A stretch of DNA of 64,000 bases from Bizionia sp. M204 (GTDB taxonomy: Bacteria > Bacteroidota > Bacteroidia > Flavobacteriales > Flavobacteriaceae). Shown here one piece after another: positions 1-64,000 of the stretch. The stretch is taken from NCBI RefSeq assembly GCF_023205095.1, contig NZ_CP046242.1, positions 2,531,001 to 2,595,000 of the forward strand, read 5' to 3'. The notes under the pieces were generated by a model. The model was not told the DNA's origin and did not search any database. It saw only the letters and a program-made list of their open reading frames with translations. The position numbers were made by a program, and so were the translations under genes. How positions within the stretch are numbered: position 1 is the first letter of the stretch; the number at the start of each line of letters is the position of its first letter.

Positions 1-60
1 AAAGACAAACTAGATATTCGTTCCAATTTCGATAATATCTACACGTTTACATTATTTTAA
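1..60 (+). CDS. C-terminal end of an outer-membrane beta-barrel protein (partial)
   Basis: Reading frame 1 is open from the first base of the window to a TAA at 58-60 and encodes KDKLDIRSNFDNIYTFTLF. The alternating hydrophobic pattern and the final phenylalanine are what is seen in the last strand of BAM-inserted outer-membrane barrels. The rest of the gene lies upstream of the window, so its family cannot be told. Its stop codon overlaps the 3' end of the convergent omega-amidase gene by about 14 bases. Only 19 codons are visible, so the call rests on the terminal-strand pattern alone and could be a chance open frame. Confidence 0.45.
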   Translation, partial: KDKLDIRSNFDNIYTFTLF

Positions 61-826
61 ATTGATCCCTATCGTTTAGGAATTTCAATTTATTTCTATA
101 ACGATTAATGTGGGTTTTATCTAAAGTTATAACCTCAATATGATCCTTATGAGGTCTGATAGGTGTAATATTATTTCCTAACACGTCATACACTGCTGAA
201 TGGCCTGAATATTCATTTTGGGCGTCATCCTCACCAATCCTATTTACTCCAATACAGTAACACATGTTTTCTATAGCACGTGCTTTTAATAAAGCATCCC
301 AAGCAGCAACACGTGGTTTTGGCCAATTTGCCACATAAATTAAAGCATCGTAATCCGTTGTATTTCTAGCCCAAACGGGAAAGCGTAAATCATAACAAAT
401 TTGTAAGCAAATATTCCAATCTTTATAATTCACAATAACTTTTTCTTGCCCAGCCGTAAACACCTTGTCCTCGCCAACTAGGGTAAATGAATGACGTTTA
501 TCATAGGTTGTAATAGCACCATCAGGAAATGCAAAAACCATCCGATTATAAAATTTGTTGTTTTCTTCAATAACAAGACTTCCGGTAATGGCAGCTCCCG
601 ATTCCGCCGCTTGCTTCTGCATCCATCTTACGGATTTTCCATCCATACTTTCAGCAACTGCTTGTGCGTTCATGGTGAATCCTGTGGTAAACATTTCCGG
701 AAGCACAATTACATCCACGGGTTGTTTAATACGTTGGATTTTTGTTTCAAAATGTCCTCTATTTGCTTTCGGATCTTCCCAAACTAAATGTGTTTGGATA
801 ATGGCTAGGTTCAATTCGTTACACAT
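47..826 (-). CDS. Omega-amidase, nitrilase superfamily (YafV/NIT2-like)
   Basis: A 259-residue carbon-nitrogen hydrolase, the usual length for the family. The catalytic Glu-Lys-Cys triad is visible: E44 in LPEMF, K110 in YDKRHSF and C144 in LQICYDLRFP. The YDKRHSF and ICYDLRFP contexts are those of the YafV group, whose members deamidate alpha-ketoglutaramate and alpha-ketosuccinamate, the products of glutamine or asparagine transamination. No signal peptide is seen, so it is cytosolic. A methionine/glutamine-type aminotransferase lies 600 bases upstream on the same strand (1424-2518), with one small lipoprotein gene between, which supports a paired transaminase and omega-amidase route. Substrate assignment is by family and context; a general aliphatic amidase cannot be excluded. 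Confidence 0.88.
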   Translation of the reverse strand: MCNELNLAIIQTHLVWEDPKANRGHFETKIQRIKQPVDVIVLPEMFTTGFTMNAQAVAESMDGKSVRWMQKQAAESGAAITGSLVIEENNKFYNRMVFAFPDGAITTYDKRHSFTLVGEDKVFTAGQEKVIVNYKDWNICLQICYDLRFPVWARNTTDYDALIYVANWPKPRVAAWDALLKARAIENMCYCIGVNRIGEDDAQNEYSGHSAVYDVLGNNITPIRPHKDHIEVITLDKTHINRYRNKLKFLNDRDQFKIM

Positions 827-829
827 GTA

Positions 830-1339
830 TTATAGTTTATTTAATGCCTTATCAGCTTTTTTCATTTGATTAGACAACTTATTTAATCTTTTTGTCCATT
901 TTGCTTCCTCGTTAGGCGATAAATCTCCCTTCTTGCGAAGTCTATTATATTTTTTTTGAGCAGTATCTAAATTATTTTTAGCTTTTATATAATTCTTACG
1001 CGCTTTGGCTTCTGCCTTTAACTTTTTATCTAAAGCTTTGGCTTGTTTTTCAGCCTTTCTAGCTTCTTTCTGGACCTTTTCAGCCCGACTCCTAGCTTCT
1101 TTTAAAGCTCTTTGCTGTGAAGCTACTTCGGCTTCAGTCTCTAATTTTTTATTTAATTTTGTTACAATGTGGTCTTTTTCTTCAGCCGAAATTTTATCGG
1201 TCACCTCTTTTCCTTGATGATAAAACGTGTTTCCTTTTACTTCATATTTTTTTCCAGAATCTGTAATTATCTCATGTTTTGTCCAACAAGCACTTGCGCC
1301 AATCAACACAACCAAACACCATGTTTTTAAATATTTCAT
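830..1339 (-). CDS. Small Lys/Ala-rich coiled-coil lipoprotein of unknown function
   Basis: This 169-residue protein starts with a lipoprotein signal peptide; the lipobox IGASAC puts the lipidated cysteine at residue 18. After a short segment (residues about 22-55) with a KKYEVKG/TFYHQGKEV pattern, most of the chain (about 60-165) is a charged helix rich in Lys, Ala, Glu and Arg, with a spacing that suggests a long coiled coil. It begins 97 bases after the aminotransferase stop region and ends 3 bases before the omega-amidase gene, all on one strand, so the three may be co-transcribed. I do not recognise a named family. Possible roles are a periplasmic spacer or envelope tether; nothing visible decides this. 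Confidence 0.75.
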   Translation of the reverse strand: MKYLKTWCLVVLIGASACWTKHEIITDSGKKYEVKGNTFYHQGKEVTDKISAEEKDHIVTKLNKKLETEAEVASQQRALKEARSRAEKVQKEARKAEKQAKALDKKLKAEAKARKNYIKAKNNLDTAQKKYNRLRKKGDLSPNEEAKWTKRLNKLSNQMKKADKALNKL

Positions 1340-1423
1340 AACTTCTAATTTTTACATTAAAGGTTACACAATTTATGTTCAGTTTTACATTTCGAGTTAC
1401 TTATTTATAAATAGTTTAACATA

Positions 1424-2518
1424 TCATAATTTGTTTAAAATATCAGCTGCTTTTTTAAGAGTTTCGTCGGTTTTTGCAAAACAAAATCGCAGCACTTTAT
1501 CATCTTTATTTTCCAAATTAAAAACGGATAACGGAATGGATGCTAAACCGTTTTCGACTGTTAATTTTTTGGCAAAGTCCACATCATGTTCATTCGTAAT
1601 TTCAGCATAACCAAGCACCTGAAAATACGTTCCTTGAGCAGGTTTAAACCTAAAATTAGAATCCGCAATGAGATTTAAAAAATAGTCGCGTTTTTCCTGA
1701 TAGAAATCGGCTAATTGCAAATAATGATTGGGTTCTTTTAAATAATCTGCCAATCCTTTTTGCATGGCGCTATTTACAGAAAAAACATTAAACTGATGCA
1801 CTTTTTGAAATTCTTCCATCAATTGTTTTGGCGCACAGCAATACCCCATTTTCCAACCTGTATTGTGAAATGTTTTCCCAAACGAAGCCACAATAAAACT
1901 GCGCTGTTTTAAACCTGAAAACAAACAGACACTTTGGTGTTTTAAACCATCAAAAATCATATGCTCATACACCTCATCACTCAGTATCAAAATATTAGTG
2001 CCTTCGGTTAAAGCTTGAAGTTTCAACATATCATCTTTGGACAAAACCGTTCCACTTGGATTGTTCGGCGTGTTAATGATAATCATTTTTGTTTTGTCGG
2101 AAATTTGGTGTTTTACCTCATCCCAATTTATGGAATAACCAGGTGCTTCCAATTGAATAGCAACAGGTTTTCCGCCATTAATTGTAATTGCAGGTTCGTA
2201 ACAATCATAAGCAGGTTTAAAAATAAGCACCTCATCACCTGCATGAATAAAGGCAGAAATAATAGTGTAAATAGCTTGGGTTGCTCCTGCTGTAACCGTT
2301 ATTTCAGTTTCAGGATTATAACTGGTGTTATAAAGTAATTCGAATTTTTTAGAGATAGCTTCTCGCAATTCTAAATTCCCAGCCATTGGTGCATATTGAT
2401 TAAAACCGGAATTCATAGCCTGACTGACTAAATCAATCAACTTCTGATCGCTTTTAAAATTTGGAAAGCCTTGTGATAGATTTATTGCACCATGTGTATG
2501 AGCTAAAGCACTCATCAC
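1424..2518 (-). CDS. Methionine/glutamine aminotransferase (YbdL/KAT type), 5' end out of frame
   Basis: A class I/II PLP-dependent aminotransferase. The Schiff-base lysine is K215 in ASFGKTFHNTGWKMGY; D181 and Y184 (SDEVYEH) are the PLP ring ligands, and NTPNNPSGT is the usual substrate loop. The family resembles E. coli YbdL and kynurenine/glutamine aminotransferases, which use methionine, glutamine and aromatic amino acids. The open frame can only start at GTG 2518 or ATG 2515, which drops about 16 conserved N-terminal residues. Those residues are present upstream in another frame: ATG at 2567 reads MRHISKLP, and the gene frame then continues QVETSIFSV. Removing one C from the CCC at 2544-2546 joins them into a normal 380-residue protein. 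So the gene either carries a one-base insertion or the base call is wrong. Catalytic residues are intact. Confidence 0.85.
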   Translation of the reverse strand: MMSALAHTHGAINLSQGFPNFKSDQKLIDLVSQAMNSGFNQYAPMAGNLELREAISKKFELLYNTSYNPETEITVTAGATQAIYTIISAFIHAGDEVLIFKPAYDCYEPAITINGGKPVAIQLEAPGYSINWDEVKHQISDKTKMIIINTPNNPSGTVLSKDDMLKLQALTEGTNILILSDEVYEHMIFDGLKHQSVCLFSGLKQRSFIVASFGKTFHNTGWKMGYCCAPKQLMEEFQKVHQFNVFSVNSAMQKGLADYLKEPNHYLQLADFYQEKRDYFLNLIADSNFRFKPAQGTYFQVLGYAEITNEHDVDFAKKLTVENGLASIPLSVFNLENKDDKVLRFCFAKTDETLKKAADILNKL

Positions 2519-2691
2519 GGAAAAAATACTGGTCTCAACCTGCGGGAAGTTTGGAAATATGTCTCATACTTGTAAATATAATAAGTTATGTGTTAACTTC
2601 TCCGTTCATACCCATTATAAATCGGGACACTAAAAATGCCTGAAAAAGGGAAGTAATAATGCAGAAGTAAAATAAGTAACCATAACTTTTT

Positions 2692-2699
2692 TATCTTTG
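2692..2699 (+). promoter_or_regulatory. Putative -7 promoter element for the S46 peptidase
   Basis: TATCTTTG matches the Bacteroidota -7 consensus TAnnTTTG and lies 22 bases before the ATG at 2722. No TTG is found at the expected -33 distance, so the call rests on the -7 match and position. Confidence 0.5.
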
Positions 2700-2721
2700 A
2701 GGAATTCAAAATTTTTATACT

Positions 2722-4845
2722 ATGAAATTAATTAGATTATTAGTTCTCTTTATTGTTTTTCAAGCATCAGCACAGCAAGGTGGTATGTGGATTCCTTCGC
2801 TTTTAGAAGGTATGAATGAAGACGAAATGACTGCTTTAGGCAGCAAATTAACTGCTAAAGACATTTATGATGTTAACAACTCCAGCCTTAAGGATGCTAT
2901 TGGCCATTTTAATGGTGGTTGTACAAGCGAAGTGATTTCGGATCAAGGATTAATTCTAACCAATCACCATTGTGGATTTGGACAGATTCAATCGCATTCA
3001 TCTTTAGAAAACGATTATTTAAAAGATGGTTTTTGGGCTATGAATCTGGAGGACGAATTACCAAATGATGGTCTTTATATTGAATTTATAGTACGTATTG
3101 AAGACGTGACAACGCAAGCACTAGACGGCGTAACGGATGCCATGACTGAAAGAGAAAAACAATCTACTATTGATAAAAACACCAATACATTACAAACTAA
3201 AGTGACTAAAGAGGCTTGGCAAGACACCAAAGTAAAGTCGTTTTACAAAGGAAATCAGTATTTTCTATTTGTAACGGAACGCTTTAATGACGTGCGTTTA
3301 GTTGGCGCACCTCCAACCAGCATTGGCAAATTTGGTAGTGATACTGATAACTGGGTATTTCCAAGACATACAGGTGATTTTGCTTTATTCAGAATTTATG
3401 CTGATAAAGATAATCGTCCAGCCGAATACAGTAAAGACAACGTACCTTACAAACCAAAACACCACTTACCAATTTCTTTAGATGGTGTTGAAGAGGGCGA
3501 TTTTACTATGGTTTTCGGTTTCCCTGGAACAACGGATGAATATTTACCAGCTGTAGCTATTGAACATATTACCCAAGAATTTAATCCGAGTAATATTGCT
3601 ATACGTGAAGCATCCTTAAAAGTAATTGATGCTGAAATGAAAGTGAATGATGATGTTCGGATAAAATATGCCTCTAAACAAGCACGTATTGCGAACGCTT
3701 GGAAAAAGTGGATTGGTGAAAATTTAGGTATTAAAAAGAGTAATGCCATTGCCGAACGTCGTGATTTTGAAGCAACCTTTACCAAAGCATTAAAAGAAAA
3801 AGGGCTAGAAGAAAAATACGGTCATATTCTACCAGATTTTGAGAGGTTATATAAAGATTTTGCAGAGGTAAATATTAAACGCAGAAATTTTATTGAAGTG
3901 TTTTTGGTGACTAATGAGTTAATGACCATGACGTTTAGAGCTTACCAAGTAGAGCAATCCTTACAACGCGATCCAGAAAGTATGGATAAAAATCGTGCTT
4001 ATATAACAGGTGTTTTAGAAGGAATTCATAAAAATTACGATGTAAAAGTAGACAAAGGTGTGTTTGAGAATGTGATGCCTTTTTATTCAGATAATGTAAA
4101 CGCTTCCATTTATGACACGACGGCATTTACGAATTTAGATTCGGCATTAGCACTTTTTGAAGGTACGGCAGATGATGTGATTAAAAAATTAAATAACGAT
4201 GCCGCTTACAGCTATGCGAAACCGCTTATTGATGATTTTTTCAATAACCTGAATCCAGAATTCCAACAAAAAAACGATCCCATTACAGCGCTTCAAACGG
4301 AATACATGACGGCGCTTATGAAAGCCTTACCTAACGAACGCTACTTTCCAGATGCTAACGGAACATTGCGTGTTACCTATGGTCAAGTTAATGGTTATTC
4401 GCCAAGAGATGCCGTGTATTATAGTCCTGTGAGTTATTTAGATGGTGTGATTGAAAAGTATATTCCTGGCGATTATGAGTTTGATGTACCACAAAAATTA
4501 ATCGATTTATACGAAGCAAAAGATTATGGTCAGTATGCTGATAGTAATGGAAAAGTACCCGTTTGCTTTTTAGGAACCAACCACACAACTGGTGGAAATT
4601 CTGGAAGTCCAGCTATTGATGCCCATGGAAATTTAGTGGGTTTAAATTTTGATCGCGTTTGGGAAGGTACCATGAGTGATATGAATTACGATCCAGAAAT
4701 TTGCCGAAATATTATGGTCGATTTACGCTACGTTTTATTTATAGTTGATAAATATGCTGGTGCCAAACATTTAATTGATGAAATGACTTTGGTTCATCCA
4801 AAAAGTGGAAAAAGTAAATCTAAAAAGAAAAAACGTAAGAACTAA
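2722..4845 (+). CDS. dpp11: S46 family dipeptidyl-peptidase, DPP11-like (Asp/Glu-specific)
   Basis: A secreted serine dipeptidyl-peptidase of 707 residues, the usual S46 size. A signal peptide (cleavage probably after QASA, residue about 17) sends it to the periplasm. The catalytic histidine is in the NHHCGFG motif (residues 82-83) and the nucleophile is S627 in GGNSGSP. An arginine, R645 in NFDRVWEG, sits exactly 18 residues after the serine. In characterised S46 enzymes this position separates DPP11 (Arg, prefers acidic P1 residues) from DPP7 (Gly, hydrophobic P1), so acidic specificity is inferred. These enzymes release dipeptides from peptides in asaccharolytic or protein-feeding Bacteroidota. 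The C-terminus is a lysine/serine-rich tail. It is a single-gene unit between a promoter and a hairpin terminator. Confidence 0.93.
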   Translation: MKLIRLLVLFIVFQASAQQGGMWIPSLLEGMNEDEMTALGSKLTAKDIYDVNNSSLKDAIGHFNGGCTSEVISDQGLILTNHHCGFGQIQSHSSLENDYLKDGFWAMNLEDELPNDGLYIEFIVRIEDVTTQALDGVTDAMTEREKQSTIDKNTNTLQTKVTKEAWQDTKVKSFYKGNQYFLFVTERFNDVRLVGAPPTSIGKFGSDTDNWVFPRHTGDFALFRIYADKDNRPAEYSKDNVPYKPKHHLPISLDGVEEGDFTMVFGFPGTTDEYLPAVAIEHITQEFNPSNIAIREASLKVIDAEMKVNDDVRIKYASKQARIANAWKKWIGENLGIKKSNAIAERRDFEATFTKALKEKGLEEKYGHILPDFERLYKDFAEVNIKRRNFIEVFLVTNELMTMTFRAYQVEQSLQRDPESMDKNRAYITGVLEGIHKNYDVKVDKGVFENVMPFYSDNVNASIYDTTAFTNLDSALALFEGTADDVIKKLNNDAAYSYAKPLIDDFFNNLNPEFQQKNDPITALQTEYMTALMKALPNERYFPDANGTLRVTYGQVNGYSPRDAVYYSPVSYLDGVIEKYIPGDYEFDVPQKLIDLYEAKDYGQYADSNGKVPVCFLGTNHTTGGNSGSPAIDAHGNLVGLNFDRVWEGTMSDMNYDPEICRNIMVDLRYVLFIVDKYAGAKHLIDEMTLVHPKSGKSKSKKKKRKN

Positions 4846-4867
4846 GTTGTTCAAATAAATAAAAAGT

Positions 4868-4910
4868 AAAGCCTTACAATCCTGAAATAATGGAATTGTG
4901 AGGCTTTTTT
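4868..4910 (+). terminator. Rho-independent terminator after the S46 peptidase
   Basis: AAAGCCTTACAAT pairs, with one mismatch, with the later ATTGTGAGGCTTT across a short loop, and six Ts close the hairpin. It lies 23 bases after the peptidase stop codon. Confidence 0.8.
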
Positions 4911-4927
4911 AGTATCTGAAAAAAATA

Positions 4928-4966
4928 AAATAGACCTAACAGGTTTCAAAAATCTGATAGGTCTTT
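4928..4966 (-). terminator. Hairpin terminator for the MutS-like gene
   Basis: AGACCTA at 4932-4938 pairs with TAGGTCT at 4958-4964, with further partial pairing of ACAGG and TCTG inside. Read on the minus strand it follows the MutS-like stop codon directly and runs into a T-rich tract (TATTTTATTTTT). Confidence 0.65.
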
Positions 4967-4970
4967 CACA

Positions 4971-6743
4971 TTAAATAATTTCCATTTTCTTCAATAAAAA
5001 ACTCGCATTCATATTCTGGCAAATGCCTTTTTTGAATTTGTAATCGAAAAAGAGTTCGTCATTAATAATTTGCGCATCGAAATAGTAGTTTTTTACGGGC
5101 TCTAGTTCGGTTTCAATCGTGCATAAACTTAAGTCGTGAGTCGCAATAATCCCCGTGGCATTGGAAGCTACTAATTTCTCAACAAACTTTTTAGAACCAA
5201 TGGCTTTATCAGTAGAATTGGTTCCTTTTAAAATTTCATCTAGAATAATAAAATACGGTTCCTCGTGAATAGCGTCTACAATAAATTTTAAGCGTGTTAA
5301 TTCGGAAAAGAAATAACTACTATCATCCGTTAGCGAATCGCTGGTACGCATGCTTGTAATTAACTTAATGGGTTGGTAATTGCTTGAGGCAGCACAAACT
5401 GGTAAACCCACATTTGCCATAACAATATGTAAGGAAACCGTTCTTAAAAACGTACTCTTCCCTGCCATATTAGCACCAGTTACAATTAAAAACTCCTGGT
5501 TGTTTATGGTTAAATCACTAGCAACCCGTTTTTTAGCATCTAATAAAGGATGTCCTAAATGTTTTGCTTCAATGGTGGTTTCTTTAGTAACAATATTTGG
5601 AAATACATAATTTGGATGATTAAACCCATAATTCCCTAAACTATTATAGGCATCGAAAAAAGAAACCACTTCAAACCAATGTGCAACCGTTTCATGGTAT
5701 TGGGCAATCCACTGCTCTACTTTATAACTATTTTTTAAATCGATTAGCAAAAAACCATTCCCTAAAAGTGCGGAAATAAAATTATTCCGATTATCTAAGG
5801 CATCTAAATGTTTAGAGAACTTGGCAAAAATTTCGGATGCTTTTTGATGTTTTAATTGAATTTGTTCTTGCTTATCTTTTAATAACCTAGAGGTAAATGT
5901 TTCCTGTTCTATCTGATTTAAAAGCGTTGCATACTGTCTAAAAGTGTCTTTTACTTTATCCGTATTACTAGCCAGATTGTTTATTTTCTTTAAGTAAACT
6001 CCTGTAATGGTTAGTCCTAAAAGCAACCATAATAACACAAAAATAGGTGCAATAACTTGAAGTACGGCAAGTCCTACAATTGCCAAAGAAGCTACGGTAA
6101 ATACCAAGGGAAACCATGCCATCATTTTTGGTAGAAATATCTGGTGACTTTTTAACCACTCAATGATTTTTACAGCTGGTGTTTCCACATGAATCAATGA
6201 TGCAACACCCGAAAAATGCTGACGCCAATCTGGTTTATCGGCTAATTCTTTGATGGCTTCTTGTCGAGATTTGACGTTGTCAATATCATTGGCATTTAAA
6301 GCGTTTGCAAGTGTTTTAGCACCTTCCTTAATAGAAGTTCTATTTATAAATTGAAAGAAGGACCCTTTCCCAAACAAATCGATATCTAAACTATAAAAGT
6401 GTGTTGGATTTTGAAACTCTAATCCATCTAATCGCTCATGAAAATTACCCGTAGCTATAGCCAATTCATCTTCGTTTATAGTCACTAAAGCTTTATGAAG
6501 GTTACGTTGGTATTTAATGTCGGTATATTTAGCAAGTGTAAAAATAAAGACTGAAGCCCCTACAACTCCTACTCCTAAAGCAACTTGCCAATTTTGAAAC
6601 GTAAGACAAACGCCTAATACCGTTCCTAAAAAAATACCCAAACGCAACATGCTAAATGTAAAAAGCTTTTTATTAAACGTTTTTACAGCGGTTTGATAGT
6701 TTTCTAATTGTTTATTGTAATACGCGTTTGGTTGGTGTTTCAT
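4971..6743 (-). CDS. Membrane-anchored MutS-like ATPase (MutS domain V)
   Basis: A 590-residue protein with the MutS C-terminal ATPase but no mismatch-recognition domain I. The Walker A motif is TGANMAGKST (residues 422-431), the DDSSYFFSE segment (472-480) matches the MutS ST motif region, and Walker B is FIILDEILKGTNST ending near 510, followed by ATHDLSL. Hydrophobic segments at about 27-45, 50-70, 203-222 and 226-245 indicate two membrane hairpins, unlike true MutS. A coiled-coil/core region fills 250-360. Proteins of this design are common in Bacteroidota and are often labelled DNA mismatch repair protein, but their role is not established. It lies 16 bases after the M28 peptidase gene on the same strand, so the two probably share a transcript. 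I would not assign it to mismatch repair. Confidence 0.85.
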   Translation of the reverse strand: MKHQPNAYYNKQLENYQTAVKTFNKKLFTFSMLRLGIFLGTVLGVCLTFQNWQVALGVGVVGASVFIFTLAKYTDIKYQRNLHKALVTINEDELAIATGNFHERLDGLEFQNPTHFYSLDIDLFGKGSFFQFINRTSIKEGAKTLANALNANDIDNVKSRQEAIKELADKPDWRQHFSGVASLIHVETPAVKIIEWLKSHQIFLPKMMAWFPLVFTVASLAIVGLAVLQVIAPIFVLLWLLLGLTITGVYLKKINNLASNTDKVKDTFRQYATLLNQIEQETFTSRLLKDKQEQIQLKHQKASEIFAKFSKHLDALDNRNNFISALLGNGFLLIDLKNSYKVEQWIAQYHETVAHWFEVVSFFDAYNSLGNYGFNHPNYVFPNIVTKETTIEAKHLGHPLLDAKKRVASDLTINNQEFLIVTGANMAGKSTFLRTVSLHIVMANVGLPVCAASSNYQPIKLITSMRTSDSLTDDSSYFFSELTRLKFIVDAIHEEPYFIILDEILKGTNSTDKAIGSKKFVEKLVASNATGIIATHDLSLCTIETELEPVKNYYFDAQIINDELFFDYKFKKGICQNMNASFLLKKMEII

Positions 6744-6759
6744 AGAAAAAATTAAACTT

Positions 6760-7674
6760 TTAGAATGTCATAGCATCTATCTGATAAAACATCCTAATAA
6801 TGCTTTCTACAGCATTTTTATAAAATTCTGGATGGATATTTTCATAAACGTCTGTTGGCTGGTGGTAATCTTCATGATCTTCTACACCAAAATATAAAAA
6901 CGGAATCTTTTTTAAATGAAAAGGCGCGTGATCCGAAGCAAACATCCAGTTTTGTTTTCCATCTGTTCCATCATGTCCAGCAATAACTGTTACACCTTCC
7001 GTTATTTTACGATCTGTATAAGCCGTTTCCAAGTGCGAATGGCTTTTAATTCCGGTAACATATAATTCTTGGTTTTCATTGCGCGATACCATATCCATAT
7101 TGATATTAAGGATAATAGAGGTTATTGATACAATTGAATTATCTACAAAGTATTTAGACCCTTGAAGCCCTAATTCTTCGGCATCAAAAAAGGCTAAAAT
7201 TACAGAGTGTTTTGGTGGATTATTTTTAAAAGATTCCGCAAAAGCAAATAAGGCACTGACTCCGGATGCATCATCATCTGCGCCATTATAAATTTGGCCA
7301 TTTTTAATCCCTTCATGATCATAATGTGCCGTTAATACAATATATTTATCAGGATATTCCGTTCCTTTTATAGATCCAAGAATATTGACGCCATTATAGG
7401 ATTTATTTCGACTCTCGAATGTAAAAGGCTGTTCAAAATTTGGAACTAAAGGTATAACTTCAAGTAATTCTAATTGCTTAATGATATACGCTTTTGCTTT
7501 GGTTGCTCCAGCTGTCCCCGTTCGTCTGCCTTCATAAGCATCAGATGATAATTCCTTAACATGATGGAGTAGATTGTCAGAATTAAAACTATAAGGTTGA
7601 TTTATTTGCCCTGAAGACCTACAGGAATACAGTAAAACAAAGGCGGTTAACAGAATAAAATTAATGCGAGTCAT
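6760..7674 (-). CDS. M28 family zinc peptidase, lipoprotein
   Basis: A 304-residue metallopeptidase with a lipoprotein signal; the lipobox is LLYSC, with the lipidated cysteine near residue 18. The M28 metal and catalytic residues are visible in order: HYDHEG, NGADDDASGVSAL, DAEELGLQGS, NINMDMV, and a late histidine in DHEDYHQPTDVYENIH. These bind two zinc ions and an active-site glutamate. Such enzymes are aminopeptidases or, when short, glutaminyl-cyclase-like; here the DASG and EE motifs favour peptidase. It follows the sdh terminator and precedes the MutS-like gene by 16 bases, so it heads a two-gene unit. Its lipidation places it on the periplasmic face or outer membrane. Confidence 0.9.
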   Translation of the reverse strand: MTRINFILLTAFVLLYSCRSSGQINQPYSFNSDNLLHHVKELSSDAYEGRRTGTAGATKAKAYIIKQLELLEVIPLVPNFEQPFTFESRNKSYNGVNILGSIKGTEYPDKYIVLTAHYDHEGIKNGQIYNGADDDASGVSALFAFAESFKNNPPKHSVILAFFDAEELGLQGSKYFVDNSIVSITSIILNINMDMVSRNENQELYVTGIKSHSHLETAYTDRKITEGVTVIAGHDGTDGKQNWMFASDHAPFHLKKIPFLYFGVEDHEDYHQPTDVYENIHPEFYKNAVESIIRMFYQIDAMTF

Positions 7675-7701
7675 TAGTATAAATTATAAGTATAAAGAAA
7701 C

Positions 7702-7735
7702 AAAAAAATCCCAAGATTAAACTTGGGATTTTTTT
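7702..7735 (-). terminator. Terminator of the sdhCAB operon
   Basis: AAAAAAATCCCAAG and CTTGGGATTTTTTT form a perfect 14-base stem with a 6-base loop, 18 bases after the sdhB stop codon. The symmetrical A and T runs make it work on either strand. Confidence 0.9.
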
Positions 7736-7752
7736 GTTTTAATTAAAAATTT

Positions 7753-8499
7753 TTATCCTTTTAAACTTGCTTTTAAATACTCACGATTCATACGTGCAAT
7801 ATTCTCTAATGAAATTCCTTTAGGACATTCCACTTCACAGGCTCCGGTATTGGTACAGTTACCAAAACCTTCTTCATCCATTTGCTTAACCATGTTTAAA
7901 ACACGATCTGTTGCTTCAATTTTACCTTGAGGTAATAAAGCAAACTGCGATACTTTAGCTCCCACAAATAACATAGCCGATGAGTTTTTACAGCTCGCTA
8001 CACAGGCGCCACAACCAATACAAGTGGCTGAATCGAATGCAGTATCGGCATCGTGTTTGTTAACAGGAATAGCATTAGCATCAATGGTGTTTCCGGAGGT
8101 ATTTACGGAAATAAATCCACCTGCATGTTGAATCCGATCAAAAGCAGACCTGTCAACCACTAGATCCTTAATTACAGGAAATGCTGTTGCTCTAAATGGT
8201 TCAATAACAATGGTGTCGCCATCTTTAAACATACGCATATGTAATTGACACGTAGTTACACCACGATCTGGACCATGGGCTTCCCCATTAATATATAATG
8301 AACACATTCCGCAAATTCCTTCACGACAATCGTGATCAAATTCTACAGGCTCATCACCTTTATTAATTAGACCTTCATTTAATACGTCTAACATTTCTAG
8401 GAAAGACATATCTGGAGAAATATCACTGATTGGATATTCAACCAATTTTCCTTTATCGTTAGCGTTTTTCTGACGCCATATTTTTAACGTTAAATTCAT
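7753..8499 (-). CDS. sdhB: Succinate dehydrogenase/fumarate reductase iron-sulfur subunit
   Basis: The electron-transfer subunit of complex II, 248 residues. Cysteines for the [2Fe-2S] cluster lie in CREGICGMC and a later C (TTCQLH); the [4Fe-4S] and [3Fe-4S] clusters use [11 protein letters not shown] and [13 protein letters not shown]. It passes electrons from the FAD of SdhA to the hemes of the membrane subunit. It is the last gene of sdhCAB, 11 bases after sdhA, and is followed by a strong terminator. Iron-sulfur clusters for it would come from the SUF genes at 27.8-35.7 kb. Assignment is secure; whether succinate oxidation or fumarate reduction dominates cannot be read from sequence. Confidence 0.97.
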
Positions 8500-8510
8500 A
8501 GCTTTCCTTC

Positions 8511-10508
8511 TTATTTATAACTTCTTTCTTTCACTTCAATATTTTCGAAAACCAAATCTTCCTTGTGTAACAAAGCGTCTTTTGGTTCACCTTTATACTC
8601 CCAAGCTGAAACGTATTGGAATTCCTTTCTACGTTGTGCTTCACCTTCTTCGGTTTGATATTCTTCTCTAAAGTGTCCACCGGCAGATTCTTCACGTAAA
8701 AGCGCATCTTTAGCAAACAACTCACCTAGTTCTAGGAAATCGGCAACACGTAATGCTTTTGCAAGTTCTTCATTAAACTCTTCATTGGTTCCTGGTACGC
8801 GAACATCCTTCCAGAATTCTTTACGCAGCTCCGCAATCTCTACAATAGCAGATTTTAAATCTTCTGCATTACGAGCCATACCACATTTGTTCCACATAAT
8901 TTTCCCTAAACGTTTGTGGAAATGGTCAACAGAATGCGTTCCGTTGTTAATAATTAAGTGTTCAATATTATCACGAACACTTTTTTCAGCTTCATCAAAT
9001 GCTGCTGAATTTGTAGGAATTGGGCCTGTTCTAATATCATCCGCTAAATAATCGCCAATTGTATAAGGTAATACAAAATAACCATCTGCTAAACCTTGCA
9101 TTAAAGCCGAGGCACCAAGCCTGTTAGCACCGTGATCTGAAAAGTTAGCTTCTCCAATGGCATATAATCCTGGTACGGTAGTTTGCAAATTATAATCTAC
9201 CCAAATACCTCCCATGGTATAGTGAACGGCTGGATAAATCATCATTGGTGATTCGTATGGATTTTGATCAACAATTTTCTCATACATCTGGAACAAGTTA
9301 CCATACTTGTTTTTTACTACCTCTTGCCCTAATTTTTTAACAAGTGCCTCATCATTTTCATCTAATCCTTTTACGTGGGCTTGCTCTTTTCCGTAGCGCA
9401 TAAATGCAGATGCGAAATCTAAATAAACCGCTTCGCCCGTAGCATTTACACCATAACCAGCATCGCAACGCTCTTTAGCGGCACGCGATGCAACATCACG
9501 AGGCACTAAATTACCAAAGGCTGGATAACGACGTTCTAAATAATAATCACGATCGGCTTCTTCTAATTGTGTTGGTTTTAATTTTCCAGCACGAATAGCT
9601 TCAACGTCTTTTTTATGTTTAGGCACCCAAATACGTCCATCGTTTCGTAACGATTCGGACATTAGGGTTAATTTTGATTGATGATCTCCAGAAACAGGAA
9701 TACAAGTTGGGTGAATTTGTGTGTAACATGGATTCGCAAAATAAGCACCACGCTTATGCGCTTTCCATGCGGCCGTTACATTAGAACCCATGGCATTTGT
9801 TGATAAAAAGAAAACGTTTCCATAACCTCCAGTTCCTAAAACAACAGCGTGCGCTGAATGACGTTCTATTTCACCGGTTACTAAATTACGTGCAATAATA
9901 CCACGCGCTTTTCCGTCTACTACAACAACGTCTAACATTTCATGGCGACTGTACATTTTTACTTTACCACGACCAATTTGACGATTTAATGCCGAATAAG
10001 CTCCTAATAGTAATTGCTGACCTGTTTGACCAGCTGCATAAAATGTTCTGGAAACTAATACACCACCAAATGACCGGTTATCTAATAATCCTCCGTATTC
10101 ACGTGCAAAAGGAACACCTTGTGCCACACATTGGTCAATAATATTAGCAGATACTTCAGCTAAACGATATACGTTAGCTTCACGCGAACGGTAATCCCCA
10201 CCTTTAACCGTATCATAAAATAAACGGTAGGTTGAATCACCATCACCTTGATAATTTTTAGCGGCATTAATTCCGCCTTGTGCTGCTATAGAATGCGCAC
10301 GTCTGGCAGAATCTTGAAAGCAAAAAGCTTTTACGTTATAACCCAATTCCGCTAACGTTGCCGCTGCTGAACCTCCAGCTAATCCAGTACCTACAACAAT
10401 AACGTCTATTAAACGCTTGTTTGCTGGGTTAACCAGATTGATTGAGTTTTTATGATTAGTCCATTTATCTTTAAGTGGACCTTTTGGTATTTTAGAATCT
10501 AAAGCCAT
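8511..10508 (-). CDS. sdhA: Succinate dehydrogenase/fumarate reductase flavoprotein subunit
   Basis: The catalytic FAD subunit, 665 residues, typical of the Bacteroidota/epsilon type B enzymes. The N-terminal dinucleotide fold is [19 protein letters not shown], the covalent-FAD segment is [12 protein letters not shown], and the substrate region includes HPTCIP and the capping-domain arginine in [11 protein letters not shown]. It oxidises succinate to fumarate at the cytoplasmic face and hands electrons to SdhB. Gene order sdhC-sdhA-sdhB with gaps of 14 and 11 bases shows one operon. No lesion or missing residue was noticed. Confidence 0.97.
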
Positions 10509-10522
10509 ATTAGATATATTTT

Positions 10523-11200
10523 TTAGTGATTTAGGTGATGAAATAGCGCAATAAAAATAAATCCTAATGGAATACCTATTGCATATACTTTTGCAAAACC
10601 TTTTAATCCTCGTGTGTATTTGTTATTTGCTCCAATGGATTGGAAGGCGGACATAAAACCATGCAATAAATGCAATGCTAAAAACACAAACGCTAAACAG
10701 TAAGCTGCAACACGTAGTGGGTTTTCAAATTTATGAACCAGTTCTTCGTAGTATCTAAATCCTTCGCCATCGGCTAATAATCCAGACATATCTCCTTGGA
10801 TATACTTGGTGTTAATTTCTGGAAACCAAAAATCGATAAAGTGAAGCACAATAAAAGCCAAAATAGCTGCTCCACTCCAAATCATGTTTCTACTCATCCA
10901 TGATGAATTGGCGTTGCCATTATTTTTAGCATAACTAATTTTTCTAGCACTATTGTTTTTAATTTCTAGCACAAATCCCATTATAAAATGGAACATAACA
11001 CCGAAAATTAAAATAGGTTGAAAAAGATACTGCACTAACCAGAAGGTTCCCATGAAGTGAGACACATCATTAAACGTATCAGAACTAAATACTGATAAGA
11101 GGTTTATAGCAAAATGCTGTAGTAAAAAAATCATTAGGAAGAGTGCCGAAAGTGCCATGGCAAATTTTCTTCCAATCGAAGAATTCAAAATTCCGCTCAT
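10523..11200 (-). CDS. sdhC: Succinate dehydrogenase cytochrome b subunit (type B, di-heme)
   Basis: A 225-residue membrane protein with five hydrophobic helices (about 15-35, 55-78, 108-127, 160-182 and 203-222). Single large anchors of this kind bind two b hemes and react with menaquinone in type B complex II. Histidines suited as heme ligands lie in the helices ([39 protein letters not shown]). It is first in the sdhCAB operon and has the best promoter in the window just upstream. The quinone type is inferred from family. Confidence 0.95.
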
Positions 11201-11224
11201 TGTTGAAGTTTAATATTTATCAAA

Positions 11225-11255
11225 CAAAGATACGTTTCAAATCAGTTTTAGACAA
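11225..11255 (-). promoter_or_regulatory. sdhCAB promoter (-33 TTG and -7 TATCTTTG)
   Basis: On the minus strand TTG (complement of 11253-11255) is followed after exactly 20 bases by TATCTTTG (complement of 11225-11232). Both element and spacing fit the Bacteroidota sigma factor consensus. The -7 box ends 25 bases before the sdhC start codon, which leaves a short leader. Confidence 0.8.
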
Positions 11256-11304
11256 AATACAGACATTTATATTATCTATTTAGAATGATTTTAAACAGAA
11301 AAGC

Positions 11305-11337
11305 AAACCCGTTCAACTAATACTATCAAACGGGTTT
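11305..11337 (-). terminator. Hairpin terminator after the 11359-12240 lipoprotein gene
   Basis: AAACCCGTT at 11305-11313 pairs perfectly with AACGGGTTT at 11329-11337 around a 15-base loop. It lies 22 bases after the lipoprotein stop. The trailing T tract is weak, so efficiency is uncertain. Confidence 0.55.
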
Positions 11338-11358
11338 AATATTTGTTAAAGCTTAATG

Positions 11359-12240
11359 TTAATCAATCATTGGAATCAAGCCACGTACACCCATATCCAC
11401 TAACTGCTCTCCCGCTTGCGGTTCATATTTGCCATCGGCTGTAATTTCGGTCCACTCGAAACTATTATTTACAGAAAATGATAAGGTAACAACGACATCT
11501 TCGGTTTCATTTCCAGTAATGTTTAGTCCATTTTCAAATTTGCCTGTTACCACACAAGAACCCTGCGGAATTGGTGAGGAATCAAATAACGGATTTGGAA
11601 CTGTTGTTGCTCCAGGTGGAGCCTGACCTTGAGATGTAAAACCTAAAGCTTCAAAAGCCCAAAAGCCTTGAAGTTTATTAGCATTAACCGGAAAAGTAAC
11701 ACCATTAAATGTTAAGTCTGGAATATATGTATTATACCCAACAAAACTTGCTAATGTTCCCGAATACTCATTTCCATCAGCCGCTAAAAAATTAATAGCG
11801 CCTTCTTGATATGCTAAAGATACGCGTACCCAACTATAACTACCTGCTGCAATTTCACTTAACGGAATGGTTACAAACGTTTCATTACTTCCGGCAAATT
11901 TAGCCTGACTGAAATCTATAGCTTTTTCACCTCCTAAATTCGTTGATGGCCCGTCGTAAACGATGGCTCCTTCTCCTAATAAGGTATTTGCTGTAGGTGC
12001 TAATTCAATATAATTTGAACTCATCCTTGCAAAATTTGGCGATTGTGCCGCATTTCCATTTGGAATAGTTGCTGGCTGACCCAAATTATTCAAGCGAATT
12101 TGATTTGGATCAAATTTGAATTTAATAACCAAATTGGCTTCTTCAGGTGCAGGATTTCTTATAGGCTCGTTTATAGATTCATTACTACAGGAAGTAATTC
12201 CTAGAAGAACGATGCACATAATTAGATTTAAAATTTTCAT
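11359..12240 (-). CDS. Lipoprotein of unknown function
   Basis: A 293-residue protein with a clear lipoprotein signal (lipobox LGITSC, cysteine near residue 18). The mature part is low in Lys and Cys and rich in Gly, Asn, Thr and aromatic residues in a beta-strand pattern, with segments such as VIKFKFDPNQIRLNN, FVTIPLSEIAAGSYSWVRVS and ENGLNITGNETEDVVVTLSF. This looks like an all-beta extracellular or periplasmic fold; the repeated strand-turn pattern could be a jelly roll. I do not recognise a named family. It lies 59 bases after the VPS10/BNR protein on the same strand and is followed by a hairpin, so the two are likely co-transcribed and may work together at the cell surface. Confidence 0.75.
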   Translation of the reverse strand: MKILNLIMCIVLLGITSCSNESINEPIRNPAPEEANLVIKFKFDPNQIRLNNLGQPATIPNGNAAQSPNFARMSSNYIELAPTANTLLGEGAIVYDGPSTNLGGEKAIDFSQAKFAGSNETFVTIPLSEIAAGSYSWVRVSLAYQEGAINFLAADGNEYSGTLASFVGYNTYIPDLTFNGVTFPVNANKLQGFWAFEALGFTSQGQAPPGATTVPNPLFDSSPIPQGSCVVTGKFENGLNITGNETEDVVVTLSFSVNNSFEWTEITADGKYEPQAGEQLVDMGVRGLIPMID

Positions 12241-12299
12241 AATTTAATATTTGGGGTTAATAACGTAAACTTAATAAAAAAAGTATGTTTACTGTATGC

Positions 12300-15143
12300 T
12301 TACTTAACTTCAAAATCCACAATTTCCCCTGATACTTGAACACTATAAAGACCTTTTGGCAGGTAGTATGTATCGTTTTGCGCTTTCGGAATAGTTAAAT
12401 CCGATTGTTGCTTCATCAGTGCTTTTCTGCCTTTTTCGGTTATCGACAAATCATAAGAAACATAATTGAAGCCTGCATCCAAATAAGCAGTAATACTATT
12501 TAGTAAATCGTTGTTTGCTGAACGAATTTCAATAGTGTGTTTTCCGGCATCCTTCACATAAACTTTAATACTAGTTTCTGGCACATAAGGCTCTAAGTAT
12601 TGACTCCAAGAACTTCCCCATCGTGAGGAATAACGCATCGATTCCATAGGAAATACCGTTACATTTTTAGCCAATAAAGCAGCATTCACTTTTTGAAGCG
12701 GCTCAATATTGGCGATATATAAACTACGGCCATGAGTTCCTAATATTAAATCGTTAGCGTCTGGGTGAATAACTAAATCATGTACAGCAACAGCTGGCAA
12801 ACCATTTGAAAAGGCTTCCCAATAATCACCTTGATTAAAGGACACATAAACGCCATTATCAGTCCCGACATATAAAATGTTTTCGTTTTTTGGATCTTCC
12901 TTAATCACATTTACAGGAGCCATAGGCATATTGGAAGCGATAGCTTTCCAAGTTTTTCCATAGTCATTTGACATATATATATAAGTGCTAAAGTCGTCCC
13001 AACGATAACCATTGAGTGCTACATAAACGCGTTCCTTTTTATGTTGAGATGCAATTACGCGTGACACCCATAAATCCTTTGGAAAACTATTAGAAATCAA
13101 TTCCCAAGAACCACCAGCATTTGTAGATACCTGAACTAAACCATCATCACTTCCTGTATATATTAATCCAAAATTAAATGGCGATTCACTAATACTGGAC
13201 AAGGTTCCATAGGCAACATTTCCTTTTTTACCGCCATTGGTTAAATCGGGGCTAATGGCTTGCCAAGTGTCACCTTGATTCATGGAACGCATGAGTTTAT
13301 TGCCGCCCAAATACAAGATATCTTGATTATGTGGCGACAACAAGATTGGCGTTTGCCAATTAAAACGATAGGGGGTTTCGCCTAATTCATGCTTTGGCTG
13401 AATGTATTTTCGTTCGTTGGTTTTTCTGTTTATTCTGTAATAATTACCAAATTGATACCCTGTAAAAACGATATTAGAATTTCTACTATCTATTTGAATT
13501 TGCATACCGTCGCCACCCATAAGTTCTTCCCATGGATATTGCCCACTTTGATGCCAACCTTTGCTTTCTCTAGCATTATGAGGACCAACCCAAACCCCAT
13601 TATCCTGCAAGCCACCATAAATATGGTAAGGTTTTTGGTTATCGACATTAATGGCATAAAATTGTCCAACGGCATTCACATTTAGTTTTTCCCAGTTTTC
13701 ACCATCGTCATAACTGATATTTAATCCTCCATCATTACCATCAATTAAATGACCTGATTTTTTAGGATTAATCCACAACGCTTGATGGTCAGCATGGACA
13801 TTTTCGCGACTGATAGATGTGAATGTTTTCCCACCATCTTTCGATTTTAAAATGGGAACCCCTAAAACATAAATCCCATTTGCATCCTGGGGATCCACAC
13901 GAATTTCACCAAAATAATAACCATAACTAAAGTACAAACCTTCTAAATAATCGTCATGTGTTTTTTTCCAAGATTTCCCCCCATCTGTACTTTTGTAAAC
14001 CTCAGCACCAATTACTGGCGTATCAAATAACATGGCATTGGCATCCTCTAAATAATGCGCTAAATCTATGGGTTTTACGGTCCCAGTCCGCACGAGTTGC
14101 TTCACATTATCTGCGCGATATTTTTCTTGAAAACCATTGGTTTTTAAATAATTATTCAGCTTTTTATCATCTATATCTAGTAGCTGATTTACGGTCATGG
14201 TTTTAAAGTCTTCCTTTGTTAAGCCACGTATTTCGCTTTTTCCTTTTGAATCCGATCTGTGAAATTGGCTATCGTGCAAGGCGTAAATTATGTTTTCATT
14301 AAAAACAGCTAGCCCTATTCTACCAACACCAATTCCCGTAGGAAAACCACCAGCTTCAGTCGATATTTTTTGCCATGTATTTCCTGCATCTTCACTTTTA
14401 TAAATTGCGGAATTAGCACCATTTCCTGAAAAATTCCATGCTTTTCGGTCTCGTGTCCAAGAAGAAGCATATAGGGTATTGAAATTATTTGGCTCCTGTT
14501 GCACATCAATTATACCACTAGAATCATCTACAAACAAGGTCTGTTTCCATGTTTTACCTCCATCCAAAGTTTTATAGATTCCGCGTTCGTTATTAGACGA
14601 ATATAAGTGACCTGTGGCGCCAACAATAACAGTATTTGGATTATCAGGATTTATTAAAATCCGACCAATATGATGCGAATCTGGCAATCCAACATGCTCC
14701 CATGTTTTGCCATTATCAATAGATTTCAAAACACCAATTCCTGCATAGCTAGAACGCGACGAATTATTTTCGCCTGTACCAACCCAAATAGTTCTAGTAG
14801 GCCAATGCACAGCAATATCACCTACATTTTGTGTATGGGCCGAATCTAAAATTGGCACAAAAGACGCACCGTTATTTACAGTATGCCAAACACCTCCGGA
14901 AGCATGGGCCACATAAAACTCGATGGGGTTTTCGGGATTCACATCTAAATCCGTTACACGACCACTCATTACCGTAGGTCCAATATTAGTAAATGGGATA
15001 TTTTTAACGCGCGATTGTTGCATTAAAACGTGTTTCAGTTCTAATGATTTTTCTATTAAAGTAAAAGGTGTTGCAGGTTGTTGGCTAAAGGCAGTTGCAA
15101 CCATTAAAACAAAGCCATAATTGATTAGCTGAAGGCATTTCAT
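12300..15143 (-). CDS. Secreted VPS10/BNR-repeat beta-propeller protein
   Basis: A large secreted protein made of many Asp-box (BNR) repeats, with SxDxGxTW-type motifs such as SIDNGKTWEHV, TLDGGKTWKQT, SEDAGNTWQKI, STDGGKSWKKT, SYDDGENWEKL and SNDYGKTWKAI. These build one or two beta-propellers like those of sortilin/VPS10 proteins and sialidases. No catalytic residues can be assigned, so glycosidase activity is not supported. A C-terminal all-beta region (about 850-945) follows the propeller. The open frame extends 14 codons further upstream, but the signal peptide MKCLQLINYGFVLMVATAFSQQ starts at ATG 15143, which I take as the start (947 residues). Between residues about 290 and 370 a helical insert interrupts the propeller. 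It precedes the unknown lipoprotein by 59 bases. Confidence 0.88.
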   Translation of the reverse strand: MKCLQLINYGFVLMVATAFSQQPATPFTLIEKSLELKHVLMQQSRVKNIPFTNIGPTVMSGRVTDLDVNPENPIEFYVAHASGGVWHTVNNGASFVPILDSAHTQNVGDIAVHWPTRTIWVGTGENNSSRSSYAGIGVLKSIDNGKTWEHVGLPDSHHIGRILINPDNPNTVIVGATGHLYSSNNERGIYKTLDGGKTWKQTLFVDDSSGIIDVQQEPNNFNTLYASSWTRDRKAWNFSGNGANSAIYKSEDAGNTWQKISTEAGGFPTGIGVGRIGLAVFNENIIYALHDSQFHRSDSKGKSEIRGLTKEDFKTMTVNQLLDIDDKKLNNYLKTNGFQEKYRADNVKQLVRTGTVKPIDLAHYLEDANAMLFDTPVIGAEVYKSTDGGKSWKKTHDDYLEGLYFSYGYYFGEIRVDPQDANGIYVLGVPILKSKDGGKTFTSISRENVHADHQALWINPKKSGHLIDGNDGGLNISYDDGENWEKLNVNAVGQFYAINVDNQKPYHIYGGLQDNGVWVGPHNARESKGWHQSGQYPWEELMGGDGMQIQIDSRNSNIVFTGYQFGNYYRINRKTNERKYIQPKHELGETPYRFNWQTPILLSPHNQDILYLGGNKLMRSMNQGDTWQAISPDLTNGGKKGNVAYGTLSSISESPFNFGLIYTGSDDGLVQVSTNAGGSWELISNSFPKDLWVSRVIASQHKKERVYVALNGYRWDDFSTYIYMSNDYGKTWKAIASNMPMAPVNVIKEDPKNENILYVGTDNGVYVSFNQGDYWEAFSNGLPAVAVHDLVIHPDANDLILGTHGRSLYIANIEPLQKVNAALLAKNVTVFPMESMRYSSRWGSSWSQYLEPYVPETSIKVYVKDAGKHTIEIRSANNDLLNSITAYLDAGFNYVSYDLSITEKGRKALMKQQSDLTIPKAQNDTYYLPKGLYSVQVSGEIVDFEVK

Positions 15144-15263
15144 AAAAAAGGAGTGCTTAATTGAATAAAATTGAAAATTAAACATAAAGCAACTAGCATC
15201 AAAATTTGGTGTTAAAATTAACCAAAAGTGATGTGATATTTTTCTTAACTATCTTGAAACATG

Positions 15264-15271
15264 TAACTTTG
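15264..15271 (+). promoter_or_regulatory. Putative -7 element for aminopeptidase P
   Basis: TAACTTTG fits TAnnTTTG and lies 101 bases before the ATG at 15373, giving a leader of about 95 bases. No TTG is seen at the -33 distance. Confidence 0.4.
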
Positions 15272-15372
15272 AATAAATCAAAATTAAGCACATGAAATGA
15301 GCGCTCTAAAAACATTATTACCAATGATAATTTTTTTATTGCGAACACATGTGACAATTAAAAAACAAACAC

Positions 15373-16665
15373 ATGAAATACCATCTTATAGACAATCAAC
15401 TCTTTATTAAAAACAGAAAAAACTTTATGGCGCAAATGAAGTCCAATAGTTTAGCTGTTTTTAATTCGAATGACGTATACCCTATTGGTGCAGATAGCAC
15501 CATTCCATTTCAACAAGACCGAAATATATTTTATTTAAGTGGTGTAGACCAAGAAGATAGCATCTTGGTCCTATTTCCAGACTGCCCAAACCCAAAGCAT
15601 CGAGAAATACTATTTGTTACAGAAACCAACGATCATATTGCGGTTTGGGAAGGTGAGAAACTAACCAAAGAAAAAGCGTTTGAAACGTCTGGTATAAAAA
15701 CCGTTTATTGGCTACAGGATTTTGATAAAATTTTTAAAGAAGTCATGGCACAATGCGAAACGGTTTACATAAACACCAATGAGCATTATCGTGCTAATAC
15801 CGAAACGGAAACACGTGAAGACCGTTTTAATAAAAAACTAAAAGAGCAGTACCCAGCTCACAATGTAGCCAAAAGTAATCCTATCTTACAGCGTTTACGT
15901 TCCGTAAAGGATAAGATTGAATTGGACATCATGCAACAAGCCTGTAATATTACAGAAAAAGGTTTCCGCCGTCTTTTAAATTTCGTGAAGCCTGGTGTTA
16001 TGGAATATGAAATTGAAGCGGAGTTAATGCACGAATTTTTAAGAAATCGTTCTAAAGGGTTTGCCTACACACCTATAGTAGCGTCTGGAAATAATGCCAA
16101 TGTGTTACATTATATTGAGAATAATCAAGAATGTAAGGCTGGCGACTTAATCCTATTAGATGTAGGTGCAGAATACGCTAATTACTCGAGTGATATGACG
16201 AGAACTATTCCTGTTTCAGGAAAGTTTAACGACCGACAAAAAGACGTTTATAACGCGGTAAATCATGTAAAAAAAGAAGCTGAAAAAATGCTAGTTCCCG
16301 GAACTATTTGGGCGGATTACCATGTAGAAGTTGGTAAATTAATGACGTCTGAACTTTTAAAATTAGGTTTATTAGACAAAGCGGATGTTCAAAATGAAAA
16401 CCCTGATTGGCCAGCTTACAAGAAGTATTTCATGCATGGAACGTCTCACCATATTGGTTTAGACACGCATGATTATGGTTTACTTCATGAACCTATGACA
16501 GCGAATATGGTCTTTACAGTAGAACCTGGGATTTATATTCCTAAAGAAGGTTTTGGTATCCGTTTGGAAGACGATTTAGTGATTCAAGAATCTGGAGCAC
16601 CGAAAAACTTAATGGGCAATATCCCTATTGAATTGGAAGAGATTGAAGATATTATGAATTCATAA
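15373..16665 (+). CDS. pepP: Xaa-Pro aminopeptidase (aminopeptidase P, M24B)
   Basis: A 430-residue two-domain enzyme that removes an N-terminal residue preceding proline. The N-terminal creatinase-like domain covers about 1-165. The pita-bread catalytic domain carries the five metal ligands: D in LLDVGAEYANYSSDMTRT (two Asp), H in HGTSHHIGLDTHDYG, E in FTVEPGIYIP and E in GIRLEDD. HGTSHHIGLDTHD is the signature of the prokaryotic aminopeptidase P group. No signal peptide, so cytosolic. The gene stands alone between a putative promoter and a strong bidirectional terminator. It would complete the breakdown of peptides released by enzymes such as the S46 peptidase; this link is inference. Confidence 0.95.
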   Translation: MKYHLIDNQLFIKNRKNFMAQMKSNSLAVFNSNDVYPIGADSTIPFQQDRNIFYLSGVDQEDSILVLFPDCPNPKHREILFVTETNDHIAVWEGEKLTKEKAFETSGIKTVYWLQDFDKIFKEVMAQCETVYINTNEHYRANTETETREDRFNKKLKEQYPAHNVAKSNPILQRLRSVKDKIELDIMQQACNITEKGFRRLLNFVKPGVMEYEIEAELMHEFLRNRSKGFAYTPIVASGNNANVLHYIENNQECKAGDLILLDVGAEYANYSSDMTRTIPVSGKFNDRQKDVYNAVNHVKKEAEKMLVPGTIWADYHVEVGKLMTSELLKLGLLDKADVQNENPDWPAYKKYFMHGTSHHIGLDTHDYGLLHEPMTANMVFTVEPGIYIPKEGFGIRLEDDLVIQESGAPKNLMGNIPIELEEIEDIMNS

Positions 16666-16688
16666 TTAGTTTCAAACGTTTATATACT

Positions 16689-16722
16689 AAAAGAAGGCGC
16701 TTTTATTAAAGCGCCTTCTTTG
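16689..16722 (+). terminator. Bidirectional terminator between pepP and the AhpD-like gene
   Basis: AAAGAAGGCGCTTT pairs with AAAGCGCCTTCTTT around a 4-base loop. It lies between two convergent genes and has A/T runs on both flanks, so it can serve both. Confidence 0.85.
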
Positions 16723-16783
16723 TATTTATAATCCAGTCTATTTCCATCTGGTGAAAACAACGCGTCCTTTAGCTCGACTTATT

Positions 16784-17341
16784 TTAAACCGTCATTGAAA
16801 ACTTGCCAGCTTCCACTTTTGGAAAATCGATAATTGTTTCAGCTATATGATTGACATAATTTGTTAATGTATTGGACACGACATTTAGTATAATTTCCAT
16901 AACATCTTCATCGTTAAATCCAGCGGCTTTAAAGGTTTCTAAATCTTGCGTACTAATCTTTCCTTTATCATCAGTTACTTTTTTAGCAAACTGCAAAGCT
17001 ACTTGTGTTTTAGAATCTGCCGACAATCCTTGACGGTTATTATCTATTTCTTCTCCACTTAAACCTTGCTTGGATCCAATAAAAGTATGTGCTGACAGAC
17101 AATAATCACAACTGTTAGTTTCTGCAATAGCAAGTGCTAATTGCTCTCTAAATTGAGGCTGGAAATTTCCTTTTTCAGTTAATTGTCCAAGTACTAAATA
17201 GGTTTCTAAAGTGGCTGGTGAATTCCCCATAACCTTTAGAAGATTTGGCACGATTCCCATTTTATTTTTTACGATATCAAAAAGCTCTTTTGATTTTCCA
17301 GTTGCTGTTTCTGGATTTAATGTTTCAATTCTTGTATTCAT
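16784..17341 (-). CDS. AhpD-like/carboxymuconolactone decarboxylase family protein
   Basis: A 185-residue all-helical protein of the CMD/AhpD superfamily. The redox motif is CDYC in ETNSCDYCLSAHTFIG, followed by the conserved histidine, the arrangement used by AhpD-type alkylhydroperoxidases. The Cys-Cys pair argues for peroxide or disulfide chemistry, not decarboxylation. It is the last gene of a three-gene unit, DoxX, thioredoxin and this protein, with gaps of about 25 bases, so the thioredoxin next door is the likely electron donor. The real substrate is unknown. Confidence 0.88.
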   Translation of the reverse strand: MNTRIETLNPETATGKSKELFDIVKNKMGIVPNLLKVMGNSPATLETYLVLGQLTEKGNFQPQFREQLALAIAETNSCDYCLSAHTFIGSKQGLSGEEIDNNRQGLSADSKTQVALQFAKKVTDDKGKISTQDLETFKAAGFNDEDVMEIILNVVSNTLTNYVNHIAETIIDFPKVEAGKFSMTV

Positions 17342-17366
17342 AATATTATATTTTAAAGTTTTTAAT

Positions 17367-17687
17367 TTATACGGTTGGCATTTGGTTGATTTTCTCCCTT
17401 AAGCCTGTTTCTGTAAGCAATCCCGAATGTCTATCTATAACTTTTCCTTCATTGAAAAACACTAATGTAGGTATACTTCTAACATTAAATTGGGCAGCTA
17501 ATTCACGATCCTGATCAACATTTACTTTCTTAATAACCACATTATCTTGCAACTCGGCGGCTAATTTGTTCACGATTGGCAATAATGTCTGGCAAGGCCC
17601 ACACCAATCCGCATAAAAATCTAATACCACATTTTTATTTGTTTCTATGGTCTTATTAAAGTCTGCTGTTTTTAATTGAATATCCAT
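17367..17687 (-). CDS. trxA: Thioredoxin
   Basis: A 106-residue thioredoxin with the active site WCGPC (residues about 28-32) in VVLDFYADWCGPC and the cis-proline in RSIPTLVFF. No signal peptide, so it is cytosolic. It sits 25 bases after doxX and 25 bases before the AhpD-like gene, which suggests a dedicated thioredoxin for this redox operon and not necessarily the main cellular one. The symbol trxA is by family only. Confidence 0.93.
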   Translation of the reverse strand: MDIQLKTADFNKTIETNKNVVLDFYADWCGPCQTLLPIVNKLAAELQDNVVIKKVNVDQDRELAAQFNVRSIPTLVFFNEGKVIDRHSGLLTETGLREKINQMPTV

Positions 17688-17712
17688 TATATATGTATTT
17701 AAGATTTGTAAA

Positions 17713-18096
17713 TTATTTCAACTCTTTACTTTGAATTGCTAAACCTGCTAATGAGAAAAGTAAAGCAACATGAATCATGATATTCATCCAGTTACCAGAA
17801 GGAATATGTACTAATACTAATGCCATAAACATGATGAATGCTAAAAAGGCATACGCTTCAAATAATTTTCTGTTAGCAAATAATAAGATTCCTGCCACTA
17901 ACTCTAAAGCCGCTAAAATAGCACCAAGAGCATAGGTTCCTGTATCGCCTAAAAAAGCCAAGCCGCTACTTTTTAAAAAGTCTGCCATGTTTTGAAGACC
18001 AACACCTCCTAAAAATCCTTCAATAAATTTTTCAACGCCTCCCCAAACAAATAATAATCCGAATCCGATGCGTATTAATAAGTTACCATTTTTCAT
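17713..18096 (-). CDS. DoxX family membrane protein
   Basis: A 127-residue protein with four membrane helices (about 5-22, 50-70, 76-94 and 100-120). The fold and the start (LLIRIGFGLLFVWGGVEKFIEG) match the DoxX family, whose members sit in the inner membrane and are tied to thiol or superoxide stress in several bacteria. It heads the operon with thioredoxin and the AhpD-like protein. A CATCTTTG sequence about 45 bases upstream is one base off the -7 consensus and may be its promoter. The AraC-type gene immediately upstream on the same strand is a candidate regulator. Confidence 0.88.
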   Translation of the reverse strand: MKNGNLLIRIGFGLLFVWGGVEKFIEGFLGGVGLQNMADFLKSSGLAFLGDTGTYALGAILAALELVAGILLFANRKLFEAYAFLAFIMFMALVLVHIPSGNWMNIMIHVALLFSLAGLAIQSKELK

Positions 18097-18229
18097 AATC
18101 CTAATATTTAATGTGTTAATGATTGTTTTTTGTTACACTGCAAAGATGCGCACAATCATTCCCTAGAAAAATGGACAAAAGTTCCTAATGCTTGTAGAAT
18201 AGCATTCAATAAGGCACTTAATAAGAATA

Positions 18230-19078
18230 TTACTGGCTTTTGAAGTCTTTTTTATACTGAAGCGGAGACTGGGAAGTGGCTTTTGTAAAAAAGCGACTAA
18301 AATAAGCTGGATCATTAAACCCTAAACTGAAAGCTATTTGCTTAACAGATTCACCTGAATATATTAATTGACGTTTAGCTTCCAAAATAATACGTTTTTT
18401 AATAACATCACTCGGTGTGTCGGCACCTAATAATTGCAAATGTTTGGTCAATGATTTTGGTGATAATCCCAAACGTTTAGCATATTCTGTAACACTATGA
18501 AGCGTTCTAAAATTCTGTTCAACCAATAAGCTAAAATCTTTAAAGAGCTTGGTGTCTTCATCTGTTTTAATCCTACCGGTCTCTTTTTTTATTCTGACTG
18601 CATTTACAATAAACTGTTTTAAATATGCCTGAAGCATATCATATTGGGCTGTTTCGTTATTTTGAAATTCTTCAATTAAGCCTTCTAAAATAATTTCTAA
18701 TTTTAAAGATTCCTTTACTGAAGGTTTTACAAAAGGTGTTTCGTATATATTATTAAAAAGCACACCGTTGCAGGACACTTCTGTATCATACGTTTGAATG
18801 CAGTAAAAATCTCGAACAAAAGTCAATTTGTAAGCTGACTTAATCTTTTCATGTTCAACTGAAAAAACTTGTCCAGGTGTTAAAAAGAAAAGCACTTCAC
18901 CATCAAATTTATAGGTGTTAAAATCTATGTTATAAGACCCTTTTCCGTCCTTAATCCAATACATATTATAGGCATGAACTTGCTCTGGCTTATTGACAAC
19001 ACACGCTTTCTCAAAAGCAACTATACTTAAGGAGAAAATATCTTGATAATTATAGGATATGATGTCTTGTAAAGCCAT
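18230..19078 (-). CDS. AraC family transcriptional regulator
   Basis: A 282-residue regulator with an N-terminal cupin-like sensing domain (about 25-100) and a C-terminal double helix-turn-helix (about 180-280). The C-terminal pattern SVKQIAFSLGFNDPAYFSRFFTKATSQSPLQYKK is the AraC second HTH signature, shown here by its parts KQIAFSLGFNDPAYF and QSPLQYKK. The ligand is unknown. It lies 5 bases after brnQ, so it is likely made from the same transcript, and 134 bases before doxX, so regulation of the doxX redox operon or of brnQ is plausible. Neither target can be proven here. Confidence 0.92.
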   Translation of the reverse strand: MALQDIISYNYQDIFSLSIVAFEKACVVNKPEQVHAYNMYWIKDGKGSYNIDFNTYKFDGEVLFFLTPGQVFSVEHEKIKSAYKLTFVRDFYCIQTYDTEVSCNGVLFNNIYETPFVKPSVKESLKLEIILEGLIEEFQNNETAQYDMLQAYLKQFIVNAVRIKKETGRIKTDEDTKLFKDFSLLVEQNFRTLHSVTEYAKRLGLSPKSLTKHLQLLGADTPSDVIKKRIILEAKRQLIYSGESVKQIAFSLGFNDPAYFSRFFTKATSQSPLQYKKDFKSQ

Positions 19079-19083
19079 AATTT

Positions 19084-20376
19084 TTAATTCGCTAATCTTT
19101 TAGTCGTAAAATTCTTAAAATTTAACAAGAGAAATACAATTAAAGCTGGCAACACCCAACCCAAACTATGATTTGCTAACGGAATACTATTCAAGACACC
19201 TTGTAAATTATCTACAGGGATTAAAAATTTTAAAAAATCGGGAATACTGAAAATAAATGTGACCAATACAACGGCTTTAAAAACAGTTTCAGAAACAAAT
19301 TTTTGTGGCAACACATTCAACAGAATCAACACAATAGTAATAGGGTAAATAAACATAAGTGCTGGCAACGCGATATCAATAATAAAGGCCACATTATAAC
19401 TCCCAACAATAACACCTATTACGGATGATAACATAGCAGTTATAGTATATGCTTTTCTAGAATCCTGGAATAAGCCACTAACATAATCAGATGCGCCCGT
19501 TACAATACCAACGGCAGTTGTAAAACATGCCAAAGCGACTAAAACACTCAAAAAAGTGGTTCCTATATTACCCAACGTTAATTGACTTAAACTGGTTAAA
19601 ACTTCCGTTCGGGTTGCATTTTCCGGAAAACTAGCTTGCAACAAATACCCACAGATTATAAGGCCGGCATAAATAATGAATAGTCCGAAGCCTGCAATGA
19701 ATCCAGCTTGAGAGATTAGTTTTTTCTTTTCTTCGAAAGTACCTTCTCCATACGTTTTTAAAGACAACACAATAACAGCACCAACCACAACACCAGCAAT
19801 AGCATCAAAAGTTTGATAGCCTTCAAAAATTCCAGATGTTATTAGCGCAAATGGTGAACTAACAGCCGTAGTAACTGTTTCTGATGAGCCGCCATAAATT
19901 CCTAAACCAATTATGATTAATAATATGATAACAATTAGAGGCGTTAAATATTTACCAATTAAACTTAAAAGGCGCGAGCGATTCATAACAAACAGAAAAA
20001 CCAAGGCGAAATAAATACAGCTTGTTAGTAAGGTAGACGAATCAAAAAATGGTACAATTGCCATTTCATGTGTTACAGAAGCTGTTCGTGGTGCAGGTAA
20101 AGCAACGGCAATGGCATACATAAACACACAATAAACCGAACTAAAAATGGGTGATACTTTTTTGCCAAAATCGAACATAGTGCCTTGCAATTTAGCATGC
20201 GCATATATTCCTAAAATGGGGATTATAACAGCTGTTAAAGCAAAACCAAAAGCTACCAAATACCAATTCCCTCCCGCTTGCACGCCTAAATATGGCGGCA
20301 GAATTAAGTTACCTGCTCCAAAAAATAATGAAAAAAGTGCAAAAGCAACAATAAAGGTTTGTTTGGTTTTATTCAT
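19084..20376 (-). CDS. brnQ: BrnQ-type branched-chain amino acid:cation symporter
   Basis: A 430-residue inner-membrane transporter with about twelve hydrophobic helices. The N-terminus KQTFIVAFALFSLFFGAGN with GAGNLILPP is the BrnQ (LIVCS) family signature; the family imports leucine, isoleucine and valine with Na+ or H+. I take ATG 20376 (MNKTKQTF) as the start; the frame extends six codons further to 20394 but family members begin at this point. The AraC gene follows after 5 bases. No terminator is seen between them. Confidence 0.92.
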   Translation of the reverse strand: MNKTKQTFIVAFALFSLFFGAGNLILPPYLGVQAGGNWYLVAFGFALTAVIIPILGIYAHAKLQGTMFDFGKKVSPIFSSVYCVFMYAIAVALPAPRTASVTHEMAIVPFFDSSTLLTSCIYFALVFLFVMNRSRLLSLIGKYLTPLIVIILLIIIGLGIYGGSSETVTTAVSSPFALITSGIFEGYQTFDAIAGVVVGAVIVLSLKTYGEGTFEEKKKLISQAGFIAGFGLFIIYAGLIICGYLLQASFPENATRTEVLTSLSQLTLGNIGTTFLSVLVALACFTTAVGIVTGASDYVSGLFQDSRKAYTITAMLSSVIGVIVGSYNVAFIIDIALPALMFIYPITIVLILLNVLPQKFVSETVFKAVVLVTFIFSIPDFLKFLIPVDNLQGVLNSIPLANHSLGWVLPALIVFLLLNFKNFTTKRLAN

Positions 20377-20427
20377 ATAATTTCTGAAAAACAAAAATGG
20401 ATTATTAAATAAAGATTTAAACTCTGC

Positions 20428-20435
20428 TATCTTTG
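20428..20435 (+). promoter_or_regulatory. Putative -7 element for the alpha/beta hydrolase
   Basis: TATCTTTG is a full match to TAnnTTTG and ends 17 bases before the ATG at 20453. It is placed in the divergent gap between brnQ and the hydrolase. Confidence 0.55.
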
Positions 20436-20452
20436 TCCAAGATACTTTAAAA

Positions 20453-21226
20453 ATGATATTAGACTATAAAGGTACTCCTGTTTTTTATTCCGACCAAGGC
20501 AAAGGAACACCAATCGTTTTGCTTCATGGCTTTTTAGAAAACAGCACGATGTGGGAACGCTTAACACTTGAACTTATCCAGACCAATCGGGTAATTGCCA
20601 TTGATTTATTAGGACATGGTAAAACGGGTTGTTTGGGATATATTCATAGCATGGAACTGATGGCAGAAATGATTCATGCGGTTTTAGTTCATTTAAAAAT
20701 TGATAAAAGTATTTTTATTGGTCATTCCATGGGTGGCTATGTGGCACTAGCTTTCGCTGAAAAATTCCCCACTATGATATTGCGATTATGTTTAGCGAAT
20801 AGTACGGCAAAGGCAGATAGTCCTGAACGAAAAATAAATAGAACACGTGCTGTAATAGCGGTTAAGCAAAACCACAGAGCTTTTGTTAGTATGGCTGTTA
20901 CTAATTTATTCGCTTTAAAAAACCAGTCTTTACTTACTGACGAAATTTCTCATGTCAAAAAAGAAGCACTAAAAACACAGCAACAAGGCATAATAGCGGC
21001 TCTGGAAGGCATGAAAATTAGAGCTGACCGAACTGATATTCTCAAAACAGCTATATTTCCTAAATTACTAATTATTGGTCGTAATGATACGGTTATTCCA
21101 TGTGATGATCTTGTAAAGGAAGCCGAAGAGACAAATACTAATTTTGTCATTTTTCCTGATGGACACATGAGTTATATTGAAAATGAAGGTTTATTCCTAC
21201 ATGAAATTGTGCATTTCATCGAATAA
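20453..21226 (+). CDS. Alpha/beta-fold hydrolase
   Basis: A 257-residue cytosolic hydrolase. The oxyanion segment is LLHGFLENSTMWERL, the nucleophile elbow is GHSMGGY (serine near residue 94), the acid is D in IIGRNDTVIP and the histidine is in PDGHMSYIE. The cap domain (about 120-190) is helical. The sequence resembles MenH-like and esterase-like members but I see nothing that fixes the substrate, and there are no menaquinone genes nearby. It has its own promoter. The next gene, a small zinc-ribbon protein, starts 63 bases later on the same strand. Confidence 0.9.
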   Translation: MILDYKGTPVFYSDQGKGTPIVLLHGFLENSTMWERLTLELIQTNRVIAIDLLGHGKTGCLGYIHSMELMAEMIHAVLVHLKIDKSIFIGHSMGGYVALAFAEKFPTMILRLCLANSTAKADSPERKINRTRAVIAVKQNHRAFVSMAVTNLFALKNQSLLTDEISHVKKEALKTQQQGIIAALEGMKIRADRTDILKTAIFPKLLIIGRNDTVIPCDDLVKEAEETNTNFVIFPDGHMSYIENEGLFLHEIVHFIE

Positions 21227-21289
21227 TTGTTGATTTTAACGGTTAAAGTGTTTTTTTTGATAGCTTTATGGAACCCAAAACCAAAAAGA

Positions 21290-21568
21290 ATGAAACCTAC
21301 TAATCAAAAAATCGCTTTCATACCGAAATTATATTGCAATATTTTTGGTCATGATTTTCACGTTTCGCGAAAAGTAACTTTACACGTTAAAGAGTACCAA
21401 TGTAAGCATTGTAAAAAGCAAGCCACCACTAATGGAAATGGTAAGCTTACGGAACTGACTCCAAAATTTATGGAAATAAACAGTATCCTAGAGCAAATGT
21501 ATTCACGTCGCGCTTTGCGCTTAGCCTCTAACAGCTACACAGACAATACACTACGAGTTACGGGTTAA
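21290..21568 (+). CDS. Small zinc-ribbon-like protein
   Basis: A 92-residue protein. A first metal-ligand pair could be C and H in YCNIFGHDF and a second is YQCKHC, spaced like short zinc ribbons of the DUF1660 type. The rest is basic. I take ATG 21290 (MKPTNQKIAF) as the start; the frame is open for 21 more codons upstream to 21227, but that stretch overlaps the region directly after the hydrolase stop and is not protein-like. Function is unknown; nucleic-acid binding is possible. It is co-directional with the hydrolase and convergent with thiL, whose stop lies 12 bases away. Confidence 0.7.
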   Translation: MKPTNQKIAFIPKLYCNIFGHDFHVSRKVTLHVKEYQCKHCKKQATTNGNGKLTELTPKFMEINSILEQMYSRRALRLASNSYTDNTLRVTG

Positions 21569-21580
21569 TTGCAAAACGGC

Positions 21581-22630
21581 TTATTCGTCATTAAAACTCT
21601 TCCAACCTTGAGCTTTTAATGGAATTTTAGTTTCAGCACGCGTAACTAAATGCATGCCAGCGCTAGCTTCTTGCATAAAACCTATAACACTAAAATTAGG
21701 ATTTGCTTGTATTTTAGGGAAATCTTCTTGCGCAATGGTGAATAATAATTCATAGTCTTCACCACCATTTAAAGCAACAGTTGTGCTATCTATATTAAAT
21801 TCTTCGCAGGTAGAAATTACTTGAGGATCTAGAGGGATTTTATCCTCATATAAATCGCAACCTACCGCGCTGTGTTTACATAAGTGTAATATTTCAGATG
21901 ATAATCCATCACTAATATCAATCATAGACGTTGGTTTCACCTCCAATTCTTTTAATAAAGTAATAATATCTTTACGCGCTTCTGGCTTTAATTGCCTTTC
22001 AACAATATAGGTATATTGGTCTAAGTCAGGCTGACTGTTTGGATTCACTTTAAACACGGCTTTCTCGCGTTCTAAAATTTGTAATCCCATATAAGCACCA
22101 CCCAAATCTCCTGAAACCACTAATAAATCATTCGGTTTAGCACCACTTCTGTAAACAGCTTCACCTTTAGCAACTTCTCCAATTGCGGTAACGGAAATTA
22201 ATAATCCGGACGTCGAGGAAGTCGTATCACCACCAACTACATCCACACCGTATATATTGGCTGCTGTATGAATGCCTTCATATAACTCTTCCAAGGCTTC
22301 TAGCGGAAATCTATTAGAAACCGCAATGGAAACTGTGACTTGTGTTGCCATAGCATTCATAGCATAAATATCCGATAAATTTACCATAATGGCTTTGTAA
22401 CCTAAATGTTTCAGAGGCATATAACTTAAATCGAAGTGCACGCCTTCCACTAATAAATCGGTAGAAACAACGACTTGGTTTTTACCAAAATCTAAAACAG
22501 CCGCATCATCACCTATACTTTTTATAGTTGATTTTTGAGTAATTTTAAAATTCGATGTCAAATGATCTATTAGAGCAAATTCGCCTAAATTCTCTAATTG
22601 GGTGCGTTGTTGATTTTTATCTTCTATCAT
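21581..22630 (-). CDS. thiL: Thiamine-monophosphate kinase
   Basis: A 349-residue enzyme of the PurM/SelD superfamily that phosphorylates thiamine monophosphate to the diphosphate. Visible motifs are IGDDAAVLDF (nucleotide and Mg binding), STDLLVEGVHFDL, NLSDIYAM, VVGGDTTSS, SGDLGGAY and MIDISDGLSSE, all characteristic of ThiL. The C-terminal segment NGGEDYELLFT is the second substrate site. No other thiamine genes or thiamine riboswitch is seen nearby. A perfect -7 box lies only five bases before the start codon, which implies a leaderless or nearly leaderless mRNA. Confidence 0.96.
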   Translation of the reverse strand: MIEDKNQQRTQLENLGEFALIDHLTSNFKITQKSTIKSIGDDAAVLDFGKNQVVVSTDLLVEGVHFDLSYMPLKHLGYKAIMVNLSDIYAMNAMATQVTVSIAVSNRFPLEALEELYEGIHTAANIYGVDVVGGDTTSSTSGLLISVTAIGEVAKGEAVYRSGAKPNDLLVVSGDLGGAYMGLQILEREKAVFKVNPNSQPDLDQYTYIVERQLKPEARKDIITLLKELEVKPTSMIDISDGLSSEILHLCKHSAVGCDLYEDKIPLDPQVISTCEEFNIDSTTVALNGGEDYELLFTIAQEDFPKIQANPNFSVIGFMQEASAGMHLVTRAETKIPLKAQGWKSFNDE

Positions 22631-22943
22631 AATGCAAAAATAAGAAGCTTGGAGTTATTTGTAGCCATGTTCATCTAAAAAAATAAGATCATGACTAAAC
22701 ACTAAATTCATTTTTAATACAAAAAAAAGCTTAATGCCACCTGTTTTACTAAATAATCCGTTAATTTTGTTCAGATTAAACAATGAAACCTTGTAAAGTC
22801 CAAGTTAATTTAAAATATGACATATAATTCATGTTTTAATTTAATACCCAGTATTAATCAAGGCAATAAAATTGCACGAAAATCGTTTATAATTAAAATT
22901 CAATGCGGTGTATAATACCCTTTAAGCCGCAACAAAAAAACCT
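22631..22943. other. Gene-free interval of 313 bases between divergent thiL and the MbnP operon
   Basis: The interval is very AT-rich. It holds the thiL -7 box at its left end (22635-22642) and, on the plus strand, TAATTTTG at 22762-22769, a -7 match 175 bases before the first gene of the MbnP operon that would imply a long leader. A 14-codon open frame, ATG 22783 to TAA 22827 (MKPCKVQVNLKYDI), lies inside that leader, but nothing supports its translation. I see no riboswitch-like fold, tRNA or repeat. Confidence 0.5.
22635..22642 (-). promoter_or_regulatory. thiL -7 promoter element
   Basis: On the minus strand TATTTTTG matches TAnnTTTG and ends five bases before the thiL ATG. The transcript start would fall at or next to the start codon. 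No -33 TTG is visible. Confidence 0.5.
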
Positions 22944-24431
22944 ATGAAACACCTTTTTAAATTCCCCCTAACTATCAAACTCTTATTTATTTGCGTTCTT
23001 GTTTTCTCAACGCTACAAGCATGTGATGATGAACCTGTAGAACCAATTGTTGTTGTAGATACCGATAACGACGGTATTCCCGACAATGAAGATAATTGTC
23101 CTGAATTATCAAATCCAAATCAAGAAGACGCCAATAACAATGGAATTGGTGATGCCTGTGAAGATATTATCATCATAGACACAGATAACGATGGTATTCC
23201 AGACAGTGAGGATAACTGTCCAACTATAGCCAATCCAAATCAGGAGGATGATGACAATGATGGTATTGGAAACGCCTGTCAAGACACCCCTGCTACTACG
23301 CCATTATTTCCTTGTGAAAATGGTATGGCTGGACCTTACCCATGTAATGGCTATGACTTAATGAGTCATATTCCCGTTAACATTATCGGTGAACCTAATG
23401 CCGAGGGTAACGATTCTTGGGGCTGGACAGATAGCACAACAGGTAAGGAATATGCACTTGTTGGCACCACACAAGGAACAGCATTTGTGGATGTTACAGA
23501 CCCGATAAACCCTATATTTTTAGGCCGTTTAGCTTCTGCTAATCCTGGTGACAGAGGCAATATTTGGCGCGATGTTAAAGTGTATAATGATTACGCTTTT
23601 ATTGTTAGTGAAGCTAGTGGTTATGGTATGCAAGTTTTTGATTTAGGTCGATTGCGTAATGTGCCAAATCCGCCAGAAACGTTTACAGCCGATACCCATT
23701 ATACAGGTTTTGGAAGCGCTCATAATATTGTTATTAATGAAGATTCTGGTTATGCCTACATTGTAGGAACTAGCCGAAGTGGAACCTATGCGGGAGGCCC
23801 TTTATTCATTAATATTCAGAATCCGTTAAGCCCTGTTGAAGAAGGTGGCTTTTTTGGATATTCTCATGATGCACAAGTTCTAAACTACAATGGTCCAGAT
23901 GCCGATTATAACGGTCAAGAAATTTTAATTGGAAGCAATGAAACTGAAGTTGTAATAGTAAATGTAACAGACAAAGCAAATCCTCAAATTATTTCTAGTA
24001 TTGACTATACCAATATAGGCTATACTCATCAAGGTTGGTTTACGGATGATTTACAATATTTCATTTTAGGAGATGAAACTGACGAACAAAGTTTTGGTGG
24101 TAATACGCGAACCATTGTCTTTGATTTTACAGATTTAGACAACCCGTTGTTTCACATGGATTATTATGGACCAACAGCTGCAATTGACCATAATGGCTAT
24201 GTAAAGGGCGATACATTTTATATTGCTAATTACACAGCAGGCGTTCGATTTGTAGATATTTCCGGAATTGGTAATAGCACCATGACCGAAGTTGGCTTCT
24301 TTGATTCTTATCCAGCGAATAATAGCACTAGTTTCCATGGTGCCTGGAACGTATACCCTTATTTTGCTAGTGGCAATATTATTATTAGCGATATTGAAGG
24401 TGGCTTATTTATAGTAAGAAAGCAAAATTAA
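22944..24431 (+). CDS. Lipoprotein with thrombospondin type 3 repeats and LVIVD/choice-of-anchor B repeats
   Basis: A 495-residue outer-envelope lipoprotein (lipobox LQAC, cysteine near residue 27). Two thrombospondin type 3 calcium-binding repeats follow, each beginning DTDNDGIPD and containing EDNCP and GIG(D/N)AC, at about residues 38-115. The rest (about 125-490) is a beta-propeller-like choice-of-anchor B domain with LVIVD-type repeats: TAFVDVTDPINPIFLG, QVFDLGRLRN, FINIQNPLSPVEEG, VVIVNVTDKANPQIIS and VRFVDISG. Conserved histidines occur in GSAHNIVIN, YSHDAQVLNY, YTHQGWFT and IDHNGYV, which could bind metal. It is the first gene of a four-gene operon ending in MbnP and MbnH-like proteins; the next gene begins 7 bases on. 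A surface or outer-membrane partner role is inferred. Confidence 0.88.
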   Translation: MKHLFKFPLTIKLLFICVLVFSTLQACDDEPVEPIVVVDTDNDGIPDNEDNCPELSNPNQEDANNNGIGDACEDIIIIDTDNDGIPDSEDNCPTIANPNQEDDDNDGIGNACQDTPATTPLFPCENGMAGPYPCNGYDLMSHIPVNIIGEPNAEGNDSWGWTDSTTGKEYALVGTTQGTAFVDVTDPINPIFLGRLASANPGDRGNIWRDVKVYNDYAFIVSEASGYGMQVFDLGRLRNVPNPPETFTADTHYTGFGSAHNIVINEDSGYAYIVGTSRSGTYAGGPLFINIQNPLSPVEEGGFFGYSHDAQVLNYNGPDADYNGQEILIGSNETEVVIVNVTDKANPQIISSIDYTNIGYTHQGWFTDDLQYFILGDETDEQSFGGNTRTIVFDFTDLDNPLFHMDYYGPTAAIDHNGYVKGDTFYIANYTAGVRFVDISGIGNSTMTEVGFFDSYPANNSTSFHGAWNVYPYFASGNIIISDIEGGLFIVRKQN

Positions 24432-24438
24432 ATTCACC

Positions 24439-25764
24439 TTGAAACTAAAAATATTAAGTTTATTAACGACACTATTCATACTGGGTTGCTCATCAGATAA
24501 TGATACAACCCCAGCTTCTGCTGTGGACTCCACCACAACCGCAACAACATTAGGTGGATCTAAAAATGAAAGTGGTCAATCCATAATCAAAACTATGGAT
24601 GGCGGCTATGCTATTTTAGGATTTACTCAAAGTTCGGATGGCGATATTGCCGATAAGACTAATGAAAGTTATGATTATTGGGTGCTAAAATTTAATGCGA
24701 ATCATGACATGCAATGGTCCAAAACTTATGGTGGATCGGGTGATGATCGCGGTGAAGATATAGTTCAGACATCAGATGGCGGTTTTGCTATTTTAGGTTA
24801 TAGTGATAGTAATGAAGGCGATGTAACCAGCAATGCAGGTGCACAAGATTACTGGTTGGCAAAACTAGATTCTAACGGAAATTTATTATGGCAACAATCC
24901 TATGGCTATTTAGGAGCTGACCGTGGCAAATCCATTTTAATAACACAAGATGGCGGGTTTTTTATAACAGGTATTTTAGATGTTACAGCATCAGGTGGTG
25001 CTGGAAATACTAAAAACGCTAGTTCCAAACACGCAGGTGGTGATTATTGGGCTTTAAAACTGAACAGTGAAGGCACCATTGAATGGAGCAAATACTATGG
25101 CGGAAGCTTTACCGATTCCCCGTTTGATGCCATTCAAACCACTGAAGGTGATTTCATAATTGTTGGATCCTCTGATAGTGATGATGTTGACATTGCTAAT
25201 AATATAGGTGATTATGATTTTTGGGTGGTGAAAATATCTAATTCAGGAACCATAATCTGGGAAGAAAATTTTGGTGGCACTCAAATAGATGAAGCGCGCA
25301 GTATAGTGGATTCTGGAGATGGTAATTTTCTCATTATTGGAGACACACGCAGTAGTGATATTCATATTTCAAATAATTTAGGTGCTGCAGATTTATGGCT
25401 TATAAAAATATCACCTTCCGGAAATATTATTTGGGAAAAAACGTTTGGTGGAAGTGATTTTGATGCTGGATTATCCATTGCTAAAGCAACTAATTCAAAC
25501 TTTATAATATCAGGGAGTTCTAGAAGTGCCGACGGGAATTTGTCCAGCAATAAGGGACAAAATGATGCTTGGTTATTAAAAATTGATGCCAATGGCTCCA
25601 TTATCAAGCAAAATTCCATTGGTGGTTCTGCTATTGATTTTTGTCTAAGCGCAATAGAGTTAGAAGATAACACCATAATTGGTGTTGGGAAATCTAGTAG
25701 TTCAGATGGTGATATATTAGAAAATAAAGGTTTTACAGACTTATTAATAATAAGAACAAAATGA
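24439..25764 (+). CDS. Repeat lipoprotein, beta-propeller type (GGSxxD repeats)
   Basis: A 441-residue lipoprotein (lipobox LFILGC, cysteine near residue 17). It contains about seven repeats of roughly 50-55 residues, each with a core like IVQTSDGGFAILGYSDSNEGDV, DYWLAKLDSNGNLLWQQSYG and GGSGDDRG, shown here by the parts TSDGGFAILGYSDS, WLAKLDSNGN and YGGSGDDRG. This pattern predicts a propeller of blades with a Trp/Lys-rich edge strand. The start is TTG at 24439: it is the only start that includes the signal peptide, and it lies 7 bases after the previous stop. Its stop overlaps the MbnP start by four bases (ATGA), so translation is coupled. Function unknown; likely surface-exposed partner of the MbnP/MbnH pair. 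Confidence 0.85.
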   Translation: MKLKILSLLTTLFILGCSSDNDTTPASAVDSTTTATTLGGSKNESGQSIIKTMDGGYAILGFTQSSDGDIADKTNESYDYWVLKFNANHDMQWSKTYGGSGDDRGEDIVQTSDGGFAILGYSDSNEGDVTSNAGAQDYWLAKLDSNGNLLWQQSYGYLGADRGKSILITQDGGFFITGILDVTASGGAGNTKNASSKHAGGDYWALKLNSEGTIEWSKYYGGSFTDSPFDAIQTTEGDFIIVGSSDSDDVDIANNIGDYDFWVVKISNSGTIIWEENFGGTQIDEARSIVDSGDGNFLIIGDTRSSDIHISNNLGAADLWLIKISPSGNIIWEKTFGGSDFDAGLSIAKATNSNFIISGSSRSADGNLSSNKGQNDAWLLKIDANGSIIKQNSIGGSAIDFCLSAIELEDNTIIGVGKSSSSDGDILENKGFTDLLIIRTK

Positions 25765-26531
25765 AAAAAGCAATTTCAATATTAATGTTAACTTTTGTTA
25801 TTTTTTCCTGTGGTGAAGATAATGACGATCTCCTAACGCCTGTCCAAACCAAGGCTGCAATTACATTTAATTTTACCCATAATTGGGATGCTACGGCTAT
25901 AAATAGTAGCAATATTCAAACTGAAACCGTGACAAACGCGCATGGTGAAATTATGAATATGACAAGTTTGCGCTATCTGGTTTCACGATTTGAACTAACA
26001 AATCAAAACGGCGATATTTATAGTTTAAATGGGTATAAATTTACTGATTTATCCAATGAAACAACCTATAATTTTTCACCTGACAACAGCATAATTCCAA
26101 TTGGAACTTACACCTTAAAATTTATTTGGGGTTTTAATGAAACAGATAATAGAGATGGTGCTTATCCCGACTTAAATAGTGCATCTTGGAATTGGCCAGA
26201 AATGCTAGGTGGCGGTTATCACTTTATGCAGCTAGATGGCATGTATAATGTAAACACAACCCCAATGCCATATAATTTTCACAATGGCACAGCACGTGTA
26301 AGCGCAGATGTTTTTGAGCAAAATTTTGCCGAAATAATGCTACCAACACCAATCACAATTACAAATAATGCTACCATTGAGATAAAAATGAATATTGCTG
26401 AATTTTTCAAAAACCCAAATACTTGGGATTTAAATGTTCTTGACACCTCATTAATGCCAAATTACGATGCGCAAAAAATGATGCAAGCCAATGTTAATAC
26501 CGTGTTTTCTATTGGAAACATCACGCAGTAA
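25761..26531 (+). CDS. mbnP: MbnP family protein (putative copper-binding lipoprotein)
   Basis: A 256-residue lipoprotein (lipobox FVIFSC, C17). The mature domain matches the MbnP/MopE/CorA group: an all-beta fold starting ITFNFTHNWD, then a LRYLVSRFEL strand, FIWGFNET and WNWPEMLGGGYHFMQLDG. In characterised relatives one tryptophan is oxidised to kynurenine and, with histidines, binds copper. Candidate residues here are H40, W42, H61, W123, W143, W145, H154 and H174; which of them serve is not known. The gene overlaps the preceding one by four bases and is followed after 10 bases by a di-heme MbnH-like enzyme, the partner that performs the oxidation in the studied systems. No methanobactin biosynthesis genes are present, so copper binding is inference. 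Confidence 0.85.
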   Translation: MKKAISILMLTFVIFSCGEDNDDLLTPVQTKAAITFNFTHNWDATAINSSNIQTETVTNAHGEIMNMTSLRYLVSRFELTNQNGDIYSLNGYKFTDLSNETTYNFSPDNSIIPIGTYTLKFIWGFNETDNRDGAYPDLNSASWNWPEMLGGGYHFMQLDGMYNVNTTPMPYNFHNGTARVSADVFEQNFAEIMLPTPITITNNATIEIKMNIAEFFKNPNTWDLNVLDTSLMPNYDAQKMMQANVNTVFSIGNITQ

Positions 26532-26541
26532 AATATTGTAA

Positions 26542-27612
26542 ATGAAAACAGCATTAACATACACACTTTTAATTTTCTGTATTTTTATTACGTCTTGTAG
26601 TAAAGATGATTCAAACGAATATGTTAATAAGCCAACGGCCCAACCTTTGGCTATTCCACCATTATTTGCGCAATTTATAATCAACCCTGTAATTCCCATT
26701 GATAATCCGCAAACTGTGGAGGGTGTTGCTCTTGGTAAAAAATTATTTTTTGACCCCTTACTGTCCGCTAATAACACACAAGCATGTGCAACGTGCCATA
26801 GCCCACAAAATGCCTTTTCAGATAATTCTCAATTTAGCACAGGTATTGACGGTATTCTTGGGAACAGAAATTCCATGCCACTCTTTAATTTAGCTTGGAA
26901 TTATGACGAACAATTCTTTTGGGATGGTCGCGTTTTCAGTTTGGAACACCAAGCGTTAGTTCCTGTAGAGGATCCCGTAGAAATGCATAATACATGGGAA
27001 ACCGTTGTTACAAGATTACAACAACATCCTGAATATCCAAATCTATTTAATAATGCATTCGGTGAAGGCGTGATTACCAAAGAAAAAGCTACCAAGGCTT
27101 TAGCGCAATTTGAGCGCACACTCATTTCGGCCAACTCAAAATTTGACAAATATTTGCTAGGTGAGGCTACGTTAACACCTCAAGAAACCAACGGTTTAAA
27201 TGTTTTTATGGATGAAACCCGAGGCGATTGCTTTCACTGTCATGGCAATCCCAACAACCCGTTATGGACCGATAATATGTTTCATAATAACGGTTTGGAT
27301 GCCACAATTACCGATTTGGGACTTGGAGCCGTAACAGGAGATCCCGCTGACAATGGCAAATTCAAATCGCCTTCCTTACGTAATTTAGCATTTACCGGGC
27401 CATTTATGCACGATGGTCGTTTTGCAACCTTGGATGATGTTATTAATCATTATAGTGAAGGCTTACAAAATTCACCAACCATTGATCCGTTGATGAAAAA
27501 AGTAGCACAAGGTGGTGTGCAGCTTTCTGCTCAAGACAAAGCCGATTTAAAGGCTTTTTTACTGACTTTATCAGACCCTTCCTTTATTAATAATCCAGCA
27601 TTTCAAAATTAA
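26542..27612 (+). CDS. mbnH: Di-heme cytochrome c peroxidase, MbnH/MauG-like lipoprotein
   Basis: A 356-residue protein of the bacterial cytochrome c peroxidase/MauG superfamily. Two c-type heme sites are present: CATCH at residues 82-86 and CFHCH at 230-234. The MauG/CcpA motif FMHDGRFATLDDVINHYSEG is found near residue 295-315. A lipobox (IFITSC, C19) anchors it to the membrane in the periplasm. In the studied systems MbnH oxidises a tryptophan of MbnP to kynurenine. That this is its task here follows from the adjacent mbnP gene, 10 bases upstream; a plain hydrogen-peroxide reductase is the alternative. The symbol reflects family similarity only. It is the last gene of the operon; a weak hairpin (AACAGC/GCTGTT, 27611-27633) follows. 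Confidence 0.85.
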   Translation: MKTALTYTLLIFCIFITSCSKDDSNEYVNKPTAQPLAIPPLFAQFIINPVIPIDNPQTVEGVALGKKLFFDPLLSANNTQACATCHSPQNAFSDNSQFSTGIDGILGNRNSMPLFNLAWNYDEQFFWDGRVFSLEHQALVPVEDPVEMHNTWETVVTRLQQHPEYPNLFNNAFGEGVITKEKATKALAQFERTLISANSKFDKYLLGEATLTPQETNGLNVFMDETRGDCFHCHGNPNNPLWTDNMFHNNGLDATITDLGLGAVTGDPADNGKFKSPSLRNLAFTGPFMHDGRFATLDDVINHYSEGLQNSPTIDPLMKKVAQGGVQLSAQDKADLKAFLLTLSDPSFINNPAFQN

Positions 27613-27633
27613 CAGCCGACAGGAACTGCTGTT
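27611..27633 (+). terminator. Weak hairpin after the MbnH-like gene
   Basis: AACAGC at 27611-27616 pairs with GCTGTT at 27628-27633. The T tract comes about ten bases later, so the termination role is doubtful. Confidence 0.3.
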
Positions 27634-27755
27634 TAAATCGTATATTTTTTTCAAGATTATCCACTAGAAATTAAAGATAATTTCGCATAATTTTTATCTA
27701 TGCTTCCATCTGTTAATATCATGTTAGGTTATATGGTAATCCATGACATATATTG

Positions 27756-27763
27756 TATATTTG
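27756..27763 (+). promoter_or_regulatory. suf operon -7 promoter element
   Basis: TATATTTG is a full match to TAnnTTTG and ends 31 bases before ATG 27795. Its place also shows that the upstream TTG at 27753, which extends the sufA frame, cannot be the start, because it lies before the promoter core. Confidence 0.6.
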
Positions 27764-27794
27764 CATACTATTTAGAGTAAATCTAATTAAGACT

Positions 27795-28124
27795 ATGATA
27801 AAAGTATCTGAAACAGCAAAAAAGAAGGTCGTTGAATTAATGACTGAAGATGGCTATAATGCGGTAACCGACTATGTACGTGTTGGTGTAAAAAGCGGCG
27901 GCTGCTCTGGTTTATCTTACGATTTAAAATTTGACAAAGACCAGGTTGATGGCGATAAAGTTTTTGAAGATAATGGTGTAAAAATCATTATTGATAAAAA
28001 AAGCTTTTTATACCTCATTGGAACCACCCTAGAATATTCTGGCGGATTGAATGGTACTGGTTTTGTTTTTAATAATCCCAATGCAAATAGAACGTGTGGT
28101 TGTGGTGAAAGTTTTTCACTATAA
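27795..28124 (+). CDS. sufA: SufA/IscA-type iron-sulfur carrier
   Basis: A 109-residue A-type carrier. The three conserved cysteines are present: one in SGGCSGLSY and the pair in CGCGESF at the C-terminus. It takes a nascent cluster from the SufBCD scaffold and delivers it to target enzymes in the cytosol. I start it at ATG 27795 (MIKVSETAKKKV) because the frame's upstream extension lies in the promoter. It leads the suf gene run; sufB starts about 50 bases later. Confidence 0.95.
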   Translation: MIKVSETAKKKVVELMTEDGYNAVTDYVRVGVKSGGCSGLSYDLKFDKDQVDGDKVFEDNGVKIIIDKKSFLYLIGTTLEYSGGLNGTGFVFNNPNANRTCGCGESFSL

Positions 28125-28174
28125 TAATCCCATCCTAACCTTCCCAAATGGAAGGACTAAAAAAGAAAATACAC

Positions 28175-29623
28175 ATGAGTAAATATACAGAGGACGATTT
28201 AAGAGAAGAATTAAAAACCAAGGAATACGAATACGGTTTCTACACAGATATCCAATCCGATACATTTCCTGTTGGTTTGAATGAAGATGTTGTTCGTGCT
28301 ATTTCAAAACGAAAAGAAGAGCCGGAATGGATGACGGAATGGCGTTTAGAAGCCTTTCGCGTTTGGCAAGACATGATAGAACCTGAATGGGCAAACGTTC
28401 ATTACCAGAAACCCGATTTTCAAGCCATCTCCTACTATTCTGCTCCTAATAGCAAGCCTAAATATGACAGTTTAGATGAAGTGGATCCAGAATTACTGGA
28501 AACCTTTAAAAAATTAGGCATATCTATCGATGAGCAAAAAAAATTAGCCAACGTGGCCATGGATGTTGTTGTGGATTCGGTTTCAGTAGCAACAACCTTC
28601 AAGAAAACTTTAGGAGAAAAAGGTATAATTTTTATGAGTATTTCGGAAGCCATTCAAAAGCATCCAGAATTAGTCAAAAAATATTTAGGAACCGTTGTTC
28701 CACAAAAAGATAATTTTTATGCCGCTTTAAATTCAGCCGTATTTAGTGATGGTTCTTTCTGTTATATTCCAAAAGGCGTTCGTTGTCCAATGGAATTATC
28801 AACCTATTTCAGAATTAACCAAGCTGGAACAGGTCAGTTTGAAAGAACCTTAGTTATTGCAGACGAAGGCAGTTATGTAAGTTACTTAGAAGGTTGTACA
28901 GCTCCAAGTCGTGATGAAAACCAACTTCACGCCGCCGTTGTAGAACTTATTGCATTGGATGATGCCGAAATAAAATATTCAACCGTACAAAACTGGTATC
29001 CAGGAAATGCGGAAGGCAAAGGCGGTGTTTTTAACTTTGTAACCAAACGTGGAATTTGCGAGAAAAATGCTAAAATATCTTGGACACAGGTAGAAACAGG
29101 ATCGGCTGTAACGTGGAAGTATCCAAGTTGTATTTTAAAAGGTGATAATTCTGTAGGTGAATTTTACTCAATAGCAGTAACAAATAACCATCAACAAGCA
29201 GATACGGGAACCAAGATGATTCATTTAGGAAAGAATACCAAATCCACCATTATTTCCAAAGGTATTTCTGCTGGAAATTCACAAAACTCATATAGAGGAT
29301 TAGTTCAAATTAGCTCCCGAGCAGAAAATGCACGAAATTTTTCACAATGTGATAGTTTATTAATGGGTAATGAATGTGGCGCACACACCTTCCCATACAT
29401 TGAAGCTAAAAATAAAACGGCCATTATAGAACACGAAGCAACCACGAGTAAAATTGGTGAAGACCAAATATTTTATTGCAACCAACGTGGTATAGATACT
29501 GAAAAAGCCATTGCACTTATAGTAAATGGGTTTAGTAAAGAGGTATTAAATAAACTCCCAATGGAATTTGCTGTAGAAGCTCAAAAACTATTGGAAATTA
29601 GTTTAGAAGGTTCCGTGGGATAA
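28175..29623 (+). CDS. sufB: Fe-S cluster scaffold subunit SufB
   Basis: A 482-residue SufB. The conserved tail region is complete: [18 protein letters not shown] and [19 protein letters not shown] with [14 protein letters not shown], which in the studied protein holds the cysteine and glutamate used for cluster assembly. It forms the SufBC2D scaffold with SufC and SufD. Family members begin MSKYTEDDL, so I use ATG 28175; an in-frame ATG at 28148 would add nine residues. Unusually, a lipoprotein gene lies between it and sufC. No lesion was seen. Confidence 0.97.
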
Positions 29624-29655
29624 AATCAAATAATCAATCTTTTTAGTGATATTTT

Positions 29656-30087
29656 ATGAAAAAACTAGCCACACTTTTAATAATATCTATTGTTTTTATC
29701 AGTTGTAAAAATGATAGTAAAACCGCAGAAACCACTATAGAAACAGAAGCTATTGATATGGATAGCCCCAATCGTACCAAAAAACAAAGCGATGGACTAA
29801 CCTTATTAAAAGGTGAATTTGTTTACTATTCAGATGCAGCCGTATTACAAACGCATCGTGAAGTTTATGGCGTTATTATGGACGATAAAATGATGGAACT
29901 TAATAAAATGGCAGAAGCCTATAAAAAAGAACCAACAGATTACGCCACAGTTTCCATACGTGGAAAAATAGTACCAAAACCAGAAAACGAAGAAGGCTGG
30001 CCTTTTCGTGTAGAAATAAAAGAAATTTTAAGCGTTTCAGCTTCAAACCCTGAAACCAATAATGTAGTAAAATTGGAATCCAAATAA
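29656..30087 (+). CDS. Small lipoprotein between sufB and sufC, unknown function
   Basis: A 143-residue lipoprotein (signal MKKLATLLIISIVFISC, cysteine at 17). After a Thr/Glu-rich linker (about 20-50) a folded part of about 90 residues contains LLKGEFVYYSDAAVLQTHREVYGVIMDDKM and VSIRGKIVPKPENEEGWPFRVEIKEIL, quoted in part as GEFVYYSDAAVLQTHREVYG and IRGKIVPKPENEEGWPF. I do not recognise a named family; the beta-rich pattern suggests an OB-like or small barrel fold. It ends one base before sufC, so it is translated from the suf mRNA even though its product is in the periplasm or outer membrane. Its link to cluster assembly is unknown and may be accidental. Confidence 0.78.
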   Translation: MKKLATLLIISIVFISCKNDSKTAETTIETEAIDMDSPNRTKKQSDGLTLLKGEFVYYSDAAVLQTHREVYGVIMDDKMMELNKMAEAYKKEPTDYATVSIRGKIVPKPENEEGWPFRVEIKEILSVSASNPETNNVVKLESK

Positions 30088-30088
30088 C

Positions 30089-30841
30089 ATGTTAAAAATA
30101 ACAAATTTACACGCAAGTGTTAACGATAAAGCCATTTTAAGAGGCATCAATTTAGAAGTAAACCCAGGTGAAGTTCACGCTATTATGGGTCCTAACGGAT
30201 CTGGTAAAAGTACACTAGCTTCGGTAATTGCAGGAAAAGAAGAATACGAAGTAACAGATGGCACCATTTCTTTAGGAGATGCTGTCATTGATGATTTAGC
30301 CGCTGAAGAGCGCGCACATAAAGGTATTTTCTTATCCTTTCAATACCCTGTTGAAATTCCAGGTGTTTCCGTTACCAATTTCATTAAAACAGCCATTAAT
30401 GAAACACGTAAAGCTAAAGGCCTTGAAGATATGCCTGCCAAAGACATGCTGAAATTAATTCGTGAGAAAGCAGAAATGCTAGAAATTGATAGAAAATTTT
30501 TATCACGTTCATTAAACGAAGGGTTTTCTGGTGGTGAGAAAAAACGTAACGAAATTTTTCAAATGGCAATGCTGGAACCTAAATTGGCTATTTTAGATGA
30601 AACCGATTCAGGATTAGATATTGACGCCTTACGTATTGTAGCTAATGGTGTAAACAAGCTTAAGAGCAAGGATAATGCCGTAATAGTTATTACGCATTAC
30701 CAACGTTTATTGGATCATATTGTTCCAGATTTTGTTCATGTATTACACGAAGGCCGCATTGTAAAAACAGGTGGAAAAGAGTTAGCCCATGAGCTTGAAG
30801 AAAAAGGTTACGACTGGATTAAAGAAGAAGTAAACGCATAA
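30089..30841 (+). CDS. sufC: SUF system ATPase SufC
   Basis: A 250-residue ABC-type ATPase without membrane domain. Walker A is GPNGSGKST (near residue 33-41), the signature is FSGGEKKRNE and Walker B is LAILDETDSGLD, the version found in SufC. Its ATP hydrolysis drives rearrangement of the SufBC2D scaffold. It begins one base after the lipoprotein gene. A 152-base gap, with no clear hairpin or promoter, separates it from sufD. Confidence 0.97.
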   Translation: MLKITNLHASVNDKAILRGINLEVNPGEVHAIMGPNGSGKSTLASVIAGKEEYEVTDGTISLGDAVIDDLAAEERAHKGIFLSFQYPVEIPGVSVTNFIKTAINETRKAKGLEDMPAKDMLKLIREKAEMLEIDRKFLSRSLNEGFSGGEKKRNEIFQMAMLEPKLAILDETDSGLDIDALRIVANGVNKLKSKDNAVIVITHYQRLLDHIVPDFVHVLHEGRIVKTGGKELAHELEEKGYDWIKEEVNA

Positions 30842-30993
30842 ATTAGTTTGTAGTGTTCAGTCGCAGTTTGCTAATGCTTACTCCAACTGATCCCGCCAAT
30901 TAAAACGCTTTACAATTATAAAATAGCAAACAGCTTTCTTTAGTAAGTTCAGGATTATTTGAACACGAAATAGAAATCTGAAAACTGAATTAC

Positions 30994-32307
30994 ATGGAAT
31001 TAAAAGATAAATTAGTATCCTCATTTATGGTATTGGAAGATCGACTTGATATCGATTCACCAGTGCATGATATTAGAAGTGAAGCAATAAAAACATTCGA
31101 AACGAACGGATTCCCTGGCAAAAAGGATGAGGCATGGAAGTACACCTCATTAAAAAGTGTCTTAAAACATGATTATAGCGTATTTCCAAAACAGGAAAAT
31201 GCATTAGATTATCAGGATGTTAAAAAATATTTTATCCATGATATTGATACCTATAAAATTGTATTTGTGGACGGAAAATATTCGTCGTATTTATCTGAAA
31301 CAACACACGAAGGTATTGATGTTTGTCTCATGTCATCAGCTTTAAACAAGCCTAAATACCGCTTAATTATTGAAAATTATTTCAATAAAATAGCAACTAA
31401 AGATAGTGTTACTTCTTTAAATACCGCTTTTTCACAAGAAGGTGCTTATATTCATATTCCAAAAAATAAATTGGTTGCAAAACCTATCCAAATTATCCAT
31501 TTTGCTACTGGAAACGAATCGGCTTTAATGTTACAGCCTCGAAATTTAATTGTGGTGGATGAAAATTCGCATGTGCAAATTATCGAGCGCCATCAAAGTT
31601 TAACAGAAAATCCTGTTTTAACCAATAGCGTAACGGAAATCTACGCCAACAAACGTGCAATTGTTGATTATTATAAAATTCAAAATGACAATGAGCATGC
31701 ATCATTAATTGATAGCACTTTCATTAATCAGAAGCGCGAAAGTCATGCCTCTGTACACACCTTTTCGTTTGGCGGAAAATTAACGCGTAACAATCTGAAT
31801 TTTTATCAAAACGGGGAACGTATTGATTCTACATTAAAAGGCATTACAATTATTGGCAATAAGCAACATGTAGATCACAACACATTGGTGCATCATATTG
31901 AACCAAATTGCGAAAGTCACCAAGATTATAAAGGTATTTTTGCAGATAGTTCAACCGGCGTTTTTAATGGAAAAGTACTTGTGGACAAAGAAGCGCAGAA
32001 AACCAATGCGTTTCAGGCCAACAACAACATTCTAGTGAGCGATAAAGCTAGTATCAATACCAAGCCACAATTAGAGATTTTTGCTGACGATGTTAAATGC
32101 TCACACGGTTGTACCATTGGTCAATTGGATGAAAGCGCTATGTTTTACATGCGTTCTCGTGGAATTCCCGAAAAGGAAGCTAAAGCATTACTTATGTTTG
32201 CTTTTAGTAATAACGTAATGAGCTCGGTAAAAATCCCTGAAATAAAGGAACGTATTACCAAAATTATTGCCAATAAATTAGGCGTAAATATTGGTTTCGA
32301 TTTGTAG
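30994..32307 (+). CDS. sufD: Fe-S cluster scaffold subunit SufD
   Basis: A 437-residue SufD, paralogous to SufB. The C-terminal core is present: DDVKCSHGCTIGQLDESAMFYMRSRG (cited by the parts KCSHGCTIGQLDE and YMRSRGIPEKEA), including the conserved histidine-containing stretch. It pairs with SufB to make the scaffold. The N-terminal domain contains KKDEAWKYTSL, typical of SufD. The gene is separated from sufS by 136 bases that carry a palindromic repeat. Confidence 0.96.
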   Translation: MELKDKLVSSFMVLEDRLDIDSPVHDIRSEAIKTFETNGFPGKKDEAWKYTSLKSVLKHDYSVFPKQENALDYQDVKKYFIHDIDTYKIVFVDGKYSSYLSETTHEGIDVCLMSSALNKPKYRLIIENYFNKIATKDSVTSLNTAFSQEGAYIHIPKNKLVAKPIQIIHFATGNESALMLQPRNLIVVDENSHVQIIERHQSLTENPVLTNSVTEIYANKRAIVDYYKIQNDNEHASLIDSTFINQKRESHASVHTFSFGGKLTRNNLNFYQNGERIDSTLKGITIIGNKQHVDHNTLVHHIEPNCESHQDYKGIFADSSTGVFNGKVLVDKEAQKTNAFQANNNILVSDKASINTKPQLEIFADDVKCSHGCTIGQLDESAMFYMRSRGIPEKEAKALLMFAFSNNVMSSVKIPEIKERITKIIANKLGVNIGFDL

Positions 32308-32364
32308 TTGAATTAAAATCTAAAATTACGAGTAGTGGGAAATACCTATTTTTTTTGAAGCTAT

Positions 32365-32427
32365 TTCCCGCTATCCGCTAAATCTTTTTGCAAAAAAACG
32401 CAAAAAGGATACCGCTACTATCGGGGC
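32365..32427. repeat. REP-like palindromic element between sufD and sufS
   Basis: A long imperfect inverted repeat. The core CTTTTTGC (32384-32391) pairs perfectly with GCAAAAAG (32400-32407) across an 8-base loop, flanked by CCGCTA and ACCGCTA segments and an outer TTCCCG/CGGGG pair. Similar hairpins with a GCAAAAAGGAT core recur in flavobacterial intergenic regions as I remember them; no second copy was noticed in this window. It could fold in the RNA between sufD and sufS and protect or separate the mRNA. Confidence 0.55.
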
Positions 32428-32443
32428 TATTTAAAACAAAACT

Positions 32444-33658
32444 ATGTTTAACGTAGAAAAAATTAGACAAGATTTCCCCATTCTTCAAAGGCAAGTAAAT
32501 GGTAAACCGTTAGTGTACTTAGATAATGCCGCCACATCACAAACACCGCAACAGGTTATTGATGTTATTGTAGACTATTACAGCAATTACAACGCTAATA
32601 TCCACAGAGGCGTTCACTCCTTAAGTCAAGAAGCTACCGATAAATACGAAGCAGGAAGACACACCATTCAAAAACATTTTAATGCCAAACATGCCCATGA
32701 AATTATCATGACTGCTGGAACAACACATGGTATTAATTTGGTTGCCAATGGTTTTTCATCACTTTTAAAAAAAGACGATGAAATTATAGTTTCAGCATTA
32801 GAACATCATAGTAATATTGTGCCATGGCAAATGTTATGCGAAAAAACAGGAGCCACTTTAAAGGTAATTCCTATGAATATGGCTGGCGAATTAATTATGG
32901 ATGATTATGGTACGTTGCTGTCTAAAAACACCAAACTTGTATTTGTAAATCACATTTCAAATGCATTAGGAACCATCAATCCAATAGAAGAAATTACTAG
33001 AAAAGCACATCAAGTTGGTGCAGCCGTTTTAGTAGATGGCGCACAAGCTTGCCCACATATAAAAGCCGATATGCAAGCCTTGGATGTTGATTTCTATGTA
33101 GCTTCAGCTCATAAAATGTGCGGACCAACAGGCGTTGGTTTTTTATATGGAAAAGAAGATTGGCTTAACAAATTACCTCCTTATCAAGGTGGTGGTGAAA
33201 TGATTGCCGAAGTAACGTTTGAAAAAACAACCTATGCGGATTTGCCGCATAAATTTGAAGCCGGAACACCCAATATTTGTGGTGGCATTGCTTTTGGATC
33301 AGCCATTGACTACATGAACAACATTGGTTTTAATGCTATTGCTAGATATGAACATGAATTGTTAGAATATGCAACAACCGAACTATTAAAAATAGAAGGT
33401 CTAAAAATTTATGGGACTGCCAAAAATAAAACCTCGGTTATTTCCTTTAATTTGGAAGGAATTCATCCCTATGATATTGGTACACTATTAGATAAAATGG
33501 GTATTGCAGTTCGTACTGGTCACCATTGTGCGCAACCTATTATGAACTTTTATAATATTCCCGGAACAGTTAGAGCATCCTTTGCTTTTTACAACACAAA
33601 AGCTGAAGTAGATGCTTTAATTACAGGTGTTAAAAAAGCACAAATGATGTTATCATAA
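32444..33658 (+). CDS. sufS: Cysteine desulfurase SufS
   Basis: A 404-residue type II (CsdB/SufS) cysteine desulfurase. The PLP lysine is in ASAHKMCGPTG, the persulfide-forming cysteine in RTGHHCAQP (near residue 362), and the TAGTTHGIN and HHSNIVPW motifs belong to the PLP site. It takes sulfur from cysteine and passes it to SufE. The start ATG 32444 gives MFNVEKIRQDFPIL, a normal family N-terminus. It is followed by two lipoprotein genes before sufE. Confidence 0.97.
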   Translation: MFNVEKIRQDFPILQRQVNGKPLVYLDNAATSQTPQQVIDVIVDYYSNYNANIHRGVHSLSQEATDKYEAGRHTIQKHFNAKHAHEIIMTAGTTHGINLVANGFSSLLKKDDEIIVSALEHHSNIVPWQMLCEKTGATLKVIPMNMAGELIMDDYGTLLSKNTKLVFVNHISNALGTINPIEEITRKAHQVGAAVLVDGAQACPHIKADMQALDVDFYVASAHKMCGPTGVGFLYGKEDWLNKLPPYQGGGEMIAEVTFEKTTYADLPHKFEAGTPNICGGIAFGSAIDYMNNIGFNAIARYEHELLEYATTELLKIEGLKIYGTAKNKTSVISFNLEGIHPYDIGTLLDKMGIAVRTGHHCAQPIMNFYNIPGTVRASFAFYNTKAEVDALITGVKKAQMMLS

Positions 33659-33670
33659 ATATCCGAAGCT

Positions 33671-33994
33671 ATGAAATTAGAAAACATACTATTTGGGCTT
33701 ATTGTTTTAATCACATTTTCTTGCAGCCATACAGATGCCACAATCATGTATATTGCCAATGAGCAAGTAGATTGTGTTGGTGTAAGCCCGCAAAAATGTA
33801 TGCAGATAAAATTTAACAGTCAAGACGATTGGACATTTTATTATGGACAAATAGAAGGTTTCACTTTCGAAACTGGTTATTATTATAAATTAAGCGTTTC
33901 TAAAGAAACCATGGCTAATCCACCTGCAGACGCCTCTAGCATTAAATACACCTTGGTCGAAATTTTAGAGAAATCAACTACAGCAATTGACTAG
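33671..33994 (+). CDS. DUF4377 small lipoprotein
   Basis: A 107-residue lipoprotein (lipobox LITFSC). The mature part, with IANEQVDCVGVSPQKCMQIK, WTFYYGQIEGFTFETGYYYKL and a C-terminal KYTLVEILEK strand, matches the DUF4377 family of short periplasmic beta-proteins, often found fused to or beside META/HslJ domains. Two cysteines (VDCVGVSPQKC) could form a disulfide. Here it is beside a META-domain gene, 42 bases downstream, which fits. It lies 12 bases after sufS and so is on the suf transcript. Confidence 0.85.
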   Translation: MKLENILFGLIVLITFSCSHTDATIMYIANEQVDCVGVSPQKCMQIKFNSQDDWTFYYGQIEGFTFETGYYYKLSVSKETMANPPADASSIKYTLVEILEKSTTAID

Positions 33995-34036
33995 TTTGGC
34001 TTTCTTTTTGTAATAAAGATATAAAAAACAACCATT

Positions 34037-34834
34037 ATGAAATATATCAGCTTACTTGTCACCTGCCTTTTTATAGTTTCCTGTGGGAATAGTAAAAACG
34101 CCTCTGCTATGAATAAACAAACACCTTTATCCGGTAATTATAGTATTATAGCTGTGGGAGAAAACGCCTTAATTGATGAAAATCTTAACATTATGTTTAA
34201 CCTAGAAACTAATATGGTTACAGGTTTTTCAGGTTGCAATCAGTTTTCCGGCAGTTATTCATCTACGGGTTCTGGTTTGGAATTTGGACCATTAGCAAGC
34301 ACGCGAAAAATGTGTCGTCCAGAAGCAAATAAAATTGAACAACACGTTCTAAAAGCATTACATGAAACCATTCGTTTTTCAGAAAATAACGGTGTAATTT
34401 CTTTTTATAATAAAGAAGGGGCCGTTTTAATAACCATGAATAAATCAGAAACTTCAAACACCGAAAAAATGAGTGATCAAAAAGAATATCAGGTAGAATA
34501 TATGGCAGTTTCTCGTGGTTATTATTTAATGATTACTTATGAAAATAAAAGTATATCATTTCAAAAAGACCGAACTTCTAAAATGCAAATTAAATCGCTT
34601 TCAGAAACCGAAATAACGGCACTTAACAACAAAATTGCCGATTTAAATTTAGAGGCGCTTGAAACGTTGGAGCCACCTTCCAAAGCACATCAGTATGATG
34701 GTGCAGCTGGAGCCACTTTAAAAATCACGAAAAATGGCTCAAACTACCGTACGCCAACTTTTGATGCTGGCAACCCTCCAAAAGCCATTGAAGCACTAGT
34801 TTCAGAATTAATTACCCATACTGAAAAGCAGTAA
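34037..34834 (+). CDS. META domain (HslJ-like) lipoprotein
   Basis: A 265-residue lipoprotein (lipobox FIVSC). Residues about 30-140 form a META domain: LSGNYSIIAVGE, then FSGCNQFSGSYSS and FGPLASTRKMC, the pattern of HslJ and related envelope proteins. The C-terminal half (about 148-265) is a second domain with YMAVSRGYYLMITYENKSI and a LKITKNGSNY strand; I do not recognise it. HslJ-like proteins are tied to envelope or heat stress, but no function follows from this sequence. It sits with the DUF4377 gene between sufS and sufE. Confidence 0.85.
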   Translation: MKYISLLVTCLFIVSCGNSKNASAMNKQTPLSGNYSIIAVGENALIDENLNIMFNLETNMVTGFSGCNQFSGSYSSTGSGLEFGPLASTRKMCRPEANKIEQHVLKALHETIRFSENNGVISFYNKEGAVLITMNKSETSNTEKMSDQKEYQVEYMAVSRGYYLMITYENKSISFQKDRTSKMQIKSLSETEITALNNKIADLNLEALETLEPPSKAHQYDGAAGATLKITKNGSNYRTPTFDAGNPPKAIEALVSELITHTEKQ

Positions 34835-34838
34835 ATAA

Positions 34839-34869
34839 TTGAATAGCTGCTTTACTTATTGTATTTTTG
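34839..34869 (+). promoter_or_regulatory. sufE promoter (-33 TTG and -7 TATTTTTG)
   Basis: TTG at 34839-34841 and TATTTTTG at 34862-34869 are separated by 20 bases, the expected arrangement. It lies directly after the META gene stop and nine bases before ATG 34879, so sufE can be transcribed on its own. The TTG at 34867 inside the box is therefore not a start codon. Confidence 0.65.
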
Positions 34870-34878
34870 TATAAAATT

Positions 34879-35307
34879 ATGACGATGGAAATTGAAGACA
34901 TACAAAACGAAATTATAGACGAATTCTCTATGTTTGAGGATTGGGAGGAACGCTATCAATACATGATTGATTTAGGGAAAGATTTACCTTTAATTGATGC
35001 ACAATATAAAACCGACGACAACCTTATATCAGGGTGTCAAAGTAAAGTTTGGGTGCATGCAGATTTGGTAGATAATAAAATTGTTTTCACAGCAGATAGT
35101 GATGCTATTATCACCAAAGGTATTATTGCTATTCTAATTCGTGCATTTTCAAATCAAGCACCAAAAGATATAATAGACGCAAATACAGCTTTTATTGATG
35201 ATATTGGCTTGAAAGACCATTTATCACCAACGCGCGCCAACGGTTTAGTAAGTATGATAAAACAGTTAAAAATGTACGCCATAGCGTATCAAACACAGCT
35301 TAATTAA
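34879..35307 (+). CDS. sufE: Cysteine desulfuration protein SufE
   Basis: A 142-residue SufE. The sulfur-accepting cysteine is in LISGCQSKVWV (near residue 56). The protein receives persulfide sulfur from SufS and stimulates it. ATG 34879 and ATG 34885 are both possible starts; the upstream TTG that extends the frame lies inside the promoter. It has its own promoter and is followed by sufT after 69 bases containing two competing hairpins. Confidence 0.95.
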   Translation: MTMEIEDIQNEIIDEFSMFEDWEERYQYMIDLGKDLPLIDAQYKTDDNLISGCQSKVWVHADLVDNKIVFTADSDAIITKGIIAILIRAFSNQAPKDIIDANTAFIDDIGLKDHLSPTRANGLVSMIKQLKMYAIAYQTQLN

Positions 35308-35320
35308 TTTAAACTGTAAT

Positions 35321-35362
35321 AGTTGATTTGTTTAAACGACAAATCATAATAAGCAATCAACT
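35321..35362 (+). promoter_or_regulatory. Overlapping hairpins between sufE and sufT
   Basis: GATTTGT (35325-35331) pairs with ACAAATC (35339-35345), while AGTTGATT (35321-35328) pairs with AATCAACT (35355-35362). The two use the same GATT and exclude each other in part. There is no T tract. This may only be a chance fold in AT-rich DNA. Confidence 0.25.
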
Positions 35363-35376
35363 TAACAACAAAAAAG

Positions 35377-35700
35377 ATGAGTGAAACAATAGATACAACT
35401 GCATTAGGCGAACAAATAGTTCGCGTTATTAAAACCATATTCGATCCAGAAATCCCTGTCGATATTTACGAATTAGGATTAATTTACGATGTATTCGTTA
35501 ATGAAGATTGCGATGTTAAAATCCTAATGACCTTAACAACGCCAAATTGTCCAGTAGCTGAAACATTGCCTTTAGAGGTTGAAGAGAAAGTAAAATCCAT
35601 TGACAGTGTAAAATCTGCCGAAGTTGAAATTACATTTGATCCACCTTGGAGCCAAGAATTAATGAGTGAAGAAGCCAAATTAGAATTAGGCATGCTGTAA
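35377..35700 (+). CDS. sufT: DUF59/MIP18 family protein of the SUF cluster (SufT-like)
   Basis: A 107-residue DUF59 (MIP18) protein. It shows the family motifs DPEIPVDIYELGLIYDV and TLTTPNCPVAETLP, the latter with the conserved cysteine. Relatives (SufT, PaaD, eukaryotic MIP18) help iron-sulfur cluster delivery or maturation. It follows sufE by 69 bases. Bacteroidota suf clusters regularly include such a gene. The exact step is inferred from family. Confidence 0.92.
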   Translation: MSETIDTTALGEQIVRVIKTIFDPEIPVDIYELGLIYDVFVNEDCDVKILMTLTTPNCPVAETLPLEVEEKVKSIDSVKSAEVEITFDPPWSQELMSEEAKLELGML

Positions 35701-35816
35701 ACAGCACTTTCGCCTTATACTTTGCTTTTGATTGTTTAAATCATTTTTAGGCACCTAAAACTATAGTTTTAAATCTGGAATCTTGAACCTTCAATCTTGA
35801 TCCCTTAACCTAACGC

Positions 35817-37653
35817 ATGGCAAGATCTAGACTTAAATCATTAAAAGACAAAGAAAAAACAAGTTTAAGAAAGTCATTTAGTGCCTTAATATATATTCCG
35901 CGGTTTTTTAAAGAAATTTGGAAAACGAATAAAAAACGATTCCTTTTATCTGCCATTTGCCGATTAATTGGGGCTTTTTTACCTGTAATAATTCTTTGGG
36001 TTGGTAAGATTATTATTGATGAAATTATCCTTCAATCTGGTAGCGACGTAACCAATTTCACAAGACTTTGGACCTTTGTTGGTCTCGAGTTTGCTTTAAT
36101 AGTTCTTTCAGATTTAGTAAGCCGCGCCATTTCACTTACAGATAGTTTACTGGGAGATGCCTACGCCATTAATTCATCTGTAACCATTATAAAAAAGACA
36201 AATCAAATAGATATTAGTCTTTTAGAAGATTCTGAATTTTATGATAAGCTGGAACGCGCTAGAACGCAAACGGCAGGACGCGTTGGGCTTATGTCCAATG
36301 CCTTGGGCGAAATACAAAGTCTCATATCCATAGCCACACTGGTTGCTGGATTAATATATTTTGAACCATATTTAATAATTTTACTAGTACTCAGTATTAT
36401 TCCTTCTTTTATTAATGAAATTTGGTTTAGTCAGCAGCAATACTCATTAGCTAGAGGTTGGACAGCCGAAAGACGCGAATTAGATTATCTCCGTTTTATA
36501 GGTGCCAACAATCAAACAGCAAAAGAAATTAAACTTTTTGGTCTGACGGATTTTATTGTAGATCGTTTCAAAAACCTCTCCGAAGAATATTTTCAATTAA
36601 ATAAAAAACTAGCTGTAAAACGTTCCGCTTTGGGTTTTGTATTTAATGTTCTAGGAACCTTAAGTTATTATGGCGCTTATATTTATATAATTTACCGCGT
36701 TGTTTCTGGTGTTATCACGCTAGGTGAATTGACATTTTTATCGGGATCATTTAACAGATTAACGCGAAATCTTCAAGACTTCTTTTCAAAGTTTACAAGG
36801 ATAACAGAAAGTGCACTTTATTTAAAAGATTACTTTGAGTTTATTGATTTATCTATTGTTCCAAAACACAAAGAAGATCAACCAATTCCTGAAAAAATTA
36901 TGTCAGGTTTCGAATTTAGGGATGTGCATTTTTCCTATCCAGATTCTGATAATGACATTTTGAAAGGTGTGAATTTTAAAATTTCCGCTGGCGAAAAAAA
37001 TGGCATTTGTTGGCCAAAATGGTGCTGGAAAAACAACACTAACAAAATTGCTACTGCGCTTTTACGAACCTACTTCTGGAGAAATTTTATTAGATGGTAT
37101 TAATATTAATCGCTTTAAAAAAGACGCTTATCAAAAATTTTTTGGAGTCATTTTTCAGGATTTCTTCCGGTATGAATTCACTGTAAAGGAAAATATTGCC
37201 GTGGGTGATATTGCGGAACTAGATAATCAAGAAAAAATTAAACATGCTGCCGAATTAAGTTTAGCAAGCGAAGTCATCTCAGAATTAAAAAAAGGTTACG
37301 ACCAGCAACTTGGAAAACGCTTTGCTAAAGGGCAAGAACTCTCTGGAGGGCAATGGCAAAAAGTAGCTTTAGCTAGAGCATACATGAAAAATGCCGAAGT
37401 CATGATTTTAGATGAACCAACGTCCGCATTAGATGCTAAAGCCGAGCGTGATGTTTTTAAGCGTTTTATTGGCTTAACCCAAGGGAAAACAAGCCTTATT
37501 ATATCCCATAGATTCAGCACGGTCAGACAAGCGGATCGTATTTTGGTTTTGGATGAAGGCAAAATTTTAGAAATTGGCACCCACGAACAATTGATGGCTA
37601 ATCAAGCGTTGTATGCACAACTCTTCCAGCTACAAGCTGAAGGGTATCAATAA
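35817..37653 (+). pseudogene. ABC transporter, fused permease-ATPase, split by a one-base frameshift
   Basis: The first frame (35817-37103) encodes six membrane helices (ABC exporter type) and the start of the nucleotide-binding domain; the second frame (from 37000) encodes the rest. The break is in a run of seven A at 36994-37000. With six A the text reads GEKMAFVGQNGAGKTTL, giving Walker A and an intact 611-residue half-transporter. With seven A, translation goes out of frame and continues for 34 codons of nonsense. Downstream motifs are all intact: the Q-loop FFGVIFQDF, signature LSGGQWQKVALARA, Walker B VMILDEPTSALD and H-loop SLIISHRFS. This integrity points to a very recent lesion, a miscalled homopolymer, or slippage restoring the frame. 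Substrate unknown. It lies between sufT and the DUF2480 gene. Confidence 0.88.
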
Positions 37654-37659
37654 ATAATT

Positions 37660-37667
37660 TAACTTTG
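37660..37667 (+). promoter_or_regulatory. -7 promoter element for the DUF2480 gene
   Basis: TAACTTTG fits TAnnTTTG and ends four bases before ATG 37672, so the transcript would start at or beside the start codon. No -33 TTG is seen. Confidence 0.5.
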
Positions 37668-37671
37668 TATT

Positions 37672-38178
37672 ATGGAAGAAGAAATAATTAATCGCGTTGC
37701 CAATAGCAAACTTGTTACCTTTGATTTAGAAGATTATTACCCAAAAGGGTCTCGTATGACTTTAGATATTAAGGACTGGTTGCAGGAAGGAATTGTGCTC
37801 CGTGAAAAGGATTTTAGAGAACAGGTTAAAAATCATGAATGGCAACAATATCAAGATGCCTATGTGGCTATTTATTGTTCTACAGATGCTATTGTGCCAG
37901 CTTGGGCTTATATGCTTATCACTATTTCTTTAGCGTCTATTTCCAAAAAATCGGTTTTAGGCGATTTGGACTTATTAGAAACCACTTTGTATGAAGAAAT
38001 TATTTCAAATTTAGATGTTTCTGAGTTTCAAGACAAAGCTATTATTATTAAAGGCTGCTCTAAAAAACCGGTTCCGGTAAACGCTTATCTCATGATTACC
38101 AACAAATTAAAACCGGTTGCAAAATCCATAATGTTTGGCGAAGCTTGCTCAAGTGTGCCATTATTTAAAAGAAAATAG
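37672..38178 (+). CDS. DUF2480 family protein
   Basis: A 168-residue soluble protein without signal peptide. The sequence, with TFDLEDYYPKGSRMTLDIKD, FREQVKNHEWQQYQDAYVAI, DAIVPAWAYMLI and IIKGCSKKPVPVNAYLMI, is that of the DUF2480 family of Bacteroidota, which I know mainly from suf gene neighbourhoods. Its function is unknown. The only conserved-looking cysteines are in IYCSTD and KGCSKKPVP; the latter could bind metal or take part in sulfur transfer, but this is speculation. It is followed directly by the promoter of the DUF3078 gene. Confidence 0.88.
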   Translation: MEEEIINRVANSKLVTFDLEDYYPKGSRMTLDIKDWLQEGIVLREKDFREQVKNHEWQQYQDAYVAIYCSTDAIVPAWAYMLITISLASISKKSVLGDLDLLETTLYEEIISNLDVSEFQDKAIIIKGCSKKPVPVNAYLMITNKLKPVAKSIMFGEACSSVPLFKRK

Positions 38179-38186
38179 TACTTTTG
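38179..38186 (+). promoter_or_regulatory. -7 promoter element for the DUF3078 gene
   Basis: TACTTTTG matches TAnnTTTG and begins at the base after the DUF2480 stop codon, 36 bases before ATG 38223. Confidence 0.5.
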
Positions 38187-38222
38187 TAAGAGAAATAATC
38201 ACTAATTAATCCATAAAACCCT

Positions 38223-39185
38223 ATGAAAAGAATCTTTACTATCGGTTTAGTGCTGCTTGCGACAGCCTCGTTTTCGCAAACAAAGGAAGAGCTAAAAGAG
38301 CAAAAAGCTGAAAAACAAGCCGCTGCAGATGCGTTGCAAGCAGAAGCTGATGATTTACAGAAACAAATAGACGCCTTTCCAGGTTGGAAATTTGGTGCTT
38401 TTGGTACCATTGGTGCTAGTTTTTCTGAATTTAACAATTGGTATGGCCAAGGAACACCTAACAATGCTTCTGGAAACATAACGATTACAGTTAATCCTTA
38501 TGCCAAATTAGACCGCGAAAAATATTTCTGGTATAACACAGGAAATATTAACTTAAGCTGGGTAAAATTTGATGACAAAGACGATCCAACTGATGATAGT
38601 AGCTTTAGAGAAGCTAATGATGTGTTTAACGTAACCTCGCTATTTGGTTATAAAATAGCTAAAAATTTAGCAGCTTCTACGCTTGCTGAATACCGTACAA
38701 CTTTAATCAACAACTTTAATGACCCAGGTTATCTAGACGTTGGTGTTGGTGTAACTTGGACGCCTCTTGAAAATTTAATAGTAGTGGTTCACCCATTAAA
38801 CTACAACTTTGTATTTGCTGATAATGATGCTATTTTCGAATCGTCTTTAGGTGCAAAAGTAGTGGCTAATTATGGTCGTTCATTTGGAAAACTAGATTTC
38901 AACTCGAATCTTTCTGCTTTTATGAGTTATGAAGATTCTAATCTATCTAACTGGACTTGGATTAACGCTATTGGATATAAGCTTTGGAAAGGCATCGGAT
39001 TAGGTTTTGAGCTTGGTTTAAGAGACAACAAGCAGGAGGCTGTTAACTTTGCTAACAAACAATATGAAGTACGTTTGGCTAACAATGGAGGTGTTATAGA
39101 CCCTACAGATCCGCAACCAACTTTCGACAATGTAGATAATGATTTACAAGTTTACTATACCTTTGGTTTGAGCTATTCGTTCTAA
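38223..39185 (+). CDS. DUF3078 outer-membrane beta-barrel protein
   Basis: A 320-residue secreted protein (signal MKRIFTIGLVLLATASFSQ). Residues about 20-50 form a charged coiled-coil helix (KEELKEQKAEKQAAADALQ), then the DUF3078 barrel begins with GWKFGAFGTIGASFSEFNNW and WYGQGTPNNASGN. Alternating strands run to the end, and the last residue is phenylalanine (FGLSYSF), as in BAM substrates. DUF3078 proteins are common next to suf genes in Bacteroidota; their function is unknown. It has its own promoter and a strong terminator. Confidence 0.88.
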   Translation: MKRIFTIGLVLLATASFSQTKEELKEQKAEKQAAADALQAEADDLQKQIDAFPGWKFGAFGTIGASFSEFNNWYGQGTPNNASGNITITVNPYAKLDREKYFWYNTGNINLSWVKFDDKDDPTDDSSFREANDVFNVTSLFGYKIAKNLAASTLAEYRTTLINNFNDPGYLDVGVGVTWTPLENLIVVVHPLNYNFVFADNDAIFESSLGAKVVANYGRSFGKLDFNSNLSAFMSYEDSNLSNWTWINAIGYKLWKGIGLGFELGLRDNKQEAVNFANKQYEVRLANNGGVIDPTDPQPTFDNVDNDLQVYYTFGLSYSF

Positions 39186-39206
39186 AACAAACGTATTATT
39201 TTAAAA

Positions 39207-39243
39207 TAAAAAAGCTCCGAAGTTACACTTCGGAGCTTTTTTA
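39207..39243 (+). terminator. Bidirectional terminator between DUF3078 and PBP genes
   Basis: AAAAAAGCTCCGAAG pairs with CTTCGGAGCTTTTTT around a short loop. It lies between convergent genes with runs of A and T on the two flanks. Confidence 0.9.
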
Positions 39244-39258
39244 TTTAACGTCATTTTG

Positions 39259-41517
39259 CTATTCGTCCCCTTTAAATTCTTCGGTTTTTTTCTTACTCTT
39301 GAATAGTTTTTTCAACCAACCATCTTCCTTTTCCAATTTACAATCCAAATCGTTTAACACATCATTACTTGGTGTTTCAAAAGTGCTTTTGGTAATCGGG
39401 TTCCATTTAGAATCCTTGTTCAATTTTTGATAAAAATGAGCAAACATGGGTAAAGCCGAGTTTGCACCTTGACCTAATGCCGTGGTTTTAAAACCCAAGT
39501 TGTAATTATCATTCCCAACCCACGTTATGGTTACTAATTGGGGTGTTATGGCTACAAACCAACCATCTTTGTTATCTTGTGTCGTTCCTGTTTTTCCTGC
39601 AATGGCGTTGTTCAGTTTATAGGTATTTCGCAATCGTGAAGCTGTTCCAGTATTAACCGTTGCTTTCATCATTTCCAATAAAACTTGTCTGGTATAATCG
39701 CTAAACGCTTGTTTTTCTAAAATTTCAGGTTTAAAATCAACAATTACGTTACCGTTTTTATCTTCAATTTTGGTTATCATATACGGCTTCACACCATAAC
39801 TATTGTTTACAAAGCTGGCATAAGCACCTACTAATTCCTTCAAAGTAATTTCGGCAACACCTAACGCTAATGACGGTTGCGAGGGCAACTCTTTAGTAAT
39901 ACCCATTTTTTGCGCTTGCTCTTGAACTTTAGAAATACCAACATCATTTAAAACTTTTACGGCAATGGTATTTACCGAATTGCTCAACGCCATTTCCAAA
40001 TTGTAATTAATATCCGTTTTTTCGTTGGGATCTTGACCAGCATTAGTTGGTGTCCAGTTTTTGTAGTTGGTATAAGTTACAGCATCTACAGAATAATATG
40101 AACAAGGTTTCATGCCATTTTCAATAGCTGCTGTGTACACAAATGGTTTAAAGGTTGAGCCCACTTGACGTTCACTATGAGACACGTGGTCATACTTAAA
40201 GTAGCGGTAATCAATACCACCAATATAAGTTTGAATAGCACCCGTTTTTGGGTCGATTGATAACATGCCAGTATTTAAGAGTTTAAGGTAATGTTGCAAG
40301 CTATCCTTTGCCGAAAGCATTGCAGTACTATCACCTTTCCAAGAAAATATATCCATGTTGCGTTTTACAGATAACGAATCGTCTATGGCTTTTTCTGAAA
40401 TACCTGTCTTTTTTAAGCGCTGATATTCTGGTAAACTTTGTATGGCTTTTTTAAATACGCTTTTATTGGATGTCCAAGGTGCATTTTTGCCATAAGATGC
40501 TTCGTAAGCCACTTGCAGTTTGCTAAGATGCTCCGTCATAGCTTCTTCCGCCATAGTTTGCATGGTAGCGTTCAATGTGGTGTAAACAATTAATCCATCC
40601 TTATAAATATTGTACGCGTCGCCATTTGGCTTTTTATATTCTTTAATAACTGCTTGCAATTCTTGTTTAACTTGTGCTCTAAAATAGGGTGCCAGTCCTA
40701 AATCATGATTAAAAGAATGATACTTTATAATAAGAGAATCCGTTTTTAGTTTGGCGGCTTTAGGTGCTTCTAAATAATCATATTTTACCATTTGGTCCAA
40801 AACCACGTTGCGTCGTGACTGACTTCTTTCAACCGATTTTCTGGGATTAAAATAAGTTGTTGCCTTTAAGGTTCCTACCAAAGTTGCAGCTTCTGGAATA
40901 GTTAAATGCACTGCCGATTTATTAAAAAACTTTTGCGAAGCACTTTCTATACCATAGGTGTTATCTGAAAACGGAACCGTATTTAAATAAAGCGTTAAAA
41001 TTTCTTGTTTGGAATACACATCTTCAATACGTTGGGCTACAATAGATTCCTTAAATTTATTAATGAGCATGCTAAAAAGCGCATAGTCTTTCCGGCCATA
41101 TAAGTTTTTAGCTAGCTGTAAGGTGATGGTGCTTCCACCTCCTGCCGATTTATCTTGAAGTAGTATATTTTTAATAAACACACGCAGTAAACTTACATTA
41201 TCCACGCCATCATGTTCGTAAAAGCGTACATCTTCAGTTGCTACCAACGCATCAATCAAATGTTTAGGAAACTCCTCATATTCGAGCGGCTGCCTATCAT
41301 AGATATAAAATTTACCAATTAGTTTTTTATCCTGATCTAATACTTGGGTGGCTTCTGCTTGTTTTAAAGCTCCTAATTCGGCATGTGTTGGCACTTTTCC
41401 AAACAATCCAAAATAAATACTCGCATAAAGCAATACAAAGAATAAAATGATAACAGCCAATACCATTAGCGACCATTTTACCCAAGTTTTTTTAAGGAAT
41501 ACGTTTAGTTTTTCCAT
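39259..41517 (-). CDS. mrcA: Class A penicillin-binding protein (PBP1A-like)
   Basis: A 752-residue bifunctional peptidoglycan synthase. A membrane anchor (residues about 15-35) is followed by a GT51 glycosyltransferase (about 60-240) with the catalytic glutamate in ATEDVRFYEHDGVD and GGSTITLQLAKNLYGR. The transpeptidase domain has the three motifs: the nucleophile in GSTFKPF (near 452), SNS in LSNSVNTIAV and KTG in GKTGTTQDN (near 642). It makes and cross-links glycan strands in the periplasm. The acidic/lysine-rich C-terminal tail (KKLFKSKKKTEEFKGDE) is not part of either domain. It lies 62 bases downstream of hflX on the same strand. Confidence 0.96.
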   Translation of the reverse strand: MEKLNVFLKKTWVKWSLMVLAVIILFFVLLYASIYFGLFGKVPTHAELGALKQAEATQVLDQDKKLIGKFYIYDRQPLEYEEFPKHLIDALVATEDVRFYEHDGVDNVSLLRVFIKNILLQDKSAGGGSTITLQLAKNLYGRKDYALFSMLINKFKESIVAQRIEDVYSKQEILTLYLNTVPFSDNTYGIESASQKFFNKSAVHLTIPEAATLVGTLKATTYFNPRKSVERSQSRRNVVLDQMVKYDYLEAPKAAKLKTDSLIIKYHSFNHDLGLAPYFRAQVKQELQAVIKEYKKPNGDAYNIYKDGLIVYTTLNATMQTMAEEAMTEHLSKLQVAYEASYGKNAPWTSNKSVFKKAIQSLPEYQRLKKTGISEKAIDDSLSVKRNMDIFSWKGDSTAMLSAKDSLQHYLKLLNTGMLSIDPKTGAIQTYIGGIDYRYFKYDHVSHSERQVGSTFKPFVYTAAIENGMKPCSYYSVDAVTYTNYKNWTPTNAGQDPNEKTDINYNLEMALSNSVNTIAVKVLNDVGISKVQEQAQKMGITKELPSQPSLALGVAEITLKELVGAYASFVNNSYGVKPYMITKIEDKNGNVIVDFKPEILEKQAFSDYTRQVLLEMMKATVNTGTASRLRNTYKLNNAIAGKTGTTQDNKDGWFVAITPQLVTITWVGNDNYNLGFKTTALGQGANSALPMFAHFYQKLNKDSKWNPITKSTFETPSNDVLNDLDCKLEKEDGWLKKLFKSKKKTEEFKGDE

Positions 41518-41579
41518 GAATTATAGAAACGTTAGAATCGAAATTTTATGCAAAATTCGTGTAGAAATTCTATTGTATT

Positions 41580-42791
41580 TTATTCTTCTTCCTCGTAATC
41601 TGGATATAAAAAGTGATTATAAGGAAAACGTGTTACGTGAATATCCCGGACCTCGTCATAAACCCGCTTTTTAAATTCTTTCATATTCTGCTTGTTTAAA
41701 GCTGAAATAAATAACGCATTATTACCAACCCGATTCATCCAAGTTTTTTGCCATTCTTCCAATGAATAATGTGCTTCGGTACGTTCTACTTCTAAATCTG
41801 TTTCGTCATATGGTTCTGCTTGGTAGGCATCTATTTTATTAAAAACCATAATGGTTTCTTTGTCAGCACTATCAATTTCACCTAATACTTTATTAACCGA
41901 ATCTATATGTTCTTCAAAATTAGGGTGCGAAATATCCACGACGTGCAATAACAAATCGGCTTCGCGAACCTCATCCAAGGTACTTTTAAAACTATCTACC
42001 AATTGGGTTGGCAGCTTTCTAATAAATCCTACGGTATCGGTTAATAGGAATGGTAAATTTTGGATGACCACTTTCCGAACCGTTGTATCTAATGTGGCGA
42101 ATAGTTTGTTTTCGGCAAACACATCACTTTTACTAATGGTATTCATCAGTGTAGATTTTCCCACGTTTGTGTAACCAACAAGTGCTACACGAACCATTTT
42201 ACCACGATTACCACGTTGCACAGCCATTTGTTTATCTATGGTCTTAATTTTATCTTTAAGGAGGGCTATTTTATCCCGAACAATACGTCTATCTGTTTCA
42301 ATTTCTGTTTCACCAGGTCCGCGCATGCCAATACCACCTTTTTGGCGTTCCAAGTGTGTCCACATCCCTTTAAGTCGTGGCAATAAATATTCACATTGCG
42401 CCAATTCCACTTGCGTTCTAGCATAGCTTGTTTGGGCACGTTGGGCAAAAATATCAAGTATTAAATTAGTTCTATCCAGAACTTTACATTCTAAAATTTT
42501 ACTAATATTTCGTTCTTGAGCAGCGGATAATTCATCATCAAAAATGGCTGTTCCAATATCGTTTTCTTCAATAAATTTTCGGACTTCCTCCATTTTACCT
42601 TTTCCAATAAAGGTTTTTGGGTTTGGCAAATCCATTTTTTGAGTAAAGCGTTTTAAAACCTCTCCACCTGCGGTGTAGGTAAGAAACTCCAACTCATCCA
42701 AATATTCTTTAGATTTGTCTGCGTCCTGACTCTTGGTAATGACGCCAATTAATACGGCACGTTCGTGCGTGATATCTATTTTTTCTATCAT
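41580..42791 (-). CDS. hflX: GTPase HflX
   Basis: A 403-residue ribosome-associated GTPase of the HflX family. The N-terminal HflX domain contains TFIGKGKMEEV, ERNISKILECKVLDRTNLIL and the GMRGPGETEIETDRR linker, followed by the GTPase motifs G1 GYTNVGKST, G3 DTVGFIRKLP and G4 VFNKID. HflX rescues stalled or stressed ribosomes. I start at ATG 42791 (MIEKIDITHERAVL) because homologs begin there and a -7 box lies 16 bases upstream; the frame runs six codons further to 42809, which would overlap the promoter. Confidence 0.95.
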   Translation of the reverse strand: MIEKIDITHERAVLIGVITKSQDADKSKEYLDELEFLTYTAGGEVLKRFTQKMDLPNPKTFIGKGKMEEVRKFIEENDIGTAIFDDELSAAQERNISKILECKVLDRTNLILDIFAQRAQTSYARTQVELAQCEYLLPRLKGMWTHLERQKGGIGMRGPGETEIETDRRIVRDKIALLKDKIKTIDKQMAVQRGNRGKMVRVALVGYTNVGKSTLMNTISKSDVFAENKLFATLDTTVRKVVIQNLPFLLTDTVGFIRKLPTQLVDSFKSTLDEVREADLLLHVVDISHPNFEEHIDSVNKVLGEIDSADKETIMVFNKIDAYQAEPYDETDLEVERTEAHYSLEEWQKTWMNRVGNNALFISALNKQNMKEFKKRVYDEVRDIHVTRFPYNHFLYPDYEEEE

Positions 42792-42806
42792 AAACTGTGT
42801 AAAGCA

Positions 42807-42814
42807 CAAAGTTA
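42807..42814 (-). promoter_or_regulatory. hflX -7 promoter element
   Basis: On the minus strand TAACTTTG matches TAnnTTTG and ends 15 bases before ATG 42791. No TTG at -33. Confidence 0.5.
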
Positions 42815-42866
42815 ATCAATTGCAATCACTTTAATTTGCATATTTTTAACGCGAATACTGAAAAAG

Positions 42867-43832
42867 ATGCATGAAATGGAAAAATCGCCGCGTTTACCAC
42901 ACACTTTTACCATAGCTTTTTACAATACCGAAAACTTATTTGATATTTATAACGACCGTAGCAGACACGATCGGGATTATTTACCAAATTCCGAAAGACG
43001 TTGGACCAAAAAACGCTATCAAAACAAGCTTAATAAAATTGGCTTGGCTATATCCAAAATTGGCCTTGCTGAAACTGGAAATTTACCCAGTATTATTGGT
43101 TTAGCCGAAGTGGAAAACGGTAAAGTGATTCGGGATTTATTGGATACAACACATTTAAAAAATTCGCCTTATGATTATGTTCATTTTAATTCCAAAGATG
43201 AGCGTGGAATGGATGTCGCGTTTATTTATAATACAACGAAATTTACAGTGACCCACTCTGAAATTTATGCCATCCAATTTGAAAGACCTGAAGGTGGTGA
43301 CGATTTTACTCGAGATATTCTTTTAGTAACTGGAATGCTGCAAGGCGAAACGATTTCGGTATTGGTAAACCACTGGTCGTCCAGACGTGAAGGCACACAA
43401 CTATCTGAAGTGAAACGTTTACAAGCTTCCGAGAAAGTTAGCGAGATTATTAAAGATATTCAAACGAAACAAGCGGATGCAAAAATTATTATTATGGGCG
43501 ATTTCAATGATGATCCACATTGTAAAAGCATCACGCAACTCATAGAAAATAACAATTTATTCAACCCAATGAATACCTTACGCTCCTATAATCGTGGGAG
43601 CTTGGTACACCACAGAAAGTGGCATTTATTTGATCAGATTATGTTTACGATGCCTTTTTTTGAATCGCGAGCAAACCATTTGGAATTTGAATCCGCCAAT
43701 ATTTTTGATGCCTTTTTTTTAAAAGAATACAAAGGCAGATATAAAGGCACGCCTTTTAGAACCTATGCTGGCGAAAAACACAAAGGTGGCTATAGCGATC
43801 ATTTTCCGGTGTATATGATGTTGAAGAAGTAA
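42867..43832 (+). CDS. EEP-fold endonuclease/exonuclease/phosphatase, no signal peptide
   Basis: A 321-residue member of the endonuclease/exonuclease/phosphatase superfamily. The order of motifs is FYNTENLFD (N and E, metal), GLAEVENGKV (E), DERGMDVAFIY, LVNHWSSR (H), MGDFNDDP (DxN) and a final GYSDHFPVY (DH catalytic pair). All key residues are present. No signal peptide is seen, so it is cytosolic. It is a paralogue of the secreted protein at 48837-49886, with the same motif texts in many places. Substrate is unknown: DNA, RNA or phospho-ester are all possible. It is divergent from hflX. Confidence 0.88.
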   Translation: MHEMEKSPRLPHTFTIAFYNTENLFDIYNDRSRHDRDYLPNSERRWTKKRYQNKLNKIGLAISKIGLAETGNLPSIIGLAEVENGKVIRDLLDTTHLKNSPYDYVHFNSKDERGMDVAFIYNTTKFTVTHSEIYAIQFERPEGGDDFTRDILLVTGMLQGETISVLVNHWSSRREGTQLSEVKRLQASEKVSEIIKDIQTKQADAKIIIMGDFNDDPHCKSITQLIENNNLFNPMNTLRSYNRGSLVHHRKWHLFDQIMFTMPFFESRANHLEFESANIFDAFFLKEYKGRYKGTPFRTYAGEKHKGGYSDHFPVYMMLKK

Positions 43833-43994
43833 GGAGTATACTGAAGCATGCTTCCACACATCATTATAGCTTTTACGAAACTTAAAAACCTTTGATGGAG
43901 AAAAAACCGTCCCGAAAAAGGGACTATTAGAACCTAGAGAATAGACTTAAATTAGCCAGCAATTTGTAAATAGATAATTTGCATTTTTAATACT

Positions 43995-44372
43995 TTAAAC
44001 AGCTTGCCAGAGTATTACTGACAATAAAATGCAAGCAACGGGAAGCAACCAAAGCAGAAATATGGAGTGGTTTTGAGATTTCTTATTCAGCATTTTAGCA
44101 TTTAGTACTTGACGCTTTCTTCCGGCATATTGTATCCAGTTTTTAAAAAACACAAAAACAGATGCCATAATAAATAATGCCCAAGCTTTATCTTGAGTCA
44201 TGGTATTCATATTCATCTGGCTTGAAAATCCAGCAAAAAACATACCTAATAACAACAAAACTGAACATTGTAATATAGAAATATAAATGGTTGCAATTTG
44301 ATTGGCTTTTTTGTGTTTACGCTTTTTGTAATGCTTAAACACGGCAATAAACAGTGAATTGAAAATAGACAT
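43995..44372 (-). CDS. Small membrane protein of unknown function
   Basis: A 125-residue protein with three membrane helices: about 24-46 (IYISILQCSVLLLLGMFFAG), 57-74 (ALFIMASVFVFFKNWIQY) and 104-124 (FLLWLLPVACILLSVILWQA). The N-terminal KHYKKRKHKKANQ segment and the KRQVLNAKMLNKK loop are basic, so they should face the cytoplasm. I recognise no family. It lies after the DUF5689 terminator on the same strand. A short GTCCC/GGGAC hairpin (43909-43924) is found 70 bases after its stop. Confidence 0.7.
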   Translation of the reverse strand: MSIFNSLFIAVFKHYKKRKHKKANQIATIYISILQCSVLLLLGMFFAGFSSQMNMNTMTQDKAWALFIMASVFVFFKNWIQYAGRKRQVLNAKMLNKKSQNHSIFLLWLLPVACILLSVILWQAV

Positions 44373-44398
44373 AAGTATATAATGGGATAAAAATTAAA

Positions 44399-44428
44399 AA
44401 CCTGCTAATCTATTAAAATTAGCAGGTT
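44399..44428 (-). terminator. Terminator after the DUF5689 gene
   Basis: AACCTGCTAAT at 44399-44409 pairs with ATTAGCAGGTT at 44418-44428 with an 8-base loop. It is 44 bases after the DUF5689 stop and 27 bases before the next gene. Confidence 0.7.
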
Positions 44429-44471
44429 CTTTATAAAATTACTTAAAAGACTAATTAGTTTTATTAGTTTT

Positions 44472-45908
44472 TTATTGAGCAGCTAGTATTTTAACTTTTC
44501 CTAAATCTCTAGTTGAAGATATAGCTCCATCTTCACTATCATAAACAAAGGCAATAAAACCAGTTCCAGTAGCTGCAGAAAGGTCAATAAAACCAGTCTC
44601 ATCGTATATATTGTCGTAAAAGTTACCATTAATTGGAAGACCTTCAATTTGATTAGCGCCTACTTCCGTCCAATTAGCTGTAGAAGGATCAGTTCCTGCC
44701 ACATAATCGTTAGAGTAATATGCTTTTAGAGGTTCTTCTCCAGCATCACTAAATGCATCTGCAATTTCTAATATCATTTGTTCGTCATCTTGAGCGTCAA
44801 AATCAAAAGCTGGTGATATTAACCAACTAACCATAGTTACGCCACTACCACTTTGAAAAGCTGTACCTCTCACATATGAAACGCCACCGAAGGATGCAGC
44901 ATACCATTCTTTAGTTCCCGCTGTATTAATAACATCCCAGCCGTTTAAACCTCCATCAAAATTTTCTTCAAAAACAACTGTAAAATCATTTTGATCCAAC
45001 AACTCGCATCTTGGACCATCAAAATTTACACCTTCTAATCCGTTTAAGGCTAAAATAGTAGAACCACCATCAAAAGTTTTATTCACAACAGCAGTTATAG
45101 AACCGTTACCTAGAGGTAATAATTCATTTTTAAAATTGGCAAAACTACTTGTTTCTAATTGAAATGTTGAATAGGTAAAGCCTGTACAAGCTTGTAATCT
45201 TCTTTTTGTATCAAAATCGTTCATTGGGTCAAAATAGCGTTCTCCAGCTAAATTATCGGCAAACTCTACACCATCTACTTGTACCAATATACCAACATGC
45301 GTGCTATTAATATCTGTAAAATTTACATTCAAAGGGGTAATATCTTCTGTAACAGGTGACCTGAATATGTGTGTTCTTGCGCGATTTTCACCAATGCTTG
45401 TAATGTTTGTTCCAAAACGCGTAGTTTCTGTTTCACCACCAACTGCTATAATACCCGTTCCAATACGTTCTTCACCAATATATAAACCTTTTAGGCTTAC
45501 ATAAACCTCACGTCCAAAATTAAACTGATTGTATAAATCTACTTGGTTTATAACAATTTTAATTGCCGTTGTTGGATTTGTTGGACTATCTTGAAGAAAA
45601 AATTCTTTAAAGAAATTTCCAGACTTATCAGAAGACGATACATATCCTTTAATATATATATTTTCAACTTCTTCTATATACGGCATAGCATCCGTAGTAT
45701 CACCATCATTATTTGGGTCCGATGAATATCTAGATTTCGCATCTGCTATAGAAATTTCTGTTCCATTAGCCAATAAGGTATTTAATCGTGCATTTTCTTC
45801 ATCACCTAAACTTGTAGGAATGGTGTAATCGTCATCTTGAACACAAGATACAATAGCTAAACTAGCAACTACTGTTAATACTAGGGTTAAAAATTTATTT
45901 GTTTTCAT
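44472..45908 (-). CDS. DUF5689 lipoprotein with C-terminal choice-of-anchor J-like domain
   Basis: A 478-residue lipoprotein (lipobox LAIVSC, cysteine near residue 22). The N-terminal DUF5689 region (about 45-250) contains ENIYIKGYVSSSDKSGNFF, FFLQDSPTNPTTAIKIVI and FGREVYVSLKGLYIG, which reads like an OB fold of the kind also fused to extracellular nucleases. The second part (about 285-478) contains VVFEENFDGGLNGWDVIN, a choice-of-anchor J/jelly-roll start, and WYAASFGGVSYVRGTAF. I use ATG 45908 (MKTNKF); an in-frame ATG lies two codons upstream. It follows the TonB receptor by 38 bases on one strand. Role as surface-bound partner of the receptor, possibly nucleic-acid binding, is inference. 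Confidence 0.85.
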   Translation of the reverse strand: MKTNKFLTLVLTVVASLAIVSCVQDDDYTIPTSLGDEENARLNTLLANGTEISIADAKSRYSSDPNNDGDTTDAMPYIEEVENIYIKGYVSSSDKSGNFFKEFFLQDSPTNPTTAIKIVINQVDLYNQFNFGREVYVSLKGLYIGEERIGTGIIAVGGETETTRFGTNITSIGENRARTHIFRSPVTEDITPLNVNFTDINSTHVGILVQVDGVEFADNLAGERYFDPMNDFDTKRRLQACTGFTYSTFQLETSSFANFKNELLPLGNGSITAVVNKTFDGGSTILALNGLEGVNFDGPRCELLDQNDFTVVFEENFDGGLNGWDVINTAGTKEWYAASFGGVSYVRGTAFQSGSGVTMVSWLISPAFDFDAQDDEQMILEIADAFSDAGEEPLKAYYSNDYVAGTDPSTANWTEVGANQIEGLPINGNFYDNIYDETGFIDLSAATGTGFIAFVYDSEDGAISSTRDLGKVKILAAQ

Positions 45909-45946
45909 AATCAATAATACGTTTAATTAATTTTTCTTTTTCGTTT

Positions 45947-48694
45947 TTAGAATCTAAAGTTAACATTTACAAAATAAGTAGCACCACGTCCATACCAGTA
46001 TTTTGGTCCAAATTGACGTTTAGGTGTCTGATTGTCAGCTAACAATTCGTTGTAATTGGCATTTCTACCTTGTTCAAAACCACCTGTTTTGTAAATCTCA
46101 TCTAATAGGTTATTTACACTTGCAAATACACCAATGTAGTAATCGCCAATTTTCCAAGATTTTCCACCTGTTAAGTTTACAGTAAAATACGCATCAATTT
46201 CTTCTTGCTTTAATAATTCGGTTGCTACGTCTTCATCATAATTATTAATTGGTAAACCATCGTTAGCTAAATAAAAGTTTTGCGTTCTTAACAATGGACT
46301 CACATCTATATACGCATTTGCTAAATAATTAACCGTTGCTCCAAAAAACCAATAGTCAGGATCGCGATATTCAAAACCAAGAGAATACGCTTGTTGTGGT
46401 CCACCTGCTATTTTATAATCTTTTAAATTAGATGTAAATGTTTGAGTTCTACCAAAACTTGTAGACGTTAAATATAAATCAGGGTTGTTATCATAAGTAT
46501 ATTGACCTACTGCCGCGACACCTTTTAACTTAATAGTTGGTGTTACTTGAGCTTCAATACCTAATTCGGCACCAATGTGCTTTTTATCCACACCTTGTAA
46601 AACTTCTTGAACAAATGCAGATGTATCGTTAAACTCTTCACCAACGTTGGTAATACCGTCAGCATAATAGAATCCTATTTCATTGGCATCTTCAATTTTC
46701 GTGTAGTAACCTGTTAATTTAGCCTTCACAATTGGAGATCTGAAAATATAACTAGCATCAAACGATGTGATTTTTTCTTCTGTTATATTATCAACTACAC
46801 TATTGTTATCTCTTGAATTAGAATATGTATTTCTAATAGTTGGTGCTTTTGTAAGATAGCCACCATTCACATCTATTAAGTGTTTTCCAGTTATTTTATA
46901 CGTAAGTCCAGCTTTTGCGCCGACACCAGTAAAGTTTAACTTCTCACCTTTTCCTAGAGATAAGTTGCCTAGAAACGCGCTGTTTTCCCAAAGGCCTTCA
47001 CGTTGATAAGATGTACTTGTTACACTTCCTGAAAGGTAGAAATCTACTTTACTATATTTAAATTGTGCTTGAGCATATCCTGAAATAACCTCTGCAAAAA
47101 TATTATAGTTGTAACGGAATTTATCACCTTCACCAATAACGCGGTTGGGGTTTTGGTTGTCATATTGGTAGTTGTCAAACGAATCCACGTTTAAAACACC
47201 ATTACCGCCTAATAAATCTATTATTTCACCAAAGTTTTCTGACTTTAAGTTTTTGTAATTTACAGCGGCATTTAAAATAATGTTATCATTAATTTCCGTG
47301 TTGAAAATAGAATTCACCGTTATTTGCTTATCATCTTGACGGTCTTCATATAATACATAGGCATTTGTATCACCTACTGACGCATTGGTAATATTGGCAT
47401 CTAAAATACGTTCCCAATCAATCTGGCCACCATTCATAAAATTTTGTTCAGCAATATAAGCGCCTGCATAATCAGGACCATCATTATCCGCTAAAAAGTA
47501 ACTTGGTAAATCTTGGTAATAAGCAGGGCTTGGATTTGCTCCACCCCCATAATCTAAACGGCTATTTCCTATTTTACCAAATTGATAACCCACATTGGTA
47601 TTTAAAGTAGTTTTACTACCAATGTCCCAATAGTGATTCAACATTAAAATAGGTTCTTCAATTTCTTTGATTCGTGAATTTTTCTTTTCACCATCTAACC
47701 AACCCCAATATTCGTTGTATTTAATATCTTTTAAATCGTAAACCTCTTGTGTATTAGGCGACGATTTTCCACGACGATTTGGCGTGTACATAGATGTAAA
47801 GTTCAAGCTGTGCTTGTCATTGATTTGTTTTTCAATGGCTATGAAGAACGAATTGGCATCATACAACGTTGCGTCTTGATAACCTTCATTTCCCCAACGT
47901 CTTCCGCCCATTGCAGCGTAAGACCAACCACCTTCTAATAAACCAGATGCATAACTAGCCATAACACGGTTTGTATAACTTCTATTTGAAGATGAATAGG
48001 TTACACGGCCGCCTTCACGATATTGTGATGCACGAACATTCATATTAGTTGTACCTAAAATACCACCAAAATTATAAGCTGAAGGTGCTAAACCAGTTGT
48101 TAATTCCTGGTTACGAAGCATGTCATTTAATCCACCCCAATCACTCCATTGCGGTCTACCATCATAAATCTTATTCATTTCGATACCGTTAATCAAAACC
48201 GAACCGTTTTCAGAATCTAAACCTCTTACTCTATAAAAGGAAGAACTCCATTCAAAAGCTGCTGTTCTTTGAAACACATCTTGAGAAGATTGTAGTAAAC
48301 CTGAAATATTATCAAGTCCACCAGATTCGTCATCCAATTCATCATCTGTTAGGTTAATAGTAAATAAATCAGCCGATGTATCTCTTTCTAGAGTCATATC
48401 AGTAATATTTACCGTTTGCCCTTCATTAATGACAATTGGATATCTTTTAAAGACATACTCGTCTTTAGATATTCTTAAAATCTGATCTCCCAATGGTAAA
48501 TTTGAAGAAAATTCAAACATACCGTTTTCATCAGTTGTGGTTGTAATGTCTGTACCTTCAATGGTAACAGTTACATTTCGAATTGGATCGAAGGAAATGG
48601 CTTCTGTGACACTTCCTTTTACTACTGTTTGTTGAGCAAATGCAGTAATTGTTGCGAAAAATCCGAATAAAAAAACAATTAAACTTTTTTTCAT
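45947..48694 (-). CDS. TonB-dependent receptor with carboxypeptidase-regulatory-like domain
   Basis: A 915-residue outer-membrane receptor. Signal peptide (cleavage after AFAQ), then a beta-sandwich domain (about 22-110: VVKGSVTEAISFDPIRNVTV and TTTDENGMFEF), a plug domain (about 125-230, VRGLDSENGSVLINGIEMN) and a 22-strand barrel that ends in VNVNFRF. No SusD-like gene is adjacent; instead a DUF5689 lipoprotein follows within 38 bases and a secreted EEP enzyme diverges from its promoter. No clear TonB box was identified. Ligand unknown; the neighbours suggest phosphorus-containing or nucleic-acid substrate. Confidence 0.92.
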   Translation of the reverse strand: MKKSLIVFLFGFFATITAFAQQTVVKGSVTEAISFDPIRNVTVTIEGTDITTTTDENGMFEFSSNLPLGDQILRISKDEYVFKRYPIVINEGQTVNITDMTLERDTSADLFTINLTDDELDDESGGLDNISGLLQSSQDVFQRTAAFEWSSSFYRVRGLDSENGSVLINGIEMNKIYDGRPQWSDWGGLNDMLRNQELTTGLAPSAYNFGGILGTTNMNVRASQYREGGRVTYSSSNRSYTNRVMASYASGLLEGGWSYAAMGGRRWGNEGYQDATLYDANSFFIAIEKQINDKHSLNFTSMYTPNRRGKSSPNTQEVYDLKDIKYNEYWGWLDGEKKNSRIKEIEEPILMLNHYWDIGSKTTLNTNVGYQFGKIGNSRLDYGGGANPSPAYYQDLPSYFLADNDGPDYAGAYIAEQNFMNGGQIDWERILDANITNASVGDTNAYVLYEDRQDDKQITVNSIFNTEINDNIILNAAVNYKNLKSENFGEIIDLLGGNGVLNVDSFDNYQYDNQNPNRVIGEGDKFRYNYNIFAEVISGYAQAQFKYSKVDFYLSGSVTSTSYQREGLWENSAFLGNLSLGKGEKLNFTGVGAKAGLTYKITGKHLIDVNGGYLTKAPTIRNTYSNSRDNNSVVDNITEEKITSFDASYIFRSPIVKAKLTGYYTKIEDANEIGFYYADGITNVGEEFNDTSAFVQEVLQGVDKKHIGAELGIEAQVTPTIKLKGVAAVGQYTYDNNPDLYLTSTSFGRTQTFTSNLKDYKIAGGPQQAYSLGFEYRDPDYWFFGATVNYLANAYIDVSPLLRTQNFYLANDGLPINNYDEDVATELLKQEEIDAYFTVNLTGGKSWKIGDYYIGVFASVNNLLDEIYKTGGFEQGRNANYNELLADNQTPKRQFGPKYWYGRGATYFVNVNFRF

Positions 48695-48755
48695 ACTAGA
48701 ATTTATAATTAAAAAGATTGATACTTTGCGTTAAATGTTAATTAAATTAAGCGTG

Positions 48756-48763
48756 CAAATTTA
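48756..48763 (-). promoter_or_regulatory. TonB receptor -7 promoter element
   Basis: TAAATTTG on the minus strand fits TAnnTTTG, 61 bases upstream of the receptor ATG, in the divergent gap shared with the nuclease gene. Confidence 0.45.
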
Positions 48764-48783
48764 CATTATTTATAATAAATATC

Positions 48784-48791
48784 TACTTTTG
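48784..48791 (+). promoter_or_regulatory. Secreted EEP enzyme -7 promoter element
   Basis: TACTTTTG on the plus strand fits TAnnTTTG, 45 bases before ATG 48837. The opposing receptor box is only 20 bases away, so the two promoters are back to back and could share a regulator. Confidence 0.45.
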
Positions 48792-48836
48792 GCGTAAGAT
48801 TTGTATTAACATAACTTAAACATAACACACAATTTA

Positions 48837-49886
48837 ATGAAAAAACTCAAAGTTTGGATCACTATAGTTCTTGTATGCGTTGCTATAACTGCAAAGGCTC
48901 AAGATGGGAAAAAATTTAAAATTCATACGGTAGCCTTTTATAATCTAGAAAATTTATTTGACACCATTAATGATCCTAATAAAAATGATGAGGCTAGCCC
49001 CATTATGGAAATGAAGGTTAACACAAGTGACATTTATAAAAAGAAAGTATCTAACATGGCACGTGTACTAGCTGATATTGGTACAGATACTGCAAAAAAT
49101 TCACCTGTTATTATTGGTGTTTCGGAGGTTGAAAATCAAGATGTTTTAGAGGATGTGGTTAATGATCCACAACTTATTTCTAAAGATTATGGCATTGTGC
49201 ATTATGACTCACCAGATCGTCGTGGCATTGATGTTGGTTTATTATATCAGAAGAAGTTTTTCACGCCTATTAACACCAGTAACCATGAGTTAATTATTTA
49301 TGATGATTCTCGCGAACGTGTTTATACAAGAGATCAACTTTTAGTAAGTGGAAAATTAGAAGGTGAAATGATTCATATTATTGTTAATCACTGGCCATCT
49401 AGAAGTGGTGGTGAGGCCAGAAGTAGACCAAAACGTGTTGCAGCTGCTGGATTGAGCAAAAAAATAATTGACTCGCTACAAACACTAGATCCGTATGCTA
49501 AAATTATACTAATGGGCGATTTAAATGACGATCCAACAAATGAGAGTGTAAAGAAGGTTTTAGGAGCCAAAAGCGACAAGGAGGATGTTGAGCTTAAAGG
49601 TATTTACAACCCTTTTGAAAAGCTGTTTAAAATGGGTGTAGGATCTAATGCGTATAGAGACAGCTGGAGTTTATTTGACCAAGTATTAATAACACAACCT
49701 TTTTTAGAAAAAGACTACAGTTCTTTACGTTTTTATCAGGCACATGTGTTCAATAAAAACTATTTAGTAAACAAGAGAGGTAAGTATAAAGGTTATCCTT
49801 TACGAAGTTTTGCCGATGGTGGTTTTACTGATGGCTTTAGTGATCACTTTCCAGCTTTTATATATTTAATTAAGGAAGTGAAGTAA
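48837..49886 (+). CDS. Secreted endonuclease/exonuclease/phosphatase family protein
   Basis: A 349-residue protein with a signal peptide (MKKLKVWITIVLVCVAITAKAQ) and the EEP-fold motifs: FYNLENLFD, GVSEVENQDV, DRRGIDVGLLY, IVNHWPSR, MGDLNDDP and FSDHFPAF. All metal and catalytic residues are present. It acts in the periplasm or outside the cell, on DNA, RNA or another phosphodiester. Its paralogue at 42867 lacks the signal. It is divergent from the TonB-DUF5689 pair and would supply nucleotides or phosphate to the receptor; this is inference. A strong bidirectional terminator follows. Confidence 0.9.
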   Translation: MKKLKVWITIVLVCVAITAKAQDGKKFKIHTVAFYNLENLFDTINDPNKNDEASPIMEMKVNTSDIYKKKVSNMARVLADIGTDTAKNSPVIIGVSEVENQDVLEDVVNDPQLISKDYGIVHYDSPDRRGIDVGLLYQKKFFTPINTSNHELIIYDDSRERVYTRDQLLVSGKLEGEMIHIIVNHWPSRSGGEARSRPKRVAAAGLSKKIIDSLQTLDPYAKIILMGDLNDDPTNESVKKVLGAKSDKEDVELKGIYNPFEKLFKMGVGSNAYRDSWSLFDQVLITQPFLEKDYSSLRFYQAHVFNKNYLVNKRGKYKGYPLRSFADGGFTDGFSDHFPAFIYLIKEVK

Positions 49887-49901
49887 ACAGATACATTTCT
49901 C

Positions 49902-49946
49902 AATAAAAAAAGTGCCTTTAAAATTTATTAAAGGCACTTTTTTTAT
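49902..49946 (+). terminator. Bidirectional terminator between EEP and cytochrome-like genes
   Basis: AATAAAAAAAGTGCCTTTAA pairs with TTAAAGGCACTTTTTTTATT around a short AT loop. Convergent genes flank it. Confidence 0.92.
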
Positions 49947-49961
49947 TGGATTTATAGGATT

Positions 49962-50402
49962 CTAACCTATCCAGACATTCCATGGAATTTTTGCCAAAAT
50001 AAGGATTAACGCTATCGTGTAAAAAACAGCTATCATTCTGAATTTTGCTTTAGAGGTTAGTTTCTTTTTATGTTTAGAATACCCTATGGTAATTAATGCT
50101 ACTGCAATAATCATGGTTAAGGGATGTTCTACAATATTAGAGCGTAAGGTACTATCTTTCATCACGGCACCCATGCCCATCTCGCTAATAATTGATATAT
50201 AATCAGCTGCAAAATAGAATACAATACCTATAAGTAATTGAATGTGTGATACGATTAAGGTAAATAAAGACATTCTGAAATCTTTAGCCGAATATTCCTT
50301 TCCTGCCATGGCTTTTACAAGGGCATTTAAAGTAGCTACAACTAGGATTAAAAGCACGAAATAAGCCCATCCTGAATGCAACATTTTTATAGTATTATAC
50401 AT
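49962..50402 (-). CDS. Four-helix membrane protein (cytochrome b-like in appearance)
   Basis: A 146-residue protein with four membrane helices: about 10-30, 45-68, 92-108 and 122-140. Histidines are found in or near helices (LHSGWAYF, IVSHIQLLIG, EHPLTMII), which would allow heme ligation; related proteins in this phylum are often labelled cytochrome B, but no proof is visible. The short loops and a KHKKKLTSKAK basic loop put this loop in the cytoplasm. Function unknown. It has its own -7 box (TACATTTG). Confidence 0.72.
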   Translation of the reverse strand: MYNTIKMLHSGWAYFVLLILVVATLNALVKAMAGKEYSAKDFRMSLFTLIVSHIQLLIGIVFYFAADYISIISEMGMGAVMKDSTLRSNIVEHPLTMIIAVALITIGYSKHKKKLTSKAKFRMIAVFYTIALILILAKIPWNVWIG

Positions 50403-50428
50403 ATTTTAAAGTTTAATAGTTAGTATTA

Positions 50429-50436
50429 CAAATGTA
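50429..50436 (-). promoter_or_regulatory. -7 promoter element for the four-helix membrane protein
   Basis: TACATTTG on the minus strand fits TAnnTTTG and lies 26 bases before ATG 50402. It sits between the upstream gene's terminator and the start. Confidence 0.5.
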
Positions 50437-50451
50437 ATAAATAAAGCGTAC

Positions 50452-50483
50452 AAAAAAACCGCTTCGGTTTGTGAAGCGGTTTT
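50452..50483 (-). terminator. Terminator after the second TonB receptor
   Basis: On the minus strand AAAACCGCTTC pairs with GAAGCGGTTTT and ends in seven Ts. It lies 19 bases after the receptor stop codon. Confidence 0.85.
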
Positions 50484-50502
50484 AGAAATTATCTAATAGT
50501 AA

Positions 50503-53061
50503 TTAGAAGTTAAAACGGATACTTGTATTCCAAGTTCTTCCGTAACCAAAACGACCATTATTACTTGTGTTTACACCTTTATAATTTTCTTCAGGATTAG
50601 CAGAAGCTTGTGTATTTCCATTAACAGCCTCTAAATAAACTTCATCAAAAACGTTGTTTACGTTCAAGCGGAATTGAATAGATTTCTGATTGTTTTTACC
50701 TACTAACATTTTATATGAAAAACCAGCATCAACTGTATCATAAGAAGGTAATGAAAGTGGAGCTAATTCTAATGAACCTGAAGAGAATATATCATTATTC
50801 CAATTCCAAGCAGCATCAAAACTTGTTCTAGGTAAGAACTCATAACTACCATTAATACCAGCAGTAACTTGAGCAGCCTCACCAACACTGAAACCATCAA
50901 TCACGATTTCTTCGTCATCACCAATTTGAGTACCATCTTGATTAAATGTTCTTTGAGTAGCATTGTCTTTAAACTGCCATTCACCTAAAGATAAGAATCC
51001 ATTTAATCTTAAATTATCAAGTGGACGTGTCATTACTTCAAGTTCAACACCGTAGTGTACTTGTTTTACACCTAGTGTTTGGAAACTTAAGAAATCAACA
51101 CCATCCCTACCATTACTTCTATACTTAACCACATTATCCCAAGTAGTATGGTACGCATTTAAATTAGCAGAAATACGACGACCACCATTAAATTGGTATC
51201 CAACTTCGAAACCAGTAATTTCTTCATTTTCCGCTTCTGGTGATAATAACTCATTACTACTTCTATCGTTTTGGTATAGAGTATCATGGAATGGTTGACG
51301 TGAGTAATAACCAACATTAGCAAATACTTTATGCATTGAGCTAATTTCATAAGCCGCACCAGCTTTTAGGTTAAAACCTAAATTATTCACTTTTTCAGAA
51401 TCTTCAGAAACACCTTCAAGTTCGGCATTTAAAAACTCTGTTCTTACGTGAGACTGGTTAGATACTGCACCTTGAAAAAAGGCTGAAAAATTATCTTTAA
51501 CATATTCTAATTGTCCAAAAACACCTGCATAATTAATTTTTTCTTCGTAATCATAACCAAAACGTTGTGTGTGATCTGTGTTTGGATTAAAGAACACTTC
51601 CCATGGGTTAATTCCACCAGCTTCCGTTAATTGATAATCTCCACCATTATAGGCACTATTAGCACTTACTGAATTTATGTTAGGATTTACAAATTCTCTA
51701 ATATCTCTAAAGTGAAAACCATTATACAAACGGACATCAGCACCAATGTTTAAATTTAAGTTTTCTGTTAACTGATTGTTATAGCTTGTCACTAAACCAG
51801 CCCAGTTGTGGTTATTATTTGAACCTCTTACATACAAAAACTCATCTGTATTTCTGTCCGTAATTGCTTGTGCAAAACTACCACGACCCATAGAACCGTA
51901 AAGCACCGTTGATAAAGATGATTTATCATTTATTGTCCAATCCCAGTTTAAGTTAGCAACTGGTTTGTGGTAAATATTACGACCTCCTGGATATGCACCA
52001 CCATGTAATGTATTTGGGCTATCCACACCGTCAAAATTCCATGAATTATAACGTCTACCTCTATCGCTTTCTAAAAATTCGCTAATACGCGCTCCTCCTG
52101 CTGCTGCATGCCATTGTGGCGCGCCAGTTAATAAGAAGTTTAAAGAGTGATTTTCGCCAGCTTGGTAACCAACAGATAAAAAGTATGTTTGACCTTGACC
52201 TTGGGTATAATCTACATAACCATCACCTTGCCAGTGACCTAATAATCCAGAAAAAGACCAGCCCTTATCACTCACACCTGTTGAGAAATAGGCAGTAGAT
52301 TTGATGTAGTTATCATTTCCTACCATCTGCTCTACAAAACCACCTTCTTTTTTATCAATAGTTTTAGTAACAATGTTTACCGTACCACCAACAGATGAGA
52401 TAGCTAATTTTGATGCTCCTAAACCACGTTGTACTTGAATAGCATTGGCAACTTCCGTTACACCCTGCCAGTTAGACCAATACATCTTACCATCTTCCAT
52501 ACCATTAATTGGTTGACCATTTAATAAGAAAGCCGTGTTTGTTTGGTCGAAACCACGTAAAAACATTTGACTCTCACCAAATCCACCATTTTGAACAACC
52601 TGAATAGAAGGTGTTGTTTTTAATAATGCAGGTAAATCAAAATTACCCGCCTTTTGTTGAATTTCTGAAGCCTTTATAGTAGAAACAGCAATTGGTGTTG
52701 TTCTATCCTCGGCTAAATCAATAACACCAGATCCTACAATAACAACTTCCTCTAACGTATTATCACTAGTTAAAACAATATTACCTAAATCTTGATTTCC
52801 TGTTACTGTTACAGTTTTGGTTCCGTAACCTACAAAAGAAATTACCAATGTTGCATTTGTCGTGCTAGTAGTAATTGTAAATTCTCCATCAAAATTAGAA
52901 GACACACCGTTGGTAGTACCTTTTTCAATGATGTTGGCACCAGGTAGTGGCGCGTTCATTTCGGCATCCATGATTGTACCTGATACAGTACTTTGAGCCA
53001 TTGTCATACCAGTAAACAAAATCGCTACTGCTAAAAATAATAATCTTGTAATTTTTTTCAT
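50503..53061 (-). CDS. TonB-dependent receptor with carboxypeptidase-like N-terminal domain
   Basis: An 852-residue outer-membrane receptor. Signal peptide to MTMAQ (residue about 22), then the carboxypeptidase-like domain (about 23-105: TVSGTIMDAEMNAPLPGANI), a plug with LEEVVIVGSGVIDLAEDRT and FLRGFDQTNTAFLLNGQPIN, and a barrel that ends in WNTSIRFNF. No SusD, lipoprotein or other partner adjoins it: downstream is its own terminator, upstream lies pgi. The ligand cannot be inferred. A -7 element lies 33 bases upstream. Confidence 0.92.
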   Translation of the reverse strand: MKKITRLLFLAVAILFTGMTMAQSTVSGTIMDAEMNAPLPGANIIEKGTTNGVSSNFDGEFTITTSTTNATLVISFVGYGTKTVTVTGNQDLGNIVLTSDNTLEEVVIVGSGVIDLAEDRTTPIAVSTIKASEIQQKAGNFDLPALLKTTPSIQVVQNGGFGESQMFLRGFDQTNTAFLLNGQPINGMEDGKMYWSNWQGVTEVANAIQVQRGLGASKLAISSVGGTVNIVTKTIDKKEGGFVEQMVGNDNYIKSTAYFSTGVSDKGWSFSGLLGHWQGDGYVDYTQGQGQTYFLSVGYQAGENHSLNFLLTGAPQWHAAAGGARISEFLESDRGRRYNSWNFDGVDSPNTLHGGAYPGGRNIYHKPVANLNWDWTINDKSSLSTVLYGSMGRGSFAQAITDRNTDEFLYVRGSNNNHNWAGLVTSYNNQLTENLNLNIGADVRLYNGFHFRDIREFVNPNINSVSANSAYNGGDYQLTEAGGINPWEVFFNPNTDHTQRFGYDYEEKINYAGVFGQLEYVKDNFSAFFQGAVSNQSHVRTEFLNAELEGVSEDSEKVNNLGFNLKAGAAYEISSMHKVFANVGYYSRQPFHDTLYQNDRSSNELLSPEAENEEITGFEVGYQFNGGRRISANLNAYHTTWDNVVKYRSNGRDGVDFLSFQTLGVKQVHYGVELEVMTRPLDNLRLNGFLSLGEWQFKDNATQRTFNQDGTQIGDDEEIVIDGFSVGEAAQVTAGINGSYEFLPRTSFDAAWNWNNDIFSSGSLELAPLSLPSYDTVDAGFSYKMLVGKNNQKSIQFRLNVNNVFDEVYLEAVNGNTQASANPEENYKGVNTSNNGRFGYGRTWNTSIRFNF

Positions 53062-53093
53062 TGTATTAAAAAGATTGGTTTTTAAATTTTCGG

Positions 53094-53101
53094 CAAAATT
53101 A
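53094..53101 (-). promoter_or_regulatory. -7 promoter element for the second TonB receptor
   Basis: TAATTTTG on the minus strand fits TAnnTTTG and ends 32 bases before ATG 53061. Confidence 0.5.
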
Positions 53102-53226
53102 ACCCTTTAAAGCATATTAACATGAATTTAAGGTTAAGTTTTTACGCTTAGCTGAAGATAACACTTAATACACGTTAATAATATGATAAAAAATAAAGCT
53201 ATTAACAGTCTTTTCAACAAAAAAAA

Positions 53227-54867
53227 CTATTTTTTCAGATAATACTTCAATATTTTGGCAGAGGAGGCATCATGATTGGCAAAAGTGTTATTTTTTATGT
53301 CCTGTAAAATATTTGTAGCTAATTGCTTGCCGAACTCCACGCCAAACTGATCATAACTATAAATATTCCAAACAATGCCTTGAACAAATATTTTATGTTC
53401 GTAAAGACCAATAAGCTTCCCTAAACTCTCTGGTGTCAGCTTTTTTATGAAGATGGTATTCGTAGGATTATTCCCTTTAAATACTTTAAATGGAACCAAA
53501 GATTGTATATTTCCTAAAGATTTGCCTTGCTTTTCATATTCCGCAAGAACATCTGCTGCCGTTTTCCCTTTCATTAATGCTTCTGTTTGAGCTATGAAAT
53601 TGGAAATCAATTTATCCTGATGATCTTTATTCTCATGAAGGGATTCCGCAAAGCCAATAAAATCGGCTGGAATTAGTTTGGTGCCTTGATGAATTAATTG
53701 AAAAAAGGCGTGTTGCGAGTTCGTTCCTGGTTCTCCCCAGATTATCGTTCCTGTCTGGTAATTTAAAGGCTGTCCATTTCTATCAACAGATTTCCCATTA
53801 CTTTCCATAACAGCTTGCTGCAAATAGGTAGCAAACTGATTTAGATATTGTGTATAGGGAATAACAGCCTCACTTTCGGCATTAAAAAAATTGTTGTACC
53901 ATATACTTATTAATGCTAAAACAATTGGAATATTTTCCTTAAAAGGTGCGGTTTTAAAATGATCATCCATTTTATGTGCGCCTTGTAATAGCTTATCAAA
54001 ATTATCAAAACCTACTGATAAACTTATTGATAATCCCACGGCGCTCCACAACGAAAACCGGCCACCAACCCAATCCCACATCGGAAAAATATTATCAGGG
54101 CGAATGCCAAACTCTTGAACACCTTTACCATTTGCAGAAACAGCAACAAAGTGTTTTGCTATGGAATGTTCTGGAGCGTACTTTAAAAACCATTCCCGAA
54201 TAGTGTTAGCATTAGAAAGCGTTTCTTGTGTTGTAAAGCTTTTAGAAACAATAACGAAAAGCGTGGTTTCTGGGTTCAGCTTTTGAATCATTTCATTAAC
54301 ATGATCGCCATCTACATTACTAACAAAATGCGTCGTTAATTGGTTTTTGTAGAACTGTAAAGCTTCAACAACCATAGCAGGCCCCAAATCTGAACCGCCA
54401 ATACCAATGTTTACCACATCCGTAAAGGGCCTACCCGTAAACCCCGTAACTTCACCATTTATTACTTGATTAGTAAACGATTGTATTTGCTTCTTAGCTT
54501 GATATATTTGAGGAATAATATTAACACCATTTACTAAAACGGTTGCATTTTCTGGCGCTCTTAAAGCAGTGTGCAAAACAGCACGATCTTCCGTTTCATT
54601 AATGCTTTTACCGGAAAACTGACTTTCAATAGCGTCTTGTAAATGCGTTTCTTTGGCTAGTTTTAGAAGTAAATCTAACGTTTCTTCAGTGATTCTATTT
54701 TTTGAAAAATCAACCAAAAAATCATCCCATTCAATTGAAAACGTATCCGCCCGACTATCATCATTAGCAAATAAATCTGTCATTTTCAGGTTTTTCGTTT
54801 CTGAAAAATGCTCACGAAGATTTTGCCAAGCCTTGGTAGTTGTTGGATTCGTTTTCGATAATGCCAT
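53227..54867 (-). CDS. pgi: Glucose-6-phosphate isomerase
   Basis: A 546-residue PGI that interconverts glucose-6-phosphate and fructose-6-phosphate. Family signatures are GIGGSDLGPAMV (phosphate binding), FVIVSKSFTTQETL and FSLWSAVGL, and catalytic residues lie in ESNGKSVDRNG, QHAFFQLIHQG and the C-terminal SYDQFGVEFGKQLA. Normal length. It is the last gene of the run DUF3108-kynA-M23-pgi, 4 bases after the M23 gene, so it is probably co-transcribed. No clear hairpin follows within 60 bases. Confidence 0.97.
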   Translation of the reverse strand: MALSKTNPTTTKAWQNLREHFSETKNLKMTDLFANDDSRADTFSIEWDDFLVDFSKNRITEETLDLLLKLAKETHLQDAIESQFSGKSINETEDRAVLHTALRAPENATVLVNGVNIIPQIYQAKKQIQSFTNQVINGEVTGFTGRPFTDVVNIGIGGSDLGPAMVVEALQFYKNQLTTHFVSNVDGDHVNEMIQKLNPETTLFVIVSKSFTTQETLSNANTIREWFLKYAPEHSIAKHFVAVSANGKGVQEFGIRPDNIFPMWDWVGGRFSLWSAVGLSISLSVGFDNFDKLLQGAHKMDDHFKTAPFKENIPIVLALISIWYNNFFNAESEAVIPYTQYLNQFATYLQQAVMESNGKSVDRNGQPLNYQTGTIIWGEPGTNSQHAFFQLIHQGTKLIPADFIGFAESLHENKDHQDKLISNFIAQTEALMKGKTAADVLAEYEKQGKSLGNIQSLVPFKVFKGNNPTNTIFIKKLTPESLGKLIGLYEHKIFVQGIVWNIYSYDQFGVEFGKQLATNILQDIKNNTFANHDASSAKILKYYLKK

Positions 54868-54871
54868 AAGC

Positions 54872-56158
54872 TTAATCTAGTTGTGTAATTAAATCTTCTG
54901 GTGTAGATTCTAAACCATTAGAATTTTGAACATTTATAGCGTCCAACTGTAATTTTAAGGGTTTAATGAAATCTAAATACCTAGCTTTTAGGCTATCAGA
55001 AATTGGTTCTGCTTCTGGTAATTTTTGCTTGAAAGGATCTACTTGTTTTCCATTTTTCCAAAAACGATAACACACGTGAGGACCAGATGTATTTCCAGTC
55101 ATTCCCACCCAACCAATTATATCTCCTTGTTTTACGTATTGACCAACCTTTACATTTTGGCTTTTCATATGTAAATACTGCGTTTCGTATGCTGAATTAT
55201 GTCTTATTTTTACATAATTCCCATTCCCTCTTGTGTAAGCAGATTTGGTAACCGTTCCATTAGCCGTGGAACGAATAGGCGTTCCTATATTGGCAGCAAA
55301 ATCGGTTCCTTTATGAGGTCTGATTTTATTTCCATAGAGCGCAATACGTCTTTTTAAATTATATCGAGATGAAATACGTTTGTATTCCACCGGAGCTTTT
55401 AAAAAGGCTCGACGTAAATTTTTAGCTTCTTCATTAAAGTAATCGCGTAATCCTTTTACTGTATCTGTTTCAAATTCAAACGCATAAAATGGTTCACTTT
55501 TATGCTCAAAATATGCGGCTTTAATATGGTCAATTCCGGCATAAATAGTATCATCAATATACTTATCCGTATAAATAATCTTGAAGTGATCACCTTTTTG
55601 AAGTCTGGTAAAATCAATGGTCCAAGCGTAAATATCAGACATTTTATAGGCTAAAATTAGACTTTTACCACCATCGGAAAGTGTTTGCGACAAATCACTA
55701 TTAATAACACCAGCAAATTCCTTTTCAACATAGGTTATCGGCTTTCGACTTGTAAAAGCATGAATGGAATCTTTAAAATTTAGCACCACATACTCTTCAC
55801 GATTAGGCTGATAAATAAAGGAAAGAGCTTGTTGCAACGAGTCTTTAGAACATAAAACTGTGTATGGTTTTCCTAATTGCAATTTTCTAATATCGAAATC
55901 ATTTTTAGTCTGTTCTGCAATTTCAAAAATTTTAGGATAACCCACTTTGTAACGTTCCATAATAACACCAAAGCTATCTCCTTTGCGAATGGTATCGCGT
56001 TTAACAACGTAGTCGTTTAGGTTAAAGCCAAATTCCTTCAGTTCCTCTGGTGGAATAATAGCTGCAAATTCATCTTCATAAACAGGCTCTGGCTTGTTGT
56101 CCTTACAGCTAACTAATGTAAACAATAAGGCAAAAAGAATTATACATTCTCTCCCCAT
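54872..56158 (-). CDS. M23 family peptidoglycan endopeptidase, lipoprotein, with an H-x-C metal motif
   Basis: A 428-residue lipoprotein from ATG 56158 (MGRECIILFALLFTLVSC, lipobox LVSC). An N-terminal region of about 200 residues contains a LysM/OapA-like part (VKRDTIRKGDSFGVIMERY). The C-terminal M23 domain has the metal pair in RPHKGTDFAAN and HMKSQNVKVGQYVKQGD, but the usual HxH motif reads GPHVCYRFWKNG: the second histidine is cysteine. This variant is, as far as I recall, normal in a Bacteroidota subgroup, so the enzyme is probably active with Cys as zinc ligand. The frame is open upstream to 56236, but those residues overlap kynA and carry no signal peptide. With this start it overlaps kynA by 19 bases. 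Confidence 0.88.
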   Translation of the reverse strand: MGRECIILFALLFTLVSCKDNKPEPVYEDEFAAIIPPEELKEFGFNLNDYVVKRDTIRKGDSFGVIMERYKVGYPKIFEIAEQTKNDFDIRKLQLGKPYTVLCSKDSLQQALSFIYQPNREEYVVLNFKDSIHAFTSRKPITYVEKEFAGVINSDLSQTLSDGGKSLILAYKMSDIYAWTIDFTRLQKGDHFKIIYTDKYIDDTIYAGIDHIKAAYFEHKSEPFYAFEFETDTVKGLRDYFNEEAKNLRRAFLKAPVEYKRISSRYNLKRRIALYGNKIRPHKGTDFAANIGTPIRSTANGTVTKSAYTRGNGNYVKIRHNSAYETQYLHMKSQNVKVGQYVKQGDIIGWVGMTGNTSGPHVCYRFWKNGKQVDPFKQKLPEAEPISDSLKARYLDFIKPLKLQLDAINVQNSNGLESTPEDLITQLD

Positions 56159-57057
56159 TCTGCTAATTCTTTTTCGCTCCATAATTCTGGAAAAAATATT
56201 CGTCTTTGATATTTTGGATGCATATATTTTACCCATTCGCTTCCTCCTGTTGCTTCTGTAGTTTTACCACCAATGTTTAAATAATGATTGGCGGTATTGT
56301 AATGTGCCATAACCCATTTAATATTAACGGTATGGTCATAATGACGCATGGCATTTACTAAATCTTTATTTGTTCTAACAGCTTCCGGCAATTCTTTAAA
56401 CTTGGTCCAAAGATTACTAGTGTTGTAGAATTTCGCAAATCTAATAAATTCCTCTTTGTATCGTTCTTCAAAAACTGTTAATAAATAACTTTTTTTACCG
56501 GTTTTGTAGTCTTTTCCTGCAGCTTGCCAGTATAAATGCTCAAAAGCATGCTCAAAAGGTGTGTTTCTGTCTATAGTTTCACGAAAACGATTATCTATTA
56601 AATTGATTAATTCTGTAGATGAGATTTCAATTTTTCGGTATTGGGCACTTTGAAAACCACTTGCAGGCGTTAAGGTGGTTCTAAACTTATTGTACTGCTC
56701 TACGTCCATTCCTTCGCGCATAATTTCAAAGGAAGAGGTTAGCATATCAAAATACCGACTTACACGCATTAATTTTGTTGAAAAGAAATCGGCTGTCAGT
56801 TTTTCGGCAGTTGCAACCTGATCAATTTCCCAAAGAATCATTTTAAACAGTAATTCGTTTATTTGATGATACATGATAAATACCATTTCATCTGGTAAAA
56901 CGGTACGCTGCGTTTGTAAATCTAAAAGTGCATCTGTTTGAATGTAATCCCAATAATTTATAGGCTTACTATATAACAAGCCTTGTAAGTGTACATCTAA
57001 ATCTTGACCTATATTATCAAACTTTTCTTTTAGTTGGTTGGTTATGTCGGTATTCAT
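56140..57057 (-). CDS. kynA: Tryptophan 2,3-dioxygenase
   Basis: A 305-residue heme dioxygenase that opens the indole ring of tryptophan to N-formylkynurenine. Motifs are YHQINELLFKMILWEIDQV, SRYFDMLTSSFEIMREGM, FRTTLTPASGFQSAQYR and the heme-binding part VMAHYNTANHYL with the ATGGSEWVKYM loop. The axial histidine is likely that of ANHYL. It lies 4 bases after the DUF3108 gene and overlaps the M23 gene by 19 bases. No formamidase or kynureninase gene is in the window. The context with cell-wall and glycolysis genes gives no extra hint of function. Confidence 0.95.
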   Translation of the reverse strand: MNTDITNQLKEKFDNIGQDLDVHLQGLLYSKPINYWDYIQTDALLDLQTQRTVLPDEMVFIMYHQINELLFKMILWEIDQVATAEKLTADFFSTKLMRVSRYFDMLTSSFEIMREGMDVEQYNKFRTTLTPASGFQSAQYRKIEISSTELINLIDNRFRETIDRNTPFEHAFEHLYWQAAGKDYKTGKKSYLLTVFEERYKEEFIRFAKFYNTSNLWTKFKELPEAVRTNKDLVNAMRHYDHTVNIKWVMAHYNTANHYLNIGGKTTEATGGSEWVKYMHPKYQRRIFFPELWSEKELAEWGENV

Positions 57058-57061
57058 GCTA

Positions 57062-57844
57062 CTAATTTTTTACTATAATATTAAAAGGGTGTTTTAAGCC
57101 TTTAAAAGCATCCAAATCCGCTCTTAAAGAACCTACAGCCAAATCGGCTTTAATACGTAAAGGTATTCTATTTTTATCATTTGAAACCCATAATGTAAGG
57201 CTTTCTTCTTCTTTAAAAACACGACCTGCCATTACATACGGTCTAAATTTCAAGGTGTTTACTTTTCCAAAATTGGTATTAATTATTTCGGTTCCTAGAT
57301 AGCGCAATTTAAAACCATAATTTTCTTCATCAAAAAACATATTAACCTCCACTTCATCGTTTATTTTCAAGTTTTCAATATCCAGATTATTACGCAAATA
57401 ATAAAATGTAGATACCATATCTTGAATATTTGGTTTTGTATCAAAGGTCTTTTTTTTATTATGTTTTATGTTATTTACATGAGCCTTATGGTTGTTTTGG
57501 TCGAATTCTATTTCAATATTCTTGGTATGACCACCTTCATCAATATCTCTGATAAACTTATAAGGCACATTCAATTTTTTATCAAAATAACTCTCGTACC
57601 TATCCTTCACTGCAAAAAACCAACTAACGGCTCCAGTGGTCCAGCCCTTGCCTACTACATGGTAAACGGGTTTGTTTTTATACGTAGATTCGTTAACGGT
57701 AAGGGTGGCTTCTCCGGCTTTCATCCATCCGCTATAACTCATTTCAAATCGAAACCATTCACCTGTATCAAAGGCACTTTCTATTTGGGAAAATGCGGTG
57801 TTTAAGGAAACAATGGCGATTATAGTTAAAAGTATTTTTTTCAT
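57062..57844 (-). CDS. DUF3108 family periplasmic protein
   Basis: A 260-residue secreted protein (signal MKKILLTIIAIVSLNTAFSQ). The mature part, with EWFRFEMSYSGWMKAGEATL, VYHVVGKGWTTGAVSWFFAV, YFDKKLNVPYKFIRDIDEGG and LTLWVSNDKNRIPLRIKADL, matches the DUF3108 family, an all-beta fold related to lipoprotein carrier folds (LolA/VioE-like). No binding residue is known. It is the first gene of the DUF3108-kynA-M23-pgi run, 4 bases before kynA. No -7 match was found directly upstream. Confidence 0.85.
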   Translation of the reverse strand: MKKILLTIIAIVSLNTAFSQIESAFDTGEWFRFEMSYSGWMKAGEATLTVNESTYKNKPVYHVVGKGWTTGAVSWFFAVKDRYESYFDKKLNVPYKFIRDIDEGGHTKNIEIEFDQNNHKAHVNNIKHNKKKTFDTKPNIQDMVSTFYYLRNNLDIENLKINDEVEVNMFFDEENYGFKLRYLGTEIINTNFGKVNTLKFRPYVMAGRVFKEEESLTLWVSNDKNRIPLRIKADLAVGSLRADLDAFKGLKHPFNIIVKN

Positions 57845-57924
57845 AAGCTTAATTCTAATTGTAAATACAACAATAACGTTGTTTTTCCTTATAGATTACA
57901 AATAGTATTCCAAAAATATAATAC

Positions 57925-57960
57925 AAAAAAACTCCATCGATAATTGTGATAGAGTTTTTA
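57925..57960 (-). terminator. Terminator of the hmgA-hppD operon
   Basis: AAAAACTC (57927-57934) pairs with GAGTTTTT (57952-57959), extended by partial ATC/GAT pairing, with a run of T on the minus-strand side. It lies 24 bases after the hppD stop codon. Confidence 0.7.
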
Positions 57961-57984
57961 TAATGTTCATATACGTATTAGGTA

Positions 57985-59148
57985 TTAAAGCGTTCCTCTT
58001 AAAGCCTGCTCACGCTCTATAGACTCAAAAAGTGCTTTAAAGTTTCCAGCTCCAAAACCTTTGGCTCCCATACGTTGAATAATTTCAAAGAATAAAGTTG
58101 GTCTATCTTCAACTGGTTTGGTGAAAATTTGTAATAAGTAACCTTCTTCATCTGCATCAATCATAATGCCTAATGATTTTAGCTTTTCAATGTCTTCACG
58201 TAATTCGTGGCTAAATTCTTCTAAACGTCCAGGTACAGATTTATAATAGGATTCTGGAGGTGTGGATAAAAACTCAACACCGCGAGAACGCAAATCAGAA
58301 ACCGTTGAAATAATATCATCCGTTGCTACGGCTATGTGCTGAACACCTGGTCCTTCATAAAAATCTAAATACTCTTCAATTTGTGATTTCTTTTTACCTT
58401 TTGCAGGTTCATTAATTGGGAATTTTATACGACCATTTCCATTACTCATAACCTTACTCATTAAAGCCGAATACTCCGTGTGGATTTGCTTATCATCAAA
58501 GGACAAGAAATTAACAAATCCCATAACGTCTTCATACCATTTTACCCAAGTATTCATTTCACCCCAACCTACGTTGCCAACCATGTGGTCTATAAATTTT
58601 AAACCGGTTGCTTTTGGGTTATAGTCGGATTTCCATTCTACATAACCTGGCAGAAACTTCCCGTTGTAATTTTTACGTTCCACAAACATATGTACGGTTT
58701 CTCCGTAGGTATAAATTCCAGCACGAACTACTTCACCATGTTCGTCTTTTTCAACGGTTGGTTCCAGATAAGATTTAGCACCACGTTTGGTCGTTTCTTC
58801 ATAAGCACTTCTGGCATCATCTACCCATAAAGCAACAACTTTTACACCATCACCATGTTTTACAATATGATCGTTAATGGGTGATGAACTTGTTAAAGGC
58901 GTGGTTAAAACTAAACGGATTTTATCTTGCTTTAATACGTAACTAACCTTATCTCTAGATCCTGTTTCCAATCCACGATATGCATATGATTGAAAACCGA
59001 AGGCTGTTTTATAAAAATGAGCTGCTTGCTTGGCGTTACCAACGTAAAACTCCACATAATCGGTCCCTAATAATGGCAGAAAGTCTTGCGCGTCATCAAA
59101 TATTTTTTCCAATCCGTATTCTACTGATTTTATCTCTTTTTTACTCAT
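57985..59148 (-). CDS. hppD: 4-hydroxyphenylpyruvate dioxygenase
   Basis: A 387-residue Fe(II) enzyme that converts 4-hydroxyphenylpyruvate to homogentisate. It has two vicinal-oxygen-chelate domains; the iron ligands are in the C-terminal one: histidine in FIDHMVGNV (near 190), histidine in GVQHIAVATDDI (near 270) and glutamate in LFFEIIQRMG (near 350). The C-terminal GFGAGNFKALFESIE is the usual gate helix. The gene follows hmgA after 86 bases on the same strand, so the two act in sequence in tyrosine breakdown. Confidence 0.97.
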   Translation of the reverse strand: MSKKEIKSVEYGLEKIFDDAQDFLPLLGTDYVEFYVGNAKQAAHFYKTAFGFQSYAYRGLETGSRDKVSYVLKQDKIRLVLTTPLTSSSPINDHIVKHGDGVKVVALWVDDARSAYEETTKRGAKSYLEPTVEKDEHGEVVRAGIYTYGETVHMFVERKNYNGKFLPGYVEWKSDYNPKATGLKFIDHMVGNVGWGEMNTWVKWYEDVMGFVNFLSFDDKQIHTEYSALMSKVMSNGNGRIKFPINEPAKGKKKSQIEEYLDFYEGPGVQHIAVATDDIISTVSDLRSRGVEFLSTPPESYYKSVPGRLEEFSHELREDIEKLKSLGIMIDADEEGYLLQIFTKPVEDRPTLFFEIIQRMGAKGFGAGNFKALFESIEREQALRGTL

Positions 59149-59234
59149 AATTCGGTATTTTTTACTGCGTTAAGCCAGTTAATTGGTAACGCTTGTATTT
59201 TATGTTGTTATAACTTTGTTTTACTTCTAATTTA

Positions 59235-60395
59235 TTAATGTTCCAACCATGACTTATAATAATCTTCATCAGCAATTTTCATAGCTTCTTCAGTGACTTG
59301 CAATGGCTTGAAGGTATCTACCATAACGGCTAATTCTTCGGTTTCAGTTTTTCCTATACTACGCTCTGCTGCTCCTGGGTGAGGACCATGTGGAATTCCT
59401 GCTGGATGCAAGGAAATATGACCTGTATCAATATCATTTCGACTCATAAAATCGCCATCCACATAATACAACACCTCATCACTATCTATATTGCTATGAT
59501 TGTATGGCGCAGGTACGGCATCTGGATGATAATCATACAGGCGTGGCACAAAACTACATACTACAAAAGCCGCTGTTTCAAATGTTTGATGCACCGGAGG
59601 CGGCTGATGAATACGACCTGTTATCGGTTCGAAATCGTGAATTGAAAATGCATATGGATAATTGAAACCATCATAACCTACAACATCAAAAGGGTGTGAG
59701 GCATAAACCATTTCAAAAATATCGTCTTGTTTTTTAACTTTTATTAAAAAATCACCTGATTCATTATAAGTTTCAAGCTCTTGAGGCTGTCTTAAATCCC
59801 GTTCGCAAAATGGCGAATGCTCTAATAATTGACCAAACCAATTTCTGTAGCGTTTTGGTGTATAGATGGGATGTTTGGACTCCACAATAAAGAGACGATT
59901 GTCTTCCGTATCAAAATCTATTTTGTAAATAATACCACGCGGAATGACGAGATAATCTCCGTATTTAAAATCTAGATTACCAAGCATCGTACGCAGTTTT
60001 CCTGTCCCTTTGTGAACAAAAATAAGCTCATCCGAATCTGAATTTTTATAAAAATAATCCTTCGTAGATTGTTTTGGTGCTGCTAAAATTATACGACAAT
60101 CGCTATTGATTAAAACTGTTTTTCTACTGTCCAAAAAATCATTTTCCGGTTTTACTTGAAAACCTCTAAAACGATAAGACTGAATGCTATTTTTTTTGGC
60201 TATTTTTGGCGCAACACTATATTGCTTTTTTATTTCTTTTACTTGTGTTGGGCGCTGTTCATGGTAAGAATTTGTGGACATTCCATCAAAACCAACAGTA
60301 CCAAAAAGTTGTTCGTAATACAGGCTACCATCCGACTTCCTAAATTGGGTATGGCGTTTGGGCGGAATTTTCCCTAATTTATGATAAAAAGGCAT
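59235..60395 (-). CDS. hmgA: Homogentisate 1,2-dioxygenase
   Basis: A 386-residue cupin-type ring-cleavage dioxygenase producing maleylacetoacetate. The metal and substrate region is visible in IHQPPPVHQTFETAAFVVC and LHPAGIPHGPHPGAAER. The N-terminus MPFYHKLGKIPPKRHTQFR is that of the short, bacterial form of the enzyme. It comes before hppD in the transcript. Isomerase and fumarylacetoacetase genes are not in the window. A TATCTTTA about 63 bases upstream is one base off the -7 consensus and could be its promoter. Confidence 0.95.
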   Translation of the reverse strand: MPFYHKLGKIPPKRHTQFRKSDGSLYYEQLFGTVGFDGMSTNSYHEQRPTQVKEIKKQYSVAPKIAKKNSIQSYRFRGFQVKPENDFLDSRKTVLINSDCRIILAAPKQSTKDYFYKNSDSDELIFVHKGTGKLRTMLGNLDFKYGDYLVIPRGIIYKIDFDTEDNRLFIVESKHPIYTPKRYRNWFGQLLEHSPFCERDLRQPQELETYNESGDFLIKVKKQDDIFEMVYASHPFDVVGYDGFNYPYAFSIHDFEPITGRIHQPPPVHQTFETAAFVVCSFVPRLYDYHPDAVPAPYNHSNIDSDEVLYYVDGDFMSRNDIDTGHISLHPAGIPHGPHPGAAERSIGKTETEELAVMVDTFKPLQVTEEAMKIADEDYYKSWLEH

Positions 60396-60645
60396 GTTTT
60401 AATTATTTTTAAATTGGGCGTTAGTTCTTTTGAAATAACACCACATTATAAACTACATAAAGATACTAAAATAAATGTGATTATACCGATAAAGCTCGGA
60501 TTTGAAAACTTTGCAAACGTGCAGATTATTCTGGATTTCTTTTAATAAGAAACTGAAGATGGGCTAATAAGTCAATCCAAAAATGTGTCATTGTTTTACA
60601 AATATCGAAAAAAAATATGACATAATATTAAAATCCAAAAGGTCT

Positions 60646-62877
60646 TTAAAACCAGAAACCTAAATTAAAAAACCAGATACTTTTTTTCACCTCTGGGGAC
60701 CATGTGTATTTAGCTTCTATAGGTCCAATAAATGTTTGCATAGAATAACCAATGGCATAACCCGTATAGTTTGGCGTTGTAAACCATTCACCTGAATCGA
60801 AAATATTATCAGCAACATTTGCAAAATTTGCTGCTCCAATAATATGATGGTTTTTAAACAACTCATAGTCTATAGTGAGCGCTGCTTTTACAAAGCTATT
60901 TCCGGGGATAGACAAATAATCATACCCATAAAACGAGGTGAAATTATTTATGAAATTATTCCCATAACCTCCAAGAACAAAATCTAAATATGGCGAGGTA
61001 TCCTCTCCTATTTTAAAGCCACCTTGTGTGGTTATGTTTCCGGAAAATTTACCGAAACTTTTAGCATACCCCATAGTAGCCTTACCTATAGAAAATTCTG
61101 AAAAGCTATTGTTGAAATCTGACGAGTATAAATACAAATGAAAGTCTCCATCAAAGAGAAAGCCTTCATTTGGAAAGTATTTATTGTCATAAGTATCTAG
61201 CTTCAATTTCCCGTAAACACTTAAATAATCACTATTATCAAACGTTGTTTCCTCTTTGTTACTTAAGGTTAAAATAGTTTCTGTAGTAAGTTTAAACCGT
61301 TTGTGTTCTGCTCCTAAAGTTAGTGCAAAATCATTACCCAATAAAGTCTGCGCATAAAACTGATTGGTAAAGTCATCTATTTCAACATCTAATTTATTAA
61401 CATTTATACCCATCAAATCTTCATCGGACAGTAAGGATGTAGCTGGAACATTCTTTTTAAATTGGTTGTAGCGTGATGTAATTCCAATACTCCAATAAAA
61501 ACCTTTGTCTATATAATATTCAAAATTATACCGAATATTATCGCCCAATACAAAGTCTAAAGAAGCAACATCATCATTAAGTAATAAGCGTTTTCTGGTT
61601 AAATTTAGTAAGACACCTGTTTTATAAAGATCGTCATAATGCAAGCCTACCTTGAAAAATGTTCGTGTTTGGGTTTCTAATACGGATACATCTAAATCAT
61701 ATTCTTGCTCGTTTTCCGTAGGATGCAATTGGTAAACAACAGAAGCAAAATTATTGGTTGCTGCCAAATTATTAACACCCTCTACAAAAGTGGTATACTC
61801 AATTTTCTTTTCTGGTTTAATTTTCAATTTACCAATAACGTAGGCGCGCGAGTATTTTTCATTCCCAGAAATATTAATGGTATTCACCCGAATACTATCA
61901 ATAACCTTAATAACAGTAGCTTTCTTGGGTTTGACTACCTGCTGATTAACTATTTTATTTAGATCGGCAATTTTCTTTTTTGTGGCTAGCTCACCATTTT
62001 CAATAATTTTACTGCCATCACTAAATGATATAACGGTATAGTCCGTAATATCCGGTTTAATATAAATATCCGTTTTTTTAGATTTCAACTTCATATCGTT
62101 AATGGTCCGATAATTATTAATTTGAAGTATAATATCTGGAGCAGAGCGCAATTCTTCGCGCGTTGCTAAATCATCCTGAACATCCACACCAATAATAATA
62201 TCCATGCCTTTAGCTTTTAACTCATCAATGGGATAATTATTTACCACACCACCATCTATTAATATTTGGTCGTCTATAATTACCGGTTGAAATAAAGATG
62301 GAAAAGCTCCACTGGCCACAATGGATTGCGCTAAACTTCCTTTATCTAAAACTACGGCTTGTCCTGTTTCTACATTGGTTGCAATACAGAAAAATGGTAT
62401 TGGCAATTTACTGAAGTCTTCTACATCACTTACATGCAAGGTTAGTTTTGATAGTAAACTTAATGTATTTTGACCTCTAGATAAGGCAGATGGTAATTTT
62501 AATTTAAATTTATCAAAAGGTAAAGTAAGGGCGTATTTTTCAGAATTATCACGCTCATAAAATGTTTTAGCGGCTCGCGGCAAATTATCATTAATAATCT
62601 TATCAAAATCCACATCCCGGAAAATTGTATCTATTTGCTTTCCTGAATACCCAGCGGCATATAAGGATCCAATAATAGCTCCCATACTAGTTCCTGCCAC
62701 ATAATCTATACGAATCCCTAAACTATCTATCACTTTTAAAACACCAATATGTGCCAAGCCTTTGGCTCCACCACCACTTAAAACCAAACCGACTTTAGGG
62801 TCTACCGTGGAATCCTGATTTTGTGAAAAACCGGTTATGAAGATGAAAAAACAAAAGACTATTAATGTATACTTCAT
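60646..62877 (-). CDS. Patatin-like phospholipase fused to an outer-membrane barrel
   Basis: A 743-residue protein with a signal peptide (cleavage after GFSQ, residue about 19). The patatin domain (about 25-290) has the oxyanion loop SGGGAKG (34-40), the nucleophile S64 in GTSMG and the dyad aspartate D208 in LIDGGVVNNYP. A POTRA-like region (about 325-400, with INISGNEKYSRAYVIGKLKI) and a 16-strand-type barrel follow, ending in FFNLGFWF. The design matches type Vd/PlpD-like autotransported lipases. All catalytic residues are present. Whether the lipase domain is released or stays periplasmic cannot be told. Its start overlaps the uvrC stop by four bases (ATGA). Confidence 0.92.
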   Translation of the reverse strand: MKYTLIVFCFFIFITGFSQNQDSTVDPKVGLVLSGGGAKGLAHIGVLKVIDSLGIRIDYVAGTSMGAIIGSLYAAGYSGKQIDTIFRDVDFDKIINDNLPRAAKTFYERDNSEKYALTLPFDKFKLKLPSALSRGQNTLSLLSKLTLHVSDVEDFSKLPIPFFCIATNVETGQAVVLDKGSLAQSIVASGAFPSLFQPVIIDDQILIDGGVVNNYPIDELKAKGMDIIIGVDVQDDLATREELRSAPDIILQINNYRTINDMKLKSKKTDIYIKPDITDYTVISFSDGSKIIENGELATKKKIADLNKIVNQQVVKPKKATVIKVIDSIRVNTINISGNEKYSRAYVIGKLKIKPEKKIEYTTFVEGVNNLAATNNFASVVYQLHPTENEQEYDLDVSVLETQTRTFFKVGLHYDDLYKTGVLLNLTRKRLLLNDDVASLDFVLGDNIRYNFEYYIDKGFYWSIGITSRYNQFKKNVPATSLLSDEDLMGINVNKLDVEIDDFTNQFYAQTLLGNDFALTLGAEHKRFKLTTETILTLSNKEETTFDNSDYLSVYGKLKLDTYDNKYFPNEGFLFDGDFHLYLYSSDFNNSFSEFSIGKATMGYAKSFGKFSGNITTQGGFKIGEDTSPYLDFVLGGYGNNFINNFTSFYGYDYLSIPGNSFVKAALTIDYELFKNHHIIGAANFANVADNIFDSGEWFTTPNYTGYAIGYSMQTFIGPIEAKYTWSPEVKKSIWFFNLGFWF

Positions 62878-64000
62878 AAGTTGTGATAATAATTATAAAT
62901 TTTGCTGGCACGTGCCACACCAACCAAAGCTTCCAATTCTTGTTTTGTTGCTTCTGAAACCCGTTTAACTGATTTAAAATGTTTTAATAAATCTACAATT
63001 GTTTTTTCGCCAATACCCGGAATCGTTTCTAACTCGGTATTTAACGCTGTTTTACTCCGTTTATTTCTGTGATGTTCAATTCCAAAACGGTGTGCTTCAT
63101 TTCGTAATTGCTGAATAATTTTCAGGGTTTCACTTTTTTTATCTAAATATAAGGGAATTGGGTCATCCGGATAGAATAATTCTTCCAAACGCTTCGCAAT
63201 TCCGATTATCGCAATTTTTCCTCGTAAATTTAAAGCATCCAAACTTTTTAAAGCAGATGATAATTGCCCCTTACCTCCATCAATTATAATAAGCTGTGGC
63301 AAGGATTGATCTTCATCTAGCAGACGTTTGTAGCGCCTAAAAACCACTTCTTCCATAGATGCGAAATCATCTGGACCTTCAACGGTTTTAATATTAAAAT
63401 GTCTGTAATCCTTTTTGCTAGGTTTTCCATTTTTAAAAACCACACAAGCGGCAACAGGATGCGTTCCTTGAATATTGGAGTTGTCAAAACATTCGATATG
63501 CCTAGGTTCTTCAGTTAAGCGTAAATCAGATTTCATTTGCGCCATAATACGATTTACATGTCTATCAGGATCGGTTATTTTTACTTGCTTAAAGCGTTCC
63601 ATGCGGTAATATTTCGCATTCCGAAGCGATAAATCTAATATATGCTTTTTATCGCCTAATTTAGGAATAGTTATTTTTAATTCTTCACCTAAATCAACGT
63701 TAAATGGCACGTAAAGTTCTTTGGAATTGGAATTAAAACGTTGACGAATTTCGGTAATTGCCAATTCTAACAACTCCTTATCAGTTTCATCCAATTTCTT
63801 CTTAATTTCTAATGTATGCGAGCGAATAATGGAACCATAAGAAATCTGCAAAAAATTAATATAACCATAACCTTCATCACTCATAATTGAAAAGACATCC
63901 ACATTGCTAATTTTTGGGTTTACAATGGTGGATTTGGCTTGGTAATTTTCAAGCACATTTATTTTCTCTTTAATTATTTGGGCCTCTTCAAATTGCATGT
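62874..64000 (-). CDS. uvrC: Excinuclease ABC subunit C, C-terminal part
   Basis: The 3' part of uvrC; the gene continues past the right end of the window. The visible 374+ residues hold the UVR motif (MQFEEAQIIKEKINVLE at the start), the RNase H-like nuclease domain with HIECFDNSNIQGTHPVA and IIDGGKGQLSSAL, and the C-terminal helix-hairpin-helix region LETIPGIGEKTIVDLLKHF. The GIY-YIG nuclease domain lies outside. UvrC makes both incisions in nucleotide excision repair. Its stop overlaps the patatin start by four bases, suggesting co-translation. Confidence 0.95.
   Translation of the reverse strand, partial: MQFEEAQIIKEKINVLENYQAKSTIVNPKISNVDVFSIMSDEGYGYINFLQISYGSIIRSHTLEIKKKLDETDKELLELAITEIRQRFNSNSKELYVPFNVDLGEELKITIPKLGDKKHILDLSLRNAKYYRMERFKQVKITDPDRHVNRIMAQMKSDLRLTEEPRHIECFDNSNIQGTHPVAACVVFKNGKPSKKDYRHFNIKTVEGPDDFASMEEVVFRRYKRLLDEDQSLPQLIIIDGGKGQLSSALKSLDALNLRGKIAIIGIAKRLEELFYPDDPIPLYLDKKSETLKIIQQLRNEAHRFGIEHHRNKRSKTALNTELETIPGIGEKTIVDLLKHFKSVKRVSEATKQELEALVGVARASKIYNYYHNL

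Follow-up and report, generated by a model that had tools for sequence, protein, structure and literature searches.

The MbnP protein and its di-heme partner MbnH form a copper-related pair, and in Bizionia sp. M204 such a pair shares a tight gene cluster with two beta-propeller proteins. This arrangement raises two questions: what the propellers have to do with MbnP, and which residue the di-heme enzyme oxidizes. The window analyzed here, a stretch of 64,000 nucleotides of this flavobacterial genome, contains four consecutive lipoprotein genes encoding two beta-propeller proteins, a divergent MbnP-type protein and a di-heme enzyme (Table 1).

Table 1. Features of the four-gene locus and of its boundary with the Suf operon (genes from the window ORF map; gene-1 alignments comprise 78 family rows and 29 phylum-level rows; adding 114 to the gene-1 model numbering gives the window residue)
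Feature	Position	Strand	Remark
Gene 1, lipoprotein with thrombospondin type 3 repeats (two stretches) and a seven-bladed choice_anch_B (TIGR04312) propeller	22944..24431	+	
Gene 1 best TSP_3 stretch, residues 61-100	23124..23243	+	profile match
Gene 1 W159-G160-W161, DxWGWxD motif	23418..23426	+	both Trp invariant, 78/78 and 29/29 rows
Gene 1 His260	23721..23723	+	invariant, 78/78 and 29/29 rows; directly before model strand 147-151
Gene 1 His308	23865..23867	+	invariant, 78/78 and 29/29 rows; directly before model strand 195-200
Gene 1 His362	24027..24029	+	invariant, 78/78 and 29/29 rows; second residue of model strand 247-252
Gene 1 His416	24189..24191	+	invariant, 78/78 and 29/29 rows; second residue of model strand 301-307
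Gene 2, lipoprotein with a seven-repeat CylK/SBBP-type propeller	24439..25764	+	TTG start
Gene 3, divergent MbnP lipoprotein (PF20243)	25761..26531	+	
Gene 3 W143-N-W145, aligned with canonical WxW	26187..26195	+	143: W 66, F 24 of 90; 145: V 69, W 21 of 90
Gene 3 His154, subfamily-specific	26220..26222	+	90/90; canonical commonest K 26, I 17 of 58
Gene 3 His174, common to canonical MbnP	26280..26282	+	90/90; canonical 58/58
Gene 3 Trp222, invariant in subfamily	26424..26426	+	90/90; canonical commonest I 31, V 12 of 58
Gene 3 Met232	26454..26456	+	90/90; Met in 29/58 canonical rows
Gene 4, MbnH/MauG-type di-heme lipoprotein	26542..27612	+	only CCP_MauG match of the genome
Gene 4 heme motif CATCH, residues 82-86	26785..26799	+	C, C, H in 58/58 rows
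Gene 4 Trp127 (FWDGR)	26920..26922	+	58/58 rows
Gene 4 heme motif CFHCH, residues 230-234	27229..27243	+	C, C, H in 58/58 rows
Gene 4 Tyr304, place of the MauG/MbnH axial Tyr	27451..27453	+	Y in 54/58 rows
TATATTTG, probable Suf promoter element, conserved	27756..27763	+	TAnnTTTG

Context and conservation of the locus

The consecutive ORFs are separated by 7, -4 and 10 bases. The earlier note, made from the sequence alone, had proposed a tight four-gene unit on the basis of these gaps; the ORF coordinates bear this out, and its gene identities were right in outline. A profile search of the source genome returned one MbnP match and one CCP_MauG match, side by side, and none for the MbnB family PF05114, in line with the claimed lack of a methanobactin locus. 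Gene order among relatives, suggested at the time as a check, is conserved over many genera: all four genes occur in order in 47 of the 149 genomes sampled from the family Flavobacteriaceae and in 68 of the 80 best named loci. In most full loci the genes lie on the same strand with gaps of a few bases.

The core of the locus is the propeller pair formed by genes 1 and 2. A gene-1 homologue adjoins all of the 71 strongest gene-2 places in the family sample, and MbnP is absent beside the pair in 23 of the 71 sampled genomes. MbnP and the di-heme oxidase are therefore an optional add-on, not required by the propellers in general. With or without them, the pair keeps its usual site, flanked by a thiL-like gene and the iron-sulfur (Suf) operon, and the presence of MbnP/MbnH is explained by only four changes on the tree. 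MbnH follows 77 of the 79 MbnP places. Four sampled genomes carry a second MbnP/MbnH clade in this slot, its di-heme proteins grouping separately from the 34 of the window type, a finding that argues for a functional link. Across genes 1 and 2, just one position varies with the presence of MbnP (Ala317/Ser of gene 2). Among the matches listed for other families of the phylum (22 genomes with both genes, 18 of them with listed gene-1 matches), no gene 1 was found within 5 kb of MbnP, many of the 18 having further gene-1 matches beyond these. Neither the Suf adjacency nor the MbnP-less propeller pairs had been described in the earlier note.

The description of surface-type lipoproteins also finds support. 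The cysteine of the lipid site is conserved in genes 2 (61/61 rows), 3 (34/34) and 4 (38/38). Among the proteins with a recognizable lipobox, out of 119, 76, 62 and 70 for genes 1 to 4, at least two acidic residues are found at positions +2 to +7 after the lipid cysteine in 35/45, 45/56, 48/49 and 47/55, respectively, against 18/62 for other lipobox proteins from the same loci.

Downstream of gene 4, TAnnTTTG is present in 55 of the 56 gaps that precede sufA, where 9.1 would be expected from letter shuffles. The Suf operon probably has its own promoter, and this conservation makes it likelier that the four genes and Suf form two transcription units than one. None of these 56 gaps contains the complete two-part pattern TTTG-N17-20-TAnnTTTG, which is likewise absent from all 64 cases upstream of gene 1. 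Only one of the 56 has a hairpin with a T run, so that read-through from gene 4 into Suf may occur. A link between a small lipoprotein of the Suf operon (29656-30087) and MbnP/MbnH was considered (33/38 full versus 1/20 pair-only loci in the tree set) and discarded: loci with the pair alone fall together on the tree, leaving only four independent contrasts, and the association is indistinguishable from shared descent.

The propeller pair

Gene 1 is a clear member of the choice-of-anchor B family with its LVIVD repeats, TIGR04312 scoring 532.8 bits (cut-off 100) over residues 123-493 and profile positions 1-364 of 364. It had been read as thrombospondin type 3 repeats followed by an LVIVD propeller; the repeats and the propeller stand, but the Pfam LVIVD profile stays below its cut-off (14.6 versus 20.2 bits). 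Compared with its relatives, which vary at the lipid site and some of which end in a T9SS-like tail, gene 1 encodes a lipoprotein with thrombospondin type 3 stretches in a fixed operon. Four histidines are invariant among the family rows, which include propeller-pair-only loci, and among the phylum-level rows, 22 of which come from other families. In the structural model (pLDDT 92.6) each of them stands at the beginning of a strand. Four invariant histidines in a seven-bladed propeller suggest a metal site, and their strand positions make their clustering into such a site probable.

The top solved fold for gene 1, ahead of other propellers by about two orders of magnitude, is the Sphingobium TCM1 phosphotriesterase or haloalkylphosphorus hydrolase (5hrm; E 2.4e-11), a propeller which we take to carry a binuclear metal centre. 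Identity is 12-13%, the match by sequence is weak (E 0.057, no single stretch passing), and the last 106 residues, searched in order to map the histidines of gene 1 onto the ligands of 5hrm, gave no match. A literature search of open-licence PMC text returned no paper on choice-of-anchor B propellers and none joining LVIVD with MbnP.

Gene 2 matches the propeller of CylK (7ron, 7fh8; E 2.7e-28; best stretch 109-390). The roughly seven propeller-like repeats counted beforehand are indeed seven, each with a conserved glycine (residues 39, 98, 156, 221, 279, 337 and 395). The passing stretches are confined to these repeats and, unlike CylK, gene 2 shows no counterpart of the calcium-binding N-terminal domain. 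In CylK this domain supplies Arg105, according to the excerpted text of PMC8916777; as no such domain with Arg105 is seen in gene 2, alkylation is not expected.

A divergent MbnP and its di-heme enzyme

The assignments of gene 3 to the MbnP family and of gene 4 to its usual di-heme partner were both upheld. PF20243 scores 85 bits on gene 3 (cut-off 27) and matches 65 of 65 aligned relatives. The only significant solved matches of the gene-3 model are to Methylosinus trichosporium MbnP (7l6g; E 2.6e-7); solved structures searched with the window sequence, alone or as a 65-row profile, gave no match. On gene 4, CCP_MauG scores 205 bits, and the best solved relative is MbnH (6e1c; E 1.9e-51), with cytochrome c peroxidases next best. 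The MbnH family profile TIGR04039 reaches 269 bits, below a cut-off of 363 attained by 0 of the 149 family genomes. The MbnH-type features are all present: two CXXCH motifs, Trp127, a tyrosine at the axial place and MbnP next door. We take the heme motifs and Trp127 to be residues with known roles in MbnH enzymes, and Tyr304 presumably occupies the position of the MauG/MbnH axial tyrosine.

The departure from canonical pairs lies in gene 3. TIGR04052, the profile for MbnP with WxW, scores 19 of 140 bits, below its curated cut-off. The first tryptophan of this motif is said to become kynurenine, a finding attributed to Manesis in 2021. WxW is present in all 58 canonical rows compared (55 distinct genes), whereas among 90 distinct subfamily sequences it is whole in 21, the window included. 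In all 24 forms with phenylalanine at residue 143 the di-heme gene still adjoins MbnP, and the starred branches of the tree require two or more changes at this position. The methionine two residues before WxW (57/58 canonical rows) is alanine in 61 of the 90, and a four-residue insertion follows the motif (P-E-M-L in the window protein). Of the five tryptophans of the window MbnP only W222 is invariant in the subfamily; the candidates for oxidation first listed (W42, W123, W143 and W145) were the other four.

Judged by its sequence, gene 3 represents a divergent MbnP subfamily. Because WxW is degenerate and the di-heme gene is kept in all F143 forms, kynurenine at WxW, on these substitutions, can hardly be the general purpose of the subfamily, and the usual kynurenine chemistry supposed at the outset is not supported for it. 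Accordingly weakened is the reading in which W143 becomes kynurenine and Cu(I) is bound as in Methylosinus, the propellers being incidental. The family matches, the MbnP fold and the retention of W143 in 66 of 90 sequences speak for such an ordinary pair, but the F143 forms, the lost methionine and the different neighbours of all 20 standalone canonical pairs examined make it unlikely.

Possible working of the module

The explanation that we favor, tentatively and at a little under an even chance for the whole, is that of a conserved cell-surface lipoprotein module with a propeller core and an MbnP/MbnH add-on making a Cu(I) site. Gene 1 would be a seven-bladed propeller with a probable four-histidine metal site and the CylK-type propeller of gene 2 its presumed scaffold. 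Peroxide would charge the hemes of the di-heme enzyme, which would then oxidize a tryptophan of the neighboring MbnP and so finish the Cu(I) site; in this subfamily that site may have been remodeled around His174 with His154 and Met232. The oxidized residue could be W143 where present or, more generally, W222. Once finished, MbnP would serve the propeller pair at the outer surface by handling copper or an oxidation linked to copper. The more specific proposal that the enzyme no longer depends on WxW and modifies another tryptophan, W222 being the best candidate, while the remodeled copper site serves a novel type of four-histidine metal propeller on the cell surface, is doubtful, if somewhat less so than the ordinary pair. 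Elsewhere, MbnPH-like genes occur in operons with copper genes, as stated in the excerpted text of PMC9426467.

Other readings fare worse. The genes might stay together without shared function because the thiL-Suf neighborhood is rarely broken; the constant place of the propeller pair and the four tree changes agree with such inertia, but few-base gaps on one strand and two kinds of MbnP/MbnH in one slot render it improbable. Still less probable is a surface peroxidase removing H2O2, whose location next to Suf would be due to its shielding of Fe-S metabolism. The Suf neighborhood, the cytochrome c peroxidase matches and one locus (L224) with gene 4 and no recognized MbnP are consistent with this role; against it, an axial tyrosine rather than methionine speaks against peroxidases, MbnP precedes gene 4 in most loci, and Suf probably has its own promoter. 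Equally remote is an action of the enzyme on gene 1, at its metal site or the invariant W159 and W161 of the DxWGWxD motif in the shared unit, as this motif is just as invariant in pair-only loci and MbnH follows MbnP almost everywhere.

The favored module resembles the known MbnP/MbnH pair in the MbnP fold, the MbnH-type next gene and the lipoprotein signal, and differs by the degenerate WxW with its insertion, the subfamily-specific invariance of His154 and Trp222, the propeller genes upstream, the Suf genes downstream and the lack of an MbnB-family gene. It also recalls CorA/CorB and MopE/SACCP of methanotrophs, in which the di-heme partner of a surface copper protein is co-transcribed with it and has been proposed to generate kynurenine (PMC3912023). 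In the excerpted text of that source, their copper site consists of two histidines, water and kynurenine, and propeller partners are not described.

The four invariant histidines provide a first functional lead for choice-of-anchor B propellers. To our knowledge, very few targets of protein tryptophan oxidation by MauG/MbnH enzymes have been identified. As the residue known to be modified is often missing here, the real target of the di-heme enzyme becomes a testable question, and this natural series, in which the enzyme persists despite the loss of its known target residue, shows where a new target should be sought.

The four genes and their conserved order

The unit is filled by four open reading frames separated by gaps of 7, -4 and 10 bases. 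In gene 1, two thrombospondin type 3 stretches precede a propeller of the choice-of-anchor B family (TIGR04312, 532.8 bits), and gene 2 encodes a protein of seven regular repeats with a match to the CylK propeller. Gene 3 belongs to the MbnP family (PF20243). The product of gene 4 is a di-heme protein of the MbnH/MauG type, with 6e1c as its closest solved relative. Genes 1, 3 and 4 are the single matches in the 3.36 Mb genome to TIGR04312, PF20243 and CCP_MauG, respectively, and a search of this genome for MbnB (PF05114) gave 0 matches. The earlier note had described an operon joining MbnP to its di-heme partner, the absence of a methanobactin locus, thrombospondin repeats and a propeller in gene 1 and about seven propeller-like repeats in gene 2; all of this is confirmed.

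Positions of the features discussed
Position	Strand	Feature	Observation
22944-27612	+	Genes 1 to 4	Four-gene unit
23418-23426		WGW of gene 1	Within DxWGWxD, invariant, loci without MbnH included
27756-27786		Promoter-like block before sufA	Conserved in loci L151-L230 as TATATTTGCA, then CTATTTAGA, then a TCTA half
29656-30087		Small lipoprotein between sufB and sufC	Slightly under the NlpE_C cut-off

The family sample comprised 149 genomes searched at E 0.001. MbnP was present in 71, gene-1 homologues in 79 (76 above the cut-off), gene-2 relatives in 84 and MbnH-profile matches in 106. On the contigs 79 MbnP, 111 gene-1, 71 gene-2 and 103 MbnH places were mapped, the last two sets being the hand-picked best of longer lists. 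The full order gene 1-gene 2-MbnP-MbnH occurs at 47 of the 79 MbnP places, in 47 genomes; in one further genome (G124) the locus is divided by a contig end. MbnH is present and the propellers absent at 30 places, the other contig of G124 included, and a single place has neither among the typed rows. A gene-1 homologue adjoins gene 2 at all 71 of the best gene-2 places; 22 of these 71 genomes lack MbnP altogether and one (G075) carries it elsewhere, away from the propeller pair. The architecture of the locus is a propeller core with an MbnP/MbnH add-on, which we count among the new points.

A scan of named genomes with the gene-1 alignment returned 562 relatives, and the best 80 loci were kept, a sample biased to close relatives. 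The order is complete in 68 of these loci, 7 have the propeller pair but an incomplete order, and 5 have neither; several are cut by contig ends. Bizionia, Formosa, Algibacter, Lacinutrix, Winogradskyella, Tenacibaculum, Polaribacter, Aquimarina and Kordia are among the genera represented. The two samples overlap (for example at L151 and L131), and their counts are not additive. The order that the earlier note proposed to seek across Bacteroidota is conserved within the family. Outside it, a gene-1 homologue and MbnP occur together in 22 of 247 phylum-sample genomes (one below the MbnP cut-off), and none of the listed pairs lies within 5 kb, gene-1 matches being listed for 18 of the 22, many of which have further matches beyond those listed.

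Gene 1 stands in tandem in L127, L196, L200 and L202, with up to five copies ahead of gene 2, and some of these copies end in a T9SS-like C-terminal tail. In L224 gene 4 lies ahead of sufA, and no MbnP was recognised between genes 2 and 4. The contig of L158 is catalogued under a Rhodobacteraceae MAG; it bears a complete flavobacterial locus and is probably misbinned.

The conservation of the MbnP/MbnH pair was treated in a 2013 paper, reportedly by Kenney and co-workers. That paper already notes the pair's conservation well outside the organisms that make methanobactin (PMC3621798). No description of a propeller association with MbnP/MbnH was found in the literature searched.

Neighbourhood, promoter elements and export signal

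Sixty loci were fetched, 37 of them full and 23 with the propeller pair without MbnP beside it (pair-only). In most of them the unit is flanked by a thiL-like gene on the opposite strand and by sufA-sufB-sufC-sufD-sufS on its own strand. The thiL-like cluster accompanies 21/23 pair-only and 37/37 full loci, the SufB/D cluster 20/23 and 37/37 (SufA, SufB, SufD and the AIRS-type thiL-like protein were named by Pfam, the remaining Suf proteins by eye). In the named set, sufA or sufB is reached within two further ORFs in 59 of 68 full loci. This Suf neighbourhood is a new point. In place of the window's small lipoprotein between sufB and sufC, other loci carry a metallo-beta-lactamase-fold lipoprotein.

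The motif TAnnTTTG, which we take to be the Bacteroidota -7 type element, occurs in the gene 4-sufA gap of 55/56 loci (9.1 expected from letter shuffles) and 5' of gene 1 in 29/64 (8.3 expected); a stricter two-part promoter pattern was found in neither region. We take the Suf operon to have a putative promoter of its own; read-through from gene 4 may also occur. In the window, the block before sufA contains an inverted repeat, TAGA-N5-TCTA, that looks like a putative operator.

Bacteroidota surface lipoproteins carry an acidic export signal. Counted from the lipid Cys, at least two acidic residues fall at +2 to +7 in 35/45, 45/56, 48/49 and 47/55 lipobox proteins of genes 1 to 4, drawn from 119, 76, 62 and 70 proteins, respectively, the rest being without a pattern-recognised lipobox. 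For comparison, this is seen in 18/62 other lipobox proteins encoded at these loci. The lipoprotein of the Suf operon shows it in 7/39 cases and the lactamase-fold lipoprotein in 4/8. The acidic residues of genes 1 to 4 fit such a signal.

A predicted metal site in the gene 1 propeller

Residues H260, H308, H362 and H416 of gene 1 are invariant in 78/78 family-locus rows, tandem copies included (L042 gave no row), and in 29/29 phylum-level rows, 22 from outside the family and 7 from within it, one being the window's own gene. In the gene-1 model (pLDDT 92.6) two of these histidines directly precede strands and two occupy strand residue 2; we take these strands to be the first of four successive modelled blades. 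First strands of propeller blades line the pore, and carotenoid oxygenases have a histidine ring on the propeller axis. The top solved fold is 5hrm (E 2.4e-11; other propellers from 3.1e-9 on). It is a phosphotriesterase built as a propeller, within which two metal ions are bound. On balance we favour a predicted metal site in gene 1. The four-His propeller is a new point.

A divergent MbnP and two types of MbnP/MbnH pair at the same place

The canonical comparison set contained 58 rows, in which three of the 55 distinct genes appear twice. Of 59 loci, 3 yielded no row, and one window-type locus was excluded. The WxW motif, whose first Trp is the known kynurenine target, is present in all 58 rows, whereas in the window subfamily it is degenerate and followed by a four-residue insertion. 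Among 90 distinct subfamily sequences, residue 143 is Trp in 66 and Phe in 24, and residue 145 Val in 69 and Trp in 21, giving the pairs W-V (45), F-V (24) and W-W (21). P146, H154, H174, W222, M232 and Q238 are each conserved in 90/90 and W42 in 86/90. Met232 is not specific to the subfamily, being Met in 29/58 canonical rows, and canonical position 152 is Met in 57/58 rows versus Ala in 61/90 subfamily sequences. The published MbnP site, as described by Manesis in 2021, reportedly comprises a His, a Met and a kynurenine. The model of the window MbnP (pLDDT 90.5) has MbnP 7l6g as its only significant fold match. With the motif degenerate, the Met mostly replaced and the predicted fold kept, membership by modelled fold stands and the published copper site has probably been partly rebuilt.

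A di-heme gene adjoins all 24 F143 forms, with both CXXCH motifs in 23 partners and a single one in the other. On the tree residue 143 requires 4 changes, at least 2 of them by starred branches. Roughly one in four subfamily members has lost the known target residue and kept the enzyme, a further new point. The earlier note had suggested a surface-anchored, possibly copper-related complex with the two propellers as partners, and had pointed to the kynurenine chemistry of studied MbnP systems. This reading is partly supported, by the conserved order and the MbnP fold; the Phe at the target in 24/90 goes against the usual kynurenine chemistry.

Of the 30 places with standalone canonical pairs, 20 were fetched (L231-L250), and their neighbours are unlike those of the propeller loci. 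A small conserved protein accompanies 20/20 and bears a CNGKC motif in the two sequences inspected. A probable outer-membrane protein rich in Cys occurs in 16/20, and a TonB-dependent receptor with a protein slightly under the YtkA cut-off in 4/20. The MbnH relatives of L247-L250 form a separate tree group. Met-His at 289-290 is missing in 4/58 MbnH rows, as is Tyr304 in 4/58.

On a Suf and ThiL protein tree of 58/61 loci (L095, L103 and L111 were without the needed genes), the pair-only and full states require 4 changes. Four full loci, L119-L122, carry a canonical MbnP, three called by alignment and L120 by PF20243 (156.6 bits). A tree of 58 MbnH proteins separates the 34 window-type members from the others by a branch with support 100. 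The MbnH proteins of L119-L122 form their own group (support 99) on the canonical side, the deep join being unsure where long branches meet. In eight named loci, six from Aquimarina and one each from Kordia and Mesonia, the same slot holds an MbnP nearer the canonical references. That two kinds of MbnP/MbnH pair occupy this slot argues for a functional link between MbnP/MbnH and the propellers.
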